From NCBI GenBank assembly GCA_006503475.1, contig RSEH01000131.1, forward strand, positions 62,001 to 126,000: a stretch of DNA of 64,000 nucleotides, in the 5' to 3' direction. Shown here one piece after another: positions 1-64,000 of this stretch. The DNA is from Stentor roeselii (Eukaryota; Ciliophora; Heterotrichea; Heterotrichida; Stentoridae). Below the pieces are notes generated by a model. The model was given only the letters and a program-made list of their open reading frames with translations, did not search any database and was not told where the DNA came from. The position numbers were made by a program, and so were the translations under genes. Numbering within the stretch: the first letter of the stretch is position 1; every line of letters begins with the position of its first letter.

Positions 1-2
1 AG

Positions 3-536
3 CAAGACATTCATAAAATCGAAGGAAAAATCATTGAAAGATATGAAAAAATCTGCAAAATAGTAAAAAATTCTGACCCGGTTAGAAAAACTACTGAAAT
101 TTGTAGGGAGTTTCAAAATGTTGAGAAAAAAATCAAAGATGTTCAGGAAAAACAGCAGAAATGTTATGAAAAAAGTTTGGAATTTTTAAGTCAGATTCAA
201 AAAAAGATTAATGAGTTGGGAATGGAGAATAGAGATGAAAATGGTCCTTTTGCGGAGATGGCTTTGAAATTAAAATATATTCAATTAAAGGCAAAATTTT
301 TAAGAAATTCGATTAACTCTGAAGTTTATAATGAAAGAAGTTCCAAGGCTTTGAGGATTATTAGAGATGAGCTTGAAGGAACTTATGAGGAGTATAATGA
401 TGTTAGGAGATTGCTTAATGAAAGAATTTGCATGTATGAAAATAATGATAGTATTCAAGATCTACTTAAAAGATATTCAATAGTAAAGCAAAGGATATTC
501 AAGAAGAGGCAGGATATTTTAAGCATTTCAAAATAA
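3..536 (+). CDS. C-terminal part of a coiled-coil protein, possibly augmin subunit HAUS4/AUG4 (5' end outside window)
   Basis: The frame is open from the first bases of the window to a TAA, so this is the 3' part of a longer gene, about 177 residues. The protein is almost wholly helical and charged. The block with ALKLKYIQLKAKFLRNSI, then an ALRIIRDEL helix, then a short loop and a final helix with the pattern LLKRYSIVKQRIFKKR resembles the end of augmin subunit 4 (HAUS4/AUG4), which helps nucleate microtubules from existing microtubules. That likeness is one of spacing and hydrophobic pattern recalled from the family, not an alignment. A generic coiled-coil protein is the alternative. The C-terminus is certain; the family name is tentative. 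Confidence 0.55.
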   Translation, partial: QDIHKIEGKIIERYEKICKIVKNSDPVRKTTEICREFQNVEKKIKDVQEKQQKCYEKSLEFLSQIQKKINELGMENRDENGPFAEMALKLKYIQLKAKFLRNSINSEVYNERSSKALRIIRDELEGTYEEYNDVRRLLNERICMYENNDSIQDLLKRYSIVKQRIFKKRQDILSISK

Positions 537-700
537 CTATAAATAGATTTCGTATCTTTTTCTAGGCTATATTATAAGAAAAACACCCCCTGGTAAAGTA
601 TATAATAAATATCCTGAAAATCTCTAAACTTCCAGCTTGAAGTCCCCCAAAACCTCAAACAAAAATATCCAAATCAATAATCAAGCCCCCTTCTCAAGAA

Positions 701-1387
701 ATGCCAAAACGATCCAAAAAGTCCTTAAAACTCGATTCAAATCCCCAAGAAAAATCTTCAAATCCCCAAGAAAAATCTTCAAATCCCCAATCAAAATCTT
801 CAAATCCTCAAGAAAAACCTTCAAAACTATCATTAAACTCAAATCCGATATCACAAACTATATCAAGCGATGATAACTCAAGCGATATCTCAGAAGTTCC
901 AAGCGACTTAGAAGAATACCTCCGAAGCCAAACAAGCATATACCAAGAAAATCCGCCTTTTCCGATCTCTCACCAATCAAGTGAAAACAACTGTTTTATC
1001 TGCAGCTTGCCCCTTAAAAATAAATACGAATTAGAAAGTCACATGCATTTCCACCAACCCTGCAACTTATTCAAATGCATCATGTGTGGAAAGTCCTTCA
1101 AATTCAAGAGTTCCCTTAACAAGCACCTGCGAGACTATCACTCCGAAGAAAAGCTTCGTCGTTATTCACGAAGAAAAACAAGCAAATGGCTGAAATCATT
1201 TTTAAAGTCAAGTCTTTCAGAAGAGTATCTTTTTTACGCAGAGCAAGAAAAGCCGAACATGGTTTTTTTTGAAGACTTATCAAATTTCAGCACTTTTCAT
1301 GAAGAACTTCAGAGAGCATGGGCATCAAGAGAGTTTTACGACGACAATGTTTTGAAATACGAGGAATTCTTCGAAGAACTTAAATAA
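701..1387 (+). CDS. Two-finger C2H2 zinc-finger protein
   Basis: A 228-residue protein. Residues 12-40 are a Ser/Asn/Pro/Gln/Lys repeat of seven residues. Two classical C2H2 fingers follow: C98, C101, H114, H118 and C126, C129, H142, H147, the second with the usual aromatic and leucine spacing (KSFKFKSSLNKHL). The C-terminal third is acidic with no known domain. Paired C2H2 fingers bind DNA or RNA, so a nuclear regulator is likely; the target cannot be inferred. The ATG at 701 is the first in-frame one before the repeat. The stop codon lies only three bases from the stop of the convergent gene at 1391. Confidence 0.8.
   Translation: MPKRSKKSLKLDSNPQEKSSNPQEKSSNPQSKSSNPQEKPSKLSLNSNPISQTISSDDNSSDISEVPSDLEEYLRSQTSIYQENPPFPISHQSSENNCFICSLPLKNKYELESHMHFHQPCNLFKCIMCGKSFKFKSSLNKHLRDYHSEEKLRRYSRRKTSKWLKSFLKSSLSEEYLFYAEQEKPNMVFFEDLSNFSTFHEELQRAWASREFYDDNVLKYEEFFEELK
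737..820 (+). repeat. 21-bp coding tandem repeat, four copies
   Basis: Four head-to-tail copies of a 21-base unit beginning TCAAATCCCCAAG lie inside the zinc-finger gene. They encode a seven-residue unit around SSNPQEK. The first two copies are identical and the last two carry a few changes, so the array probably expanded recently. Confidence 0.85.
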
Positions 1388-1390
1388 TTA

Positions 1391-2587
1391 CTAGTTATAA
1401 AGGCGGTCTCGTAGGAAGTCCTGTTGTCTTTTTTTATACTCGTATAACTCTTCATTCTTTTTCTCGATGTCGCTTGCAAGACGGGTCATTTCTTTGCGAA
1501 GGTTGTTGAGATCAGCAGACCCACTGGAAGTAAGACAAATCAAGTCTTTATAACTACTGCTAAGCCGATCGATTTCTTTTTCACATAAAACAATCTGCTT
1601 TTTAAAGTCCTCTTCACCTTTTTTCCTCTCTGTTTCCTTTAACTGACTCACTTCTCTCACCTTTGGACTTGCACTTCTTCTTTTACTTACCACCTTCACA
1701 GGTGGCTTTTTTTGAAGGGTCTTCGTTTTAATCAAATCGATTTTTTTTAAAGTTTTTTCCTCATTCATTTTATTCATTTCAGTGATTTCCTTTTTTAAAT
1801 GAGAAATTTGCTGACTTTGGTTATGGTTCAAGTCGCGAAGCGACTTGTTTTTCACTTCAAGTTCTTTGATTTTTTGAAGAAATTCCTGATTTTGCGCTGT
1901 AAGTTCAGATTCAACGTTTTGGTAGTTTTTTTGCAAGGAATTTCTCTGAAATTCCGAGTTTTCACGTAAAAAGTTGACCTCACTTTGAAGTCCTGAATTA
2001 ATCCTTTTCTGTTGTTTCAGTTCTTCCTCTGCGAAGTCCTTATCACGAATCGCTTGATCCAAGGCTTTTTGCAATTTCTGCTCAGAAGTCGTTTTACTCG
2101 AGAGACTTTTTTGCAGGTACTCGATTTGCAATGTTAGAGATTCGACGTCGACTGAGAACTGTTCAAAGTTTCTTTTACCTTCAGATTCACTGAATTTGCA
2201 TTGAATGTCTTTGATTTTTAACTGCTCCTCGCATTGAGAAAGCCGCTGCTGAAGTTTTTGTGACTCGGAGGCGTATGCGGAAAGGCGGGTTTGCAGCAAG
2301 GTTTCTCTTTCTTTGCTCATTTGGATCTCGGAGAGAAGACGGGTCTGCCACTTTTCTCGGTCTGAAGAGTATTTTGACTCGGAAGATAACATTTGCTCTT
2401 TGCATTGGTGAAGATCACTTTCGAGGTATTTTATCTTTTCTTGTAAGGCTTTCATTGCTCCGGTTAGAGCACGAGATGAAGCGTCAGTGGGAATGAAGGG
2501 TTTTTGGTTGTAAATCTCGAACTCGTTTATTTCGAAGTCTAACTTGTCGAGGTCGTTGTCGTAGAATTTATGAAGTTCTTCAGTCAT
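1391..2587 (-). CDS. CEP57-like coiled-coil centrosome/basal-body protein
   Basis: A 398-residue protein that is coiled coil from about residue 40 to 275 and again from 310 to 398, with a basic Lys/Arg/Ser/Pro linker at 285-312. The start of the first coil, SSRALTGAMKALQEKIKYLE, closely follows the pattern at the start of the CEP57 centrosome-localisation domain (Ser-x-Ala-hydrophobic, Ala-Leu-Lys-x-Leu-Gln-Glu-Lys-Ile). CEP57 proteins sit at centrosomes or basal bodies and bind microtubules with the C-terminal part, which fits the basic linker and second coil here. The assignment rests mainly on that one motif. A different basal-body coiled-coil protein is possible. Confidence 0.6.
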   Translation of the reverse strand: MTEELHKFYDNDLDKLDFEINEFEIYNQKPFIPTDASSRALTGAMKALQEKIKYLESDLHQCKEQMLSSESKYSSDREKWQTRLLSEIQMSKERETLLQTRLSAYASESQKLQQRLSQCEEQLKIKDIQCKFSESEGKRNFEQFSVDVESLTLQIEYLQKSLSSKTTSEQKLQKALDQAIRDKDFAEEELKQQKRINSGLQSEVNFLRENSEFQRNSLQKNYQNVESELTAQNQEFLQKIKELEVKNKSLRDLNHNQSQQISHLKKEITEMNKMNEEKTLKKIDLIKTKTLQKKPPVKVVSKRRSASPKVREVSQLKETERKKGEEDFKKQIVLCEKEIDRLSSSYKDLICLTSSGSADLNNLRKEMTRLASDIEKKNEELYEYKKRQQDFLRDRLYN

Positions 2588-2772
2588 TTTGTTTATAGTG
2601 ACTTTGATGATATTAATATTGTTCAGAAAGGGAATGTTGAAGAAAAAATTGTTATTGAATTAGGTGAAAAATTGGATGCTTACCTTTTCATAATAATCTT
2701 AATTTTTCTTATAATCTCCAGCATTGCTAATATTTCCAATTGAACTATTTAGAAATCATAATAAACAAACAT

Positions 2773-4659
2773 ATGCAAAAATACTTCATTTTGCATTTCT
2801 GCCTAGTGGTAATTTATTTATATTTCCTGACGTACAGTTTAACAAGAATAGTACTTCACTGGAAAGACGGTAGAGAAAAAGTGATAACATCAAGTGGAAG
2901 ATTAACAGTAAAAATCGCGAGTACAGTATCCTGTGCCTTCCTTCAATTCGCCCACATAGCAGACTACATGCCTTCAAAGTACTCATATGAGAACTTAGTA
3001 ATCCGTTCTCTTTACTTCTCCATCTGTGGACTGACCTGGCTGTTCAGTTCAGTTTTGGTTTACTTTGACTACTCACGGCGCCTTCCTTCTGAATGGCGTG
3101 GCCAAAGAAGCTTTTGGGTCCTGGGCGTTTTGAGCAACTCACTTCTACTGGCCTTTAACCTTGTCTTTGAAATGTACGACTTTTCAAAGAAGTCAATGTT
3201 TCAATTCGACCTGATCCAAATCGCGGCTTATGTCTTGACGATTCTTTTATGCATTCTTCTTACTTTCTACGCAGTCTTCCTTCCTAATGACTTTTCAATG
3301 ATTTCACCGGACTTATACACAAAACTAAAAAAATCGACTTACTTAGATGAAACAAAATCAGAAAGTCAACAAGGCATAAAAATAAAAACTTCGATTATAG
3401 GATATAAAGTAAAAGAAGTGAAAAATGCAAGAATTGTTTATTTCACTATTTTTGTTAATCATAGTTCTCAGTCTTTTAACATCTCTCGGACTTTAGCTGA
3501 CTTCGAAGCACTGGACCTGGCCTTACGTCAAAAGTTCTCAAAAATTGAATTTCCCAATCTTTCATTCCCTGACTTTTCCGCTGAGGACCTCAGGAAAGTT
3601 GCAGCTGAAACTCGAGTAGTTATTCTAAACTCTTATCTTTCTGAACTATGTGTTCAAGAATTTATCACCCCTGACCTTTTGAATTTTTTACAAATTGAAG
3701 GACATGCGAGAGACTTGATTGAATATCGTAATTCGATTGGACTTGAAGAGAAACTTGCTTTGACAGAAGAAGTGATTCGTTCAGAGTCATCGATTTCTCC
3801 TTATTTTAACCCGAGTAAGATAATGACAGCTCCAGAAGAAAACAAGCAACATCATAACTTCCAGTCCATTATTTCCGTCAGTATTCCAACCTGCAGGGTG
3901 GAAGAAAGCGAGTCAATCGAATATTTCATAAAAACCAAGGTGATTTCCCTTAACATAAAAAAAATAAAACCAAGTAAATACAAAGAAATCTGTGAAATCC
4001 ACAAAAACATCAGAAAAAGTGTAAGTCCCGCGAAAGTTCATCATTTTCCAAGCAGAAACTATTCAAAAAGTCTAAAAAAAAATGACAAAGAAGCTGATGA
4101 ACAACGTAAAAAACAAGTCGAGTATTATTTTTCAGTTCTTTTAAACGACCCGGCTTATATCTGTGAAGAAATCTTGGAATTCTTCGGATTTGGCTTTAGT
4201 CCAAGCGACCTCTACCCTGGAATCCCCAGGTTTTCATATCGTCTGCTAGAAGGAGGCGAGTGGCAAGGCGAGTTAAGCGACGATTCAAGTCACTTCATCA
4301 GTTTTTCATTCATGATCAGCAAGTCTCGCGAAGCGAAAGATCAAAAAGGTAAAAGCCTTGAAGTTCCTTGGAAAATTTCAAAACGTTATCGAGAGTTCGA
4401 CGCTTTTCATTCAAAACTCGTAAGTCGACATTCAAGTCCTCATCTTAGACACTTTTTAATGTCAACTGGAAAAGGATTCAGTGAAGTCCCTGCCTTGCCA
4501 GTCCTTCCATCAAAAACAATCTCTCCTCCAAGTACCTTACAAGAAATAAATGAGAGAAGAAGGCAACTTTTTTGTTACTTGAGTGACTTGTTGAACCATC
4601 CAGAAGTGACTTGTTGTTACTGGTTTCGAGAGTTTATCGAAGATAAGCAGTTTGAGTAA
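2773..4659 (+). CDS. Multi-pass membrane protein with tandem PX domains
   Basis: A 628-residue protein. Residues 1-180 hold about five hydrophobic helices, arranged like the TMD0 region of MRP-type ABC transporters, but no ABC domain follows. Residues about 200-310 form a PX domain (SRTLADFEALDLALRQKFS, then FPNLSFP). Residues about 370-420 look like a weaker PX copy. Residues about 480-625 form a second clear PX domain with the RYREFDAFHSKL core and a proline-rich loop. PX domains bind phosphoinositides, so the protein is probably an endomembrane component with several lipid-reading modules. The ATG at 2773 is the first in frame after upstream TTG codons. The TAA is four bases from the next ATG. 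Confidence 0.8.
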   Translation: MQKYFILHFCLVVIYLYFLTYSLTRIVLHWKDGREKVITSSGRLTVKIASTVSCAFLQFAHIADYMPSKYSYENLVIRSLYFSICGLTWLFSSVLVYFDYSRRLPSEWRGQRSFWVLGVLSNSLLLAFNLVFEMYDFSKKSMFQFDLIQIAAYVLTILLCILLTFYAVFLPNDFSMISPDLYTKLKKSTYLDETKSESQQGIKIKTSIIGYKVKEVKNARIVYFTIFVNHSSQSFNISRTLADFEALDLALRQKFSKIEFPNLSFPDFSAEDLRKVAAETRVVILNSYLSELCVQEFITPDLLNFLQIEGHARDLIEYRNSIGLEEKLALTEEVIRSESSISPYFNPSKIMTAPEENKQHHNFQSIISVSIPTCRVEESESIEYFIKTKVISLNIKKIKPSKYKEICEIHKNIRKSVSPAKVHHFPSRNYSKSLKKNDKEADEQRKKQVEYYFSVLLNDPAYICEEILEFFGFGFSPSDLYPGIPRFSYRLLEGGEWQGELSDDSSHFISFSFMISKSREAKDQKGKSLEVPWKISKRYREFDAFHSKLVSRHSSPHLRHFLMSTGKGFSEVPALPVLPSKTISPPSTLQEINERRRQLFCYLSDLLNHPEVTCCYWFREFIEDKQFE

Positions 4660-4663
4660 TAAA

Positions 4664-5374
4664 ATGGTCGATGGGGATGATGAGTACTTCAATGACCTTA
4701 ATTTTCTTTTCTTGAGCAACCCGAGGAACTTTATTCAAACCCGACAGTTGGTCGTTCCTTACTTTCAAAACTACCTTCCTCAAAAACGTCTTAACAAGGA
4801 ACTTATCACTGGATTTCCTTTAGACCTATTTGAATCTCCTCCGAATCCTCAGTTTTTATGTCAGGTTTGTCAAATGGTCGTGAAAAAACCTGTTGAATGC
4901 AGCTTTTGTGGAAAACTTCATTGTGAGATGTGTGTGAAAAATCCTGAAACTTTCACTTCTGGAAAATTTCAATGTCAGAATTGTGGAAAAGAAGGAAAAA
5001 TCGTTCCGCCTAGTAAGGTGCTTGTTAAAATGATTTGTGAAATGAAAGTAAGATGCAGGTTTTTTGAGAGTGGATGCTCGGGATTTTTTAAGATTTCGGA
5101 TTGTCCAAGACATGAATTGACTTGCTTGTTTCGACAGGTCAGATGTGCTAATCATCAGTTTTGTGAAAATATTGGAATACTTAAGGATTTCTTTGAAAGT
5201 GAATTGAGGAGTCATAGTTCTGTCGTTAGACCGAAAAGTTTTAGCTGCTCTAAAGAATGCAGCTTGATGGTCTGCTTTAAGAGAATGATACAGGAGAATA
5301 ATTTACAGAGTGCCTTGGAAGAGTATTTTAAATTGTTGAGGAGCGTGGAGGATAGTAAGGAAATTAAGATTTAA
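4664..5374 (+). CDS. RING-type protein with TRAF-like zinc region
   Basis: A 236-residue protein. After about 65 residues without a known domain comes a RING-like cluster: CQVC, CSFCGKLHCEMC and CQNC pairs. A second cysteine/histidine region (CRFFESGC, CPRHELTC, CANHQFC) has the spacing of TRAF-type fingers, which often follow RING domains in ubiquitin ligases of the TRAF/SIAH kind. An E3 ubiquitin-ligase role is therefore likely; substrates cannot be guessed. The ATG lies four bases after the stop of the PX gene and in another frame, so it is not a continuation of that protein. Its promoter must overlap the end of the upstream gene unless the two are co-transcribed. Confidence 0.8.
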   Translation: MVDGDDEYFNDLNFLFLSNPRNFIQTRQLVVPYFQNYLPQKRLNKELITGFPLDLFESPPNPQFLCQVCQMVVKKPVECSFCGKLHCEMCVKNPETFTSGKFQCQNCGKEGKIVPPSKVLVKMICEMKVRCRFFESGCSGFFKISDCPRHELTCLFRQVRCANHQFCENIGILKDFFESELRSHSSVVRPKSFSCSKECSLMVCFKRMIQENNLQSALEEYFKLLRSVEDSKEIKI

Positions 5375-5384
5375 GTAATAATAA

Positions 5385-6676
5385 ATGCTATATCTTCTCA
5401 TCATCTGCACATCCGCTCTAATAAAAATCAAGCTAGAACTAATATCTTCAGACCACAAGCTCTTAAATAACTCCACAGTAAAGCTTGAAAACTACAAAAA
5501 CGTATTCATAAATAGTCTCAATACCGAGGAAGTATCTGGATGGGAACTCCAGCCTCAGAATTCAAAGTGATTTTCGACACAGGTTCATCAGTAATCCCTA
5601 TTCAGTGGTTATGGATTCCAGGTCCCAACTGTAAATGCCACAAGTCTCCAAACAGATTAGAAATCTCACAGTCATCAACCTACCTAAACCTAAACATATC
5701 CCGAACACTTCACTACAACAAAGGCCGGGTCGAAGGAAGTGTCTGCCAAGAGTCAGTCTCTCTGAACACAAAAGACTCAGTAAAAGACCAGAAGTTCATA
5801 TTAGCCAATGCAGATAAAGGTTTCGAAAACCTAGTTTCAGACGGGATTCTCGTATAAGACATCTAGGGAATGGCTTTTCCTTCATTATCAGATAAACACT
5901 CTACCTTTATCATGAACTTAAAAGAGCAGGGAATAATCCCAAAGGCCATGTTTTCAGTCAAACTTTCGGACATCGGCGACACTGACCACGGCTCAAGGAT
6001 TGTGATTGGAGGACTTGATGAGAATTATCAAAATGACGAAATCAGATATGTTGAAATTTATGCTCAGACCGGCTTCTGGCTCGTCGCTCTCAAAAATGTC
6101 TGGGTTGGCGAGTCGAGAATTGAAAAAAGTTCAATTGCTGCTATTATTGACACTGGAACTAGCTTCATCTTATCACCGAATGACGAAGTTGTTGAAGTCA
6201 TGTTTTGGATTTCTAAATTTGGCAGCTGTGCCTTGATTTTTGATGAACTTGTTTGTCAGTGCAAAAGTGATAATTGGAATATTGAGTTTCCGGTTCTTAA
6301 GTTTCAAATTGGAGATTATTTTTTCATTATTAGGCCTGAATCTTACTTTAAGAGGGAAAATTTTGAATGTAGCTTGCTGATTAAAAGTCTTGGAAGGAAG
6401 GATTTTTGGATTTTAGGAGATGTTTTTTTGAGGAATTTTTATACGATTTTTGATATGGAAAATAAAAGGATTGGATTTTTGAAGTGATTGAAATTTAGGA
6501 ATGAAATAATGGAAAAACCGGAGGAAAATAGATATGAATGGGTTTTTTATATGTCGATTGGAGTTGGGCTGATATTGGTCAGCATTGTTTCTATTTTTTT
6601 TATTGCTAGGTATATGAGAGGGAGTAAAGATAATGTGCATATTCGACTTAATGAGAAATTGTTGGTTAATACTTAA
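5385..6676 (+). CDS. Membrane-anchored pepsin-like aspartic protease (family A1), five exons
   Basis: A 410-residue protein after removal of introns at 5502-5515, 5591-5605, 5852-5866 and 6484-6498. It starts with a signal peptide (MLYLLIICTSALI). Joining exon 1 to exon 2 gives NSQYRGSIWMGTPASEF, the standard entry to a pepsin fold. The catalytic aspartates are D60 in FDTGSS and D241 in IIDTGTS, and WLWIPGPNC and SDGILGMAFPSLSD are other family landmarks. The last exon adds a single transmembrane helix (about residues 365-392) and a short basic tail, so the enzyme is a type I membrane protein of the secretory or phagosomal route, laid out like BACE. All four splices restore conserved motifs. 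The ATG follows TAATAATAA directly. Confidence 0.9.
5502..5515 (+). other. Intron 1 of the aspartic protease, 14 nt
   Basis: GTATTCATAAATAG. Removing exactly 14 bases is needed to pass from the signal-peptide frame to the catalytic frame, and it rebuilds a textbook pepsin motif. It has GT, AG and an A six bases from the end like the 15-nt introns. Confidence 0.75.
5591..5605 (+). other. Intron 2 of the aspartic protease, 15 nt
   Basis: GTAATCCCTATTCAG. It has no stop and keeps the frame, so it would be translated if retained. Its removal joins FDTGSS to WLWIPGPNC as in pepsins. Confidence 0.85.
5852..5866 (+). other. Intron 3 of the aspartic protease, 15 nt
   Basis: GTATAAGACATCTAG. It contains an in-frame TAA. 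Removal gives DGILGMAFPSLSD. Confidence 0.9.
6484..6498 (+). other. Intron 4 of the aspartic protease, 15 nt
   Basis: GTGATTGAAATTTAG. It carries the TGA that would otherwise end the protease before its membrane anchor. Retention would give a soluble form. Confidence 0.8.
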
Positions 6677-6753
6677 TAGGAAGTAATTATATATCTGTTA
6701 TAACAACCTATCCATCTATCTAAAAATTCAAGAATTCATCAATCCTTACACCA

Positions 6754-8994
6754 TTACTCAGCTAAGCTACTTACTATCAACTTCATCATATTTTCCCTCA
6801 ACGACTGAGACCCTGATCGTACTTCAAGTTCAACTTCCTGATCCTTCCTCTTAACCTTAACAAGTGCAAAAACAAGTTCCTTCATACAAGCGACCGTCAA
6901 ATACTCCCGCGATGCCAAAGCACAAATTTTCTCACAATCAAAAACCAAAACATTCGGTCCCATTTTCAGAAGTTTCGGCAGATAATTTTTTCCATTTTTA
7001 AACTGAAAAATACTAGTTTCACTAGCAAACAGTAAATCTTCCCATTCTTGCCAAATTTTTTCAGGTGACTCAGAAAAAGGACTTGCAAACTGGTAAAGAT
7101 TAATAGGAAGTTTTAAGTTCACAGCAAAAAATGTATTTTCTTGAGTGCAGGAGACTGTTAGTGTTGGGAAGACGGGAGAAAATAGCTTGAGACTGGCTTG
7201 AATGAAGAAAAATATCTGGCTTCCTACTTGGATCAGTGGAAATGATGAGTTGTCAAGGATTAGAGAGTAACTCTCTGATGAGACCTCAAGTTTTATGTCT
7301 TCGATTGGAATGTTTGAACGGTTTCCCAGGTAACAGACTAACTTCACGCTTGGAGATTCGTGCTTTATCTGGAAACCTATTTGGAATAAGGTGCTGTCGT
7401 AAAGTATGGCCATTTCTTCACACATTATGAACTTGAAAAATGAATCGTTGTCTGCTACTGGGGATTTTATTGGAATCATTTTTTGAGAGGTTCTCGGGGA
7501 AAAAAAAACTTCTAAGGATTCTGTTGGGTTGCTTGATGAGGGTGGGTTTTTAGATGGTTCTGACTTTTTTAAAGTGTGAAACTCTTCACACTCCTTTTCT
7601 TTCGACAAAAGCAATTCTTTAGTTTTCAAAAATGATTCCTGCAAAGTTTGATAATTTTGATTAACAACCATTAATTGTTGATTAAGTTTCATAATAATAT
7701 CATCTTTTTCCTTAATAACAACCTGCAGTTTTTCGATTTCCGAGTCGTTTTTCTTTTCCACAGGAGCAAACTGAAAAGGTACTAATCCATTATTACTTTC
7801 AAACGGTGAAGAAACTCCAGGAAAAACAGGTCCAGTATTATACCCGGCCTTCAAGGGAGGACTTGAAATAGGTTCAATATCAAGATTTAAAATATCATCA
7901 AAAATATTGAAAGTTTGTTTTTCCGGTTCTCTCTTCAAATTTTTCTCAACAACTCCAGGGAATTCCTGCTTATCCTCTTCAACCCCTGAGATTTTTCCAG
8001 TAACAACACCTAAATTATCATTTTTTTTCAAATCAATTTCAACCCTTCCCTGATTTTTTTTTTCTAACTTAACATTAGAAAAACTTTCACTTTTTTTTAA
8101 ATCATGTTCAAACTTAGGCTGTGGTCTTGCCTCAGTCTTGACAGGCATGGTACTAAACAAGCTTGCCCTACTTTTCTTATTATCCGTGACCCTATTAATC
8201 CTCTCCGATATATCCAAAGTCCTTGTGATTCCAATCTGATCATCTTTATTCAAAACCCTATTCAAAACTTCATCAAGACCTCCTTTCAAAGCAGAAACAT
8301 TCGCAATTAACTCTCTTCCAGTTTCACTATCTTGAGGATTTTCCATCTCTTCAATAATAACAAGTAAATTTTCCAAATAATCTAAAGTTTCCTTGTCAGT
8401 CTTCTCAGGTCTCGGCGTCGAGACTTTTTGAGAAGGCTCCACAGGTCGACTCTGTTGTTTTCGAGCAGTTTCAACAGGCCTGGTTGGTTCAGAGTGAAAA
8501 CTAGGCCGGCTTTGAATGGGTGGAAAGCTGACTTTCACCCTTAACTGCGAGTAAATCGTTCCATAAAACGTCGGCTGCCCTCCGGCGCCTTTGCCGAAGT
8601 TCTGAGCCCAGATCTGAATGTAAGTCAAAAGTTTTTGAATGAAAAGCTCAGAATTTTTCAGGTTCTCTGAAGACTTGTTGGAGTCTCGAAAGACTTCGAG
8701 AGACTTTTTAGAGGCAAGGATGCTTAAACGTTCTAAGATCTTTTCTTGTGCGTAGTTTAGAAAAGCTGGAATTTTTTGCATGATGCACTCGTGAAATAGG
8801 TCTAAGAGGAAGACTTTTTGCTGTGGGGAAACTCTTCGGTCTTTGATTAGTTTTTTTATTTGGGAAATCACTTCTTTTACTACTTTCATCTCACCTGGTT
8901 TTAGCATTTCTTTTAGGTGAGGGAGAATTTCTTGGTAGGATTGTAATGACTTGCTACTTTGAGTTACCAGGTCTCCTGGCTTTGCTGTCATCAT
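6754..8994 (-). CDS. GGA-like adaptor with helical N-terminal domain and alpha-adaptin-type appendage
   Basis: A 746-residue protein. Residues about 15-130 are a helical domain (LKPGEMKVVKEVISQIKK, then a long helix with ALASKKS-like end) that recalls VHS/ENTH or ARM-type domains. Residues 160-430 are a polar linker with Pro, Glu and Lys, and 425-480 a coiled coil. Residues about 520-746 match an adaptin appendage: a beta-sandwich part, then NLKLPINLYQFASPF and KIWQEWEDL, which mirror the sandwich-platform junction of the AP-2 alpha ear. Such ears bind accessory proteins of clathrin coats. The overall order, helical cargo domain plus hinge plus ear, resembles GGA proteins, but the ear is of the larger two-lobed type. 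The N-terminal domain assignment is an inference. Confidence 0.7.
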   Translation of the reverse strand: MMTAKPGDLVTQSSKSLQSYQEILPHLKEMLKPGEMKVVKEVISQIKKLIKDRRVSPQQKVFLLDLFHECIMQKIPAFLNYAQEKILERLSILASKKSLEVFRDSNKSSENLKNSELFIQKLLTYIQIWAQNFGKGAGGQPTFYGTIYSQLRVKVSFPPIQSRPSFHSEPTRPVETARKQQSRPVEPSQKVSTPRPEKTDKETLDYLENLLVIIEEMENPQDSETGRELIANVSALKGGLDEVLNRVLNKDDQIGITRTLDISERINRVTDNKKSRASLFSTMPVKTEARPQPKFEHDLKKSESFSNVKLEKKNQGRVEIDLKKNDNLGVVTGKISGVEEDKQEFPGVVEKNLKREPEKQTFNIFDDILNLDIEPISSPPLKAGYNTGPVFPGVSSPFESNNGLVPFQFAPVEKKNDSEIEKLQVVIKEKDDIIMKLNQQLMVVNQNYQTLQESFLKTKELLLSKEKECEEFHTLKKSEPSKNPPSSSNPTESLEVFFSPRTSQKMIPIKSPVADNDSFFKFIMCEEMAILYDSTLFQIGFQIKHESPSVKLVCYLGNRSNIPIEDIKLEVSSESYSLILDNSSFPLIQVGSQIFFFIQASLKLFSPVFPTLTVSCTQENTFFAVNLKLPINLYQFASPFSESPEKIWQEWEDLLFASETSIFQFKNGKNYLPKLLKMGPNVLVFDCEKICALASREYLTVACMKELVFALVKVKRKDQEVELEVRSGSQSLRENMMKLIVSSLAE

Positions 8995-9565
8995 AATTTT
9001 TTATAGGATTTTAATGAGTGAGGATTTATTTAGGTCGTTAGGGAGGGAGAGTAGTGATTTATTTTGAGGGTGGGATTGGAAGGAGGTTATGATTTTTATG
9101 GGGTTATTTCGGGTAAATTATGGGGAAATATTGGAACTTTTGTTAGTTTTTTAAGGGGTTAGGGTTTATGTGATTTTTTAAAGAGAGAGTTAATCTGGGG
9201 GAATTTATTTGGGATTAATGTGGAATCATTAGATGGGAATTAAGTGATATTAGAATTAAATAGGATTTAGGTTTTTGTGAAGGGGTTTGGATAATATGGA
9301 TCGTTATACAGATAAGAAATTTTCTGGCTTTATTTTGGAGTCAGGTATTCAGAATGATGTTATGATTAAATAGGAACATTTTTTCATCTTATGATAATAT
9401 GAAAAAAAAGATTTGATTTAAGAGGAAGATAAGTGGCCAATTCTTGATGTTTCTACTTGCTTTTTTCTTGAGCTCATTTAATTAATTGAGAGAAAATAAT
9501 TTCATATCTGCTTAATAGAAGTAATTAGTCATAATAAATAATATCGATAAATTTTATTTTAGCAA
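8995..9565. other. Intergenic, no gene supported
   Basis: About 570 AT-rich bases between two minus-strand genes. A 25-codon ATG frame at 9296-9373 and a short protein-like stretch near 9415-9490 have no support. The upstream part on the minus strand should hold the promoter of the adaptor gene. Confidence 0.6.
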
Positions 9566-11746
9566 CTAATCTAATTTTTCTACCGATATCCACTTTTTAT
9601 TTTTGTAAGTATCATCCCAATACAGGTAATTTTCCCTAAGTTGCTTTAAGCAAGAATCAACACTTTCGCTTTTCACGAAAGTTGTCCATGTTTCAAAAAT
9701 AGGAATGCAGATGTTTCTAATAAATCCAGCTTGACTTTTAGCAATGTCAGTGTTATTCCTATCGCAATATATAGAAACTGATAGAGCTAATTGTTTTTCA
9801 ATATCTCCTTGGATAAAAAACTCTTCCATGACGAGCGTAGTCCATTTCAAATGCAATTCCTTAGCCTTAGCACTATGTCCAATATCAGCACATTTCAATC
9901 CCATCGAAAAAATTAAATTTTTATCCTCCAGATTCTCAATGACCATTTTTTCCTGTTCATTAACCAAAACCCTTCCCTTAAACCTTGAGCAAATTTCAAA
10001 ATGTTTAGAAAGATCAGTATCAAGAATCATATTAATAATCATTTTTCGACATGAAATCCATTCCTCATCCTCAATTTCCGCCATAACATCAAAACCCTGA
10101 CTCATCAAACTAAACAAAATAGCACAATGCATATTCTCTAAAATACTTGAATCATTATACTGAATTGCAAGTTTATCTCTAGAAGTGACTAAAAATCGAT
10201 TTGTCAGTCCAGGGTGTCCAACATCATGTCCAAGTGCAGCAATCGTAAAAGTAACAACATCCAAATCACTACAAAAACAATGAATTTCTGTACTCAAGAA
10301 AAAATAATAAAAACTCGCAAAAACATCTGCTCCATGAGCAGAGTTATGATACGGGTTCGACTTGTAAGACTACTTAAAACTTACACTTTCCACTAAATCA
10401 AAAAAAGACACAAAAGTCTCTTCAGAGACTTTCAAAGTTCTTTCTAAAACATGTTGACTGAAGATGTAAGCTGAAACAACTGATATTGTCTTGCTGGTTT
10501 TTTCTTGGATGTAAAAAATATTCAGGTTCCAGTCTTTTCCTAGCTTTGAAAGGTAGTCGTGAAGACCTGAAAGGATTGAAAGGGTTTGAATTAGTTTAGA
10601 AGATGAGTTTAAGTTTCGAGTTTTTCTTTTGTTTGAGTTTGGACGACCGATTGTTGATACTTTTAAAAAGTTCTGCGCGATGAACTCTTTGTCCTCAGCG
10701 TCGAGGTCGTGAGTGACTATTTCGAAGTTGGTGTCTGATGTGATTTTTTCTATTTTACTTTTAATTTTCAATAATTCTGACTGAGCTTTTTTCAGCCTTG
10801 TCTTGACATCTTTGAAAATAATGACTGAAGCTGCGTATTTAAGCTCAGATATGACGAAATCGCATTTTTTTTCAAGAGACTTTGCTAAAGAATTCTTGTT
10901 TTCGCTTTCAAAGTAATCCTCTTTTCCTTTATTTTTCTTCAAGTTGATTTCATGTCCTGACTCTTCTTTTTCCATGCGATAAAAAAGCTGAATTGTTCTG
11001 TTTTCCACGATGTTTATCTCAACTATTTGAGAAACCACGAATAAAGAAACTGCAGCGAATTCAGATAAAACAGTGAAAAAAGGGTCGTGACTGTAAGTAA
11101 GTAAAAGGACTAAAAGAATGATAAGGACTGGGATGAGAGTAAGCACCAGATGTCGATAACTATCAAAAAGGACTCGTCGATAAGAATAAGTAAATCCAAC
11201 TATTTCAACGACTGTTGGAAACAAATGAGACCTGCAATCATCTCCAGTGATCCCTTGAAACACCTGGCTTGAGCCGAGGATAAGATAAAGAAAAACAACA
11301 GATCCAAGAATACAAAAAAGCAAACGATTTATTTTCAATATTTTATGAAAATTAATCAGTAAGAAAAGCAGTAAATATGATAGAAAAATTATAGTTGAAG
11401 TGCAAACCAAATGAAAAATCATGAAATTCTTAGAAATTTCAGAAAAATTGAATAAAAATAGTGACGAGATCAAGTTTATCAGCATCATGAGGGTTAAAAA
11501 AATGTAAAAAGTGATTAAATTGTAGCTGAATTCTTTAGATATTGAACGAGTTGACTGATCAACATAAAGTGTTTTGAAGTACTTTTCCTGCATGTCTTTA
11601 TTAGTAAAAAACAGCAAGTTAGGTTCAACAGGGATTCCAGTGACTTCATTGTTATCATGTTTCAAGACAGTATATTCAGAAGGATGCTTTGCTTGACTGC
11701 TCAGTTCCTGATATTCATCAAATACCTTAGAAACAGATTTATTCAT
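9566..11746 (-). CDS. Six-helix membrane cyclic-nucleotide phosphodiesterase, one intron
   Basis: A 721-residue protein after removing a 15-nt intron at 10370-10384. Residues about 80-260 hold roughly six transmembrane helices. A linker with coiled coil (about 280-345) follows, and the class I phosphodiesterase domain fills about 440-700. The splice restores the motif NPYHNSAHGADV, and the metal-binding signature HDVGHPGLTN and a later CADIGHSAK are intact. The enzyme should hydrolyse cAMP and/or cGMP at a membrane. Membrane-embedded phosphodiesterases of this layout are known in ciliates and other alveolates. The ATG follows GTATAA directly. Substrate preference cannot be told from sequence. 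Confidence 0.9.
10370..10384 (-). other. Intron of the membrane phosphodiesterase, 15 nt
   Basis: On the minus strand it reads GTAAGTTTTAAGTAG with an in-frame TAG. Removal joins the linker to the catalytic domain. Confidence 0.95.
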
Positions 11747-11785
11747 TTATACAAAACTTATTAACAATAAAACATTATCTAATAA

Positions 11786-12763
11786 TCACGCCCTCATTCT
11801 CAGTTCCATCATTTTTTTCCTCAACTCTTCAACTTCCCTTCTAAAGTTCAATCGAAAACTCACTCTTAAAGACTCCTGCATCAAAGACCTTAAAATAACA
11901 AGTCCATGCGCAATATGAACCTGATCCTCATGACTTTCTCTCATAATCACCTGCATAAATTCAAATGAAAAGTCAAAAACCGTCTCAGGCTGAACATTTT
12001 TCAAAATTTTCTTAAAACTTCTGAATTTCACCAAAGGCATTTCAATAGCAGAGCATTCAAGACACTCACATCTTTCTAGAAACCACTTCCTGCTGATAAA
12101 AACATGATAAGGGTACTTTTCAACAGTCTTAAATTCCTGAACTTGTGACTCAAGTGCGAAGTACTTTCGAAATTTATTAACAATGAAAATATTTGAATTT
12201 AAACACTTTTCACATAAAAAGAAAAAGTTTTCCAAGTCTTTCGGAATGACTGGAAAGTCTTTCGAGTGAAACTTTTTTGCCGCAAAATTGTGACAGTCGT
12301 TGTAAATTTGAATGCAATCTTCGTGAAACCAGTCAAAACAACCCACGCAAAGGTGCAAGTCACTTGAACGTGACTCGTCTGAGTCGAATGAGTCGCAAAC
12401 GCAGAAGCGACCTAAGAAGTTGTGGTTGTAATTGTTGGAATTTTTTAGTTTTTTTGGAAAAAGTTGACAGTCGTGATTTTTTACTCCGCAATCACATCTG
12501 AAGTCTTTTTTTGGCCCGATGTCGATTATCTCGTGATTTTTGTGGCAGGTCAGGCAACAACCGATGCAGAGGCCTGATAAGATTGAACAGGTTTTGCAGG
12601 TGTAGATGTTTTGCTCGATGTAGCCGAGTGTGTATGAACAGTAGTCGAGTGAGGAGTCGAGGGTTGAAGTGTCTGATGCGTTTGGAAATCTTGAATTTGA
12701 AATTTGAGAGGTATGAGTATGTGATAGATTTCTTAAGAACCTTATCAGAAAGTCGTTGTCCAT
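11786..12763 (-). CDS. UBR7: UBR7-type protein: UBR box plus PHD finger
   Basis: A 325-residue protein. Residues about 42-100 form a UBR box (CSYTLGYIEQNIYTC, CIGCCLTCHKNHEI, FRCDCG), and residues about 120-190 a PHD-like finger (FCVCDSFDSDE, LCVGCFDWFHEDCI, CEKC). UBR box followed by PHD is the hallmark of UBR7, a small putative E3 ligase linked to histone ubiquitylation. The length is close to the usual 400 or so. The C-terminal 130 residues include a cysteine pair and a helical end as in the family. The upstream gene on the same strand ends eight bases before this ATG. Confidence 0.85.
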   Translation of the reverse strand: MDNDFLIRFLRNLSHTHTSQISNSRFPNASDTSTLDSSLDYCSYTLGYIEQNIYTCKTCSILSGLCIGCCLTCHKNHEIIDIGPKKDFRCDCGVKNHDCQLFPKKLKNSNNYNHNFLGRFCVCDSFDSDESRSSDLHLCVGCFDWFHEDCIQIYNDCHNFAAKKFHSKDFPVIPKDLENFFFLCEKCLNSNIFIVNKFRKYFALESQVQEFKTVEKYPYHVFISRKWFLERCECLECSAIEMPLVKFRSFKKILKNVQPETVFDFSFEFMQVIMRESHEDQVHIAHGLVILRSLMQESLRVSFRLNFRREVEELRKKMMELRMRA

Positions 12764-12771
12764 TTTTTAAA

Positions 12772-13539
12772 TTAAACTGATCTCATAGAAAGCGGCAACT
12801 TGGAAATAGCCATTAACTGATTCAATCCATTCAACCTTTGATTCCTAAGATTGATAGTATCAGCAAGTCTCTCCACAATTTTTTCTTCAATCAAAGCCAA
12901 TTGAAAAGTTTCATTCCTAACATTTCTCGTAATTTTATCCTTTCTCTCCACACTATTCCAAAACCTTTTTTCATTTTCCTTTCGTTCTGAGGCCTGACTT
13001 CTACTTCTAATTTCAATATTTTTCTTTTTAATTTCCATAACCTTTTTCGCAAAGTCTTTCTTTTTCTTGATTTCCTGATTTTTTCGTTTTTCACTCCAAC
13101 TTTTCCAATCATTTTTCAAAGCCTTAAGCATTTGTGCCTTGCTTCTTTTTTTCTCAAAGATTTCATTTAAAACCTTTTCTTTCGTGGTTCGACTTTCTTG
13201 ACGACTGATGCTGAGACTTTTTCTTCTGATTTCAATTGATTCCTGAATTTTTTTCTTTAATTCCTGCTTTTTTTGTGCTTGAAGAAGGTTGTCTTGATGA
13301 AGAGAAGTCAGGTAAAAAGCTTTTTGATCTGCGAAGTCAATTTCTTTGTTCATCGTTGACTCGATTTTTTGAAGCTTTTCAATTCGGTTTTGCATTAATT
13401 GAAAGTTTTGCTCGGCTTGAAGACGTTCGAAGTTTTTTTGAAGACGGGGACTTTCAATGGTGCCTTTGAAGAACTGGGCTAAGCGCTTTACTCGGTTTGA
13501 ACGATGGGTTTGACTTGTTGTTGAGAGGGATTGATCCAT
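12772..13539 (-). CDS. Basic coiled-coil protein, function unknown
   Basis: A 255-residue protein, nearly all helix, rich in Lys, Glu, Gln and Arg from residue 30 to 235. No domain is recognised. Continuous repeats of charged heptads, for example in AQKKQELKKKIQESI, suggest a rod that could bind microtubules or another filament, but nothing in the sequence proves it. The ATG is preceded by CTATCTAAA. It is in tandem with UBR7, with eight bases between its stop and the UBR7 start. Confidence 0.75.
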   Translation of the reverse strand: MDQSLSTTSQTHRSNRVKRLAQFFKGTIESPRLQKNFERLQAEQNFQLMQNRIEKLQKIESTMNKEIDFADQKAFYLTSLHQDNLLQAQKKQELKKKIQESIEIRRKSLSISRQESRTTKEKVLNEIFEKKRSKAQMLKALKNDWKSWSEKRKNQEIKKKKDFAKKVMEIKKKNIEIRSRSQASERKENEKRFWNSVERKDKITRNVRNETFQLALIEEKIVERLADTINLRNQRLNGLNQLMAISKLPLSMRSV

Positions 13540-14111
13540 TTTAGATAGTTGGAAGATATTGAGTGGGATTATTTCTCTTGGAATTGAGTAGAGTTGAAGG
13601 TTTTAATAGGAATTGAAGAGTTTTTTAATGATTTTTAAGAGAATTGGGGAGATTAGTTGAAGGTTTATTTGAAAGTTTAGAATGATTTTACAATTTTGGA
13701 TATGAATAAATCTTAGTGAGTTTTTAAAGTTCTTTTAATGCTAAACTGGGTGCTCGAAACTATCTCTATGATAAAATATTTACTCTTATTAGATGAATTT
13801 CTACAAAATTTCAGAAGATTAGAAAAAGTCTAGAGATTTTATAAGATCTAAAGTAATAAAGAAATATATCATTTTTTTCTTATCAACCATTTAGTTTTAT
13901 CATATAATTTATATTTGAATAATGAAATAAAATCAGTTATTTCGCCCACTTTTTATCACAAATTTATTTCCCAAACCCTTAAAATCAATTTCAAAATTAT
14001 TTCCATATGACTCTAAAACTTCTAAATGAAAAATGATAAATCCCCTACTTTCTTTTTCCCATTCTCATATTGATCAAACCTTCTTAATCCACCAAAGATT
14101 TCCAATAATTA
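13540..14111. other. Divergent intergenic region, no gene seen
   Basis: About 570 AT-rich bases between a minus-strand and a plus-strand gene, so it should hold both promoters. No long frame, tRNA or repeat is visible. Confidence 0.6.
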
Positions 14112-17100
14112 ATGGACAGCAGGTACATAAAAAAGCTTTCAAGAAGGTTCACCTTCAAGTCATCCTCATCAATAACCCAAAAAGATTCAACTTTTACTCC
14201 AACCGACACTACTTCCCACGGTGCAATCTTTGAATACCTTTCCAAATTTCTGAATCCAAAATCAACAAAGCGAAGTTCCTTATTCACGAACTCAACAGAT
14301 CTTCTAAAAAAAGAGACCAGTTCATCACATGCCGAGATTTTCATCATAAGGAAAAACAAGCTAAAACTATGCAGCGGTAGCCAAAACGAGCATATTCTTT
14401 CATTAAACCCAGACGAGAACCTTCCAGCCTACAGCGTGATGACAAAGGAAAAGCTGGTGATAAACAATCCTCATACTTGTTCTTCTTTTCACTTGTTTTC
14501 CGATCCTAGTTTTTCATTCAAACCTTTGGAACTCAAGGACCTGAATGTCTCGAGTTTAGTTTGTCTACCTTTTTATGTAAAAAATAATTAGAACTCAAAA
14601 GGAAGGGTCTACGGCTGCATCCAACTCTTTAATAAACTCGACCAGAACAAGTGTCAGTCCTTTTTCACTGAAAGTGACGCAGATCTGGCTGTTTCGATAG
14701 GATTTTTTATTTCAGAGCTGTTTGAATCAAATTCTTCTTATCGAAAACTTCAGAAAAAAAATAGTAAATTGCAGCAAGTTCTTCAGGATCAGGACTTTTT
14801 ATGTCAAACTGTGAATAGTTTGACGAAGAGGTCGAAAACTCTTGAAAAACTTTTACAGAACCTTGAAGAAAAACCTTTTTTTTGCAAGGATCTTCTGGGG
14901 ATCATGAAAGAAGCCATGCAGTGCAAGAATATCTCAGTTTTTTCTTGCATTAACAACTCAGCTACTCTTGAACTGACCTTATCAAAAGATGAAGAAGCTG
15001 AAGTTTTTAAAGATATTGCTGAGTTTTCTTGCTTTATCTCTAAAAAAACACTGAATATCAAAGATATCACCATGGAGCCTTTATTTAATGGAAAGCAACT
15101 CAGTGAGTGCAATAGTTGCCTCGTAGTTCCTTTCAAGGTAAGGACAGGGCAACAGTTCGTGGTGATTTACAAAAGGGAAAAAAAAGAGTTTTCTAACCTC
15201 GACCTTGACTTTTCAGACAGACTAACCTCGAAATTTTCTCAATATTCTCAACTTTTTCCTGCATCAAAAGTGAAATTTTACCATTTGGACCTTAGCCAGC
15301 TCTATGAAAATTTCGAAAAATTTTCAATTCCTGTCACTTCAAGCACTTTCGACTTTTACCAGCTTTTCAGCTCGATTAAGGAAGTTTTGATTCAGTTTCT
15401 GTCTTTAAACTCTTGTAGCATCTACGTCGCTGATCATAGGACTAACCAGCTTTGGACTAAAAATTCGAACTCGTCGAGTAGCTTGTTTTTTCCTTTTTCA
15501 GAGAAGACGTTGATTGGTTACTGTTATTTGAACCGGCAGATAGTGTTTTTGCCGTCTTCAGTTTCAGAGATTATCAATGATCTTGAAGCTTTTCATGGAA
15601 AAAAAGTCCTGGCTGCCCCGATTTTATCAGATTTCTTTGAAAATACGGTTTTAGGAGTCATTCTTTGCATTAGGACAAATGCTGAGTTTTCTAGTTATGA
15701 CCTTGATTTTTTGACTTTTTATATGCAGAGCATTGCGAGGTTGCTTGAAGGTATTTACTCGTTTCATATCAGGGCAGATGACGAGGAACCTTTAGTTTCG
15801 CCAAGATATGTAAGCAGCTTGGTTAGTCCTAAAAGCTTGTTTCGAGAAATCAACTTGAGAAACAGTGAAAGAAGATTTTCAAATGAAAAAAAAATTGAAG
15901 AGTTCCTAGAATGTCAAGAAAAGGTCTTAGATTTACTTTTTTGTGAAAGTGAAATTTTCAATCTTTGTAAAAATATCTTGAAAGGTATCGACCCTGCTTT
16001 AAGACATCATCTTTTTTTTCGTGAACTTGAGAAAAGCTTGAAATGTGAAAAAATTAACGTTTCTTTGATTCAAGACTCGAATTTCTCTTTGTTTAACGTT
16101 GAAACAGATGAAGTGATCCAGTCAAACGAGGTGATTTCAAACAGCTTAACTAAAAGAGAGCCATTTTTCCATGAAATAACTGAAAAAGACGTGAATGCCT
16201 CTCCAGATTTACTGAATTTCTTAGGATGTGCTTCAGAGTTAAAAAACGTTTACTTCATTCCAATGCTAAACTCTTCCAACTCCCCCATCGGCCTGGTGAC
16301 CCTCTGCAACTTCTCATCAATCCCAAGTCACTCTTTTCTAACAGAGCTAAAAATCCTCAGCACTCTTTCCGGCCTCCTCTTTTCAAACCAAGAGCCAAAA
16401 ATCTGGCAGGCGATAAACGAGTCAAAGTCTTTAAACTTCAAATTCAACCAATGGTCAAAAGTCCTTTACCAAGTTGGAAAGTTTTGTATTTCAAACTTGA
16501 TTCATATAAAAACCTTGACTCTTTCATCATTCAAATCATCGTCATTTGAAGAGGTCTTGAAGAACATGATGCAGGCTTTTGCCTGCATGACTAATTGCAC
16601 CGAGTCAGTCTTGAAGATAACGAACGAGTCTCATTCCCTGAAAGTTTCAACAAGTTCTTTCACTTCCCCTCTTCCAGTGAAAACACTTATTCGACTGAAG
16701 TCAGATTTAATCGCTCAAAAGACAATCAAGATCAGGGAAGAGACTGATTTTGAACTTCGAATTCCTATCAAGCTGAAAAACGTGACAGGTCTTTTAAAGG
16801 TCAGAAACTCGCATAAGGCTCTAGGCTCTGACTATGTTAATGACACGATTCCTGTCGTTTCTGATATAAAAATTATCTGCGCGGAAATAGCGGAGAAGTT
16901 TTTGAGGTATCCTGGAGTTTTTAATGATGATATCAGCGATTTGGTGGATTCTATGAAAATTTTCGCTTTGAAGTATAAACCGACTTCTTTTTATATTAGT
17001 GTTCAGAAGGCTACTTGTTGCTTAGTTGACTGTGAACATGCGATTTTTTGCTTGAAAAAAGGGGAAAAAATTGTAATTCCGCAGCAGAAATGTGATTTGG

Positions 17101-19073
17101 ATATCCCTGATGATTATGTTTTAGAGAAAAAAGAAGGAATGATTTTTTCTGTGCTTGAATCGGGAAATCCTTTGATTGTGGATGATGTTTATTTGGATGA
17201 AAGGTTTAATACGAAACTTGATAAACTTACTGGGTATCGAACTTCGAATGTTTTGATTACTCCTTTGATTTATAATTCAAGGAGAATTGGAACTATTAAG
17301 GCTATTAATAAGAAGGAAGGTGAATTTAGTCAAAATGATTTGCAGGTCATGCATAACTTGTCGGAAAGTATTTGTCTTACTTTAGATCTTATTGAAAATA
17401 TTCAGGCTTCGTTTGAGGAAAGGTCTAGATTGGCTGCTATTATGAATTCGATGGATAAACATGTCATTGTTTTAAATGATCTGGGGTCACTTGTTTATTC
17501 AAGCAAACCGACTGAGAGCTTGTTTAGACTTCCCTTTGATAGTATCCAAAAAACCAACTATTCCGAATGGGTTCCATACCCAGAGTTAAAATCCGACCTA
17601 GCATCAGTCTTAGAAAATCCTAAAACCACTCTTCAAAAATACTCTCAACAGCTAAAAAACTTCTCAGAAGACGAGAGATTAAAACCAGTGAATTACTCAA
17701 TTTCCCAAATCGCATTTTTTTCCTCAGAGTGTTACTTCGGCGTGATCCTAGTAATAGAAGACTCTCTTCTAATAGACCGTCTTTACAACGAGTTGCGTCA
17801 CGTGAGGAACAGCGTCGTGAGTTTAACATCTCCAATCTCAGGAGAGACAAAATTACAAAAGACAATCCAAGAGTTAAGAATGGTAAAATTCCACGTAAAA
17901 GACCCAGAACTAAACAGTCGTCTAGACCAAATCATTTACGGCCTTCAAGAAGGAAACTTGACGACTCCGAAGTTGATAGTTGATAAAAACGATGCAAGTA
18001 TCGATGCACTTACCTCAATTCTAGAAATGCCGAATGAGCTCTTTCAAGTCAAGTCCGCCTCGACTTTTGGCGACCTTGACGACTTGCTTGATGTGGGAAC
18101 CGCGGTTTCTTTGGATGAACTTCGAAACTGGGACTTGAACCCTTTTCAGCTGGAGAATCACTTCGAGTACATCATGACCATGATGAAGGACTTTGACTTG
18201 GTAAGCAATTACAAAATCGACCCAGTCGTTTTAATGACTTTTTTAAGCAAGGTGAAGGAAAAGTACTCGTATTGGAAGAATTCTTTTCATAACTTCATGC
18301 ATGGCTTTAATGTTATGCATGGGTGTTATATGCTGCTTTCTAGTACTCCTGCTGGAAACTATTTTTCTTCTCATCAGATTCTTGCTCTTCTTATCGCTTC
18401 GCTTTGTCATGACCTTGACCATCGCGGAAGGACTAACGTCTTCGAGGTCAATAAAAGAAGTGTCATTGCGAATACTTATCATGACGAAAGTGTCTTGGAA
18501 AAACATCATGCTGCTGTGGCTTTTTTTATCATTAATGAGGAAAATTCGAATATTTTCGCGAAACTTAATAATGAAACTTATATGGCTGTCAGAAAACTTA
18601 TGATTAGCTCAATTTTAGCTACTGATATGGCTAAACATCTTGGAATTATTGAAGAAGCTAAAAATAGGTTCTTGGAAATTGAAAGTAAAAGAATGGGAAG
18701 TTTGGAAAATGATGTGGAAAAGTTGTCTGGACTTATTATGCATTGTGCGGATTTGTTTCATCCTTGTAAGTCTTACCAGGTTTATGAGATTTGGTCGATA
18801 CTTGTTTGTAAGGAGTTTACTGATCAGTATAATGAGGAGGTGGAACTTAATATACCTGTTACTAGTTATTTTAAGGACTTGGATAAGCCTTTGGTTTATT
18901 ATTCGAATGAAATTGGGTTTTTAGGGTATATTGTTAAACCGCTTTGGATGTGTCTAAAGAATTTTTTGGCTCCATGCATCGATAAGGTCATCGAAAACCT
19001 AGAAAATAACATCGAAATCATGAAGAGGAAAAAAGAAGTCTGGGGAAAAGTTGAAGCTAATGAGAAAGAATAA
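14112..19073 (+). CDS. Giant multi-GAF, PAS-containing cyclic-nucleotide phosphodiesterase, one intron
   Basis: A 1648-residue protein after removing the intron at 14577-14591. It carries a chain of GAF-like domains. The clearest are near residues 60-220, 240-400, 430-570, 650-780 and 930-1090; a weaker one lies near 810-930. A PAS-like domain (about 1095-1210) follows, then the class I phosphodiesterase domain (about 1340-1640) with NSFHNFMHGFNVMHG, the signature CHDLDHRGRTN and MHCADLFHPC. Animal GAF phosphodiesterases (PDE2, 5, 6, 10, 11) have two GAFs. GAF domains bind cyclic nucleotides, so strong allosteric control is likely. The splice restores NSKGRVYGCIQLFNK, a typical GAF core. Exact GAF borders are estimates. 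Confidence 0.9.
14577..14591 (+). other. Intron of the multi-GAF phosphodiesterase, 15 nt
   Basis: GTAAAAAATAATTAG with an in-frame TAG. Removal completes the first GAF domain. Confidence 0.95.
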
Positions 19074-19616
19074 TAGAATAGTTTATTAAATCCTTAAATA
19101 TCAGGTTCACCGAAAAAATTAATGTCAACTCGGGTAATATCAACAAAGTGAAAGGATTGAGTATGTTACAAAGTAACAAAATAATTCAACCAATAGAGAA
19201 ATAATTAATTTTCCAATATTCGAAAAAAAAATTTAACTTTTTCAAATTCCTAACATTTCAAACTAATTTTCTAATCACTAAAGACTTAAGTAATCCAAAT
19301 AATTAAAAATAATCAAACTAAACAATTGATTTCTAAAACAATTTTCGTTTATTCTTCAAGAATTCCTTAAGATACAAATAAAGTTCCTTTCTTATCAGTC
19401 CGAAATAAAAACCTTTTTCAAGTGAAAAATATCAAAAATATCCCAGACAAAGAATTACTAAAAAAAACTTATCATAAATTGATCAAATCCTGGAAAAAAA
19501 ACCCTTAAAGAAACCAATTCAAAATAAAGAATCCTTAATAAAAGATTCTCCTAACTAAACCAATCCTCTATAAAAACATTCCTAAAGATAAAATCCTAAA
19601 TAAAAAATTCCAAAAT
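19074..19616. other. Intergenic, no gene seen
   Basis: About 540 very AT-rich bases between the phosphodiesterase and the tRNA gene. No reading frame or structured RNA is recognisable. Confidence 0.6.
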
Positions 19617-19623
19617 AAAAAAA
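19617..19623 (-). terminator. Pol III terminator of the tRNA
   Basis: A run of seven A on the plus strand, i.e. seven T on the tRNA strand, begins directly after the discriminator base. This is the usual RNA polymerase III stop. Confidence 0.8.
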
Positions 19624-19704
19624 CGACAGCAGCAGGATTCGAACCTGCGCGGGAAATCCCAATAGATTTCTAGTCTATCGCCTTAACCACTCGGCCATGC
19701 TGTC
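19624..19704 (-). tRNA. tRNA-Ser(AGA)
   Basis: Read on the minus strand, a perfect seven-pair acceptor stem (GACAGCA with TGCTGTC) encloses a D-arm with the A box GGCCGAGTGGTTAAGGC, an anticodon loop CTAGAAA (anticodon AGA), a long class II variable arm and the B box GGTTCGAATCC. The long variable arm and anticodon agree on serine. There is no intron and no encoded CCA. The neighbouring plus-strand ATG is only 39 bases away, so the two genes diverge from a tiny shared region. Confidence 0.95.
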
Positions 19705-19743
19705 TTCCAGACCGATTCAAACGACTCCAAATAAATACAACCA

Positions 19744-20196
19744 ATGTTAAATTCTTTAAAGTTCCTCTGGCGGAGCTACTCAAAAAGGCCACCAAAAGCG
19801 ATCCCAAAAAAACCTCGAAAAAAACCCTCAATTTCATCAACTCCAAATGAAAACAGTCTTCCAAACAAAGAGTCTTCAACAGAAGCGAATAGTCCTCTTT
19901 CATTGAAATTTCAAGAATTTATCAAAAACCAGAAAATTGAAGACCTTTCTCATGAAACTAAAGAAAAACTAGCGAATTCTGCATCTTTAGATAAAATTTC
20001 AAAGAGTCTCTTTATTGGGCAGGTTATTGATTTAGGAGGACTTCATAAAGAGTTTTCAGGAGAAGTGGAAGAGTTTGAGAAAGGCTTTGGAGTACAGGAA
20101 GACACTGAAATGAATGAAATGCTTGAAAAGATTGCTGAGGATATGAAGAAAGAGCAGGGAGATGATATTGATGAGAAAATGTTTAAGGATAATTAA
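19744..20196 (+). CDS. Small hypothetical protein, possibly mitochondrial
   Basis: A 150-residue protein that I do not recognise. The first 28 residues are rich in Lys, Arg, Ser and aromatic residues with no acid (MLNSLKFLWRSYSKRPP), which is what a mitochondrial presequence looks like. The rest is polar and helical with an acidic end (MLEKIAEDMKKEQGDDIDEK). The ATG lies 39 bases from the 5' end of the divergent tRNA gene. The mitochondrial idea is inference only. Confidence 0.65.
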   Translation: MLNSLKFLWRSYSKRPPKAIPKKPRKKPSISSTPNENSLPNKESSTEANSPLSLKFQEFIKNQKIEDLSHETKEKLANSASLDKISKSLFIGQVIDLGGLHKEFSGEVEEFEKGFGVQEDTEMNEMLEKIAEDMKKEQGDDIDEKMFKDN

Positions 20197-20235
20197 GAAG
20201 GAATACTTTTAGTGGGTTAAGTGAAGAGATTAAAA

Positions 20236-21126
20236 CTAGTGTCCTATTATTAACTCGTAAAGAATGAAAAAGCTTTTCTCTGTTCTTAGTTCTAGCATGT
20301 CGTCTGTTTTACTTAACACATCAGCCAAGCAGTAAAAACATGAATTTTTTCCGTCATGAGTTAATCGCTTTTTCTTTGAATTTGAACTAATTTCCTGCTT
20401 GCTGAGTATCACATCGGTCAATCCAGCTTTTATATCCCACATGTCTTTATGTCCTCTGGAGTCATAAAACACGCGAATCTCGTAAATATAAGCATTTTTC
20501 TTTCTAAGGAAATTTTTTAGCATGTCTTCAGCTTTATCCCAAATGCTGAAAGGAGGATGATTTGCCAGGTAGTTCTGCTTTTCCTGTTCAGCTTTTCTTT
20601 TATTTTCTTCATCATTTATTGCTTTTTGCTGTTCCAAGGCCCTTTTTTTTTGATCTTGTTCCTCCTTTAGTTGGGCTTCGTGTTTCCTTTTAATTGATTC
20701 TTGAAGTTTCTGTTTTTCTCTCAATTTCCTTCTATTCTGTCTTTTCTCTTCCTCAAAGTGGAAAGTTTTATATGCGGTTAGGTCGACTTGGAAATCTTTG
20801 TCGCAAGCACAGATCTTAAATGATGGGTAGGTTATTGAAAAGAAAGAACAAGTCGAACATTGATCGAATTTCGTTTCAATCCCGAAAAAGTACAGCTCTA
20901 ATAGTTTTAAAGTGAATTTGTCAAGATATAATAAATCATTATTTTGGCCTGCTTCATTGATGTTTATTTGCTCTTCAAGAAATTTTTCGATGAAAAGAAG
21001 TTTTATGTCTGGAACAATTTGAATGGGATTTTGCATTTTTCTTGGTTCAGTCATCAGGATTTTTCGATATTCTTCAAGAATAGGACGAAATTCCTGGTAG
21101 TATTTCTGGATGGGAATTGAGTTCAT
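20236..21126 (-). CDS. Hypothetical protein with central coiled coil
   Basis: A 296-residue protein, not recognised. Residues about 85-110 have a cysteine set (CSTCSFF and CACDKDF) that could bind zinc. Residues 125-190 are a single charged helix rich in Glu, Lys and Gln. The last 100 residues look globular (HPPFSIWDKAEDMLKNF, then IYEIRVFYDSRGHKDMWDI). The coding quality is good throughout and the gene is convergent with the preceding one, with 39 bases between stops. Confidence 0.7.
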   Translation of the reverse strand: MNSIPIQKYYQEFRPILEEYRKILMTEPRKMQNPIQIVPDIKLLFIEKFLEEQININEAGQNNDLLYLDKFTLKLLELYFFGIETKFDQCSTCSFFSITYPSFKICACDKDFQVDLTAYKTFHFEEEKRQNRRKLREKQKLQESIKRKHEAQLKEEQDQKKRALEQQKAINDEENKRKAEQEKQNYLANHPPFSIWDKAEDMLKNFLRKKNAYIYEIRVFYDSRGHKDMWDIKAGLTDVILSKQEISSNSKKKRLTHDGKNSCFYCLADVLSKTDDMLELRTEKSFFILYELIIGH

Positions 21127-21886
21127 TAATATAATGTAGAATAATAGCTACAGCATTAAATCAAATACTAAAAAGTTTTTACCTAAACTAATATTGGATA
21201 ATCTTGTGTAAAAATAAGGAAAATTTCTTAATCATTACTATGAAATGAATCTAAATCATTACTTGAAAAAAAAGACATATAATATCCCTTTAATGCACTA
21301 AACTCAATCTTGTAATTTGATTAAGTGATATAGCTAGTTTTATTCCTTCGATTATTACTTTCTTCATTTATACTTCTAATCTTTCGATATTAGGCTGTTA
21401 AATATTTTTTTTCTCATTTTTCGTTGTTAGCTATCTTGATAGTTTTATAGTTAATAAGCCATGATAATGTATAATCTAGTTTGTATTTTGTAAAATAGAC
21501 AAGATTTTCAGATGATACAGTCTTTAATAATTATTTTCATTCTTCATATGTTTTTTCTCTGCTCTTTTCATTTGGAGTGGACTACGATGTGGATTATTAG
21601 TTCTGCTGATGGTGATGGCCTAATTCTCTGAATCTTCCCTTTCTTGAATTTCGATAAAACCTTGAATGTGATCATTTCCTGTTGTGCTTATATTTCAGTT
21701 ACATTACAAACTTCTTAATATTAGATTGATACCATCATCGAATAGGTTATATTGTTATCTATGATTGATTATAGCCTTCCATCAGTTATATCTGCTGAAA
21801 TTATTAATATTTTCGCAATGTAATATGACTCCTGTTCTTTTTAATCTAAGCTAAATCCTACTCAATACCCAAATTCTCCATAAAAA
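21127..21886. other. Divergent intergenic region, no gene supported
   Basis: About 760 AT-rich bases. A 39-codon frame from the ATG at 21511 and a WD40-like stretch on the minus strand near 21560-21690 were noted but are too weak to call. Confidence 0.5.
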
Positions 21887-22819
21887 ATGAGATCATTTTT
21901 AGATCAGCAGCCTCGAAGCATCTACCCAATGCTAAAAAAGCCAGAACCAAACAAAGACATTCTCGAAATCGACCGAAAAATGCGAGTTTTCGCTGACCAG
22001 CAAAGAAACCCAAACAAAATCCATCTAGCTCCAATAAAAGAGTCTCTCCGCAGTCCAGATCCCGTTTTCCACCCAAAGTTCCCAGCAGAGAGATTCAACA
22101 AAAACCTTTTACGCGAGGGTCCTCAAAGATCAAGTCAAAATTCAATTCCAGTCTTCTCAGAAACTAAAAAAAATCCAGATTTTAACCAAAGCACTCGAGA
22201 CGCTTTAAAAAACCTCGAAACGATCGAATCTCTAAGAAAAAGACAAGCTCCAAGCAAAATGATGAAAAACGATTCAGACCGTCTTCTTCCAGTTCAGACT
22301 GATGAGTTCAAAGCGAACCTCGCTTTGATTGAAGAGAAGAGAAAGAGTTTTGAACTTTCTAGTATGAAAGACCTTCAAAAAACAGGAAAAATGCAAGAAA
22401 GTGACTTTCAGAGAAATATTTCAAAGTTTTATGCAGTGGATGAAGAAGTTGAAGAAGAGCTTCCGAATCAGTCAGAGTTTCAGAATGATAGCAGAATGCA
22501 AAGATTTGCGAAAACTAATTTGAAGACTATTGTGCATGACCCGATCACTGGAACCACCTTGAATTATGCTAATGATCGGATTAAACCTAGGGCTCTTGGG
22601 TCTAAACCTCTTGATGTCTTTCCTGGGAAAATTAATGACTCACCTCCACAGGTCAAGTATGAACTTCCGAGGAATACTAAAAAATCACCGAAAAGCATGA
22701 TTTTTAACCCACTTACTCATGAAACTATTAGGTTTGAAAATCAGAATAATATCTTTGTGGAGAGTAATAAAGGGAAAGTTATTAGGTCTGAAGGAGGGTT
22801 TAGAGGTTTTAATTATTAA
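21887..22819 (+). CDS. Hypothetical protein with a duplicated DPITGTT-like motif
   Basis: A 310-residue, mostly disordered basic protein that I do not recognise. Near the C-terminus two short segments resemble each other: TIVHDPITGTTLNYAND and SMIFNPLTHETIRFENQ (pattern hydrophobic-x-D/N-P-I/L-T-x-x-T, then Asn). They look like a repeated short beta motif used for binding. Codon use matches the flanking genes and the start follows CCATAAAAA. Function is unknown. Confidence 0.7.
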   Translation: MRSFLDQQPRSIYPMLKKPEPNKDILEIDRKMRVFADQQRNPNKIHLAPIKESLRSPDPVFHPKFPAERFNKNLLREGPQRSSQNSIPVFSETKKNPDFNQSTRDALKNLETIESLRKRQAPSKMMKNDSDRLLPVQTDEFKANLALIEEKRKSFELSSMKDLQKTGKMQESDFQRNISKFYAVDEEVEEELPNQSEFQNDSRMQRFAKTNLKTIVHDPITGTTLNYANDRIKPRALGSKPLDVFPGKINDSPPQVKYELPRNTKKSPKSMIFNPLTHETIRFENQNNIFVESNKGKVIRSEGGFRGFNY

Positions 22820-23614
22820 GGGATTTATTGATGGACTTTCAGGAAGGTTTAAAATGGATTAGAGAGTTTTTAGGAGATTTAAGGGAATTTTATTGTTTTT
22901 TAGATTAGATGGATTCAAAATAAATATATGGTTATTTATTGGAATAGATATTATTCTTGATTGTTATTCTGGTTATCTTTTTTGGATTTTTAAGGTTTTC
23001 AACTTGATAAAATACCTGAACATGTAATTTTAATGGGACTGTGTCATTAGAGATTTTTTATTTTCAAATTATTTTATTCAATTTCTGTTGATAGATATTT
23101 TTCGAGTAAAATTTGTAATCTTTTCTTTTAAGAGTAGATGTTTCTTTTATTGTTAATCATTTGTGCTTTTGATGTATGAAATTAATAAGATTCTAGTTTA
23201 AAGTTTCTTGAATTGATTAATTTCAGTTTAATTCGAGATCATCGAGTAGGTTATTTTCATTTATGTTACTAAAATTGTAAGGTAGAAAAAAACTATTAAA
23301 AATCAAGGATTGCCTATTATTAACCAGTAAAATACTTAATATAAGTAAAATGAATTTATAAACAGATATATTGCTGGGTTTCAAATCGAATACCCTAATC
23401 AAGGAGTTCAATATATGTAAACATTGTAAATCAACTTAAAGATTGTAATATTCACTATAATGAAAAAACTTCCAACTAAAGTTTTAATAATAGGCCTCTG
23501 TTCAGTTAACTTATCACCACATTAGATAAAATGCTATAAATTAATTAATAATCTTAATATATACTAGAAAATATCAGATAATCTCAGAAGACTTCCTAAA
23601 TCTTCAGCTGTCAA
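22820..23614. other. Gene-free stretch
   Basis: About 800 AT-rich bases in which I see no supported gene. A 62-codon minus-strand frame at 23223-23411 is low in complexity and not convincing. Confidence 0.5.
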
Positions 23615-23840
23615 TTAATTGAGTTTCACTAAAAAAATAATAGTATTGTCTTGGGCACCAGAAATAATTTCTTGATCTTCTGGACAGACTGCAACTTTTA
23701 AAATAAAGGATTTATGCTCATAATGAAACACATTATCTTGTTAAATAATTTCAGATTCTCATTTATTGATCTTTTCCTTCTGATATAAAATATTTCTTAT
23801 TATTTTTAATTGTTATCGATTTGATGAAATCATCATGGCT
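23615..23840 (-). pseudogene. Decayed WD40-repeat gene fragment
   Basis: On the minus strand the translation reads SHDDFIKSITIKNNKKYFIS, then EGKDQ, stop, MRI, stop, NYL, which is a WD40 repeat with stops at the positions of a Thr and of the Trp of the usual DxTMRIWN. A second repeat follows (SFILKVAVCPEDQEIISGAQ, then DNTIIF) and ends at a TAA. Two consecutive repeats in register make chance unlikely. The fragment lies in the longest gene-poor gap of the first 57 kb, so a dead or dying copy of a WD40 gene is the simplest reading. Confidence 0.65.
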
Positions 23841-24509
23841 TCTATCAAATGAATAATAATGAAATTTCTTAAATATGAATCATTATAAACTCTATTGAAT
23901 AATTCAATAAAATTTAGGTATAAAAGAGTTCACTTTTGCTATTTTATTTTCAAACCATAAAAAATCAATCACTTTAGATAATTAATGTCTCAATAAATAT
24001 TCATAATAATCATTAAGAGTTTAAATATTTCATTCAAATAAAAATTTCGGAAAATCACTGGTACTTTGATGAGATAATTTTTTATCAATAAAACATGAAA
24101 GTCTATTTAAAACAAGATAGATTATCTTAATTAAAAATATCTATTTTTTTGCTTATCAAATGGGCATTAGATATTTTTGTAATTAATTCATCAAATTGTG
24201 TTTATCTTTTATGGTTGAGTTGATTTTTAACTTTATCAAAATATGAGATTTTATGATTGAGCTTTTTTTTACAAATTACTTTTCCATCACGGCTCCTGTA
24301 CCTTATTCAATCCAATTATATTTATATTGATAAAAATTTTGAAAATCTCGACAAATCCACTCGATTCTAACTAATCCTGATAAATAAGTACATGTAAATC
24401 ATAATTCGAAAACTCAAATAAACATAAATCATAAAAATCCTTTTTCGATAGTCTTCTCTTGATATAATATAAATAATTTATTCAAAACAAACAACATCAG
24501 CTACCTAAT
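23841..24509. other. Gene-free stretch
   Basis: About 670 very AT-rich bases. More of the WD40 pseudogene may lie here but is no longer readable. Confidence 0.5.
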
Positions 24510-26102
24510 CTATTTATTTATTTTTGAACCAGCTAAATTTTTACCCGCATTGATAGTCGGTATTTTACTACTACTACTCACCTCATGCATCTGTTGGCCA
24601 GCACTTTTCACTAAACCTTTATTAACCCCAGTAAAACTCCTTTCAATAACTCTCGAAGTAGTTTCAACAACATAACAGAACTGTCCAGGTTTCTCAAGAG
24701 TACTTTGCGACCTTTCAAAAGCACTTAATTCTTTAAATTCTTCAAAATCCTCAACACCCTCCTTAACATCCTTCTTCTCTTCCCGCTGTTCTTTTTGACT
24801 AAAGTTTCTTTTATGATTTTCAGAACCAAATTTAAAATTCTCTATACTTTGATAATCTCCCCTAATATTTTCCCTCCAAACAATAGGAGTCCATTTCGCA
24901 GTAAAGAAAAAAGTTCCCCTTACCTGTCCAGTCGAAGTTTTCGCTTCAGTTTTTACCTTAAGACTAAAAGTATTAGGACTTTTCATAGCTTTACTCCAAT
25001 TAAAACTTCCATTTCCTTCAATTTTTCCCCTATTAAACAATTCAAACTCAACAAAATCCGGAATTTCATCCAAACTTTTATTTTCAAATAAAAATTCACA
25101 TCGAAAGTTAAAGTTAGGATTTGTTTCCGTAGTATCATGAGTCAAATACTCCAAAGAGTCCTTCACTTTCACCTTGACACTATGCGCGCCAGGCTTTAAA
25201 TTCAAAACTTTCTGAAGAATGACAGACAAAGAGCCATGAGTCAAAGAAGGGTCAAGTGCCTTTGAAATGACCAGATGTGCCAAAGGGTCAACTGCTTCAG
25301 CTTCTGCTTTTTCATGAATCAGTCGAATTCGCTTTTGAAGCTCGTCAAGAGAAATTGAACCGTCTTTGTTACCATCAAGGATTTTAAAGACTTCTTCGCA
25401 TTCTTCTTGGGTGATGCTTTGATCGTGCTTTACAAGTTCAACTCGAAGCTCTTGACAGGTAATTTTTCCGTCTTTGCTTACGTCGATTGACTCGAACAGG
25501 TTTTGAAGGTTTCGACCGTCTTTGTAAAAAATTTTAAGAATTCTTGAAAAGAGGTTTGAAATGATTTCTGATGGAGTGTCTTCGAAAAGAGATTCTTCTT
25601 TTTCAAGGGTTTCTTGTGGGTGGGAAATCGGGGAATTGGATTGGGTGGTTTTTAATTTAGGATCTGAAGATTTGGGGATGGAAGGAGGAGGTATTGGTTG
25701 AGTGGCTTCTTCGAATTTACTTGGACTTAAGGAGAGGATGCAAGGGTTTGAAGGGTTTTCAACAGAGTTTTCAGGACCTGTTTTTAAAGATTTTTCATCA
25801 GTTTTCCAAGACTTTTCAGTATTTTCCAAATTTCCTTCAACCTGCTCCACAATTTTAAAGTTCTCAAGAATAACACCCTCGATCTTATTTTTCAATCCCT
25901 GTAGTCCTCGAATAATCTCCTCATTACTAACACCCAAATTCTCAGAAATTCTACTTTTTAACACATCAGCAAAATATCTAACAACTTCCACAAAACTTTC
26001 TTCAAGTTCTCCACAAGGTTCATTAAAAACTTCCAAAAAGTCTTTATTTCTCAATTTTTCCTTCAAATGGCCTCGTCCTTCAAGTACTTCCATATTTTCC
26101 AC
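24510..26102 (-). CDS. EF-hand protein with C2-like domain
   Basis: A 530-residue protein. Residues 1-180 are partly helical and disordered. Two EF-hands follow with complete loops: D207 to E218 (DVSKDGKITCQE) and D243 to E254 (DGNKDGSISLDE). Residues about 275-410 resemble a C2 beta-sandwich (SLSVILQKVLNLKPGAHSVK, then FVEFELFNRGK), and the tail is charged and disordered. A calcium-controlled membrane-binding or scaffold protein is likely. The C2 call is by pattern only. The start shares a 34-base gap with a divergent gene. Confidence 0.75.
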   Translation of the reverse strand: MENMEVLEGRGHLKEKLRNKDFLEVFNEPCGELEESFVEVVRYFADVLKSRISENLGVSNEEIIRGLQGLKNKIEGVILENFKIVEQVEGNLENTEKSWKTDEKSLKTGPENSVENPSNPCILSLSPSKFEEATQPIPPPSIPKSSDPKLKTTQSNSPISHPQETLEKEESLFEDTPSEIISNLFSRILKIFYKDGRNLQNLFESIDVSKDGKITCQELRVELVKHDQSITQEECEEVFKILDGNKDGSISLDELQKRIRLIHEKAEAEAVDPLAHLVISKALDPSLTHGSLSVILQKVLNLKPGAHSVKVKVKDSLEYLTHDTTETNPNFNFRCEFLFENKSLDEIPDFVEFELFNRGKIEGNGSFNWSKAMKSPNTFSLKVKTEAKTSTGQVRGTFFFTAKWTPIVWRENIRGDYQSIENFKFGSENHKRNFSQKEQREEKKDVKEGVEDFEEFKELSAFERSQSTLEKPGQFCYVVETTSRVIERSFTGVNKGLVKSAGQQMHEVSSSSKIPTINAGKNLAGSKINK

Positions 26103-26136
26103 AACACTCTTCGATTATCAAACTCATCAAATAAAA
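26103..26136. promoter_or_regulatory. 34-bp bidirectional promoter region
   Basis: Only 34 bases separate the ATG codons of two divergent genes. They must hold both promoters and both leaders, unless control elements lie inside the coding regions. The plus-strand start is preceded by CAAATAAAA. Confidence 0.6.
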
Positions 26137-27159
26137 ATGACCTCTCTCGAGAAGTTCCTGATCAAAAAGACCGAAACCAAGACTTCAGAAGAGATCAAAA
26201 AAGACTCTTCATTGAATCAAGGTCCTAACAACGAACTTATTTCAACAATTTCTCATCTGAAGGCGATTTTTCCGAATGAATCTGAGGAAAACCTGACACT
26301 TCTCGCTTTGCAGCATCAGAATCCTCGTGATTTGGAAGAAGCCGTTCAGAGACTGTTGGATAAAGGAAAAGCTTTTCAGGAGTTTAAAGATGAGTGGAGC
26401 ACTGTCTCGGCTAGAGACAAAAAGAAACCGGAAGTGAAGAAAGAATATAGAAAGAAACGATTTCAGAAGGACTTTGAAGAGGAAAATCGAGCTATTCCGG
26501 GGTATTATTCAGGTAAAGGACGGCCACAGAAGAATAAACGACAGGAAAATAGTTATAGGCCTAAAGATACTCAGAGAGCGAACCAGGGAAATGAAAAAGT
26601 ACTGGATATTCAACAGAGTGCAAATGAAGAAAAAGAAAAAAATACTGATATTCATGAGGAAATCAGTTTATCTCAAGAAAATTCAAGAATAATAGAAGAA
26701 AATCCTAGAAAAACTGAAGAAAATCCTAGAAAAACTGAAGAAAATCCTAGAAAAACTGAAGAAAATCCTAGAAAAACTGAAGAAATCAGAAAAACTGAAG
26801 AAATCAGAAAAAACACTGAAGAAACTCCGAATTCGACTGAAGAAACAAAAAAAAATGAATCAAATCTCAATCAAACCTTATCAAAAAACCAAGAATTTCC
26901 TTCATTAAATCCAGAAAAGGTCTGGAGCGAGTCCCCTCCCCAAGAAATCAAAGTTGCTAAATTCAATCATCCACCAGCGACGATCCCTGAAGAAACCAAG
27001 CGTCCATCCGAGACCCAAGAAAAAAAACAATCATTAAATAGTCAAGATTCCAGAACTTCTGCCTTGCGTAGCGAAACTCGAGATTTTGGAGTTCAAGTTG
27101 ATTTTGACTACGGTATTCCCATCGTTATTTACCCGTATATGTTTGGAAGGGCTAAGTAG
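26137..27159 (+). CDS. CUE-domain protein with low-complexity linker
   Basis: A 340-residue protein. Residues about 32-75 match a CUE/UBA fold (ISHLKAIFPNESEENLTLLA then DLEEAVQRLLDKGK), including the FP motif and the Leu-Leu near its end that contact ubiquitin. A basic segment with IPGYYSGKGRPQK follows, then a Glu/Lys/Thr repeat (about 187-226) and a C-terminal segment. Ubiquitin binding is the likely core role. The frame extends far upstream, but that part is antisense to the EF-hand gene; the ATG at 26137 fits the divergent promoter and places the domain near the start. Confidence 0.75.
   Translation: MTSLEKFLIKKTETKTSEEIKKDSSLNQGPNNELISTISHLKAIFPNESEENLTLLALQHQNPRDLEEAVQRLLDKGKAFQEFKDEWSTVSARDKKKPEVKKEYRKKRFQKDFEEENRAIPGYYSGKGRPQKNKRQENSYRPKDTQRANQGNEKVLDIQQSANEEKEKNTDIHEEISLSQENSRIIEENPRKTEENPRKTEENPRKTEENPRKTEEIRKTEEIRKNTEETPNSTEETKKNESNLNQTLSKNQEFPSLNPEKVWSESPPQEIKVAKFNHPPATIPEETKRPSETQEKKQSLNSQDSRTSALRSETRDFGVQVDFDYGIPIVIYPYMFGRAK
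26695..26814 (+). repeat. 21-bp coding tandem repeat
   Basis: Four perfect copies of a 21-base unit encoding EENPRKT, followed by two shortened 18-base copies encoding EEIRKT/N. The array lies in the disordered linker of the CUE gene. The identity of the copies points to recent slippage. Confidence 0.85.
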
Positions 27160-27259
27160 TTAATAATTCTGGGATTTGAAGAAAGATTTAAATATAAGGA
27201 AAAGATGAGATGATTAGTGGTAAGGAAGATGTGGAATGTAATTATTTAGTTAATTTTTA

Positions 27260-27625
27260 CTAGTATTGAGTTCGGTCATTCTCCTTTTCTTTCAAGTGTT
27301 GGACGAAATTTTGAATGAATCGACTTTTAGGAGTCGATGTTCTTTGTTCTTGATTTAAAGGACGAAGCATTTCTACCTTCAAGGCACTTGCTGAGTTACG
27401 TCTTTGGCCTGATTGGAAAGTGTTCATTCTTTGAAAATTTCGAATTGTTTCCTCTTGTGTCGGAACGAATAAAGTCTGCCTTCTGGGAGTCTTTTTACCT
27501 ACCTGTGATGGATCTTTTGGTAAAGGAGGCTTTAATGCAATGTTATTAGCGATGCCTAACCTTTTGTATAGGTTGGGCACTCGAATCGAACTTGAGTCTA
27601 CTTGGAATTGATTAACGGAAGCCAT
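27260..27625 (-). CDS. Small basic hypothetical protein
   Basis: A 121-residue, basic, Ser/Thr/Gln-rich protein with no recognised domain (for example GKKTPRRQTLFVPTQEETIR). Its composition and codon use are like those of neighbouring genes and it fills a space between two other genes. Disordered binding peptides of this kind often sit on larger complexes, but no role can be assigned. Confidence 0.6.
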   Translation of the reverse strand: MASVNQFQVDSSSIRVPNLYKRLGIANNIALKPPLPKDPSQVGKKTPRRQTLFVPTQEETIRNFQRMNTFQSGQRRNSASALKVEMLRPLNQEQRTSTPKSRFIQNFVQHLKEKENDRTQY

Positions 27626-28235
27626 AATTAGTAAGTTAAATGGAACCGGTATTTTGAATGATATAAAAATTTTACCTTGTAAAGAAGATTTTAACTCAAA
27701 TGATGGAAAATACGATTTTCAATCAAAAGTAAATTTTGAATCAAAAAGAAAATTTTTAGTCAAAAGAAAATTTTTAGTTTTTTTTGATTTTTTATTAAAT
27801 AAGAATCATTTTAAAAACTTGATGATTCCTGTGTTAATTAAAAGAGTCACTCATTTAATAAACCTTGTAAACTCTAAAGAAAATTTGAATAATGTTTCCA
27901 TATTTCTGAAAGTGTTTAACATTTTCTAATCTCGATAAAGAAAATAATCGTCCTAAAAATTGAAATTTTAGATGATCTTAATTTAAGCTAAATCCAATAA
28001 ACTAACTCATTTTCAAACCTAAATAAATTCCATAAACTATAAAAACTATGAATTTTCTTCAATACTTGAACCTGCCGCAACAAATGACGTTCATCATCTT
28101 TCCTTCTAAAAAATAAAAAAATCCCAGATAATTTTTCCTTTAACAAAATGAAACTCTTCATTAATTTCCTTCAAAAAAGTAAAAAACCCCAGCCAGCAAC
28201 CTGAAAATGGATAATAAAATCTTCTTCCATTAATA
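27626..28235. other. Intergenic; one doubtful frame
   Basis: About 610 AT-rich bases. A plus-strand frame of 91 codons at 27654-27929 has no in-frame ATG near its start, and its Phe/Lys/Asn-rich translation looks like chance. Confidence 0.5.
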
Positions 28236-28667
28236 ATGTCAACTCCCTTCGAGCAAGTCCAAGAAATGAAGTGTTCCGTGCCTGGATGCAACAAAATCCT
28301 GAGTTCAAAATACAACTTAAAAAGACATATTGAGTCTTGTCACAATGGCATCAGGCCTTATGAGTGCTCCATCTGCTATAAAAGGTTTTCATCAAAGCAG
28401 AATAAACGCGAACATATGAGACTGGAACATTCTTACTCCTGGTCTGCGGCACCTGTTCCTGACCCTAATGGTTCTGGGTCTAGTCTTAATATTGCTATTC
28501 CTAAGCTTTCTGCTATGCTTTGTGTTTGTCAGGATCCGGACATAAGACCACTATCAAAAATCGAGAGAATATACCTATACGCAGACCTAAGTGAAAAAGT
28601 AGAACTTCCAGGTATCTCCGAGTCAAGAAGAGTGAATGTGACTCTACCAATGAACGTGCTCAATTAA
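28236..28667 (+). CDS. Two-finger C2H2 zinc-finger protein
   Basis: A 143-residue protein. Finger one uses C13, C18, H31 and H36; finger two uses C44, C47, H60 and H65, joined by the linker NGIRPYE that resembles the TGEKPY linker of DNA-binding arrays. The remaining 75 residues lack a known domain. A small nuclear DNA-binding regulator is the best guess. The start follows TTAATA, and the next gene begins 24 bases after the stop. Confidence 0.8.
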   Translation: MSTPFEQVQEMKCSVPGCNKILSSKYNLKRHIESCHNGIRPYECSICYKRFSSKQNKREHMRLEHSYSWSAAPVPDPNGSGSSLNIAIPKLSAMLCVCQDPDIRPLSKIERIYLYADLSEKVELPGISESRRVNVTLPMNVLN

Positions 28668-28691
28668 TTAATCCTAATTGCCTCGGTATAA

Positions 28692-28955
28692 ATGGAAGCC
28701 CAAGTCCCTTCAGACATAAGAGTGAAGCCAAAAAAGGGTCCTTACCGAGTCGACCTATCAGCAGGTCAAACAATTTACTTCTGCGACTGTGGAAGGTCAA
28801 AAAACCAGCCTTACTGCGACGGGGCCCATCAAGGAACTGACTTCAGCCCGATTCCATTCACAGCGACTGAGTCAAAAACTTACTACCTCTGCGGATGTAA
28901 ACATGCAGGAATCAAGCCGTTGTGCGATGGGACTCATAACAGGATAGAATGGTGA
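28692..28955 (+). CDS. CISD3: Double CDGSH iron-sulfur protein (CISD3/MiNT type)
   Basis: An 87-residue protein with two CDGSH motifs: CDCGRSKNQPYCDGAH and CGCKHAGIKPLCDGTH. Each gives three Cys and one His for a [2Fe-2S] cluster. A single chain with two motifs is the CISD3 (MiNT, Miner2) class, which is mitochondrial in animals. No long presequence is visible, so location here is uncertain. The ATG follows GGTATAA, the typical start context in this window. Confidence 0.9.
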   Translation: MEAQVPSDIRVKPKKGPYRVDLSAGQTIYFCDCGRSKNQPYCDGAHQGTDFSPIPFTATESKTYYLCGCKHAGIKPLCDGTHNRIEW

Positions 28956-28980
28956 ATAACTAGGAACTATTCATTAAAAA

Positions 28981-31446
28981 CTACTTCTTCATCTTCTTAC
29001 TTGACCGCGCTGGAAGTTTCTCTTTTCTTTGATCCATCTTCTTTGCTAAAGCTTCGTGTTCTTCCCAGTCTAGTCCTGAGTCATCACTTAAGTCACTTGC
29101 TTCTAAATCGCTTTCTTCGGCTTCACTTTCTTCTTCACTGTAGTCTTCCTCGCTGCTTTCGTCGCATTCTGAATCGGAAAATTCGGAGTCTTGGTTGTCG
29201 GTTCCTTCGTCGTCGTCTAGACTTTCCTCGTCTTCTGAGTCTTGAAGAAAATTCCAACCGCCTTCTTCGATGAAATTGTGGATGTCTTTGGTGATTTCTT
29301 TCATGACATTTGACCAGTTAAGTGGATTAAGACTTTCACTATAAACAATATCAATATCATTAAGCCAGTCCTTAATAGGTTCCAGATACTCTGCAGGAAT
29401 AGTGCAGATCCTCATCGGAGTCGTTGAGTAGTCTTTAAAAATCAAAACAAGGTCAAAGTTCTTCAAGTTAAACTGGACTCTTTCAAAATGCGCGATTTCA
29501 ATATCATTTAAACTTGCAACGAAAAAGGGCTGATCGATGAGACTCAGCAAGCAGTTCACTGAAGGCATTATAAACACGTTTGACTTGTAAGGCACTCCGT
29601 AAAACCCAAGTTCTCGATATGGGATGTCGAAGTCTAATGACTCGTTTGATATCGCCTGCACGCTTTCAACGAAGTTTTTGAACTCTTTATTCAACTTTTC
29701 TTTGAATTTTCGCTCGCGTTGCTCTGCTTGCACCTCGTCTAGGTCCATTCCTGATCTTCGACGCATGTCTAGGTCGTCACTTACCACTCCGGCTTCGGTG
29801 AAAAATTGAACGTCTTGAGTCTTTTTGCCACCAACAAGAACCGAGTTACGTAATCGAAAGTGAATCAAGACAATCAACTCATTCTCAACAGGTTGAAAAA
29901 TCGCATGTTTGATATTCGAAAAAATAATATCAACCTTATCATTCTTATTCGACGTGAACCTAACCCCATTTGAATGTCCCTCCAAGCACCCCTGAGTTTT
30001 TTTCCCAGAGATATTCGGCCTGATAGTAACATCCGACAATGTCGGTCTTTTCCCCTTAATCAAAACAAGTTTTTCCTGTTCAGAAAAATGACTTTTTTCC
30101 TTCTCACTAATCTCCAAGCTCCTAACTTTCTTGATAAGTTCCTTCAAAGTCTTAAAAGAATTATTTAAATTCCTCGAGTTGGTACTTCTAAAAGTAAGTT
30201 CTTTAACATAATAACTTCGAGGTTGAGTCAATTCAGGCAAGACATACTTCGAGTCCTTCATGAGTCCAGATCCAGGAAAGATGAAATTAATTCTAAGAAA
30301 AGTAAATTTTCCTTCTTCATTTTTGCTAACATTTTTTATCGTCGACGCGTGAAAAGGCACGACCTGTCCTTGAATAGGGACTAAAAGACTATCATGTCGA
30401 GTATCAATAAAAACCTGATTTCGCTTTGAAAGTTCCGGAAAACTTTCCTGGTTCGGGTAAGAAGAAATCTCTGCTAATGACCTTTGATGCACAACTCCTT
30501 TACGATACTCGCCTTCATACCCGGCGAAGCGAGTTTTGAGTTCTTCGTATTTTTCAGATCGAAGCTCGTATTGCCTTTCTTTGCGTTTTTGGTCTTTTTC
30601 CAGCTGCTCCGAATTTACCTGGTTGCGAAGTCTGGAACTTCTGAGAATTCCTCGAGTTTCTAACTCGCTTAAGTCGATTTTAACAGGAGTTTTCGTTTCG
30701 TCTTCAAGGGAATAACTGATGTCCTGGTATTCTTTCACGATTTCTGTAAGACACTTCGCAGGTCCCACTTCTAAAACGAAAAAAGTTTCAATTAAAACAA
30801 GTGAAACAAATTTTTCCCTGCATTTAAAACCGTCGTTAACGTTGATGCCAGTTAAAATAAGGGAAAATGTGAAGACTTCTCCAGGAACTGCAACTTCTTT
30901 AGACCCTTCTTCAATAGTTTTGCCTTTAGAACCGTATCCAAAATGGCAGTCAAGATGAGAGCAAAGATCGGAATCTTTTTCTTTTGCTGCAAGTTTCAGC
31001 TTTGTTGATAGAGAAGAGAGCGAAGATGATTTTTGAAGAGAAGAAGCTGTTTGGACAAGGGAGAAAAGAAGTGAATAGGCCCTCTTTATCTGATCTGATG
31101 GGTTGATTATCAACGTTCGCCCGCAAGATACTTCTAAAGAGTCTACTGAAACTTTTAATACCAGGTAAATTAAGTCGCTTGAAAGGAAATCTTTTGAATT
31201 CGACTTGCTGAGTGAAAATTACTTGTTGTCGAAAATACCACCACTTTGGATCTGGGTGGATTTTAAGATGCAGTGAGAAGAGGAATAACCTAGTTTTCGA
31301 AGAATTGAAGGAAAGGAGGAATCGAGAAGTTTTGATATTGACTCGTGGGACTCTTGAAGCTCTTCGTCGATTATTGTCTCGATTTTTTCGATGGCTAATG
31401 AAAAGAGCTTGTCCAGGATTTTTGAAGCTTTTTCTGCACTTTCCAT
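28981..31446 (-). CDS. SPT16: FACT subunit SPT16, lacking the N-terminal lobe, one intron
   Basis: An 816-residue protein after removing the intron at 31208-31222. It starts in the linker before the inactive aminopeptidase (M24-like) domain (QIQ of IIQSGG is visible as QIQSGGIFDN), continues through a divergent M24 domain, a charged coil (about 260-330), the dimerisation and the double-PH middle domains (about 330-660, with FQPVENELIVLIHFRLRN), and ends with a long acidic tail and a basic tip. These are the FACT histone-chaperone modules. Human and yeast SPT16 are about 1040 residues; the missing part is the N-terminal lobe of some 170 residues. Only 48 bases separate the ATG from the next gene, so there is no room for it. 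Confidence 0.85.
31208..31222 (-). other. Intron of SPT16, 15 nt
   Basis: On the minus strand it reads GTAATTTTCACTCAG with an in-frame TAA. Removal joins the N-terminal 72 residues to the main frame. Confidence 0.9.
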
Positions 31447-31494
31447 TTTTTACTGGGGGTTTAAGGGGACTTTATTATATTTTAAGTTAAGCTA

Positions 31495-34400
31495 TTAATC
31501 GAAGTTTAAAGGGATGAAACCATAAGAAGACCCACTCGAGCTAGATTCTTCCACTTTTTTCTTCTCCTTTTTTCGACTTTTTTTCCTATCCTTCACCCTT
31601 TCACTTTTCTGAGAATCTTCATAAATTTTCCTACTTTCTTCAACATCTTTTTCCCTTTCCTTCCCGACCAACTCCATTCCTTGTCCACAATCCGAATTCT
31701 TAATCTTAACAGAAGACTTAATACCACTGACTTCTCCAGAAGCATCAAAGACCTGAAAAGGATTCTCAAATCCATATTCACTAGAAGACAATTTTCCTTC
31801 ACCGTGAAGACTTTTCTGCCTGACATAATCATCAGAATCATCTAATTTTTCTTTAACCATCTTCAAGTCACTTTCTTCATTTGAGTCTTCCGAAGACGAA
31901 GTGACTTGAAAGCCGCCCAAAACGAAACCTACGAATTTTGAGGACTCTTCATTTGAGGACTCTTTTTTTTGTTTTCCTGTTAAAAGGTTTAGCTTTTCTT
32001 TCAGTGCTTTCAGCTTGTCTTTGCCTTGGTCCTTGTCGATCACGGGAGCTACTTGTTCGGACTCGTCTCCGATTGTTGGAAAAAAAACTGAAAGTTCGTT
32101 GGTGTCGGTTTGGTTGAAGGCTGGAACGTTGAATTTTTCGCTGATTTCTTTAGATGAGGATTTTTTTAAATTTTTTGAATTTTTTGAATTTTTTGAGCTT
32201 TTTGAGTTTTTTGAGCTTTTTGAGCTTTTTGAATTTTTTGAGTTTTTTTTTGGTTTCATGGGTTTTTTAGATGATAGGATTTTTGAACTACTGCTGGAAG
32301 GCTTTGAGAAGTTTAAAGGGTTCAAGTGCTTTGAATCTTCGAAGGCACTTGAGAGAATTGAAAGTCTTGAGCTGTTTGCAACTTTGGATGATGGTTCATG
32401 TTGAGTTAACTTAAGAGGGTTCTTTTCTGGTTTATTCACTTTTTTATCTTTAGATTCATCTGAAAGAACAGGTTTTAAATTTAGTGAAAATCGTGAATAA
32501 TCCTTTAAAGCATTTTCATTTCTTTCAATATTTTCCCTAACCTTCTTCCCGCTCCGTTTCTCATCACTTAAAACCTTTCCACCAAATCCTTTATCATCAA
32601 TTTTCCCTTCCACCTTAATCTCTACTTTATTTTCCCTTCCTTTCAACCTCTCTTGTTTTTCCATTTTTTCTCCAATCTCACAAAAATCCATTTTTTTCTG
32701 TCTTTTTTTCTCAGTTTTCAATTCACCCAAATCTTTAAACTTTCCATCATTCAAGATTTTTTTTTCATTTCGATTCGATTTTTCAATCTTTTCCCTAAAA
32801 TCAGGTGCAACTTCAAAACTTTCCTTTAATTTATTAGTCTTCGCAAGTTCGATGCTCTGAAGAAAAGGGTTGACTAGTTCACTGTTATAGCTTAAGTTGA
32901 TTACTGAGTTGTTAAGAGCTTCTGACTCTTGCATTTGCTTCGCATTTGGAAGAATTTCAAGAAACTTTTCAGTGTCTGGACTTGGTTGAGACATGGGAAA
33001 GTCGTAAGTTTCTTTGAAGGGAATCGGCTTTACGATGTGAGAAGGGCGGAAGTTGTTGTCCATTGGCTTTGGAATGAAATAGTCTGAACTGTACTTGTGC
33101 TTCTTTTCGAAGGGAAGAGCGCCAAGTGACTTCCTGGAAAGGGTTACTTCTGCCGGACTGTTGAAAAATTTTGAAGCTAGACCTCGCTTTTTGTCGATGA
33201 TTTTGTTTGGAGAGAGGCTTAGGAAAAATGGGGATTTTTCACCTCTTAGAGGCTTTTGAAGGATCTTTTTTTTTATTTCTTCGATTGATACTGCGAAGGC
33301 GGATGAACTTTGCTTTAGAGTTACTTCTGATTCATCTGGAATTGCCCGGTCTCCCACTTCAACAAACAGTTCATTTTTCTTATTATCCTCTAAAATCGAC
33401 ATTTTTCCCGGTTCTTCATAAAGACTAGATTCATTAATATGCAAGTTATAAGAAAGATCCTCTTTATGTTTAACAGAAGTCTCAGTGATAGCAACTTTAA
33501 CCTCCACCTTATCCCTGACACAATCAAGACACAATAAAAATCCACAAGTTCCACAAGAAAAGTGTCCTAAACCCGAAGATTCCTGAAAACACTTAAAACA
33601 AGAAGGATTAGGTTTCAATTTCCACTTCATTAAATGCGAGTTTCTGCAGAATTGATCAGATTTGACAGAACTTTCAATGTCCTCAAAACATTCACCACAA
33701 ATATGCTCATCACAGAGAAAGCAAAAGAAATGTCTGTTGATCGTCAAAGCGGCGCAGTTAATACAACGATTTTCACTTGCACTTGAAAAAACTGAAAAAA
33801 AATGACGAGAAGTGCAAGTCAAAGAAGAATTTTCTGCAAGTTTAAAAGTTGATAATTTTCGAGAACAGGACTTGCAGTGAATCAAGCTGCAGGACTCACA
33901 GATGTATTGCTTTGAATGAGAAACTTTGCAGTGATTGCAGGGAGATCGGTAGAGAATATGCGACTTTGATAGACGGAAAGCTTGGTTCTTGCACTTGGGA
34001 CAGGAAATCGAATCTTTTTGGGTTTCAAGAACTGCTGGGGTTTCTAAAGGTAGTTCTAAAATCACGTCTTTTATTTCATTTTCAGGGTTTTCTTCGTTTT
34101 CAACTTCTTGGTGGATTTTTTTGTTTGTTTTGAACTCTTCGAAGTCTTGAACCTCATTTTCTTCAGTTTTTTTCTGTTTTTCTTCATTTTTTTTCTGTTT
34201 TTTTTCATTTTTTTTCTGTTTTTCTTCGTTTTTTTCTGTTTTTTCTTGGGAATCTGGAAGATTTTCTGGTGAATTTTTTTCTCTTTCATTTAAAAAATGC
34301 AATTTCAAGTCAACAACTTGCTTAATTGATTCGATTTCTTGATATTCAGATTTGATGACTTTGATTTCAGATTCACCGACTTGATGAGGAAGGCTGAAGA

Positions 34401-35400
34401 CAAAAGTTTGTTGTTTATCTTGTCGCAAGTAAAGCATTTTAGGTGGAGAAAAGCATAGAAGTCCCTTTTCTTGATTGAAGATCGGGTATCGCAGCTCGAT
34501 CGGTCTTTCAATTGTCAAGTCTAGCTTTTTTACTGTTCTTGTCGTGGTATTGATTATGTATATTTCGGGATTTACTGAAGAGTCTGATTTAAGTCCTCCA
34601 GCTATGAATAAATTATCCTGGCTTGATGAGCAGCTTGGTGCTGAAAGTTTTATTGGCAGGGAAAAGTCCTCTTCTTGGATGAAAAAATCTTGGTTCAGGT
34701 TTAGACTAAAGATTTTTTTTATTGGTTTTAGATTCTCGTCTACCCGCAACTTTCCTCCTATTAGGTATAAAGTTTCGTTTTGAAGGACTGACCCGGGCTC
34801 TTGAAGGTCCTTGATAGACCAGAAAGCTTCATTCCGATTAAAACCCTTCTTCTTTCCCAACTCATCATTTTTCCTTTCTTCCTCATCAACTTTCCTCATC
34901 AAAACCCTATTACGATCAAAAATTTCTCTACAAGTAAAGACATGCCAGACATTTTCACTAAACTCAAGTCGACAAATAGGCGAAGCTTGTTCACTAAGCG
35001 AGGAGTCATTATCTTGGGACTCACAAAGGCCTCCAACATATAAAAGAGACGAATTCCTATACAAGTGGAAAGATCCGAACTTGACAGGCATCGGAAGAGC
35101 AGGCAACGATTTCAGTTCCTGAGAATAAGGAAACAATTGATACACACGACTTGTTAAGCTGTTGCTTGAGTCGCTTCCTCCTGCTATGATCAGAGATGAA
35201 TCTGATAACAATGAAATACTGGAATCTCTGAATAGCTTCAGCTTCTTCGTTAGTGGAATTCTTGTCGATTCGCTTGCTTTGACCACAAGAAGGGATTTTT
35301 CGAAACGAGACAAGTAGAATAGGTCTGGAACGTTGATTTTTATTGATGATGAATAGGTCTTGCTTACTTTTTGACCTCTTTTGACGGTACAGTTTCCCAT
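31495..35400 (-). CDS. Kelch-type protein with zinc-binding middle and disordered charged tail; possible N-myristoylation
   Basis: A 1301-residue protein. It starts MGNC, a good N-myristoylation plus palmitoylation signal. Residues about 40-350 form kelch-like beta-propeller repeats (SLIIAGGSDSSN, LLYVGGLCE, LYLIGGKL, LFIAGGLKSD). A low-complexity Lys/Glu/Asn/Gln stretch follows (about 385-420), then three or four Cys/His clusters (about 465-640, for example CPKCKNQAF, CESCSLIHCKSC, CFLCDEHICGEC, CGTCGFLLCLDC) like DC1/B-box treble clefs. The rest is disordered with Lys/Ser repeats. A membrane-attached scaffold is likely; no close family is recognised. Confidence 0.75.
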   Translation of the reverse strand: MGNCTVKRGQKVSKTYSSSIKINVPDLFYLSRFEKSLLVVKASESTRIPLTKKLKLFRDSSISLLSDSSLIIAGGSDSSNSLTSRVYQLFPYSQELKSLPALPMPVKFGSFHLYRNSSLLYVGGLCESQDNDSSLSEQASPICRLEFSENVWHVFTCREIFDRNRVLMRKVDEEERKNDELGKKKGFNRNEAFWSIKDLQEPGSVLQNETLYLIGGKLRVDENLKPIKKIFSLNLNQDFFIQEEDFSLPIKLSAPSCSSSQDNLFIAGGLKSDSSVNPEIYIINTTTRTVKKLDLTIERPIELRYPIFNQEKGLLCFSPPKMLYLRQDKQQTFVFSLPHQVGESEIKVIKSEYQEIESIKQVVDLKLHFLNEREKNSPENLPDSQEKTEKNEEKQKKNEKKQKKNEEKQKKTEENEVQDFEEFKTNKKIHQEVENEENPENEIKDVILELPLETPAVLETQKDSISCPKCKNQAFRLSKSHILYRSPCNHCKVSHSKQYICESCSLIHCKSCSRKLSTFKLAENSSLTCTSRHFFSVFSSASENRCINCAALTINRHFFCFLCDEHICGECFEDIESSVKSDQFCRNSHLMKWKLKPNPSCFKCFQESSGLGHFSCGTCGFLLCLDCVRDKVEVKVAITETSVKHKEDLSYNLHINESSLYEEPGKMSILEDNKKNELFVEVGDRAIPDESEVTLKQSSSAFAVSIEEIKKKILQKPLRGEKSPFFLSLSPNKIIDKKRGLASKFFNSPAEVTLSRKSLGALPFEKKHKYSSDYFIPKPMDNNFRPSHIVKPIPFKETYDFPMSQPSPDTEKFLEILPNAKQMQESEALNNSVINLSYNSELVNPFLQSIELAKTNKLKESFEVAPDFREKIEKSNRNEKKILNDGKFKDLGELKTEKKRQKKMDFCEIGEKMEKQERLKGRENKVEIKVEGKIDDKGFGGKVLSDEKRSGKKVRENIERNENALKDYSRFSLNLKPVLSDESKDKKVNKPEKNPLKLTQHEPSSKVANSSRLSILSSAFEDSKHLNPLNFSKPSSSSSKILSSKKPMKPKKNSKNSKSSKSSKNSKSSKNSKNSKNLKKSSSKEISEKFNVPAFNQTDTNELSVFFPTIGDESEQVAPVIDKDQGKDKLKALKEKLNLLTGKQKKESSNEESSKFVGFVLGGFQVTSSSEDSNEESDLKMVKEKLDDSDDYVRQKSLHGEGKLSSSEYGFENPFQVFDASGEVSGIKSSVKIKNSDCGQGMELVGKEREKDVEESRKIYEDSQKSERVKDRKKSRKKEKKKVEESSSSGSSYGFIPLNFD
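32161..32250 (-). repeat. 9-bp coding repeat (KNS/KSS)
   Basis: Roughly ten copies of a nine-base unit (TTTTTGAAT or TTTTTGAGC on the plus strand) encode Lys-Asn-Ser or Lys-Ser-Ser in the tail of the kelch-type gene. Confidence 0.8.
34155..34245 (-). repeat. Lys/Glu/Asn/Gln coding repeat, unit about 24 bp
   Basis: Three to four imperfect copies encode units like KKNEEKQK between the propeller and the zinc clusters of the kelch-type gene. The plus strand shows runs of T separated by CTG or CAT. Confidence 0.7.
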
Positions 35401-35510
35401 TAGATTTAGAAAGGAGGTGAAGGTTATTAAGTTAGAGATATTTTAGTTTAGGAGAGTTTTTTAAAGGTGGAGTTTTTATGGAAAATATTATGTTCTATAT
35501 TTAGTAGATT

Positions 35511-36389
35511 ATGAGTAGCTCTATGGAAATTGATATGTCTTCAACTTCTGGAAGTGAAGTCAATCCATTTAAGAATTATGCTGAGAAATTTTTATCAATT
35601 TACCCTTGGGATGGAAAAAATTACTATGGAGCATTTGTTCAAGAATATACAATGAAATTATACAGAGGATTAGATGTCAGCTATAGAGAGAAAATAAAAG
35701 AAGAAGTTAGGATATATGAAATATTGTCGCAGGGTATTGATCCTCAATTTTCATTCATTCAGTTCAAACACATATCTCCGTGTGAGCAAGGATATATAAT
35801 TATTCTTGGATATAGGGCTTGCAACTTTAAAGAATATATCCAGGCACAAAAACAGCTTAACATCACTTATTCGGAGCCTAGAGAAATTTACAATTTCCTG
35901 ATTAGTTTAGCGAAAACTCTCAAAGAAATGTACAAAAAAGGTATTGCTTGTTTATGTATAAATCCTTTCAATCTATTATTCTTAGAATCCAAATTTTCTA
36001 TTTTAGACACTATCTCCTCACTTGTAAAATTCAGTGATATGGTTCAATCTGAAGAAGATAAAAAATTAGTTTTAATATACCAAAGTCCGGAATTCAAAAA
36101 CCTCAATAATGACTCTTCATTCGATCCTGATAAAAGCGATGTATATTCCTTGGGGATTATTCTCTACAACCTAATAACCCTTGAAATGCCCACAGATATC
36201 AATGAAATAAAGTCCAAAATCAACTCGCAAGAACATATCTTAATGGCAAGATTTAATCAAATTTTACTCAATATGCTTGAGGAAAAACCATCTAATAGAT
36301 ATTCCATGGAAAAAGTGATTGAATCTCTTGAGCATCTTGTTCTAAGTATTGGCATTCAACCTCTGAATTCCTCAATAAGACTTAAATAA
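35511..36389 (+). CDS. Protein pseudokinase
   Basis: A 292-residue protein with a kinase-like C-lobe: YQSPEFKNL in the place of the APE motif and DKSDVYSLGIILYNLIT for helix F. The catalytic loop is not HRD: the segment reads CLCINPFNLLF. The DFG site reads ILDTI, and there is no clear glycine loop. Three key motifs are therefore missing and the protein should not be an active kinase. It may serve as a scaffold or regulator. The C-lobe resembles that of the kinase gene at 57156, which suggests kinship within one ciliate-expanded kinase group. Confidence 0.75.
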   Translation: MSSSMEIDMSSTSGSEVNPFKNYAEKFLSIYPWDGKNYYGAFVQEYTMKLYRGLDVSYREKIKEEVRIYEILSQGIDPQFSFIQFKHISPCEQGYIIILGYRACNFKEYIQAQKQLNITYSEPREIYNFLISLAKTLKEMYKKGIACLCINPFNLLFLESKFSILDTISSLVKFSDMVQSEEDKKLVLIYQSPEFKNLNNDSSFDPDKSDVYSLGIILYNLITLEMPTDINEIKSKINSQEHILMARFNQILLNMLEEKPSNRYSMEKVIESLEHLVLSIGIQPLNSSIRLK

Positions 36390-36422
36390 TACTCACCTTA
36401 AACATTCTAATCTTAAATAAAT

Positions 36423-38072
36423 ATGTCAATGCATCAAGACTTACTTGAAACAAAGTCGCCCTTCCGTCTTCCAACAGATGAAGAAGTTTTCATCACCCGA
36501 GAAGCAGAGCGTCTCCAAAAACAAGAAATCAAAGAAAAAGTGAAAACAATGAAAATCTGGGAAAAGCAAACATCTTGCACCAAAGGACAACTAAAGCGTC
36601 CAACCGACAACGATTTCAACATCCGGCCAATAGAAGAGTCCCAAGTGCAGCAGTTCGTAAGGCCAAAAGAGCGCAATTTGATCACAGCAGCTCTGGAAAT
36701 AGTCAACCAGCGTTCAAAACTGCCACAAAACCAAAAAACCGAAAACATCAGAGAATACGTGGAACAGAAGAAAGAAATCTTCAGAGTAGAGATGAAATAT
36801 CGAATCCTTAAAGAAGAAAGAGAAAAAATAAAAAAACGAATCTCGAATAAAGAAGCCGCTTTAAAACGTAGTGAAGAACTTCTCAACGCTGACAACGAAA
36901 AATTCACGAAGCATATGGACGATAACAAGAAACAAAAAGACACAGCCTTAAAAAACCTGAACGACGAGATACAGACCAAGAAAGAAAAAGACGTGGAAAT
37001 CAAACAACTTGAACAAAGAAAAGCTGCGATAAGTGCAGAGATTTCAAGAAATGAAGAACTTTTGGAAAGTCTAAAAAAACATAAACAATTTCTAGACAAA
37101 CTCACACCTGGAGACTTCCTTCGTGAACAACAGCAGAAGTTTTTAGATGCTTATAAAAAGGTAAAGAGCGAATTCATCAAAGATCATAAAAATCTTGAAA
37201 ATCTTGACTCGAACATGGACATTGAAGGAGACTCTCAGCATAGTGGCGGTACCAGTCATTCAAATAGGAAAAAAAAAGGAGACACGGCAAGTCTTGACCA
37301 GAAACTCGAGAAAAAATTTGAAGAACTTTTTAAAAGAGGTAAACTTGACGACGTTTATAAGCAAGCTGATGAAGTGATGTACTTTCAAGATGAAAAAATG
37401 CTTTTAGAGATTTTGAAGGAACTTGAGGATAACAACTTGTTTCTTATTGAACTGATTCAAGAAATGGATCATCAACTGGAAATATCCAAGTCTGAATTGG
37501 AAAGCTTTAAGAGAAGGAAGGAGAAGAAGTGGGAAGAAACTATCAGGGAAAAAGAAACTCTTTCTAATAATTTGAAAACTATTCAAGGAAAAATGAAAAC
37601 TACTAATAAGAAAATCAATACTCTTCAGAATAAAAAGGAAAATAATCGAGCTGCTCAGAATTTAAAAGATGAAATTGGAAAGTTCATGGCAACTATTGAT
37701 AAAGATTATGATCCTGGACTTGCCCCTATTGAAATGTTGAAGTTTATTGAAGATTACGTCAATCCACTACTTGATCAGCTAAAGGTACTCAAAACTACGG
37801 ATCTTGAATGGTTTGTTAATAAAATTGAAGCGAAAAATGAGGAGAAGAAAGAACAAAGGGTTAATGAACAGATTTTAAGGAAAAGGGAAGAAGACCGTAT
37901 TAAGGGAATGAAAGCGAAGGAAAGAGAGGAAAGGAAAAATCCGAAGAAACTTGGAAGGCAGTATATGAACAAAGTTATTCATCAGAAGAAAAATGTTGAA
38001 AAAATGATTAAAGAAGTTAAAAAATCAGAAGAAGAAGAAATCAGAGATTTCATTGAAGAAACTACTTCTTAA
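36423..38072 (+). CDS. CFAP100: CFAP100 (CCDC37/MIA1), inner dynein arm regulator of cilia
   Basis: A 549-residue coiled-coil protein. The region about 105-235 carries the DUF4200 pattern of the CFAP73/CFAP100 family: IREYVEQKKEIFRVEMKY, then a long coil, then the invariant KHKQFLDKLTPGDFL. A C-terminal basic helix with NPKKLGRQYMNK also matches CFAP100. Together with CFAP73 it forms the modifier-of-inner-arms complex, which controls dynein f/I1 in axonemes. The length agrees with the family (about 600). The start follows TAAATAT, 33 bases after the previous stop. Confidence 0.8.
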   Translation: MSMHQDLLETKSPFRLPTDEEVFITREAERLQKQEIKEKVKTMKIWEKQTSCTKGQLKRPTDNDFNIRPIEESQVQQFVRPKERNLITAALEIVNQRSKLPQNQKTENIREYVEQKKEIFRVEMKYRILKEEREKIKKRISNKEAALKRSEELLNADNEKFTKHMDDNKKQKDTALKNLNDEIQTKKEKDVEIKQLEQRKAAISAEISRNEELLESLKKHKQFLDKLTPGDFLREQQQKFLDAYKKVKSEFIKDHKNLENLDSNMDIEGDSQHSGGTSHSNRKKKGDTASLDQKLEKKFEELFKRGKLDDVYKQADEVMYFQDEKMLLEILKELEDNNLFLIELIQEMDHQLEISKSELESFKRRKEKKWEETIREKETLSNNLKTIQGKMKTTNKKINTLQNKKENNRAAQNLKDEIGKFMATIDKDYDPGLAPIEMLKFIEDYVNPLLDQLKVLKTTDLEWFVNKIEAKNEEKKEQRVNEQILRKREEDRIKGMKAKEREERKNPKKLGRQYMNKVIHQKKNVEKMIKEVKKSEEEEIRDFIEETTS

Positions 38073-38396
38073 TAAAATAATTTAGTTATTTATTGGTTTA
38101 ATTATGAAAAAAATACAAAGAAATATAGAAAGGCTGAAAGTTAATCAAAAGGATTATCATTGAAAGTAGGAGTATGTAAAATAATCAAATTTATCATTTT
38201 AAGACTCGATTTGTTTATAGATTACTATAATCCTTAATTTAGATATAAAGAAATTGAAGAAATAGTATCAAGACATATAAACATTAAGATATTATGGAAA
38301 ATCTTAATCCATTACTTCTACTCATCGAAAATTCAAACTTAAGCCCAATCATCAGGATTTCTCAAACTATTAAAATCCAATCCTTATCACTAAAGT
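38073..38396. other. Convergent intergenic region, nothing seen
   Basis: About 320 AT-rich bases between two convergent genes, with no frame or structure of note. Confidence 0.6.
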
Positions 38397-38969
38397 CTAA
38401 GCATTCCTCCTAGTCTCAATACCTTTCACATTTTCTTCCAAATGAAAAATAAGAAATCTTACTACATCATCAGCTTCAGTGTCTCTACTTTTGCAGCTTT
38501 TAACCAAGGTGTTCCATCTATTTTTAATAGAATTTTCAGTCCTTCCTCTAAATTCCTTAGCAATAAGGCTCCATTTGCGCCCTTCTTTCAAATACCTCTT
38601 CAGCAAGTTCAAATCTTCCTCAAAAGTCCATTCGCCTTTATTAATTTCAGGGTTTAAATGATTATTCCACCTATCTCTGCAATTTTTTCCTTTGCGGTCA
38701 TTGAAAAAACAAGAATTTAGTTCAGAAGCGATTTTAGCCCATTTTTTTACTCCAGTCTTTTCTATCAACTCGCGAAGTTTAGAGTCTTCTTCGTGCTTCC
38801 AAGGCTTTGACTTGACCCCTCCCCTTGGAAGATGGGAAATTTTTTCTGAGAGGGATGAAGGAAGGTTGTTTAGACTGTAGACGGGGATGAAGTTGCCTGA
38901 TGAATAGTCTGGAAGGCATGGCACCCAGATTACTGGGGATGATGTTGCTTGATACATCATTATATCCAT
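38397..38969 (-). CDS. R2R3-type Myb DNA-binding protein
   Basis: A 190-residue protein. Two Myb repeats lie at about 55-110 and 112-165: KPWKHEEDSKLRELIEKTG and KGEWTFEEDLNLLKRYLKEG, each with the regularly spaced tryptophans, and recognition helices GKNCRDRWNNHLNP and TENSIKNRWNTLVK. These are very close to the R2 and R3 repeats of c-Myb-type factors, so sequence-specific DNA binding is expected. The protein is short, with only about 50 residues before and 25 after the repeats. Confidence 0.9.
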   Translation of the reverse strand: MDIMMYQATSSPVIWVPCLPDYSSGNFIPVYSLNNLPSSLSEKISHLPRGGVKSKPWKHEEDSKLRELIEKTGVKKWAKIASELNSCFFNDRKGKNCRDRWNNHLNPEINKGEWTFEEDLNLLKRYLKEGRKWSLIAKEFRGRTENSIKNRWNTLVKSCKSRDTEADDVVRFLIFHLEENVKGIETRRNA

Positions 38970-39352
38970 TATATTGATTGTTGTTTACTTGAGAAATTAG
39001 AATTGTTGGAGGATTGTTTCAACTTTGGAGAGTCATTTTCAATTTGATTGATGAGGATTGGATTTTGTTTTATTATGAAGTAGGAGAATAAAGGATATAT
39101 ATAGTGTGGTTATTTGATTTATTAAATTTAATCTGTTTCAATTTATAAAGATGATGGATTAAAATCTTTGTTAAAATTGAGAGCTATGAAAGTGCAAAAA
39201 GTTAAAAGGTTTAGGAGTTAGTATGGGTAACTCAGAAGATGAAGAAAGGGTAGTTTTGTGAAATAATCTTGCATATTTATTATCAAGCTAGCCTACTTAG
39301 GATTAATAAAATTCTAATTCTTCAAAATTTAAATATTTTTTAATTCTTTATA
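38970..39352. other. Divergent intergenic region, nothing seen
   Basis: About 380 AT-rich bases upstream of both flanking genes. Promoters of both should be here. No further feature is visible. Confidence 0.6.
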
Positions 39353-39535
39353 ATGGGAAACACCTGCTGCAATGATGACGCTTTGAAAGGAAAACAAATT
39401 GATGATCATCATGTTGATATCGAAAAAGCGAAACCGAATATATTGCATAATAGTTTGTACACTGTTAAAGAAGACCCTCATGAATATTCATCTGAATACA
39501 GAACATTGAGTAGAGGTTCGAATAATAATTTATAA
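39353..39535 (+). CDS. Tiny dually lipidated protein candidate
   Basis: A 60-residue protein beginning MGNTCC. Gly2 with Asn3 and Cys5-Cys6 is a strong N-myristoylation plus palmitoylation signal, so the protein should sit on a membrane, perhaps that of cilia. The rest is polar with no domain. The ATG is preceded by CTTTATA, the same start context as larger genes here. The short length lowers certainty, but signal and context support a real gene. Confidence 0.6.
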   Translation: MGNTCCNDDALKGKQIDDHHVDIEKAKPNILHNSLYTVKEDPHEYSSEYRTLSRGSNNNL

Positions 39536-39777
39536 TCATAATAATCTCTTTAGATGTAATGTTATCATTATACTTAGTGAATGCTAAAATTTACAATCTT
39601 TTCAAATTATCTTTTTGTGGTTTATTCAATCCTATGATGAAGTATTGAATTTATTTACAATATCAAGATACAAGGGGATTCTATCAAAATCTCAACTTAA
39701 AGACCCTTAACCTTCCAAAAACCCCACCTTCATTCCAAGTCCTCAAATCCCTTCCCACAAGAACCCTCCTAAAATAA

Positions 39778-41679
39778 ATGGAAGCCAAGGCAAAAGACTC
39801 AGAATTTCCAGACTCAACTCAAGACTCCGGTATTCCCGAAGTTCTAAACCCGACCACAGCGAGTACATCAGACCCAGTGAAGCTTTTTTCAATATACTCC
39901 CCTGATCAAATTTCCGTAAACACCGACTACATCTGCGTGGCTTCAGCGAACACATTAAAAGTGATAAAAAACTCAATCGAGGAGTTTAAGTTATTCACTT
40001 TCAAATCTCCAATAAAGTCTTTAGAAATAAGCAAAGTTTGTGACAACGTGATTCTTCACCTGGAAAACGTGGGATTTTCAGTGCTTGAAATCGAAACTGA
40101 CCAGCAACAAGACTACCCAAAAGACTGGCCAATCCAAACAATGCGATGGAACAACTGGTCAGGTGACAAGTTCGGGATCTACACAACTGAAGACTCTTTA
40201 GAACTGTTCTCCAAGTCTTTGACCCTTCTTCAAAAGATCGATTTAAAAAACTTGTCTATTTTCGAGTTCTCCGGTCCGAATTCTTTCATTTTCCAAGATT
40301 CAGACTTGAAATGCAAGATTTTCAACTTTTCAGAATCTTCTTGTCAGACAGTAGAAACAGGACGTTCTGAGAAGTTACAGAAAGTTTTTCCTTTAGATGA
40401 AGAAAAGTTCGCTTTTCAATTTAACGACAGTATTTTAGTTCTAAGTCTCGCTTCTGGACCTTTGTTCACTCTAGGTCTAAAGCAGATTTTTGAATTTGAC
40501 CTTCGCAGTGAATTTGTTTATTTCGCCAATCCTGGCTCGTTGCAGGTCTTGATCATTTCAAAGGATAACTTTTTAGCGCAACGGTATCAAGACTGCCTGG
40601 CTTACTTCACTTTGATGGAGTCTTGCAGTTCTTTGTTCGTCAGGAAAAAAGCGGACAAGCCTCAGGTAGTCGCTCGACATGGAGACGACGTCTTTTTTTA
40701 CACCTTTAAAAACGAGGCGCAAGCCGAGGAACCCTTGCAGGAGATAAAGGAAGGAAAAGTGACAGGGAAAAAAAATGAAAAAACTCCTGCGAAAAGTCTT
40801 AATCCAAAAGAAATTATTGCTCCTGTCGTCGCTGCCTTGAACCGCGGCATGGACGAGGTTGTGAAAAAAGTAGAAAAAACAGTTTCTCCACATTCTTTGA
40901 ATAATGTCGTCACGAAGACCATTCAAAGCACCCTTGAGCAGAAGTACGACTCGACAGGGCAGAAGAACATGGTTCAAAGTACTTTAGCACAATCTCTTAG
41001 GTTTGAATTCCAGTCAACGCTTATACCGCTCATTCAACAGCAGCTTAATGAGAACTTCAACAAGTTATCCGTGATTTTTCAGGAGTCTCTTAAAAACTCT
41101 TCTGATTTTAACAACCGCTCTGCTGCCAAAGCGACTTCTTTGGAAGTTCATATGAAAAACGCTATTGAAAACATCGTGAATACCACTAACAAATTGGAAA
41201 AAGAGTATAATAATCAAGTCAAGAAAATCAATGAGTCTGAAGTTAGACTTAGTGAAAGCTTTGAGCCTAAAAGACATGAAGAACTCGTCTTGCCTAGAAC
41301 TAGTGACTCGAAAACGGAAAATTTGAAAAGGGAAATCGATCAGAAACTTAAAAGTCTTGATTTTGAAGGAGCTGTCAGCGCTGTCTTAAGGGAAAAAAAT
41401 GTGGCTTTGTTGTTTAAGGTCTTGGAAGTCATTAATCCTAAAAGTCTTTGTGGATCTAGGATTATTAGAGAACCGCTTTTAAAACAACTTTTTTATGAAT
41501 TGATTGAAAATGTTGAAAGGGATGGAGAGTTTAGGGATTATTACTTGTGGATTGAAGAAATTGTCAAAAATATGAATTTGAAGGAAGAGGCTACTCAACT
41601 TATTGTCAAACTTTTCAATATTTCGGAGAAAAAACCGAGGATTAGGGAGATTATCAAAATTGTTACTGCCAAGATTTAG
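39778..41679 (+). CDS. EDC4-like decapping scaffold
   Basis: A 633-residue protein. Residues about 30-320 form a degenerate beta-propeller. A charged linker follows (320-350), then a helical region (about 350-500) with PVVAALNRGMDEVVKK and FEFQSTLIPLIQQQLNENF, and a C-terminal helical-repeat domain (REIDQKLKSLDFEGAVSAVL). Propeller, amphipathic helices acting on LIP-type ends, and an alpha-helical C-domain is the order in EDC4/Varicose, which links DCP2 to activators in mRNA decapping. The match is by architecture and local pattern; animal EDC4 is about twice as long. Another WD40-helical protein is possible. Confidence 0.6.
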   Translation: MEAKAKDSEFPDSTQDSGIPEVLNPTTASTSDPVKLFSIYSPDQISVNTDYICVASANTLKVIKNSIEEFKLFTFKSPIKSLEISKVCDNVILHLENVGFSVLEIETDQQQDYPKDWPIQTMRWNNWSGDKFGIYTTEDSLELFSKSLTLLQKIDLKNLSIFEFSGPNSFIFQDSDLKCKIFNFSESSCQTVETGRSEKLQKVFPLDEEKFAFQFNDSILVLSLASGPLFTLGLKQIFEFDLRSEFVYFANPGSLQVLIISKDNFLAQRYQDCLAYFTLMESCSSLFVRKKADKPQVVARHGDDVFFYTFKNEAQAEEPLQEIKEGKVTGKKNEKTPAKSLNPKEIIAPVVAALNRGMDEVVKKVEKTVSPHSLNNVVTKTIQSTLEQKYDSTGQKNMVQSTLAQSLRFEFQSTLIPLIQQQLNENFNKLSVIFQESLKNSSDFNNRSAAKATSLEVHMKNAIENIVNTTNKLEKEYNNQVKKINESEVRLSESFEPKRHEELVLPRTSDSKTENLKREIDQKLKSLDFEGAVSAVLREKNVALLFKVLEVINPKSLCGSRIIREPLLKQLFYELIENVERDGEFRDYYLWIEEIVKNMNLKEEATQLIVKLFNISEKKPRIREIIKIVTAKI

Positions 41680-41695
41680 TGAATAGTAGTAATAA

Positions 41696-44600
41696 ATGGT
41701 TGATACCCTGGTTAAAAGCTATTCATCAGGAGTAATCTACCCCCAACCAAACATAATCGATCCTCAAACCTTATCCCTCGAGATGAAGTCAATCGAAGAC
41801 CTGTTTAAAATGATAACAAAATCCGAGAATCCTCCATTCTCTTCATACAACCCTGAAAGTGTAATCCAATGCATGGCCCTGAGTCCAGACGAAATTTATT
41901 TAATAACAGGAAGCATGTCAGGCGAAATCCAAATCTGGAACACTCATTCCTTTCTAACCCCTCCAAAGACCTGGAGCTTCAATTCCCCAATAAAAACCCT
42001 GCTAATTGAAGGTTTCACAATCTACGCAGGAACCGATTCAGGAAAAGTCCTAAAATGGGATTTCGTGAAAAACACCCAATCTTCCTTTCGAGACATAAAG
42101 TCTTCAATTAACACCCTGGCGATTTTACCTGACAAGTCCCTTGCCTTGGGTTCAGCACTTTTTGAACTGGAGATCTGGGCAGAGGGTCCGAAGCCGATAA
42201 GAGGAGAAGGCCATGAAGACGAAATAACTTGCATGAAAATCGGGAAAGAAAGGCGAATTTTCACTGCAAGTGCTGATAGGAGTCTTCGCGTCTGGGACTA
42301 CTGCGACGGGCTGCTCGACCAGCTGAGGTTCAACGAAGAGGTGCATAAGGACGGCATCATCTGCATGGAGATACTTGAAAATACTTTAGTCACTGGGGAC
42401 CATGGCGGGTTACTTGTTGTGTGGAACCAGGAAGACATTGAGTGTCTTTCGAAGATTCATATGAAAGACCCTTTAGAGTGCTTTTGTAAAAGTGTTGATA
42501 ACAGGTACTTGTTCATCACCACGGAAGATACTGAAAGTCGGAAGATTTTAATACTTAATATGCAAAATGTCACTGAAAAGCCTTTAGCAATAAAACGTGC
42601 ACATAAGGCAGGGATAAAGACAATTATTTACCTTAACTCAACAAGTCAACTAGTTTCAACCAGTGAAGACAAAAACATGAAAATCTGGAACTTCAGTAAA
42701 CCTGTCAATGAAAGTCCTTTTTTAACCAGCAAAAATATCGACAGCTTTGCCTTAGCCGGTCAAAATTTAGTTTTCAGTCAAAACGGTTCGATTTTCTTTT
42801 TAAACATGGAGACCCGCGAGATCAGCAAGTCCTTAGACGCCCCGATGAAGATAAAAAAGCTGAGAATGGGTCCAGAGAACGAGACTTTCGCTCATAATTC
42901 AGATGAAAACGTTTTATATGTATGGAGAAAAGGGTACCGAGAGCCAAGCTGGAAATTTCAACACCCAATGGAAATCACCAGCATTGAGTACCTCGACAAG
43001 CACTCAGTCATCACCGGGTGCAACGACAGACTTGTAAGAATCTGGAGTCTTGTCTTTGACAGGGTCGATAAAGAGTTTTCTATTGAAAAACCGATAACTG
43101 CCGTCAAGTTCAGCTTGAAGTACTTCTACGTCGCTGGAAACGATGGCATTATTCGTGTTCACAGACGTGTTGACCACAGTGAAAAAAGTCGCCTGGAATA
43201 CCAGAGCCAGGTTTATTCAGTTGATTGTGACTTGGAGGACTTAGTCGTTGCAGGAGGCCAAAGCGGCCATTTGAAACTCTGGAGATGGAAAAAACAAGGG
43301 AAAAAAATAAAACCTGTTGTTTTAGAAGGACATAAAGAAGCAATTACGAAAGTTGTTCTGAAAGGTTGTTTGGTTTTTACATCTGATTTCGGAAATACTT
43401 TAAAGATCTGGTCTTCTACCCTGTCGTTGTTGTACTATTCATTGAAACTTGGAGTTGACTTCTTGGACTACCAAGTCACCCCAGATGACTCTGAGCTTTT
43501 TTTCTTATCGATTCAAGGAATTCACAGTTTGCAGAACCCAATAAAATACGAAGACCCGATTGTTTACCCTTCTCAATACTCCTGGATTTTCATCAAATAT
43601 CTGCAGAAACTTTTTGCAAACAAATCTAAAGTATTCGACCCGTATTGGAAAGAGTACATTATTTACCCTCATGTCGTCAACCTGCTCTATGTTCTCATCA
43701 AAGCCAATCACCCAGACCTGCTAAAACAAGCCATCACTCAAGGAGTCAAGTTCATGCAAGACCGAAACGGTGAGAGTCCTTTGTCAGTCGCTCTTTCCTG
43801 GAAGAACTATCATTGCGCTGATGTCATTTTAAGGACTTTAGCTAAGATCAAGCTGAAAAAAGAATTCGGTATCATCGATTGCATTGAAAAATGTATGAAT
43901 AAATTAATCAGTAGCAACTTGTCACAACTTCCGAAGTTCTTTGATTCGGTTTTTCCTGTTAAAACTAGTGGAATGGTCGTTTATGCCAAGATGCTGAGTA
44001 AAGCTCCGATGATCTTAGAGAAGAAAAACTTTAAGATGTATGAAAATGATTTTGTGATGAAGGACTCTGAGACTAAAGAACAGGTCTTGTTTCGAGCTAG
44101 TGTCTTGAAGTTCAACTTTGAAGTCGGGTCGTTTAACAGTCTGATGCTTTTAAGAGCCATTCGACATTCGAGTAACGCTGAATTATTCAGGACTGATCTT
44201 CTGAAATCAATAGTCAAGTATAAATGGACCAAGGTATATTGGATACTCTTAGGAGAAGCGGTTGTCTTTTTCATGATGATTGCTGGAGTGTCTTATTTTA
44301 CCATGACTCAAGCAGGGGGTTATTTTAGTCTGAGTCTTTTGCTGTTTTTAAACCTTTTAACCACGATAAGAGAAACTATTCAACTTGTGGAGTCTCCTCG
44401 AAAGTACTTTAAAGATATTTGGAATCTCGTCGATATTTCCAGGATTCTAGGAACCTACGTGTTTGTTTATCTTAAAGTTTTTCAGGTACAGCTGGTCTTT
44501 TTAAACCAGGTTCTCACAGCGCTTTACTGGGCACGAGCAGTGACTTACTTCCGCATTTCAGACAAGACTCGATACCTAATCCGTATGATAAGTGAGACTT

Positions 44601-45244
44601 TTCTAGACATAATCCCTTTTTTACTGATATTTTTCTCATCTACTGTAACATTTGCTCTTTTATTTTACATTTCAACTGATTCCGACCACTTTTCCTCAAC
44701 TTTTGTTTACTCTTACCAGCTGAACTTCAATGATTTTTCTGGTTTGATGCCGAGTGGGTACTCTGAAAACTTTTCTTTAACCTTTTGGACGATTTTCTTC
44801 TTAGCGAGCATCATGAACCCGATAATTCTGCTGAATATGCTCATCGCCATCATGAGCGATACTTATGATCGAGTCCAGGAAGACCAGATCGTCGCTGATT
44901 GCAAAGAAATGGCTGGAATGATCATGCAAGTCGAAAGCATGATGTTTTGGAGAAGGCATCTCAATAAAACCTCTTTTATACAAAGATGCGACTATGTCAG
45001 GGACTTGAGGTCGGGCGATAATGAATGGGTCGGAAAAATCAGGGCTATTAAAAAAAGCATTTCGAGACTTCAGGTCAAGGTCAAGGGAAATGATAGGAAA
45101 TTGGAAAGAATGCAGGGAAAAATTGGAATGAAAATCAAAGAAATCAAAAGTATTAATGAACAAATCGCGAAAAAAATTAGTGAACTTGAAGGAGTCAATC
45201 AGGGACCTGGGTCGGTTAATAGTTTTGTCAGTACTTTTGAATAA
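41696..45244 (+). CDS. WD40-ankyrin-TRP cation channel fusion
   Basis: A 1182-residue protein. Residues about 60-640 form WD40 repeats, probably two propellers (ITGSMSGEIQIWNTH, FTASADRSLRVWDYCD, VSTSEDKNMKIWNFS, ITGCNDRLVRIWS, VAGGQSGHLKLWRW). Residues about 670-725 look like ankyrin repeats (DLLKQAITQGVKF, GESPLSVALSW). From about 845 to 1055 there are six transmembrane helices with a pore loop before the last; the last helix and TRP-box-like end read LLNMLIAIMSDTYDRVQE, a hallmark of TRPV/TRPA-like channels. A coiled coil (1110-1170) closes the protein. It should be a cation channel gated through a large cytosolic propeller. The ATG is 16 bases after the preceding stop. Confidence 0.85.
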   Translation: MVDTLVKSYSSGVIYPQPNIIDPQTLSLEMKSIEDLFKMITKSENPPFSSYNPESVIQCMALSPDEIYLITGSMSGEIQIWNTHSFLTPPKTWSFNSPIKTLLIEGFTIYAGTDSGKVLKWDFVKNTQSSFRDIKSSINTLAILPDKSLALGSALFELEIWAEGPKPIRGEGHEDEITCMKIGKERRIFTASADRSLRVWDYCDGLLDQLRFNEEVHKDGIICMEILENTLVTGDHGGLLVVWNQEDIECLSKIHMKDPLECFCKSVDNRYLFITTEDTESRKILILNMQNVTEKPLAIKRAHKAGIKTIIYLNSTSQLVSTSEDKNMKIWNFSKPVNESPFLTSKNIDSFALAGQNLVFSQNGSIFFLNMETREISKSLDAPMKIKKLRMGPENETFAHNSDENVLYVWRKGYREPSWKFQHPMEITSIEYLDKHSVITGCNDRLVRIWSLVFDRVDKEFSIEKPITAVKFSLKYFYVAGNDGIIRVHRRVDHSEKSRLEYQSQVYSVDCDLEDLVVAGGQSGHLKLWRWKKQGKKIKPVVLEGHKEAITKVVLKGCLVFTSDFGNTLKIWSSTLSLLYYSLKLGVDFLDYQVTPDDSELFFLSIQGIHSLQNPIKYEDPIVYPSQYSWIFIKYLQKLFANKSKVFDPYWKEYIIYPHVVNLLYVLIKANHPDLLKQAITQGVKFMQDRNGESPLSVALSWKNYHCADVILRTLAKIKLKKEFGIIDCIEKCMNKLISSNLSQLPKFFDSVFPVKTSGMVVYAKMLSKAPMILEKKNFKMYENDFVMKDSETKEQVLFRASVLKFNFEVGSFNSLMLLRAIRHSSNAELFRTDLLKSIVKYKWTKVYWILLGEAVVFFMMIAGVSYFTMTQAGGYFSLSLLLFLNLLTTIRETIQLVESPRKYFKDIWNLVDISRILGTYVFVYLKVFQVQLVFLNQVLTALYWARAVTYFRISDKTRYLIRMISETFLDIIPFLLIFFSSTVTFALLFYISTDSDHFSSTFVYSYQLNFNDFSGLMPSGYSENFSLTFWTIFFLASIMNPIILLNMLIAIMSDTYDRVQEDQIVADCKEMAGMIMQVESMMFWRRHLNKTSFIQRCDYVRDLRSGDNEWVGKIRAIKKSISRLQVKVKGNDRKLERMQGKIGMKIKEIKSINEQIAKKISELEGVNQGPGSVNSFVSTFE

Positions 45245-45509
45245 AAGATCACTGTAGGAAATTTTAGAGATTTCTTGATAATAGATATTTTAGAGTTTTA
45301 GGATTTAGGTAAGTTATTTTATGGGTTTAAATTTGAGTTTTATTGATTGGATGGAAAGATATAGGCTATGTTATTGAAATATAAAAATATCTCAATCACC
45401 TAAATAATTTATTGATCCAAGCCATCATTCCATCCAATCTCTTAACTCCATCATCAACCTCCTCACTTCTAAACCATCCAAAATCTCTTCAATAGTTACA
45501 TTATTTAAT

Positions 45510-46799
45510 TTAAATTTTAAAGATGTGTAACAATCCAGCCCGATCCCCAGCGAACATTAACGAAAGTTCCTCATCAAACTGTAAACAACTAAAACTTCCC
45601 TGAACGACAATTTTTCCAAATGAAGAAATCCCATCACCAGCAGTCCAAAGCATTCCACGAGCCTTAACAATATCCTTAACCCTTTCAATTTTAACAATAT
45701 CCAAATACTGCAAGTTCCTCAAATCCCATTTCTAAATATTTCTTACTCTCATTTCACAGTCATTCACTGTCCAAAGTGAATTTTCATCCCAAGGCTTTAC
45801 AATATTAAAGTTTCCATTACTTGAAACCACAGAAGCCGACTTGCAACACCTGACATCCCAAACTTTGCAGTCTTTTCCAGCAGTGCAAAGCAAGGAACTT
45901 CCTAATGTTGACAAATGTTTTACTTTTTCGTGGTATTCGTTCACTGCTCGTTGGTCTTGCCAGATCTTCACTGTTTCATTCCCTGTGAATAAAAAGGAAT
46001 CGTTTGAGGCGAGACCGAAAACTCCTCCGCTGTGGGCTGGACATTGAAAAATGCAATCGTTTTTCCAGTATTTTAATTTGCCGTCTTTTCCACTGGAAAC
46101 TAGAAGGTCTTTGAATGGGCAAAGACGAGTCACGGCTCTTGTGTGGCCTAGGGTCTCGAAGACTTTGTTCATGTTGAATAGGTCTAGACCGAAAATTTTG
46201 TAGTCTAGGCCTGCGGTGTAGACCTTTCCTGAGTGGATTGCTAGACTGCTCATCGAGTTCAGGTGTAGGCTGTACTTTTCTAACGGAAACAGCAAGGGAT
46301 TTGAATGAATCGATGTCGTGTCAGAAGAGCGAAGTTCAGGAATCGGTGACTTTGTAAGTCTGAAGTACTTTTTTTGACTAATTCCAGCTTTTCTCTTCTT
46401 TTTCACCTTGGAAGACTTGACTGGGTGTATCAAAGACTTAAAGTCAAGACTTGAAGAGGGTCGTTTCGAATAAGACAAAGTGCGAATGTTGTCCAAAGAC
46501 CGTTCTTTCATTGAGGAGTCAATGCAGCTTTTGATTAAAGACTGCGGAACTGATTCAGGATCATTAAAACAAGCAGTTTGTTTCAGATCTTTCGGTGAAC
46601 TCGAAACTTTTATATGAAAATATCTCACTTTTTCAGGAACTGGCTTCTGTGAAAAGTGCGGAACTGGAGTAGATGACTTGAATTTAATTGAAGTTCTGCA
46701 TTTCATGCAGAACGTGTCATGGTTTCTTACTTTTGCTTTGCAAATAAAACAAGGAACCGGTTTTTTTAATCTGGAGAAAAGAGAGTCGCGAGAATTCAT
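45510..46799 (-). CDS. WD40-repeat protein with N-terminal zinc-ribbon-like motif, one intron
   Basis: A 424-residue protein after removing the intron at 45732-45746. The first 40 residues hold two CxxC pairs (CFICKAKV and CMKC) like a zinc ribbon. A basic, Ser-rich linker follows to about 170. Residues about 180-424 form a WD40 propeller (VYTAGLDYKIFGLDLFN, LVSSGKDGKLKYWK, FTGNETVKIWQD, LCTAGKDCKVWDVRC). The splice joins CEMR to KWDLRNLQYLD, completing a repeat. Function unknown; WD40 proteins act as scaffolds. Confidence 0.85.
45732..45746 (-). other. Intron of the WD40 gene, 15 nt
   Basis: On the minus strand it reads GTAAGAAATATTTAG with an in-frame TAG. Removal restores the WD40 blade ending. 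Confidence 0.95.
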
Positions 46800-47060
46800 T
46801 TTTGTTTCAAGTTATTACGATTTGAATGGAAGATGAGAAGGTCAGGATGAAGAATAACAAAACCGCTCCTTCAACTTAACCCTCATTAAAAACACCTAAA
46901 AAATAATCATCTCCTAAATAACTAAAAATTTCTCATAAAATCCTTAAACTTAACTTAACCCACTTTCTATCTTTCAATTCCTTCTTAACTAAAATCCTCA
47001 TCCCTTAAACTAAAACCTGCTGAATCTTGTCACTTTTCAAACTAATCCGAAAAGATAATA

Positions 47061-48035
47061 ATGGAGCCAGTCAGTCCTTTATCACCCTTGCATCCTCCAG
47101 AGTCAGCAAGAATGTCTCCCTGTCGCACAGCAGGTTCCTTCTCCTGCCAAGGTCTTCTTCCAGCTCCTCAAGTGACAGCGAGTGCATGGTCGATATTCGA
47201 CATGTCAACAAACGAGTTCTTATGGGGTAAAAACAGTGAAGTGGCCTCAGACATTGCGAGTTTAACTAAAATGATGACTTGTTACCTTGTGAACCACTGC
47301 ATAAAGCAAAGCCTGATAACTGACCAGGACCAAATCACTGTCCCCAGAGAAGCCACAACGTTAGGAGGGACCACGGCCTACCTCCGCGCAGGGGATCATT
47401 TAAAAGTCATTGACCTGCTCTACGCGATGATGCTTCCCAGCGGGAACGACGCAGCTTTCGCCCTCGCTGACCACTGCGGGGCTGTTCTTCTTAACCGCTG
47501 CAGTAAAGACAAGGGAAAGTACTCGAGTTCTGCCTACTTCGTCAAACATATGAACATCGCAAGTCGGAAAATCGGACTCAAAGCGACAAAGTTCTTCAAC
47601 CCGCATGGACTCAGTCATCTAGGCAACACCTCCACCGCCATGGGCATTGGAAGACTTGCCACGCAACTCATGAAAAAACCTTTGGTTTGCAAAGTTGTCG
47701 CAACTGTCAGGTACTCTTGTGAAGTTGTTAATAAAGGACTGGCTAGGAAGATGATTTGGATTAATACCAACTTGTTACTTGGGAAAAATGGAGTCACTGG
47801 ATTGAAGACTGGATCAACGAATACTGCTGGACCTTGTCTTTGTGCAACTTTTTGTATTGGAGGACATCAACTTGCCGTCACGCTTTTTAAGTCGAGAACT
47901 CCTGAAAAGAGGTGGCAGGAAGCTTTGAGACTTGCGCATTGGGCTGGTAATCAACTTGATATTATTCAGAAAAAACTCAGTGATAACAAAATTAGGGTCA
48001 AAAACTTGTCGAATTTGATGAATACTTTTGATTAA
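47061..48035 (+). CDS. Bacterial-type D-alanyl-D-alanine carboxypeptidase (peptidase S11, PBP5/DacA-like)
   Basis: A 324-residue protein with all three active-site motifs of penicillin-binding D-Ala-D-Ala carboxypeptidases: S67-L-T-K70 (SLTKMMT), S127-G-N129 and K249-T-G251. PHGLSHLGNTSTA also matches the family. The bacterial enzyme trims peptidoglycan stem peptides. Ciliates lack peptidoglycan, so the gene was probably acquired from bacteria. It lacks the C-terminal membrane-anchor domain of DacA and an obvious signal peptide. Its middle part is richer in G+C than the neighbours, but the start context and flanking genes are ciliate-like, so it is not contamination. Its role might be digestion of food bacteria or some new peptidase function. 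Confidence 0.9.
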   Translation: MEPVSPLSPLHPPESARMSPCRTAGSFSCQGLLPAPQVTASAWSIFDMSTNEFLWGKNSEVASDIASLTKMMTCYLVNHCIKQSLITDQDQITVPREATTLGGTTAYLRAGDHLKVIDLLYAMMLPSGNDAAFALADHCGAVLLNRCSKDKGKYSSSAYFVKHMNIASRKIGLKATKFFNPHGLSHLGNTSTAMGIGRLATQLMKKPLVCKVVATVRYSCEVVNKGLARKMIWINTNLLLGKNGVTGLKTGSTNTAGPCLCATFCIGGHQLAVTLFKSRTPEKRWQEALRLAHWAGNQLDIIQKKLSDNKIRVKNLSNLMNTFD

Positions 48036-48483
48036 CTGGGTTGAGGGTCTGATTAATTAAGTCATGGTTTAAGGTGGGACTTTTCCAGCCTGGGTTATTT
48101 AATGAGATTTTTTTAGTTGATGGAAAGTTTAGGTTTTGATGATGGATCTAAAGTTAAACTTTTGCTGGTCATATTTTGATGATAAATGATTAATAGAAAG
48201 GTTTCTAACGAAATTTGAAAAAGTAGTCATTTAAATAGTTCAAACATAAAAATGTAAAATTCTTGGAAATTCTGTTCCTTAATAAATTTTCATAATTTCC
48301 TTAAATGATCCTCAATCTTCTCTTCAAAACCTTCCTTCCCTAAAGAAAAATTTGAAATCCAAGACCCTTTAAAACATTCAATCTAAATCTTTCCAACTTT
48401 TCCGATATTAAACAAAAGTCCTCTCCCTAAACTTCCAAAACTCAATAAATCCAAGTCAAAGTAAAATTCTTATACAATATAAA
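48036..48483. other. Intergenic, nothing seen
   Basis: About 450 AT-rich bases between two plus-strand genes. It should contain the promoter of the kinase gene, whose start follows CAATATAAA. Confidence 0.6.
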
Positions 48484-49509
48484 ATGGAACGCGAAAAGTC
48501 CGAAACCCTTTCAAAAGAATCCCAAGACCTAGTGGCCGAAAAGCACTCTCTAGACAGCTTAGACTTAATCTGCACAATCGGTACGGGTAAGTTCAGTCGA
48601 GTGCTTCTAGTGAACAGCAAAGAATGCGCGAACAGTAAGCCGATGGCCTTGAAAGTTCTAAAAAAGTTCCTAATTCTAAAAGAAAAGCAAGTAGAGTACG
48701 TTTATTCTGAGAAAAACGTTCTCTCCATGCTGAACCATTCCTTCACGACAAAGTTGCTAGGAACCTTCCAAGATCAAAGATATCTTTACTTCCTGTTGGA
48801 ATACGCCTGTGGGGGTGAGTTATTCACAAGAATGAAAAAAATGGGGACTTTTCCTGTTCCCCACTCCCAGTTCTACACTGCAGAGATCACTCTCGCGCTT
48901 GACTATCTTCACAGCAAAAGCATCGTCTACCGTGACCTAAAGCCAGAAAACATCCTTCTTGACCGTCAAGGCCACATAAAACTTGCGGATTTCGGCTTTT
49001 CCAAAGAAATTCGAGACAAGTAACAACTATTTAGGTGCAAAAGCATCTGCGGCACTGCTGAGTACCTCGCTCCTGAAATCATCCTCAACACTGGCCATGG
49101 CGTTGAAGTTGACTGGTGGGCTTTAGGCATTTTGGTTTATGAAATGTTGACTGGCACGTTGCCCTTTAACGGGAATAACCCTCAGATGATTTACCAGAAA
49201 ATTCTTCTTGGCCGGATAAATTTTCCGAGTTTTTTGGACCCTGTGGCTGTGAATTTCATTTCAGGACTACTTGAACAGAACCCCAGCAAGAGACTTGGAA
49301 GCAAGGAAGGTTGTAATAATGTGAAGAACCATGAGTGGCTTTCGAGTATGGACTTTAACTTGTTGATTAGTAAGGAAACTGGAGCGCCTTGGGTTCCTGA
49401 GATAGTCAATGAGTTTGATACGAGTTATTTTGATACCAACCCGGAAACTATTGAGTCTTGCCCGGAACCCAAGATAATGACTGCCCGCGACCCGTTCGCT
49501 GAGTTTTAG
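48484..49509 (+). CDS. PKA-like AGC protein kinase, one intron
   Basis: A 336-residue protein after removing the intron at 49020-49034. It has the glycine loop GTGKFSRV (33-40), K57 in [18 protein letters not shown] (catalytic D151), D169FG and [10 protein letters not shown]. The C-terminal tail ends RDPFAEF, an FxxF hydrophobic motif at the very end as in the PKA catalytic subunit. Length and layout also fit PKA. One oddity: in the activation loop the position of PKA Thr197 is a cysteine (C180 in DKCKSICGT), so the usual activating phosphorylation is absent at that site. It may be regulated otherwise or be constitutively active. Confidence 0.85.
49020..49034 (+). other. Intron of the PKA-like kinase, 15 nt
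   Basis: GTAACAACTATTTAG with an in-frame TAA. Removal joins [10 protein letters not shown] to the activation loop. Confidence 0.95.
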
Positions 49510-49569
49510 TCTGTTTATTATATAATTATTCACTAATTCAATCGCCTTTCTGAGATTTAATTCTTTATA

Positions 49570-52515
49570 ATGATTTTATTATTATTTCCTATATTTTTTA
49601 AGGAAATTAATGCCCAACAACGATTGAATCGTTTGGATAAAAACCTCAGGACTCATGGAAAGATTGAAAAATGCTGCCAGTTTGCGAATTGCTCGAATAT
49701 TGGAAATGGAATTTGTGATTTTGAATTGTTCAACCAGGACTGTCTTTGGGATCTGGAAGACTGTAAAAAATGTCCTGATTTCTGCAATTTTGAGGTTTTG
49801 GAGAATGGCGTTTGTGATGAAAAATGCTTTTCTGATGGCTGCTTTTTTGATGTGAAAGATTGTCGAAATCGGAAAATGATTCAGATGGATTCTCTTGATG
49901 ATGATGTGGTATTTTTCATGGTTAATGGGAAAAATATCAGTGTTTCTAAGTTCATGGAAAGTAATTTTGAGATTTTGAAGTTTGATAATATTGAGTACTT
50001 GAAAGGGTTTATTAAATATACAGAAGACCGCCAGTTTAAATCTTGTGATATTGAAATATCTGGGTACCTTCTCATTCGAGATTTAACAGTGGAAGCTTCT
50101 GTGTTAAAAGACTTTAAAATTTCAATTAATACTTCAGGAACTATCGAACTTCAAAACTTTAAAATCATTGGAGAGTATTCGTTAAAAACTTCTTTAAAAA
50201 ACCAAAGCGCAAAGATTCATTATTTAAACAATAAAAAAAAAGGTGCTTCTAATATCCTGAATTTAAAAGTTTCATCAAATTCAAGCAATTCCAAGCTCTT
50301 GCAATTTAATGAGTCTTCATCAACATCAAATTTATTCCAAGTGAACAGCGGGAGTTTAAACATCTCGAATTTCAACTCCTCCATTCAAAGCGAATTCCAA
50401 GTCTTATCAAAATCAAGTGAAATTTCAATAAACTCATCTTTTCTCGAATCTCCTTTCTTTTCCCTTGATTCATCATCGTTATTCATCAACTCCTCATTTT
50501 TAAACTCATCAAAAAGAGTTTTTTCCTTAGAAAAGTCTTCAGCGTCAGTCCTGGATTCAATTTTCAGCAGCTGTTCAGACCTGCAGAGTCCTCAGAGCAA
50601 GTCCTCGAAACTCGAGTTGATCGGAACTTTGAATCTCGAATGTTCCAACGAGAACTTACAGCACATTGACCATTTAGTTGTTTCCGCTGATTGGCCTTCG
50701 AATTCTTCCTTTAGTTTCATTAAAAACTGCTCTGACGGTCAAATGGATGCATTTGGTTGTACTTCATGTCCAGATAACTACTACCGATTTAAACACATGT
50801 CTCATAAAATGTGCTTCAAATGCACAGATTCAATGAAATGTGAAAAAGGAATGATCTGGCCCAAGGACACTTTTTTTAGAATAGAGGAAAAAGACTACAC
50901 TCAAGTCTTCAGGCCTTGTCCCAACTCGAATGCTTGCAAGTTTAACAAAAGCATTAATTCGACTGAATGTCGAGAAGGCTACTGTGGAAGACTTTGCGCG
51001 AACTGCAAGAAAGGCTATGATAATTCCGGAAGATTTGAATGCAGCGATTGTCCAGATTCAATTTCAAATATTTTCGTGATCCTGGTGGCAGTTTTCTTGG
51101 TCTCTTCTTTTATCATCTACCTAATTAAGTCAACAGTACTTGCCGCCTTCATGCCTTCAGAGTTCTACGCGATAGCTTTGAGAATAGGAATAAATTACTT
51201 TCAAGTGATTTACCTTTGCCTGCAATTTAAGATAAAATGGCCTGGAAACAGTAAAAAGGACCAAACTCAACAAAACTCAGACGTGGCAGGGGAGTCAACG
51301 CTTTACTTTTCAATAAAATGTCTGCTGGACGATTCTTTAGAAGCGTCAGGTTATGATTATTTCTACATCAAAATCGCATTCATGGCCTTGCTTCCAATAA
51401 TCATCTTTTCCTTCTCTTTAGCCTACCTGGCAGTGTTGAAGCTTTACAAGAATCTTCGGGATCATAAAGTGAGTCTTTCTATTTACAAGCCGATAACGTA
51501 TACAGTGCCTTTTCTGTTGATTTACCCTTACGTCATCACTTATTCCTTGTTGCCCCTCGCCTGCAACAACCTGGTGCAGGACAAGCCGGAGTACTTCGAT
51601 GAAGAGGTGGACTTGACGAGTTATCGTTATTTAATCGGATACCCTGACATCCTCTGCACTTGGGACGGGCACTACAGGAAAATAGTCTGGGTAACTGGCT
51701 TTTCCATCATCATTTGGGGCTTAGGGGTACCTATTTTTATCTTTTACAAGTTGTACCAAAAGAGGAAAAACTTGTTTAAATATCAAGTCAAATACACCTT
51801 CGGGTTCCTGATCAACGGGTATAAACATGATAGGTTCTACTGGGAGTTCATCATTTTCTTTAAAAAACTTGTCATTGTTTTTTTAACTGTTTTCATGCAG
51901 TCAGGATTTAGCATTACCCTGCAGTCGGTTCTGCTTATTACCTTTCTTATTGCTGGGTTTATTTTACAGCTTCATTTCAAACCGTATATCACTGAACAAC
52001 TGAATAATTTAGAAATCTTTGGATCGGTGGCTGCGATTGTCACTGTCCTCTCAGCTATTATTTATTCAGAGACTTTCGAGAAAAGTCGGGTTTTGATTGT
52101 TTTTTTGATTCTGGTCATCGCTCTTGTTAATATTTTTTATATTTTGTACTGGGCTAGCTTCTTGTCTAAAGAGTTTTATTCTTACTTGCTGTTGAATATC
52201 GAGTATCTCAAGAAAAGGTTCTTGAAAACTGATGGATTTGGAGATATTTCAAAAGAATGGGATAAATTGAACTTTGTTTATTATAAAGAATTTCAGAAAC
52301 TTTATACACAGATAGAATTTGATCTCAATCCTCCTCCTAGTTATTTAGGTGAAAGTCCTAGCTATTTATTACTTTTGAAGAAAATTGTTGAGTCTGATTA
52401 TCAGGCTTATACTGAAAATCGCTTGCCGAAATATGAACCTTATTATAGAAAGTTGAGTGTTAAAATGCCGAGCATTAGTGAAATTAGAAGGAATTTAATT
52501 AGTTTGAAGATTTAG
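49570..52515 (+). CDS. LNR-containing, cysteine-rich polytopic membrane protein
   Basis: A 981-residue protein with a signal peptide (MILLLFPIFFKEINA). Residues about 35-100 hold two LNR (Notch/Lin-12) units (CSNIGNGICDFELFNQDC, DGCFFDVKDC). A Ser/Asn-rich, beta-helix-like ectodomain follows, then a cysteine-rich module at about 385-495 (CTSCPDNYYRF, CKKGYDNSGRFECSDC). From about 500 to 880 there are some eight transmembrane helices, and the last 100 residues are cytosolic. Large surface proteins of this layout are expanded in ciliates, with no known ligand. The start follows CTTTATA. Confidence 0.8.
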   Translation: MILLLFPIFFKEINAQQRLNRLDKNLRTHGKIEKCCQFANCSNIGNGICDFELFNQDCLWDLEDCKKCPDFCNFEVLENGVCDEKCFSDGCFFDVKDCRNRKMIQMDSLDDDVVFFMVNGKNISVSKFMESNFEILKFDNIEYLKGFIKYTEDRQFKSCDIEISGYLLIRDLTVEASVLKDFKISINTSGTIELQNFKIIGEYSLKTSLKNQSAKIHYLNNKKKGASNILNLKVSSNSSNSKLLQFNESSSTSNLFQVNSGSLNISNFNSSIQSEFQVLSKSSEISINSSFLESPFFSLDSSSLFINSSFLNSSKRVFSLEKSSASVLDSIFSSCSDLQSPQSKSSKLELIGTLNLECSNENLQHIDHLVVSADWPSNSSFSFIKNCSDGQMDAFGCTSCPDNYYRFKHMSHKMCFKCTDSMKCEKGMIWPKDTFFRIEEKDYTQVFRPCPNSNACKFNKSINSTECREGYCGRLCANCKKGYDNSGRFECSDCPDSISNIFVILVAVFLVSSFIIYLIKSTVLAAFMPSEFYAIALRIGINYFQVIYLCLQFKIKWPGNSKKDQTQQNSDVAGESTLYFSIKCLLDDSLEASGYDYFYIKIAFMALLPIIIFSFSLAYLAVLKLYKNLRDHKVSLSIYKPITYTVPFLLIYPYVITYSLLPLACNNLVQDKPEYFDEEVDLTSYRYLIGYPDILCTWDGHYRKIVWVTGFSIIIWGLGVPIFIFYKLYQKRKNLFKYQVKYTFGFLINGYKHDRFYWEFIIFFKKLVIVFLTVFMQSGFSITLQSVLLITFLIAGFILQLHFKPYITEQLNNLEIFGSVAAIVTVLSAIIYSETFEKSRVLIVFLILVIALVNIFYILYWASFLSKEFYSYLLLNIEYLKKRFLKTDGFGDISKEWDKLNFVYYKEFQKLYTQIEFDLNPPPSYLGESPSYLLLLKKIVESDYQAYTENRLPKYEPYYRKLSVKMPSISEIRRNLISLKI

Positions 52516-52777
52516 GTTATTAATGGAAATAAGAATTTTTAAGGTCGTGTTAAGAAAGATTGATTCCCTCTAACACAGAAATATTCCAAATAATTTCTAA
52601 ACAGGTTTAACTTCTGAAAACATAATTAATAATTTCACTAATATTCTCAAATCCTGTCAACACCCTGCTAATCCCACCCTACTCCAACAATCTCATTCAT
52701 CAAAACTAAAAAAACCTAATTCCTTTCAATATTCATGGAGTTTCAAAGTTCTAAAATTCAAAAAAATCGTTAGATAA

Positions 52778-54346
52778 ATGGATCCAAAACCTCACCATAC
52801 ACGTTATTTATCCGAGCCCGAGAAGTGTCCTTCATCTTCTCTGACATCAAACAGCTTAACAACCCGGAAGAAGCTAATCGAGTCGAACCTTCAAAAAGAC
52901 CATCATCTTCCAACCCAATCAAAGAGTCGATTCAGCCTGCGAAGTTCAGAAGGTCTTTCAAGCCGAGCATGCCAGTTGTCAGGACTGACTCCAACAAGCC
53001 GAGGTTTAAACTTGCGAGAAATCCGTCCAGTTCGCGAGTTTTCTTCACGTTTGACTTCGAAGTCGCCGTCATCCCTGCGAAGAAATTCAAGTGTTGAAGC
53101 GAAATTTGAAAGAAAAAGCAAGAAACCAGCAGCGACTGACCGAGTGAGTTACTTGTCAGAGCAGTTCAGCGTGAAAAAAGTGATGGTAAACAACAATTAG
53201 CAACTTGGAAAACTCACTCAAAATGGCGACTTTTTGCTTTGCAGAGCTTTCGTCGCACTGTTGGCAGATGTCGACTATCACATAAAGGAAAGCCAGAACT
53301 ACCCAGTCGAGGTCTTTTTCGATTATCTTAACTCTCCAGGAATCGTTGTGCAGACCATCAAGAAAATCCCAGATTTTCTTAATCATGATAAAATCCCTCC
53401 AGGTATTGTTTAAGTAGCGAGTTTCGTGAAAAGTCTCGAATTTTTCAACCAAATTCCAGAAATTTCAAACAACCCGGCTTTGGACTTACTGGCTGAGCTG
53501 CTTCAAAGCGTTTTTATGTTTAAGGACTTGAGTTATAAGCCTTTGTCGACTCAGGATTCGAGTAGGAACTCGACGCGTCAAAATCAAACTCCTTTGAATT
53601 CGATGGACTTTTCTAAAATCTCTGTAGTTTCAAGTGAATTTGTAAGACCGGCTAGTAAAAGTCCTGTGAAATCTGGGGTTTTTGACAAGAGCAGCTTTTC
53701 TTTGAGGCTAGCTGGTCAAGAGGAGTTCGTGCCTGGGGAAAATCCGATGCAAACTAAGAATTTACTGCTTGATAAGTTTTTCTCGAAAATGGGACTTTCA
53801 CAGGATCAAGTCACTCAGAGGAAAACTAGTCCTTCTAAAGAGTTTAGGGGAAGGTCTCAGGACTTTTCTAGTGATTTTGTTGAGATAGGGTATATTAAAC
53901 CTGTCAAGGAAAATAGGTCAAATTCTTTAACACCTAAGGCTTTTGAGGCTAAGGATGGAAATAAAGGACTTTCTGGTCGAAGGGAGAAGGGGAAAAATAT
54001 TGGTGGGGTTGTTTTGAAAAAGGTTGATGAGCAGTTTGTCAGAATTCTAAGTGAAAAGATGAAAAAGGAAACTCTTGATATAAAAAAAATAAAGAAAGCC
54101 AACTTCGACGAGTATCTAAAGAAAAAGAATGCATATATTTCAGCAAACAAGGCCAAGTGGGTTGCAGATACTTTGAAATATTTGCAGTTGAATGAAATTT
54201 TGACTGCCTTCAGTGAAAATGACTGCTATAAGGAAGAGAAACAGGAAAATCTTGTGAAGTACTTGAATGATGAAAACCATTTAACTTCTTTAATAAAGAA
54301 ATCTGAATTGGTGGAGCTGAAGAGTCGAAAGGTCAACAAGTGTTAA
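52778..54346 (+). CDS. Unrecognised protein with helical core, three exons
   Basis: A 512-residue protein after removing introns at 53186-53200 and 53403-53417. Residues 1-135 are basic and disordered, with many Ser, Arg and Pro. Residues about 137-255 are a compact helical region (FLLCRAFVALLADVDYHIKE, DYLNSPGIVVQTIKKIPDF). Residues 255-410 are again disordered, and the last 100 form helices (ANKAKWVADTLKYLQLNEIL). No family is recognised. Both splices keep one frame and give a continuous hydrophobic pattern, so the model is reliable although the function is unknown. The start follows GTTAGATAA. Confidence 0.8.
53186..53200 (+). other. Intron 1 of the unrecognised three-exon gene, 15 nt
   Basis: GTAAACAACAATTAG with an in-frame TAG. 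Confidence 0.9.
53403..53417 (+). other. Intron 2 of the unrecognised three-exon gene, 15 nt
   Basis: GTATTGTTTAAGTAG with an in-frame TAA. Confidence 0.9.
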
Positions 54347-54495
54347 GTGTAAATGATTAGAAATTACTTAAGAGTTAATCCTAACTTCCTTAAATCAATA
54401 ATTCATTCAATTACCATCTTACTCAGAAACTAAATAATTTTCTAACAAGAATTAAAAACTTCTCCAATTCAATCTAAATTCAATAAATAATAATC

Positions 54496-55224
54496 ATGCT
54501 GGTTCTCATTCTTATTTCTCTCTCACTAGCCTGCCAAGAAATCAACTACACAACAGGAGCAATTTGGGAAAGCTCATGCTCAGGAGGTCTCCAATCACCG
54601 ATATCAATCGAGTCATTCAATAAATCAAAGCACTACCTAATAACAAGCTACTCTTCCCAAACCAACGTCTCAGCAGAAGACTGCCCAGCCTCCTACAAGA
54701 TCCTGGCAAACAAAGGAAAGCTTTACAGCAAAGACTTCGAAGGCCGAACTTTGGTCTCCTCTCTTTCCGAGATTCATTTCCATTCACCAAGCGAGCACCA
54801 GATATCAAACAAGTCATTCGATTTAGAAATCCAGTTAATCCACTCAATTCTTTCAGAATCTTCCTACAAAAAACTAGGAATGTCTCTTTTCTTCAACTCC
54901 TCCTTACAAGACGCAGGTTTTTTCAGTCAGTTTATTTCAAACGCGAGTCTTTTAGAGTTGATTCCATCATTTTCCCTGTCCTCTCTGATTGACTCTAATT
55001 TTCTATTCTCTCTTTACTTTTTATACGAAGGGGCAATGACGACTCCTCCATGTGAAGGTCCAGTTTTGTGGTACTTGGTGAATCGGGAATTCGGAATTTC
55101 AATTGACGATCTGCAAGTGTTTAATTCGAAGTGGTCTGACAACTCTACATTCGCAGGGGGCAAGGGAAACAACCGAGAAGTCCAAGATTTGAACGGCCGG
55201 GCAGTTCAATATAGCTCATCTTAA
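54496..55224 (+). CDS. Secreted alpha-carbonic anhydrase-like protein with one zinc ligand replaced
   Basis: A 242-residue protein with a signal peptide (MLVLILISLSLACQ). It has family landmarks: GLQSPISI, EIHFHSPSEHQI with the first two zinc histidines (H94 and H96), and EGAMTTPPCEGPVLWYL with the active-site threonine. The third zinc ligand should be the first His of the ELHLVH motif; here that segment reads EIQLIH, giving Q113. Carbonic anhydrase-related proteins of animals lost activity through similar changes, so this one is probably inactive or weak. Potential N-glycosylation sites fit secretion. The gene is convergent with the next, with four bases between stops. Confidence 0.85.
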   Translation: MLVLILISLSLACQEINYTTGAIWESSCSGGLQSPISIESFNKSKHYLITSYSSQTNVSAEDCPASYKILANKGKLYSKDFEGRTLVSSLSEIHFHSPSEHQISNKSFDLEIQLIHSILSESSYKKLGMSLFFNSSLQDAGFFSQFISNASLLELIPSFSLSSLIDSNFLFSLYFLYEGAMTTPPCEGPVLWYLVNREFGISIDDLQVFNSKWSDNSTFAGGKGNNREVQDLNGRAVQYSSS

Positions 55225-55228
55225 CTTA

Positions 55229-55846
55229 CTACTTAAGAATATCATACGCGGACATGTCGTTCTGTCGGTCATACCTGATCCTGAACTTCATCTGATCGAA
55301 GAAGGCTTTGTACTCATTAGGGTCGATATTCGGACACCAGATATCAACAAGTTCAAAAAGACTATCGAAGATCATGTCTTTAGTCATCTTGTCATAACCT
55401 TTAGAGTCTTTTTTCCACTCATCTTCCATGATCCGCCTGTATTCGACCTGGTCGATGTTGAGTCGAAGGACGTTGCAGAGCTTTCCGTACATCCTTTCGT
55501 ATTCTTTCTTATTAATACAGCCGGAACTGTCGAGTTGATAAAGACTCATGAAGTCGTTGATGCTTTCAGCCACTGTCGCATCTGCCTTCAAAGCATTGCG
55601 ACGAGCGATGGACGTCTCGGTGTACATCGTCGTGTCACCGTCAAGGTGATAAGCTTTGATATCGTCTCGCGCTGGGTTAAAAATAAAAGCAAGTTCCGGG
55701 GCCTTCAGGCGAGAATCGCCTTCACCTTGCGATTCCGTCTTTTCCGGCTTCACGTCTTGAAAAGCGACTTGATTTCGACGCACGTTGGTCTTGTCAGACA
55801 AGGTGTTTTCTCTTCGGGCCTTTTCTTTGTCTCGGCAATTGTCCAT
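55229..55846 (-). CDS. EF-hand-like calcium-binding protein
   Basis: A 205-residue protein starting at the first ATG (MDNCRDKEKAR); the open frame reaches slightly further upstream without an ATG. Residues 1-95 are charged. Residues about 98-125 form an EF-hand-like unit (YQLDSSGCINKKEY) with most ligands. A second helical pair follows with WKKDSKGYDKMTKDMIFDSL, then LFELVDIWCPNIDPNEY, a motif I recall from several ciliary EF-hand proteins. A ciliary or cortical calcium-responsive protein is plausible, but the exact family is not known to me. Confidence 0.7.
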   Translation of the reverse strand: MDNCRDKEKARRENTLSDKTNVRRNQVAFQDVKPEKTESQGEGDSRLKAPELAFIFNPARDDIKAYHLDGDTTMYTETSIARRNALKADATVAESINDFMSLYQLDSSGCINKKEYERMYGKLCNVLRLNIDQVEYRRIMEDEWKKDSKGYDKMTKDMIFDSLFELVDIWCPNIDPNEYKAFFDQMKFRIRYDRQNDMSAYDILK

Positions 55847-55926
55847 TCGAATTATGAATATTAACAAGGCCTAAAAATAACTCTTTCCTAAGCCGATATT
55901 AGACAAACTATAAGAATAATTATCTG

Positions 55927-56574
<648 letters not shown>

Positions 56575-57155
56575 TTATATTTCTGGATACTCATTGGATT
56601 TTACCTGGGGTTATATTTGAAGGTAGAGGGTTTTTTTAGGGGTTTGGGATTGAGATTCGGATTGTCGCAAGGGGTCTATGGTTTAAGAGGGAGGTAAGGA
56701 TTGGGGGTTTTTGGGGGGTTAGTTGGGTTGAAATGGGTTTTAGAGGATTTTTGTTGGTTTTAGAAATTATTGATGGGTGGAGTGATTTTAAGAGTCTTTA
56801 AAATAATTAAGATGGGATGATCAATAAATTTTATTGGATCGATTTGAACTGTGAAAATTTCTGAATAACTTTTCATGAAAAAAAATATTAAAAACTTGCA
56901 CTGGAATTAATTATTACTGAGTTAAGATTACTTTAAGTCAAAAGTAAAAATTAGTTACTTTTTATAGAATGAACTCAAGTATTCAATTCTTAAATTTAAT
57001 CAGAAATAATCTTCAAATATTATATTTAATTCTGAATCCCTAAATACACTTCATACTTTTTAATAATTTACCTAAATCTTCAAAGTGATCAATCCTAAAC
57101 TGATACCTCAGGCTACCCAAATATTAATTAAGAATCGTTTATTAAGTATCTATAA
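56575..57155. other. Divergent intergenic region, nothing seen
   Basis: About 580 AT-rich bases upstream of Rab2 and the kinase gene. No further feature is visible. Confidence 0.6.
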
Positions 57156-58804
57156 ATGAGTCAAAGCCTTTACTCCTTATCTTCAACTCTGCAATCCAGC
57201 CTCTCAAAGATTTACCCAAACTACTCCATTTTGTCATCGACCTTTTCAGACCCTCTCACCTCTTTACAAGACGGTTTCAACAACGTCAATATTCATCCAG
57301 ACCTTCTCGAATACTGGTCGATTAATTTTTTGCTCAGCTGCGAAGAAAACGGGCCTTGTTTATCAAAGATGAGTTTCGAAACCTTTTCTATTAATTTCAA
57401 GTGGGCACTTCGGGGAGTCTATAAAGGAGGAAGACAAGAGTACTTCAGGAATTATGGTGAATGTTGTGATGGGATTTTGACTAATGACATCCTGGAACTT
57501 AGCAAAAAAAACCAAATTAGTGAAATATTGAAACTTTTAGAAATTTTCAGAGACTATGAAGAGTGTTTTACTTTGGTTGAATACTCTTATAAGTATATTG
57601 TTGATATCTCCTTGACCACTGTTCTAGGAGATATTTCAGAAAATTATCAAAAAGATACTCCTGATGATAACATCATTAAGATTATAGACACTCTAGTTGA
57701 TGCTCAGAAATGCAATGTGAATGTTTCACACTATGCTGAAAATTTATCTGATTTGGTTTTCGAGTATGTTGAAGTGGTGAATGGTAAACAGCTCGATAAC
57801 CCTAACGCTCATTTCATCGAAGAAAACCTTGAAAAGTCTCTAGAGCTGTTAAATAACCTTGAAAAGCTCTGCAAAGATATTAACATAAAGCATCAGATTT
57901 TAGAATACAACGTAAAAATAATTTCAGCTTTACGTTTCTTCACTTCCTTACCCGAAGGTTTTCAAAAAGCAAATAATTCAAAACTCTCCAAAGGCCAGGT
58001 TAAATATTTGATAACACGATCAGGAATCTCAACCAGTATATATGAAGGAACATATTATGACAAAAAAGTGTGCATTAAAGTTTACACTTCACTGAGTAAA
58101 TCTATGAATGATTTAGAAAAAGCTTACAAAGAAATTTCCATATACGAGACACTTAGTTCAAAGGCAGATGAAAATTTTAATTGTTTTTTGAGGTACTTCG
58201 GAAGTTTCATTGAAGAAGACTCAATTTATATGGTCATGGAATGGGTAGAGTGCAACTTGATGGATTACATTGATATGCTTCAAAGTCAAAACTACTTATT
58301 TCCTGAAAATTATTTTTTAGTGATAGCTAAAAAATTACTACTTTGATGGTAGATTTAGGGATTTTTCATAATGATATCAAACCGCATAACATGCTTATTG
58401 ATAAGTTTTGGAATATAAAAATCATTGACTTTGATATTTCCTTGACTAAAATCCAGGACGTCACCTTCCAATCGACAGGGATATTCAAGATACAGGGGAC
58501 TCAAGGATATCTAGCACCAGAGAAAGTTGATGCTATTAATAAAGGACAGAAAACTTTGAAATTTAATCAAGAAAAAGCTGATGTCTATAGTTTGGGACTT
58601 GTTTTTTACCAGATGATCACTTATAAATCTACACTTGAATGCTCTATTCAAGATATTTATAGAAATATTGATATGCTCGATTCGTATTCAGAAAATTTTA
58701 AAAGCTTTTTAAAAAAAATGCTTGATTGGAATCCTGCTACTCGGCCGAGATTTAGTGAAGCTTTGGGAATGCTTAGTTCAGGGGTGACCTCAACTTTTTC
58801 TTAA
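57156..58804 (+). CDS. Protein-kinase-like gene with a one-base frame break
   Basis: Two overlapping frames encode one kinase. The first (57156-58346) has about 285 residues of helical N-terminal region, then a kinase N-lobe: ISTSIYEGTYYDKKVCIKVY in place of the glycine loop and lysine strand, and a hinge MVMEWVECNLMDYI. The second (to 58804) carries FHNDIKPHNMLI, IIDFDIS, GTQGYLAPE and KADVYSLGLVFYQM. HND replaces HRD and DFD replaces DFG. The frames join only if one base is gained between about 58330 and 58346, beside runs of six A and three T. No GT-AG intron of 14-17 nt fits. It is either a sequence error, an early pseudogene or a frameshifting gene. Confidence 0.7.
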
Positions 58805-58833
58805 GAGGGGGTTTAGTTTAGAATATAAATTCT

Positions 58834-58968
58834 ATGAATCACTCTAGCTTTGTGAGTCGATTAACTCATCTAGTGGATATGATATATTCTGCACAGTGGT
58901 CGACACAGAAATACTTTTTTGGATGCAACGACCATAGTAGGTTGCCTGTCTGGAATCACAAAAATTAA
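58834..58968 (+). pseudogene. Isolated WD40 repeat fragment
   Basis: A 44-codon frame from ATG to TAA ends with MIYSAQWSTQKYFFGCNDHS and then RLPVWNHKN, which has the shape of a single WD40 blade (GCNDHSxxxVWN). One blade cannot fold as a propeller. It is probably a remnant of a larger gene, lying in the gene-poor end of the window. Confidence 0.45.
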
Positions 58969-59555
58969 TAATGCTTTCTCAGTCACTACTCATTTTAAAA
59001 TATATTATCTGTAACTCATAATTTAGGTCAAGATGACTAATGTTGGAGTTTTAGTAAGCTAATGTGATATTAGCATAAAATATTGATGGAATTAGATTGA
59101 GTTTAGAATAAAGAATATCAGAATTTAAAATTTAAGAATTATCCAAAGTTTGTTTAGAATTTTTAAATATTTAGAATCTATTGTGCTTTTAGTATTTTTT
59201 AAGTAAAGTTAAGGACTAAAGAGGTTGACAATACAGATGTATTTTTCAATCTGCAGTGATTTTGAGTGCTTGAATTAGTGCAAGATTGCTTTTATACCAT
59301 CACAATTACAACTTATTTCTAAAGTTCTTATTCTTTATAGCCCAAGTTTGTATTTTAATGTGGATTGCATATTTCTTATTTTAATTTTGTTCGATGAATA
59401 GAAGTCAGATTAATCAAGGCTCATAGATAAAGTTATAAATGTTGTAGTTTCATAAATTCAAACACAAATGTTTAGCTTTAGAAAATTTGAAATTTTTACA
59501 AAAACTTCACTAGAACCGAATCTATCAACAACCTTATTACTTATTCTGCAAATAT
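58969..59555. other. Gene-free stretch
   Basis: About 590 AT-rich bases between a WD40 fragment and the zinc-finger gene copy. No gene or structure is seen. Confidence 0.6.
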
Positions 59556-59921
59556 CTACTTGATAAATGAATAGGATTTAAAAGGTGGTCTAGATCTATT
59601 GCAAAATGGGCATTTATCCCCAAGGACTCTGCCAAAATCACGTGGACATATAAAGTAATTTGGAACAACAATCTCTCTGCTGGATCGCTTTACAAGAAGA
59701 ACAAGTCCCTGAGCAGTCCCAAAGTTTTCCTTCGCATATTCAAAGTCTTTGAAACATTTTAACTGAAAAAAGTTGCCCTTACTATCTTCAGAAAAAAAAT
59801 CAACAGGTTCTTGATAATTATAATTTTCTTCTATACGATGGAATTGATCAATGAATTCTGGCATACAGAAGAACTTGAAGTTATCATCTTGGTCCACTAC
59901 AATACCTGAAAGTCTACTGTT
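59556..59921 (-). pseudogene. Degenerate copy of the PB1-like/RanBP2-finger gene
   Basis: This minus-strand frame is a paralogue of the gene at 60281: both share a VDxQDNF start, a PB1-like domain, the segment GTAQGLV and a C-terminal finger ending in RSRPPFK or HKPRPLQ. Here the frame has no ATG at its start; aligned with the intact copy, the start Met-Ala is Asn-Ser. A TATAAA-ATTAATG lies just upstream but is one base out of frame. In the finger the second cysteine is Asp (CPRD against CTVC). It is probably a decaying duplicate, though one missing A in a run of four would explain the start. Confidence 0.6.
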
Positions 59922-60280
59922 TTATAGTTAAACATTAATTTATAGATAATATTCGGTTTAAATAAATGATATATGTCGTAATATTTTAGCTTCTGAGCTG
60001 TGCTTTAAATAAAAGTTGATCATAACTTGATTATTAATATCGAAGTTAACTTCAATAATTATTTGAATATCACACAAATGTTTAAATAAATCGATATTAC
60101 ACTTAAAATGCTTTCCATGCCTTGAAAATTTAAATGAAATTCATAGACTTTGAAAATAATCATTCTGTACAGCTTAAAAATTATTTAACAGCTGAAATCA
60201 GTTCAAACTATAGAAGATCTAACCTCTAAGAAATCTTTTATAAAAAAAAACAAAACTTTTAACTAATTTCTATAGTATTA
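59922..60280. other. Intergenic, nothing seen
   Basis: About 360 AT-rich bases between the two paralogues. Confidence 0.6.
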
Positions 60281-60661
60281 TTAGTGATTAAATACTCTTT
60301 TTCCTTGTAATGGTCTTGGCTTATGACAAATTACACAAAATTCATTTTTTCCTTCGTTTCGAGCTTCGCATACAGTGCAAACATATCTTTCTGGTATTTT
60401 AATTGAATCAATTGAGTATCTGATTGAAACAACAAGTCCTTGTGCTGTTCCACTTATTTCAAAAGCATTTTCAACATCTCTGTAACAAGTGAGAGGGACG
60501 ATAAGGCCTTGAGGATCTTCGTAAGTCAAACTACACTGTCCATTGTTCTTATAGTAATTTTCTATATCCTGTAGTTCTTTAAGAGAGTTTGGAAACTTGA
60601 AAAGATTAAAATTATCTTGGTCATCAACTATAATTAGGTTCAATCCTTCTAGTCTTGCCAT
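60281..60661 (-). CDS. PB1-like domain plus RanBP2-type zinc finger, small protein
   Basis: A 126-residue protein. Residues about 14-82 have the pattern of a PB1 domain, with SLTYEDPQGLIVPLTCYRDV like the OPCA-type acidic loop. Residues about 92-115 form a RanBP2-type finger, C-x2-C-x3-N-x6-C-x2-C (CTVCEARNEGKNEFCVICHK), which binds ubiquitin or single-stranded RNA in known families. PB1 with a zinc finger is an order used in adaptors such as NBR1/p62, though those are longer. The start follows CTATAA, so it looks like a live gene, next to its decayed twin. Confidence 0.7.
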   Translation of the reverse strand: MARLEGLNLIIVDDQDNFNLFKFPNSLKELQDIENYYKNNGQCSLTYEDPQGLIVPLTCYRDVENAFEISGTAQGLVVSIRYSIDSIKIPERYVCTVCEARNEGKNEFCVICHKPRPLQGKRVFNH

Positions 60662-60899
60662 TTATAGATAATCATTTTTAGTTTATATATATTTTGAATC
60701 CAATTATAACTATGTTTAACATTATATTTCATTTCATATATGAATTCAAAGGATCTCTACAAGCTTAAACTCTTAAAATAGTTGAAATTATGAAAAGTAA
60801 TAAAATTACATTTAGATGGATTTAAGATGAAGTTCGATGCTTACATTTCAGATAATCAATAAAAGGCTATTATGAATCTCTTGAGTGATTTATCATTAT
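60662..60899. other. Intergenic, nothing seen
   Basis: About 240 AT-rich bases upstream of the PB1-like gene. Confidence 0.5.
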
Positions 60900-61395
60900 A
60901 AAGGTTTCCTGTATTCCTACTTTTCTTGGTTTCCTCCCTATGGACAGGCAGTTCAGAATTGTTAAGCCTTATATTAAAATATATATCAAGATGCAGATTT
61001 GACAGCTACTCGGTAGCCTGATCTAAGTTACAAAGATAAAACAAGACCGAGATTTTAGTAGAACTCTTAGAAAAAGTGAAGAATCTTGGATTTGCTTAGC
61101 TTAAGTGTACTGAAGAGCCATAAATCAAGAAAAATTTGTGAAAATAGGAGAAAATTTAAGGAAATATATATACACAAATCAAGCAAACCATGGATATTTA
61201 AGAGAGAGGAGATATTGTTGGCAAGATTTGAAAGTTTACTGCCAGGTCTTAGCCATCGAAGTTGATAGACTGTTTGGACAAGTCTATGGAATTGACATTG
61301 AGACTATTTCAGTAATCAATAATCAACTTCTAGAAATTCAAAAAGCTTTTACAAAAACTCAAGTAATTTCTTTAAATACTCAAGCCTTTCACTGA
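60900..61395 (+). pseudogene. Decayed gene of unknown family
   Basis: One plus-strand frame reads like protein over about 165 codons but carries four stops: it includes FLPMDRQFRIVKPYIKIYIK, RTLRKSEESWICLA and then an open 86-codon end (WQDLKVYCQVLAIEVDRLFG, INNQLLEIQKAF) to a TGA at 61393-61395. No ATG opens the last part. One GT-AG stretch of 15 nt (60996 or so, in the GGTAGCC region) could remove one stop but not the others. I do not recognise the family. A recent pseudogene is the best reading. Confidence 0.45.
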
Positions 61396-64000
61396 TATCT
61401 TTTTGCGATGTGCTTATCTTATTTGTGATGTAGCTTTTCTTCAATTAATCCAGATATGCAGAATATTACTTTGAATATGCAAATTATTCAATTAACCAAA
61501 TAAATCGAACTGTATACTAATTGAATATGCGAAGCTGCTTAGAAAGACGATAAATTTATAATTGGTATACAGTGTCCTAATTGATACATATACTAAACCT
61601 GAACATATTTTCTAAAACAAAATTAATTACAAATCAACTCGTTTTATTTATATTCAATAACATTTAATTTATCCTTATCTTAGGTCTTATCATTTATTTT
61701 TTCAAAAGTTTTATTGAAATTTTCGAGCCTCATACCAAGACATAGCAGATGTCAACAAAAATACCTGAACAATTTGGATGATCTTCTCAAACAAATTCCA
61801 AATTTTGAAAGCTCAAATGAAGCTTGAAAAATAATACTTTTTTTAAGGTCTTTATCATTTAGAAAATCATCAAATTTACCAATCTCCTCCTTAATATTTA
61901 TCTATAGGTCTTTCTATAGATATTTTATTTCAATTTATGTCATTATAGGGCTCAACCTTTAATTTGTATAAATATCTATGCACTGCCTATTTTACAAATC
62001 GGGTTTGTTATGTGACCACATCATCTTGAAGTTGTTTTATCTTCTTTCTTTCTTAAAACAACAATTTCATGGCCTTTTCTATCTAAATCACAACTTCACT
62101 ATCGTTTAAAGAAAAATCCTTAGCAATTTGTGAGGTAATTTTTATTCTTCAGGGTTTTTCTAATTTCACTAGCAAGCTCAGCTTAATTATAGAAGACTTT
62201 CATTGTATTGTACCTTGTAAATCACTTACTTCGCAAACCGTTAATATATTTTAAAATTTTTTAATGGATTTCCAATTGAATATTATTTAATTGTTGAGGG
62301 GTAAGAGAGTGATGAATTCAGGTATTCTATTCTCGACATGTGACTCAGCTTCATGAGAATCTGGCTGGGCTTATTATAAAGAGATCTCAAAGGCTATAAT
62401 CTTCTTTTTATTTATTCTGTGAACCTTTTGAGCCAAACATGAGAGGAGTAAATTGGTTTTGATAAAACTCGTCTAAGACTTGAGTCAAAAGGGAAAATGT
62501 AGTTAAAGTCCAACTTCAAGGTTGCCAGGCACGCTTTGGCTAATCAAATGCATTTTTATCTTGAGATGGTCTAAGATAGATTATTTCTCATAAGTAGAGC
62601 TTTTTTTGCTTAAACATCTTGAACAGACAGAATATTTTAACTTATGAGGAAAAGAATTTCTATTAATTATTCTATATTTATATGAAATATAAACAAAGTA
62701 CTTTTTTGAAATTTGCTTATTTTATTTCACCTTTCTTCAATTTTTTGAAATATTTTATTTTTGAAAATTTTCGTAATTTCTCTAGTTTTCAACTAAAAGT
62801 TTTTTTGTTTTTTTCAAGTTTTAATGATTTGGTCTCATCGAAACCTGAGTTATGCAAGCTTTTCTGTACTATTCAATTTTTACTAGGGATTTTACAATTT
62901 AAATAAAACCAGGAGGAAGTTCCTTCGAGTTTTAGCTCATATTCGAGAATTTTTTCTTATTTTCATCTAATCTCGCTTCTTTCAGCTCAATTATCTGAGC
63001 CAGAATTAGTCATATAATGCGACTCATAAGTATCTGTGCTCAAATTAAGAACCTTTTATTTAAAGCCCTGATAATAAATGAATGCGGCTTAGCATTAGTT
63101 CTATGAATTTATTACTAATTAAGGGATTTTTTTATATATAAGTGTTTGAGAACTCTTTCTTCTTGATTTACTACTGTTTCGTTGATTGACACTTTTTTTT
63201 TGTAAAACTTTAAAATATCTATGTCAAGCTGAAATGCCCCAAACAACAGAATCATTCCGAATTGATTTAAGACACAAAAATATTCAGTGAATTAATAGAT
63301 TAAAGTATGTAAATTTGAGGATTAGATTGACTTTGATCATGTTAAGCAAGTCTAAATGTTTTTGGAGTAGATCTCATATAGATACTTTCACTGAATATTC
63401 TAAAATACTTAGTGCTTTTAATGGACTAAATACTGGTATTAGATTGATTTTCACGATTTTATGAAATTCAGACTAATAGTATTATTAGCTAATCTTATAA
63501 CCATGAATGGATGGATTAAGGTATTTCTATATCAAACTTTAAACGTTTAGCGAAATTTTTATGCTAATTAAATTCGATCATTTTATTATTTCTATTCATC
63601 TGAATGCTTTATTTACCATAAATTTTATTACTCTGAATAAATTGAAACTAAGAATTGAATTTCAGATTATAAGACTAAACATATTCATGATCTAAGACCA
63701 TAAAAATTTCTTTAACTTGAGTATATGATTGATATATGTTTTTCTATACTGGGAAAGGTGAAGACAATTCAGATTATATTTATTTTTTCTCTGAGTTTCT
63801 GAGATTTGGAAATTATATATGAATTTATTTTAATAAATGGATGCTTAGATTTTCAATTGAAACTTGTTTTAGAGTAGACATTTTCATCAAAGATATCAAA
63901 TTTTAAATTATAGTTAAGCTCGTCCAATATAATTTATTTTTTACATAATAAATGCAGTAAATACTCCATTTTGTTGAATCTCATCAATTATGCGATAGAA
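61396..64000. other. Gene-poor end of the window
   Basis: About 2.6 kb with no supported gene. On the minus strand, between about 63060 and 61850, several stretches read like protein but change frame and contain stops (for example EIRKTLKN, then ITSQIAKDFSLNDSEVVI). They may be remnants of old genes. A plus-strand frame at 62682-62906 is Phe-rich low complexity. The last 900 bases show nothing. Confidence 0.5.

Follow-up and report, generated by a model that had tools for sequence, protein, structure and literature searches.

TRP channels are commonly distinguished by their N-terminal modules, which are ankyrin repeats or, at the N-terminus of TRPM channels, TRPM homology regions, and polycystins carry a large extracellular domain between the first two membrane helices, S1 and S2. 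For human TRPM2, the available part of the published text gives E843, Q846, N869, D872, and E1073 as the Ca2+ ligands (PMC6759353). The available part of a further source describes a green-algal TRP channel, ADF1/TRP15, that aligns with no metazoan TRP clade, WD40 repeats that in the green alga belong to FAP16, a protein other than the channel, and a general role of WD40 domains in protein–protein interaction (PMC5068960). In the open-licence literature on the topic, as far as its text was available, we found no description of a WD40-TRP fusion, most subscription papers lying outside this scope, and the open-licence literature on Stentor and channels names no WD40-TRP channel within the same limits. 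Public domain tables may already list ciliate proteins with both WD40 and Ion_trans domains; for a large WD40-TRP family we state that we found no description, which is not a claim that none exists.

Here we describe a gene of this kind in a 64,000-nucleotide stretch of Stentor roeselii DNA, referred to as the window (contig RSEH01000131.1, positions 62,001 to 126,000, assembly GCA_006503475.1). The WD40-ANK-TRP fusion at positions 41696–45244 is real and more than a product of chance, because propellers and channel half share one open reading frame, in the same layout, in the window and in 38 paralogs.

Domain order of the fusion gene

The gene lies on the plus strand (41696–45244), as do all of its features given below, and consists of a single open frame of 1182 aa from ATG to TAA. 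A sequence-only reading of this DNA had proposed one uninterrupted frame joining a double WD40 propeller, ankyrin-like repeats, a six-helix TRP-type pore, and a coiled coil, and the frame was borne out to the exact start and stop. From N- to C-terminus, it encodes 14 WD-type units and a weak ankyrin-like stretch, followed by a TRP-type channel with six helices and a tail that resembles a coiled coil. A scan for introns of the 15–16-nt GT(A/G)A...TAG form, which is blind to other intron forms, returned a single match at 44592, located inside the conserved S4–S5 stretch, where the family alignment is free of insertions.

The WD-type units were recognised by eye and then positioned by script between residues 57 and 612, with starts 38–46 residues apart, and the Pfam WD40 model matches the window protein at E 5.1e-28 (96.7 bits against a cut-off of 27). 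Both observations agree with the double propeller proposed earlier, and the 14 units fit two seven-bladed propellers, with units 1–7 forming the putative first (residues 57–331, 41864–42688) and units 8–14 the putative second (residues 348–612, 42737–43531). A microtubule-type (EML) identity of the propeller was considered and dropped, the EML_2 model scoring 91.1 against a cut-off of 90 amid many generic propeller models. Structure prediction of the full protein, which the sequence-only reading had suggested as a check, was run on the single sequence and gave an unusable model (mean pLDDT 37), so that the TRP pore is supported by the profile described below instead of by a model. Residues 45–345 predicted alone were likewise too poor for use (mean pLDDT 43). 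The first two blades appear as beta strands (block pLDDT 66–77) within an otherwise poor single-sequence model, which is too poor to show a closed propeller.

In place of the TRPM homology regions of TRPM channels, the family has WD40 propellers. A TRPM model is absent among the matches listed for the window protein (25 of 33 Pfam rows), in which residues 57–612 are occupied by WD-type units, and no TRPM model occurs in the complete Pfam list for residues 625–1150, which comprises four families. The ankyrin-like repeats of the sequence-only reading held up in part: a short stretch is present (residues 663–718, 43682–43849), but it is weak, with Ank_2 below its cut-off in the window protein (E 0.0094) and at E ≤ 0.1 in nine of the 39 family members. 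The best PDB match of the family profile is an ankyrin chain (7.9e-25), a score that sums many repeats; the match covers one or two ankyrin repeats, and single stretches are weak, the best i-Evalue seen being 0.13, in NOMPC. The ankyrin part is the weakest claim in the domain reading. Unlike TRPV channels and IAV, the family has one or two weak ankyrin-like repeats only, with WD40 propellers in front of them.

Several neighbouring genes in the window were annotated as well. The stop codon of the gene upstream (39778–41679, plus strand) is separated from the channel ATG by 16 bp (41680–41695), a spacing that was considered as a sign of a shared transcript and not retained; for the 633-aa protein encoded upstream, Pfam gave no match at cut-off and the PDB a single match at chance level. 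Downstream, a minus-strand gene (45510–46799) appears WD40-like by eye and consists of two frames split by a 15-nt intron-like GTAAGAAATATTTAG. Tiny introns and the standard code are typical of Stentor. A plus-strand gene at 47061–48035 encodes a D-alanyl-D-alanine carboxypeptidase (Peptidase_S11, E 2.2e-46), a bacterial-type cell-wall enzyme that was possibly acquired by horizontal transfer. Further plus-strand genes encode a cyclic-nucleotide phosphodiesterase of 1434 aa that contains GAF domains (14769–19073; PDEase_I, E 5.7e-70), a 981-aa protein that by eye shows several hydrophobic stretches along with cysteine-rich repeats and has no Pfam match at E ≤ 1e-4 (49570–52515), and a carbonic anhydrase of eukaryotic type (54496–55224; E 4.7e-23).

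The channel half and its candidate Ca2+ site

Pfam Ion_trans matches the window protein at E 2.7e-12 (46.8 bits against a curated cut-off of 25). Searched alone against PDB chains, the protein retrieves IAV as best match of its channel half (E 3.5e-4), followed by PKD2L1 (1e-3) and by 6pw4, a ‘TRP-like ion channel’ that we take to be Chlamydomonas TRP1, with E-values ranging to 6e-3 and alignments mainly over S5–S6. A profile of the membrane part built from 39 members yielded 112 PDB matches at E ≤ 1e-10, and those listed, the best 60 of the 112, are TRP-superfamily chains throughout. TRPM2 chanzyme (E 5e-17 to 7e-17) and TRPV3 (2e-16) are followed by TRPM8, 6pw4 (8e-15), IAV, TRPV2, TRPV4, TRPM5, and PKD2L1, and profile positions 24–270 align to TRPV3 422–707. 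The PKD_channel model matches weakly in eight of the 39 members. Homology over S1–S6 places the channel half in the TRP superfamily, an assignment for which the window sequence alone is weak (3.5e-4 at best); the TRP-type pore of the earlier reading is upheld by the profile together with the Ion_trans match.

Hydropathy peaks at residues 847–865, about 870–898, 908–946, 972–990, and 1033–1051, with S3 and S4 not cleanly separated, are consistent with six helices, S5 and S6 being joined by a pore loop. A pre-S1 segment (44213–44233) surrounds W844, which is present in all 39 members and aligned with the KWKKF of TRPV3 before S1. It precedes predicted S1 (residues 847–865, 44234–44290) and S2 (about residues 873–898, 44312–44389), the latter placed by hydropathy and conservation and containing E893 and Q896. 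S3 and S4, with putative limits from hydropathy and conservation (44423–44575), include the conserved R947, R953, and R959. Predicted S5 (residues 972–990, 44609–44665) was placed by hydropathy and S6 (residues 1033–1051, 44792–44848) by hydropathy, the profile, and the IAV and PKD2L1 alignments. W844, N910, R959, and F975 are invariant in the family. Since S1 (847–865) and S2 (about 873 on) are only a few residues apart, the family lacks the large S1–S2 extracellular domain found in polycystins, with which it otherwise shares, in the alignment to PKD2L1, E, N, and D in S2–S3 and the end of S6. With TRPV3 it shares the pre-S1 W, S1–S6, and the post-S6 E, but in the alignment the N and D of the family's S3 are not common to TRPV3. 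The stretch after S6, a candidate TRP helix or box, aligns with TRPM2 chanzyme and TRPV3 in the profile alignment, and near position 1078 an E is found in 36 of the 39 members and a Q in the window. The C-terminal tail (44972–45193) has a 3.5-residue hydrophobic periodicity (p 0.005 in the window; p < 0.05 in 31/39 members), in line with the coiled coil proposed earlier; it appears coiled-coil-like and might contribute to assembly.

Resemblance to TRPM2-type channels (TRPM2 chanzyme, TRPM8, TRPM5) goes beyond the best profile match at E 7e-17, since the positions of the Ca2+ site are likewise occupied by E, Q, N, and D. In the alignment to TRPM2 chanzyme, the chanzyme site corresponds to E893, Q896, N910, and D913 (44372–44434), and we infer that the chanzyme residues occupy the same positions as the human TRPM2 ligands, the fifth of which, E1073, has no assigned counterpart in the family alignment. 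E893 is conserved in 38, Q896 in 32, N910 in 39, and D913 in 38 of the 39 members, with the full set in 31, window included. Among 283 alignment columns, E893, N910, and D913 rank within the six least variable and Q896 41st. PKD2L1 has E, E, N, and D at the aligned positions, so that E, N, and D are common to it and the family, and a TRPM-specific reading of the site was softened on this account. A candidate TRPM-type arrangement of E/Q in S2 and N/D in S3 is thus present but not TRPM-specific, and because E, N, and D also align in PKD2L1, conservation of the four residues is no proof of Ca2+ binding.

The pore loop with the candidate selectivity filter (44702–44749, aligned with the IAV pore) reads LNFNDF in the window, where the family has LNLG-(D/N/G)-F with G in 33 of 39 members, and the window filter is followed by extra residues. 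The pore loop of TRPM2 chanzyme, in turn, is ~17 residues longer. The N in place of the common G and the extra residues could indicate a six-helix protein that does not conduct and acts as a scaffold or pseudo-channel. In L002, the window's nearest relative, the S2 site no longer has its usual E and Q (NKND), another point in favour of such a protein. L002 is one of eight members out of 39 without a complete EQND set, a count that weighs against the Ca2+ site. Against a non-conducting protein stand the alignment of S5, S6, and pore with IAV and PKD2L1 and the higher conservation of the channel half compared with the propeller half; we consider a non-conducting protein improbable.

A paralog family and the inheritance of its two halves

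A search with the window protein of the assembly to which the window belongs (44.4 Mb in 522 contigs) gave 39 scored loci, window included, each of them one long open frame; eight were read from longer fetches (L040–L047, replacing L025–L030, L009, and L010). Twenty-one frames are 5'-complete in the fetched DNA, 19 of them 1146–1241 aa long and two 1626 and 1746 aa, and the other 18 run off its 5' end, leaving propeller halves incomplete in all half-versus-half comparisons. The frames end in TAA (23), TAG (15), or TGA (1). At least one propeller model is matched by all 39 members, the WD40 model at E ≤ 0.001 by 37, and Ion_trans at E ≤ 0.1 by 36, three not being recognised.

With the window-protein query and five channel-half queries, the last of which added none, related channel halves were found at 135 or more places in the assembly. 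This number is the union of the searches with places merged within 1500 bases, of which only 43 were read as proteins; some places may be gene fragments and several have internal stops, and the count is a lower bound because each search scored the best candidates only. Four extra members, chosen among the longer frames (2263, 1285, 1316, and 1315 aa), all match WD40-type models, and in each of the 39 aligned and four extra members the propeller-model matches lie in the channel's own frame. Among the matches listed for the 2263-aa member, the best WD40-type stretches fall between residues 37 and 1647. Locus L049 holds a partial second member of 566 aa, which was left out of the domain scan. No relatives were found in a viral contig collection searched with the membrane-part profile (71 pattern matches, 0 confirmed) or in prokaryote genome contigs searched with the window's channel half (15 pattern matches, 0 confirmed). 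Other ion-channel genes in the assembly give at least 162 Ion_trans matches; among the matches listed, the strongest occur four per frame in frames of 1416–1859 aa, as in four-domain channels.

Trees of the propeller and channel halves of the 39 members have 19 of 36 splits in common, whereas none of 500 shuffles of the labels gave more than 3, so that the fusion is old and was inherited as a unit; the remaining 17 splits are discordant. The window pairs with L002 in both half-trees (support 1.0), the nearest neighbour is identical for both halves in 28 of the 39 members, and the distances in the two halves correlate at 0.37, a value reached in none of 2000 permutations (highest 0.25). Recent duplicates L031 and L034, located on different contigs and ~90% identical in each half, are the only pair in which dN/dS was measurable for both halves; in two other pairs, synonymous sites were saturated in one half or both. 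The ratios of 0.175 (propeller) and 0.134 (channel) indicate that both halves are under purifying selection in this pair. These results also bear on a reading in which two adjacent genes, or a mis-assembly, were taken for one frame. Gene boundaries are tight here, the channel gene starting 16 bp past another gene, but both halves lie in one open frame in the window and 38 paralogs, the half-trees share splits, and selection acts on both halves in one pair, which leaves this reading highly improbable. The earlier reading had opposed the fusion to two separate mRNAs; what was found at the DNA level is a single frame with co-inherited halves and, in one pair, purifying selection.

Mean identity is 18% among propeller halves and 27% among channel halves, and the lower propeller conservation, with 18 of the 39 propeller halves incomplete, may reflect weak constraint and not a diversity of partners.

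Proposed mechanism and its main rival

We favour, as moderately probable, a Ca2+-dependent cation channel of the TRP superfamily to which a cytosolic double WD40 propeller is fused that docks the channel to partners. Four subunits would assemble around the S5–S6 pore, aided by the tail, a proposal made because of homology to TRP channels. Cytosolic Ca2+ at the S2–S3 site would modulate opening, as the alignment suggests, and the propellers, via the ankyrin-like linker, might tether every channel to a cytosolic or cortical partner of its own and so place or gate it there, in keeping with the general role of WD40 domains. The sequence-only reading had suggested that a propeller could link the channel to signalling proteins or to the cytoskeleton, which it found attractive in a cell that contracts and senses touch or force. 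The many paralogs with divergent propellers could then serve different partners or sites.

The main rival to docking takes the propeller itself as the sensor, so that a ligand, or the pull of microtubules or cortical filaments, would open the pore directly and the family would be a diversified receptor repertoire, not a set of targeted, commonly gated channels. The lower identity of the propeller half (18% against 27%), the range of members from two propellers to the 2263-aa frame with WD40-type stretches over residues 37–1647, and the 135 or more places in the assembly speak for a sensor, but the low identity is explicable by relaxed constraint and the microtubule-related EML model reaches only its cut-off (91.1 against 90) among many generic WD40 matches. 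We rate a sensing propeller as possible, if unlikely, and keep docking as the preferred account.

Speculative and doubtful in our estimate is a receptor-like repertoire numbering well above one hundred TRP channels, in which variable stacks of two or more WD40 propellers act as the sensor, joined to a Ca2+-sensing channel. If such a repertoire were true, a single cell could tell apart many inputs, whether mechanical, cytoskeletal, or chemical, and the family would be the unicellular equivalent of large sensory-receptor families. With WD40 propellers where other TRP channels commonly have ankyrin repeats or TRPM homology regions, a large family of this kind would represent a new means of connecting TRP channels to the cell interior.
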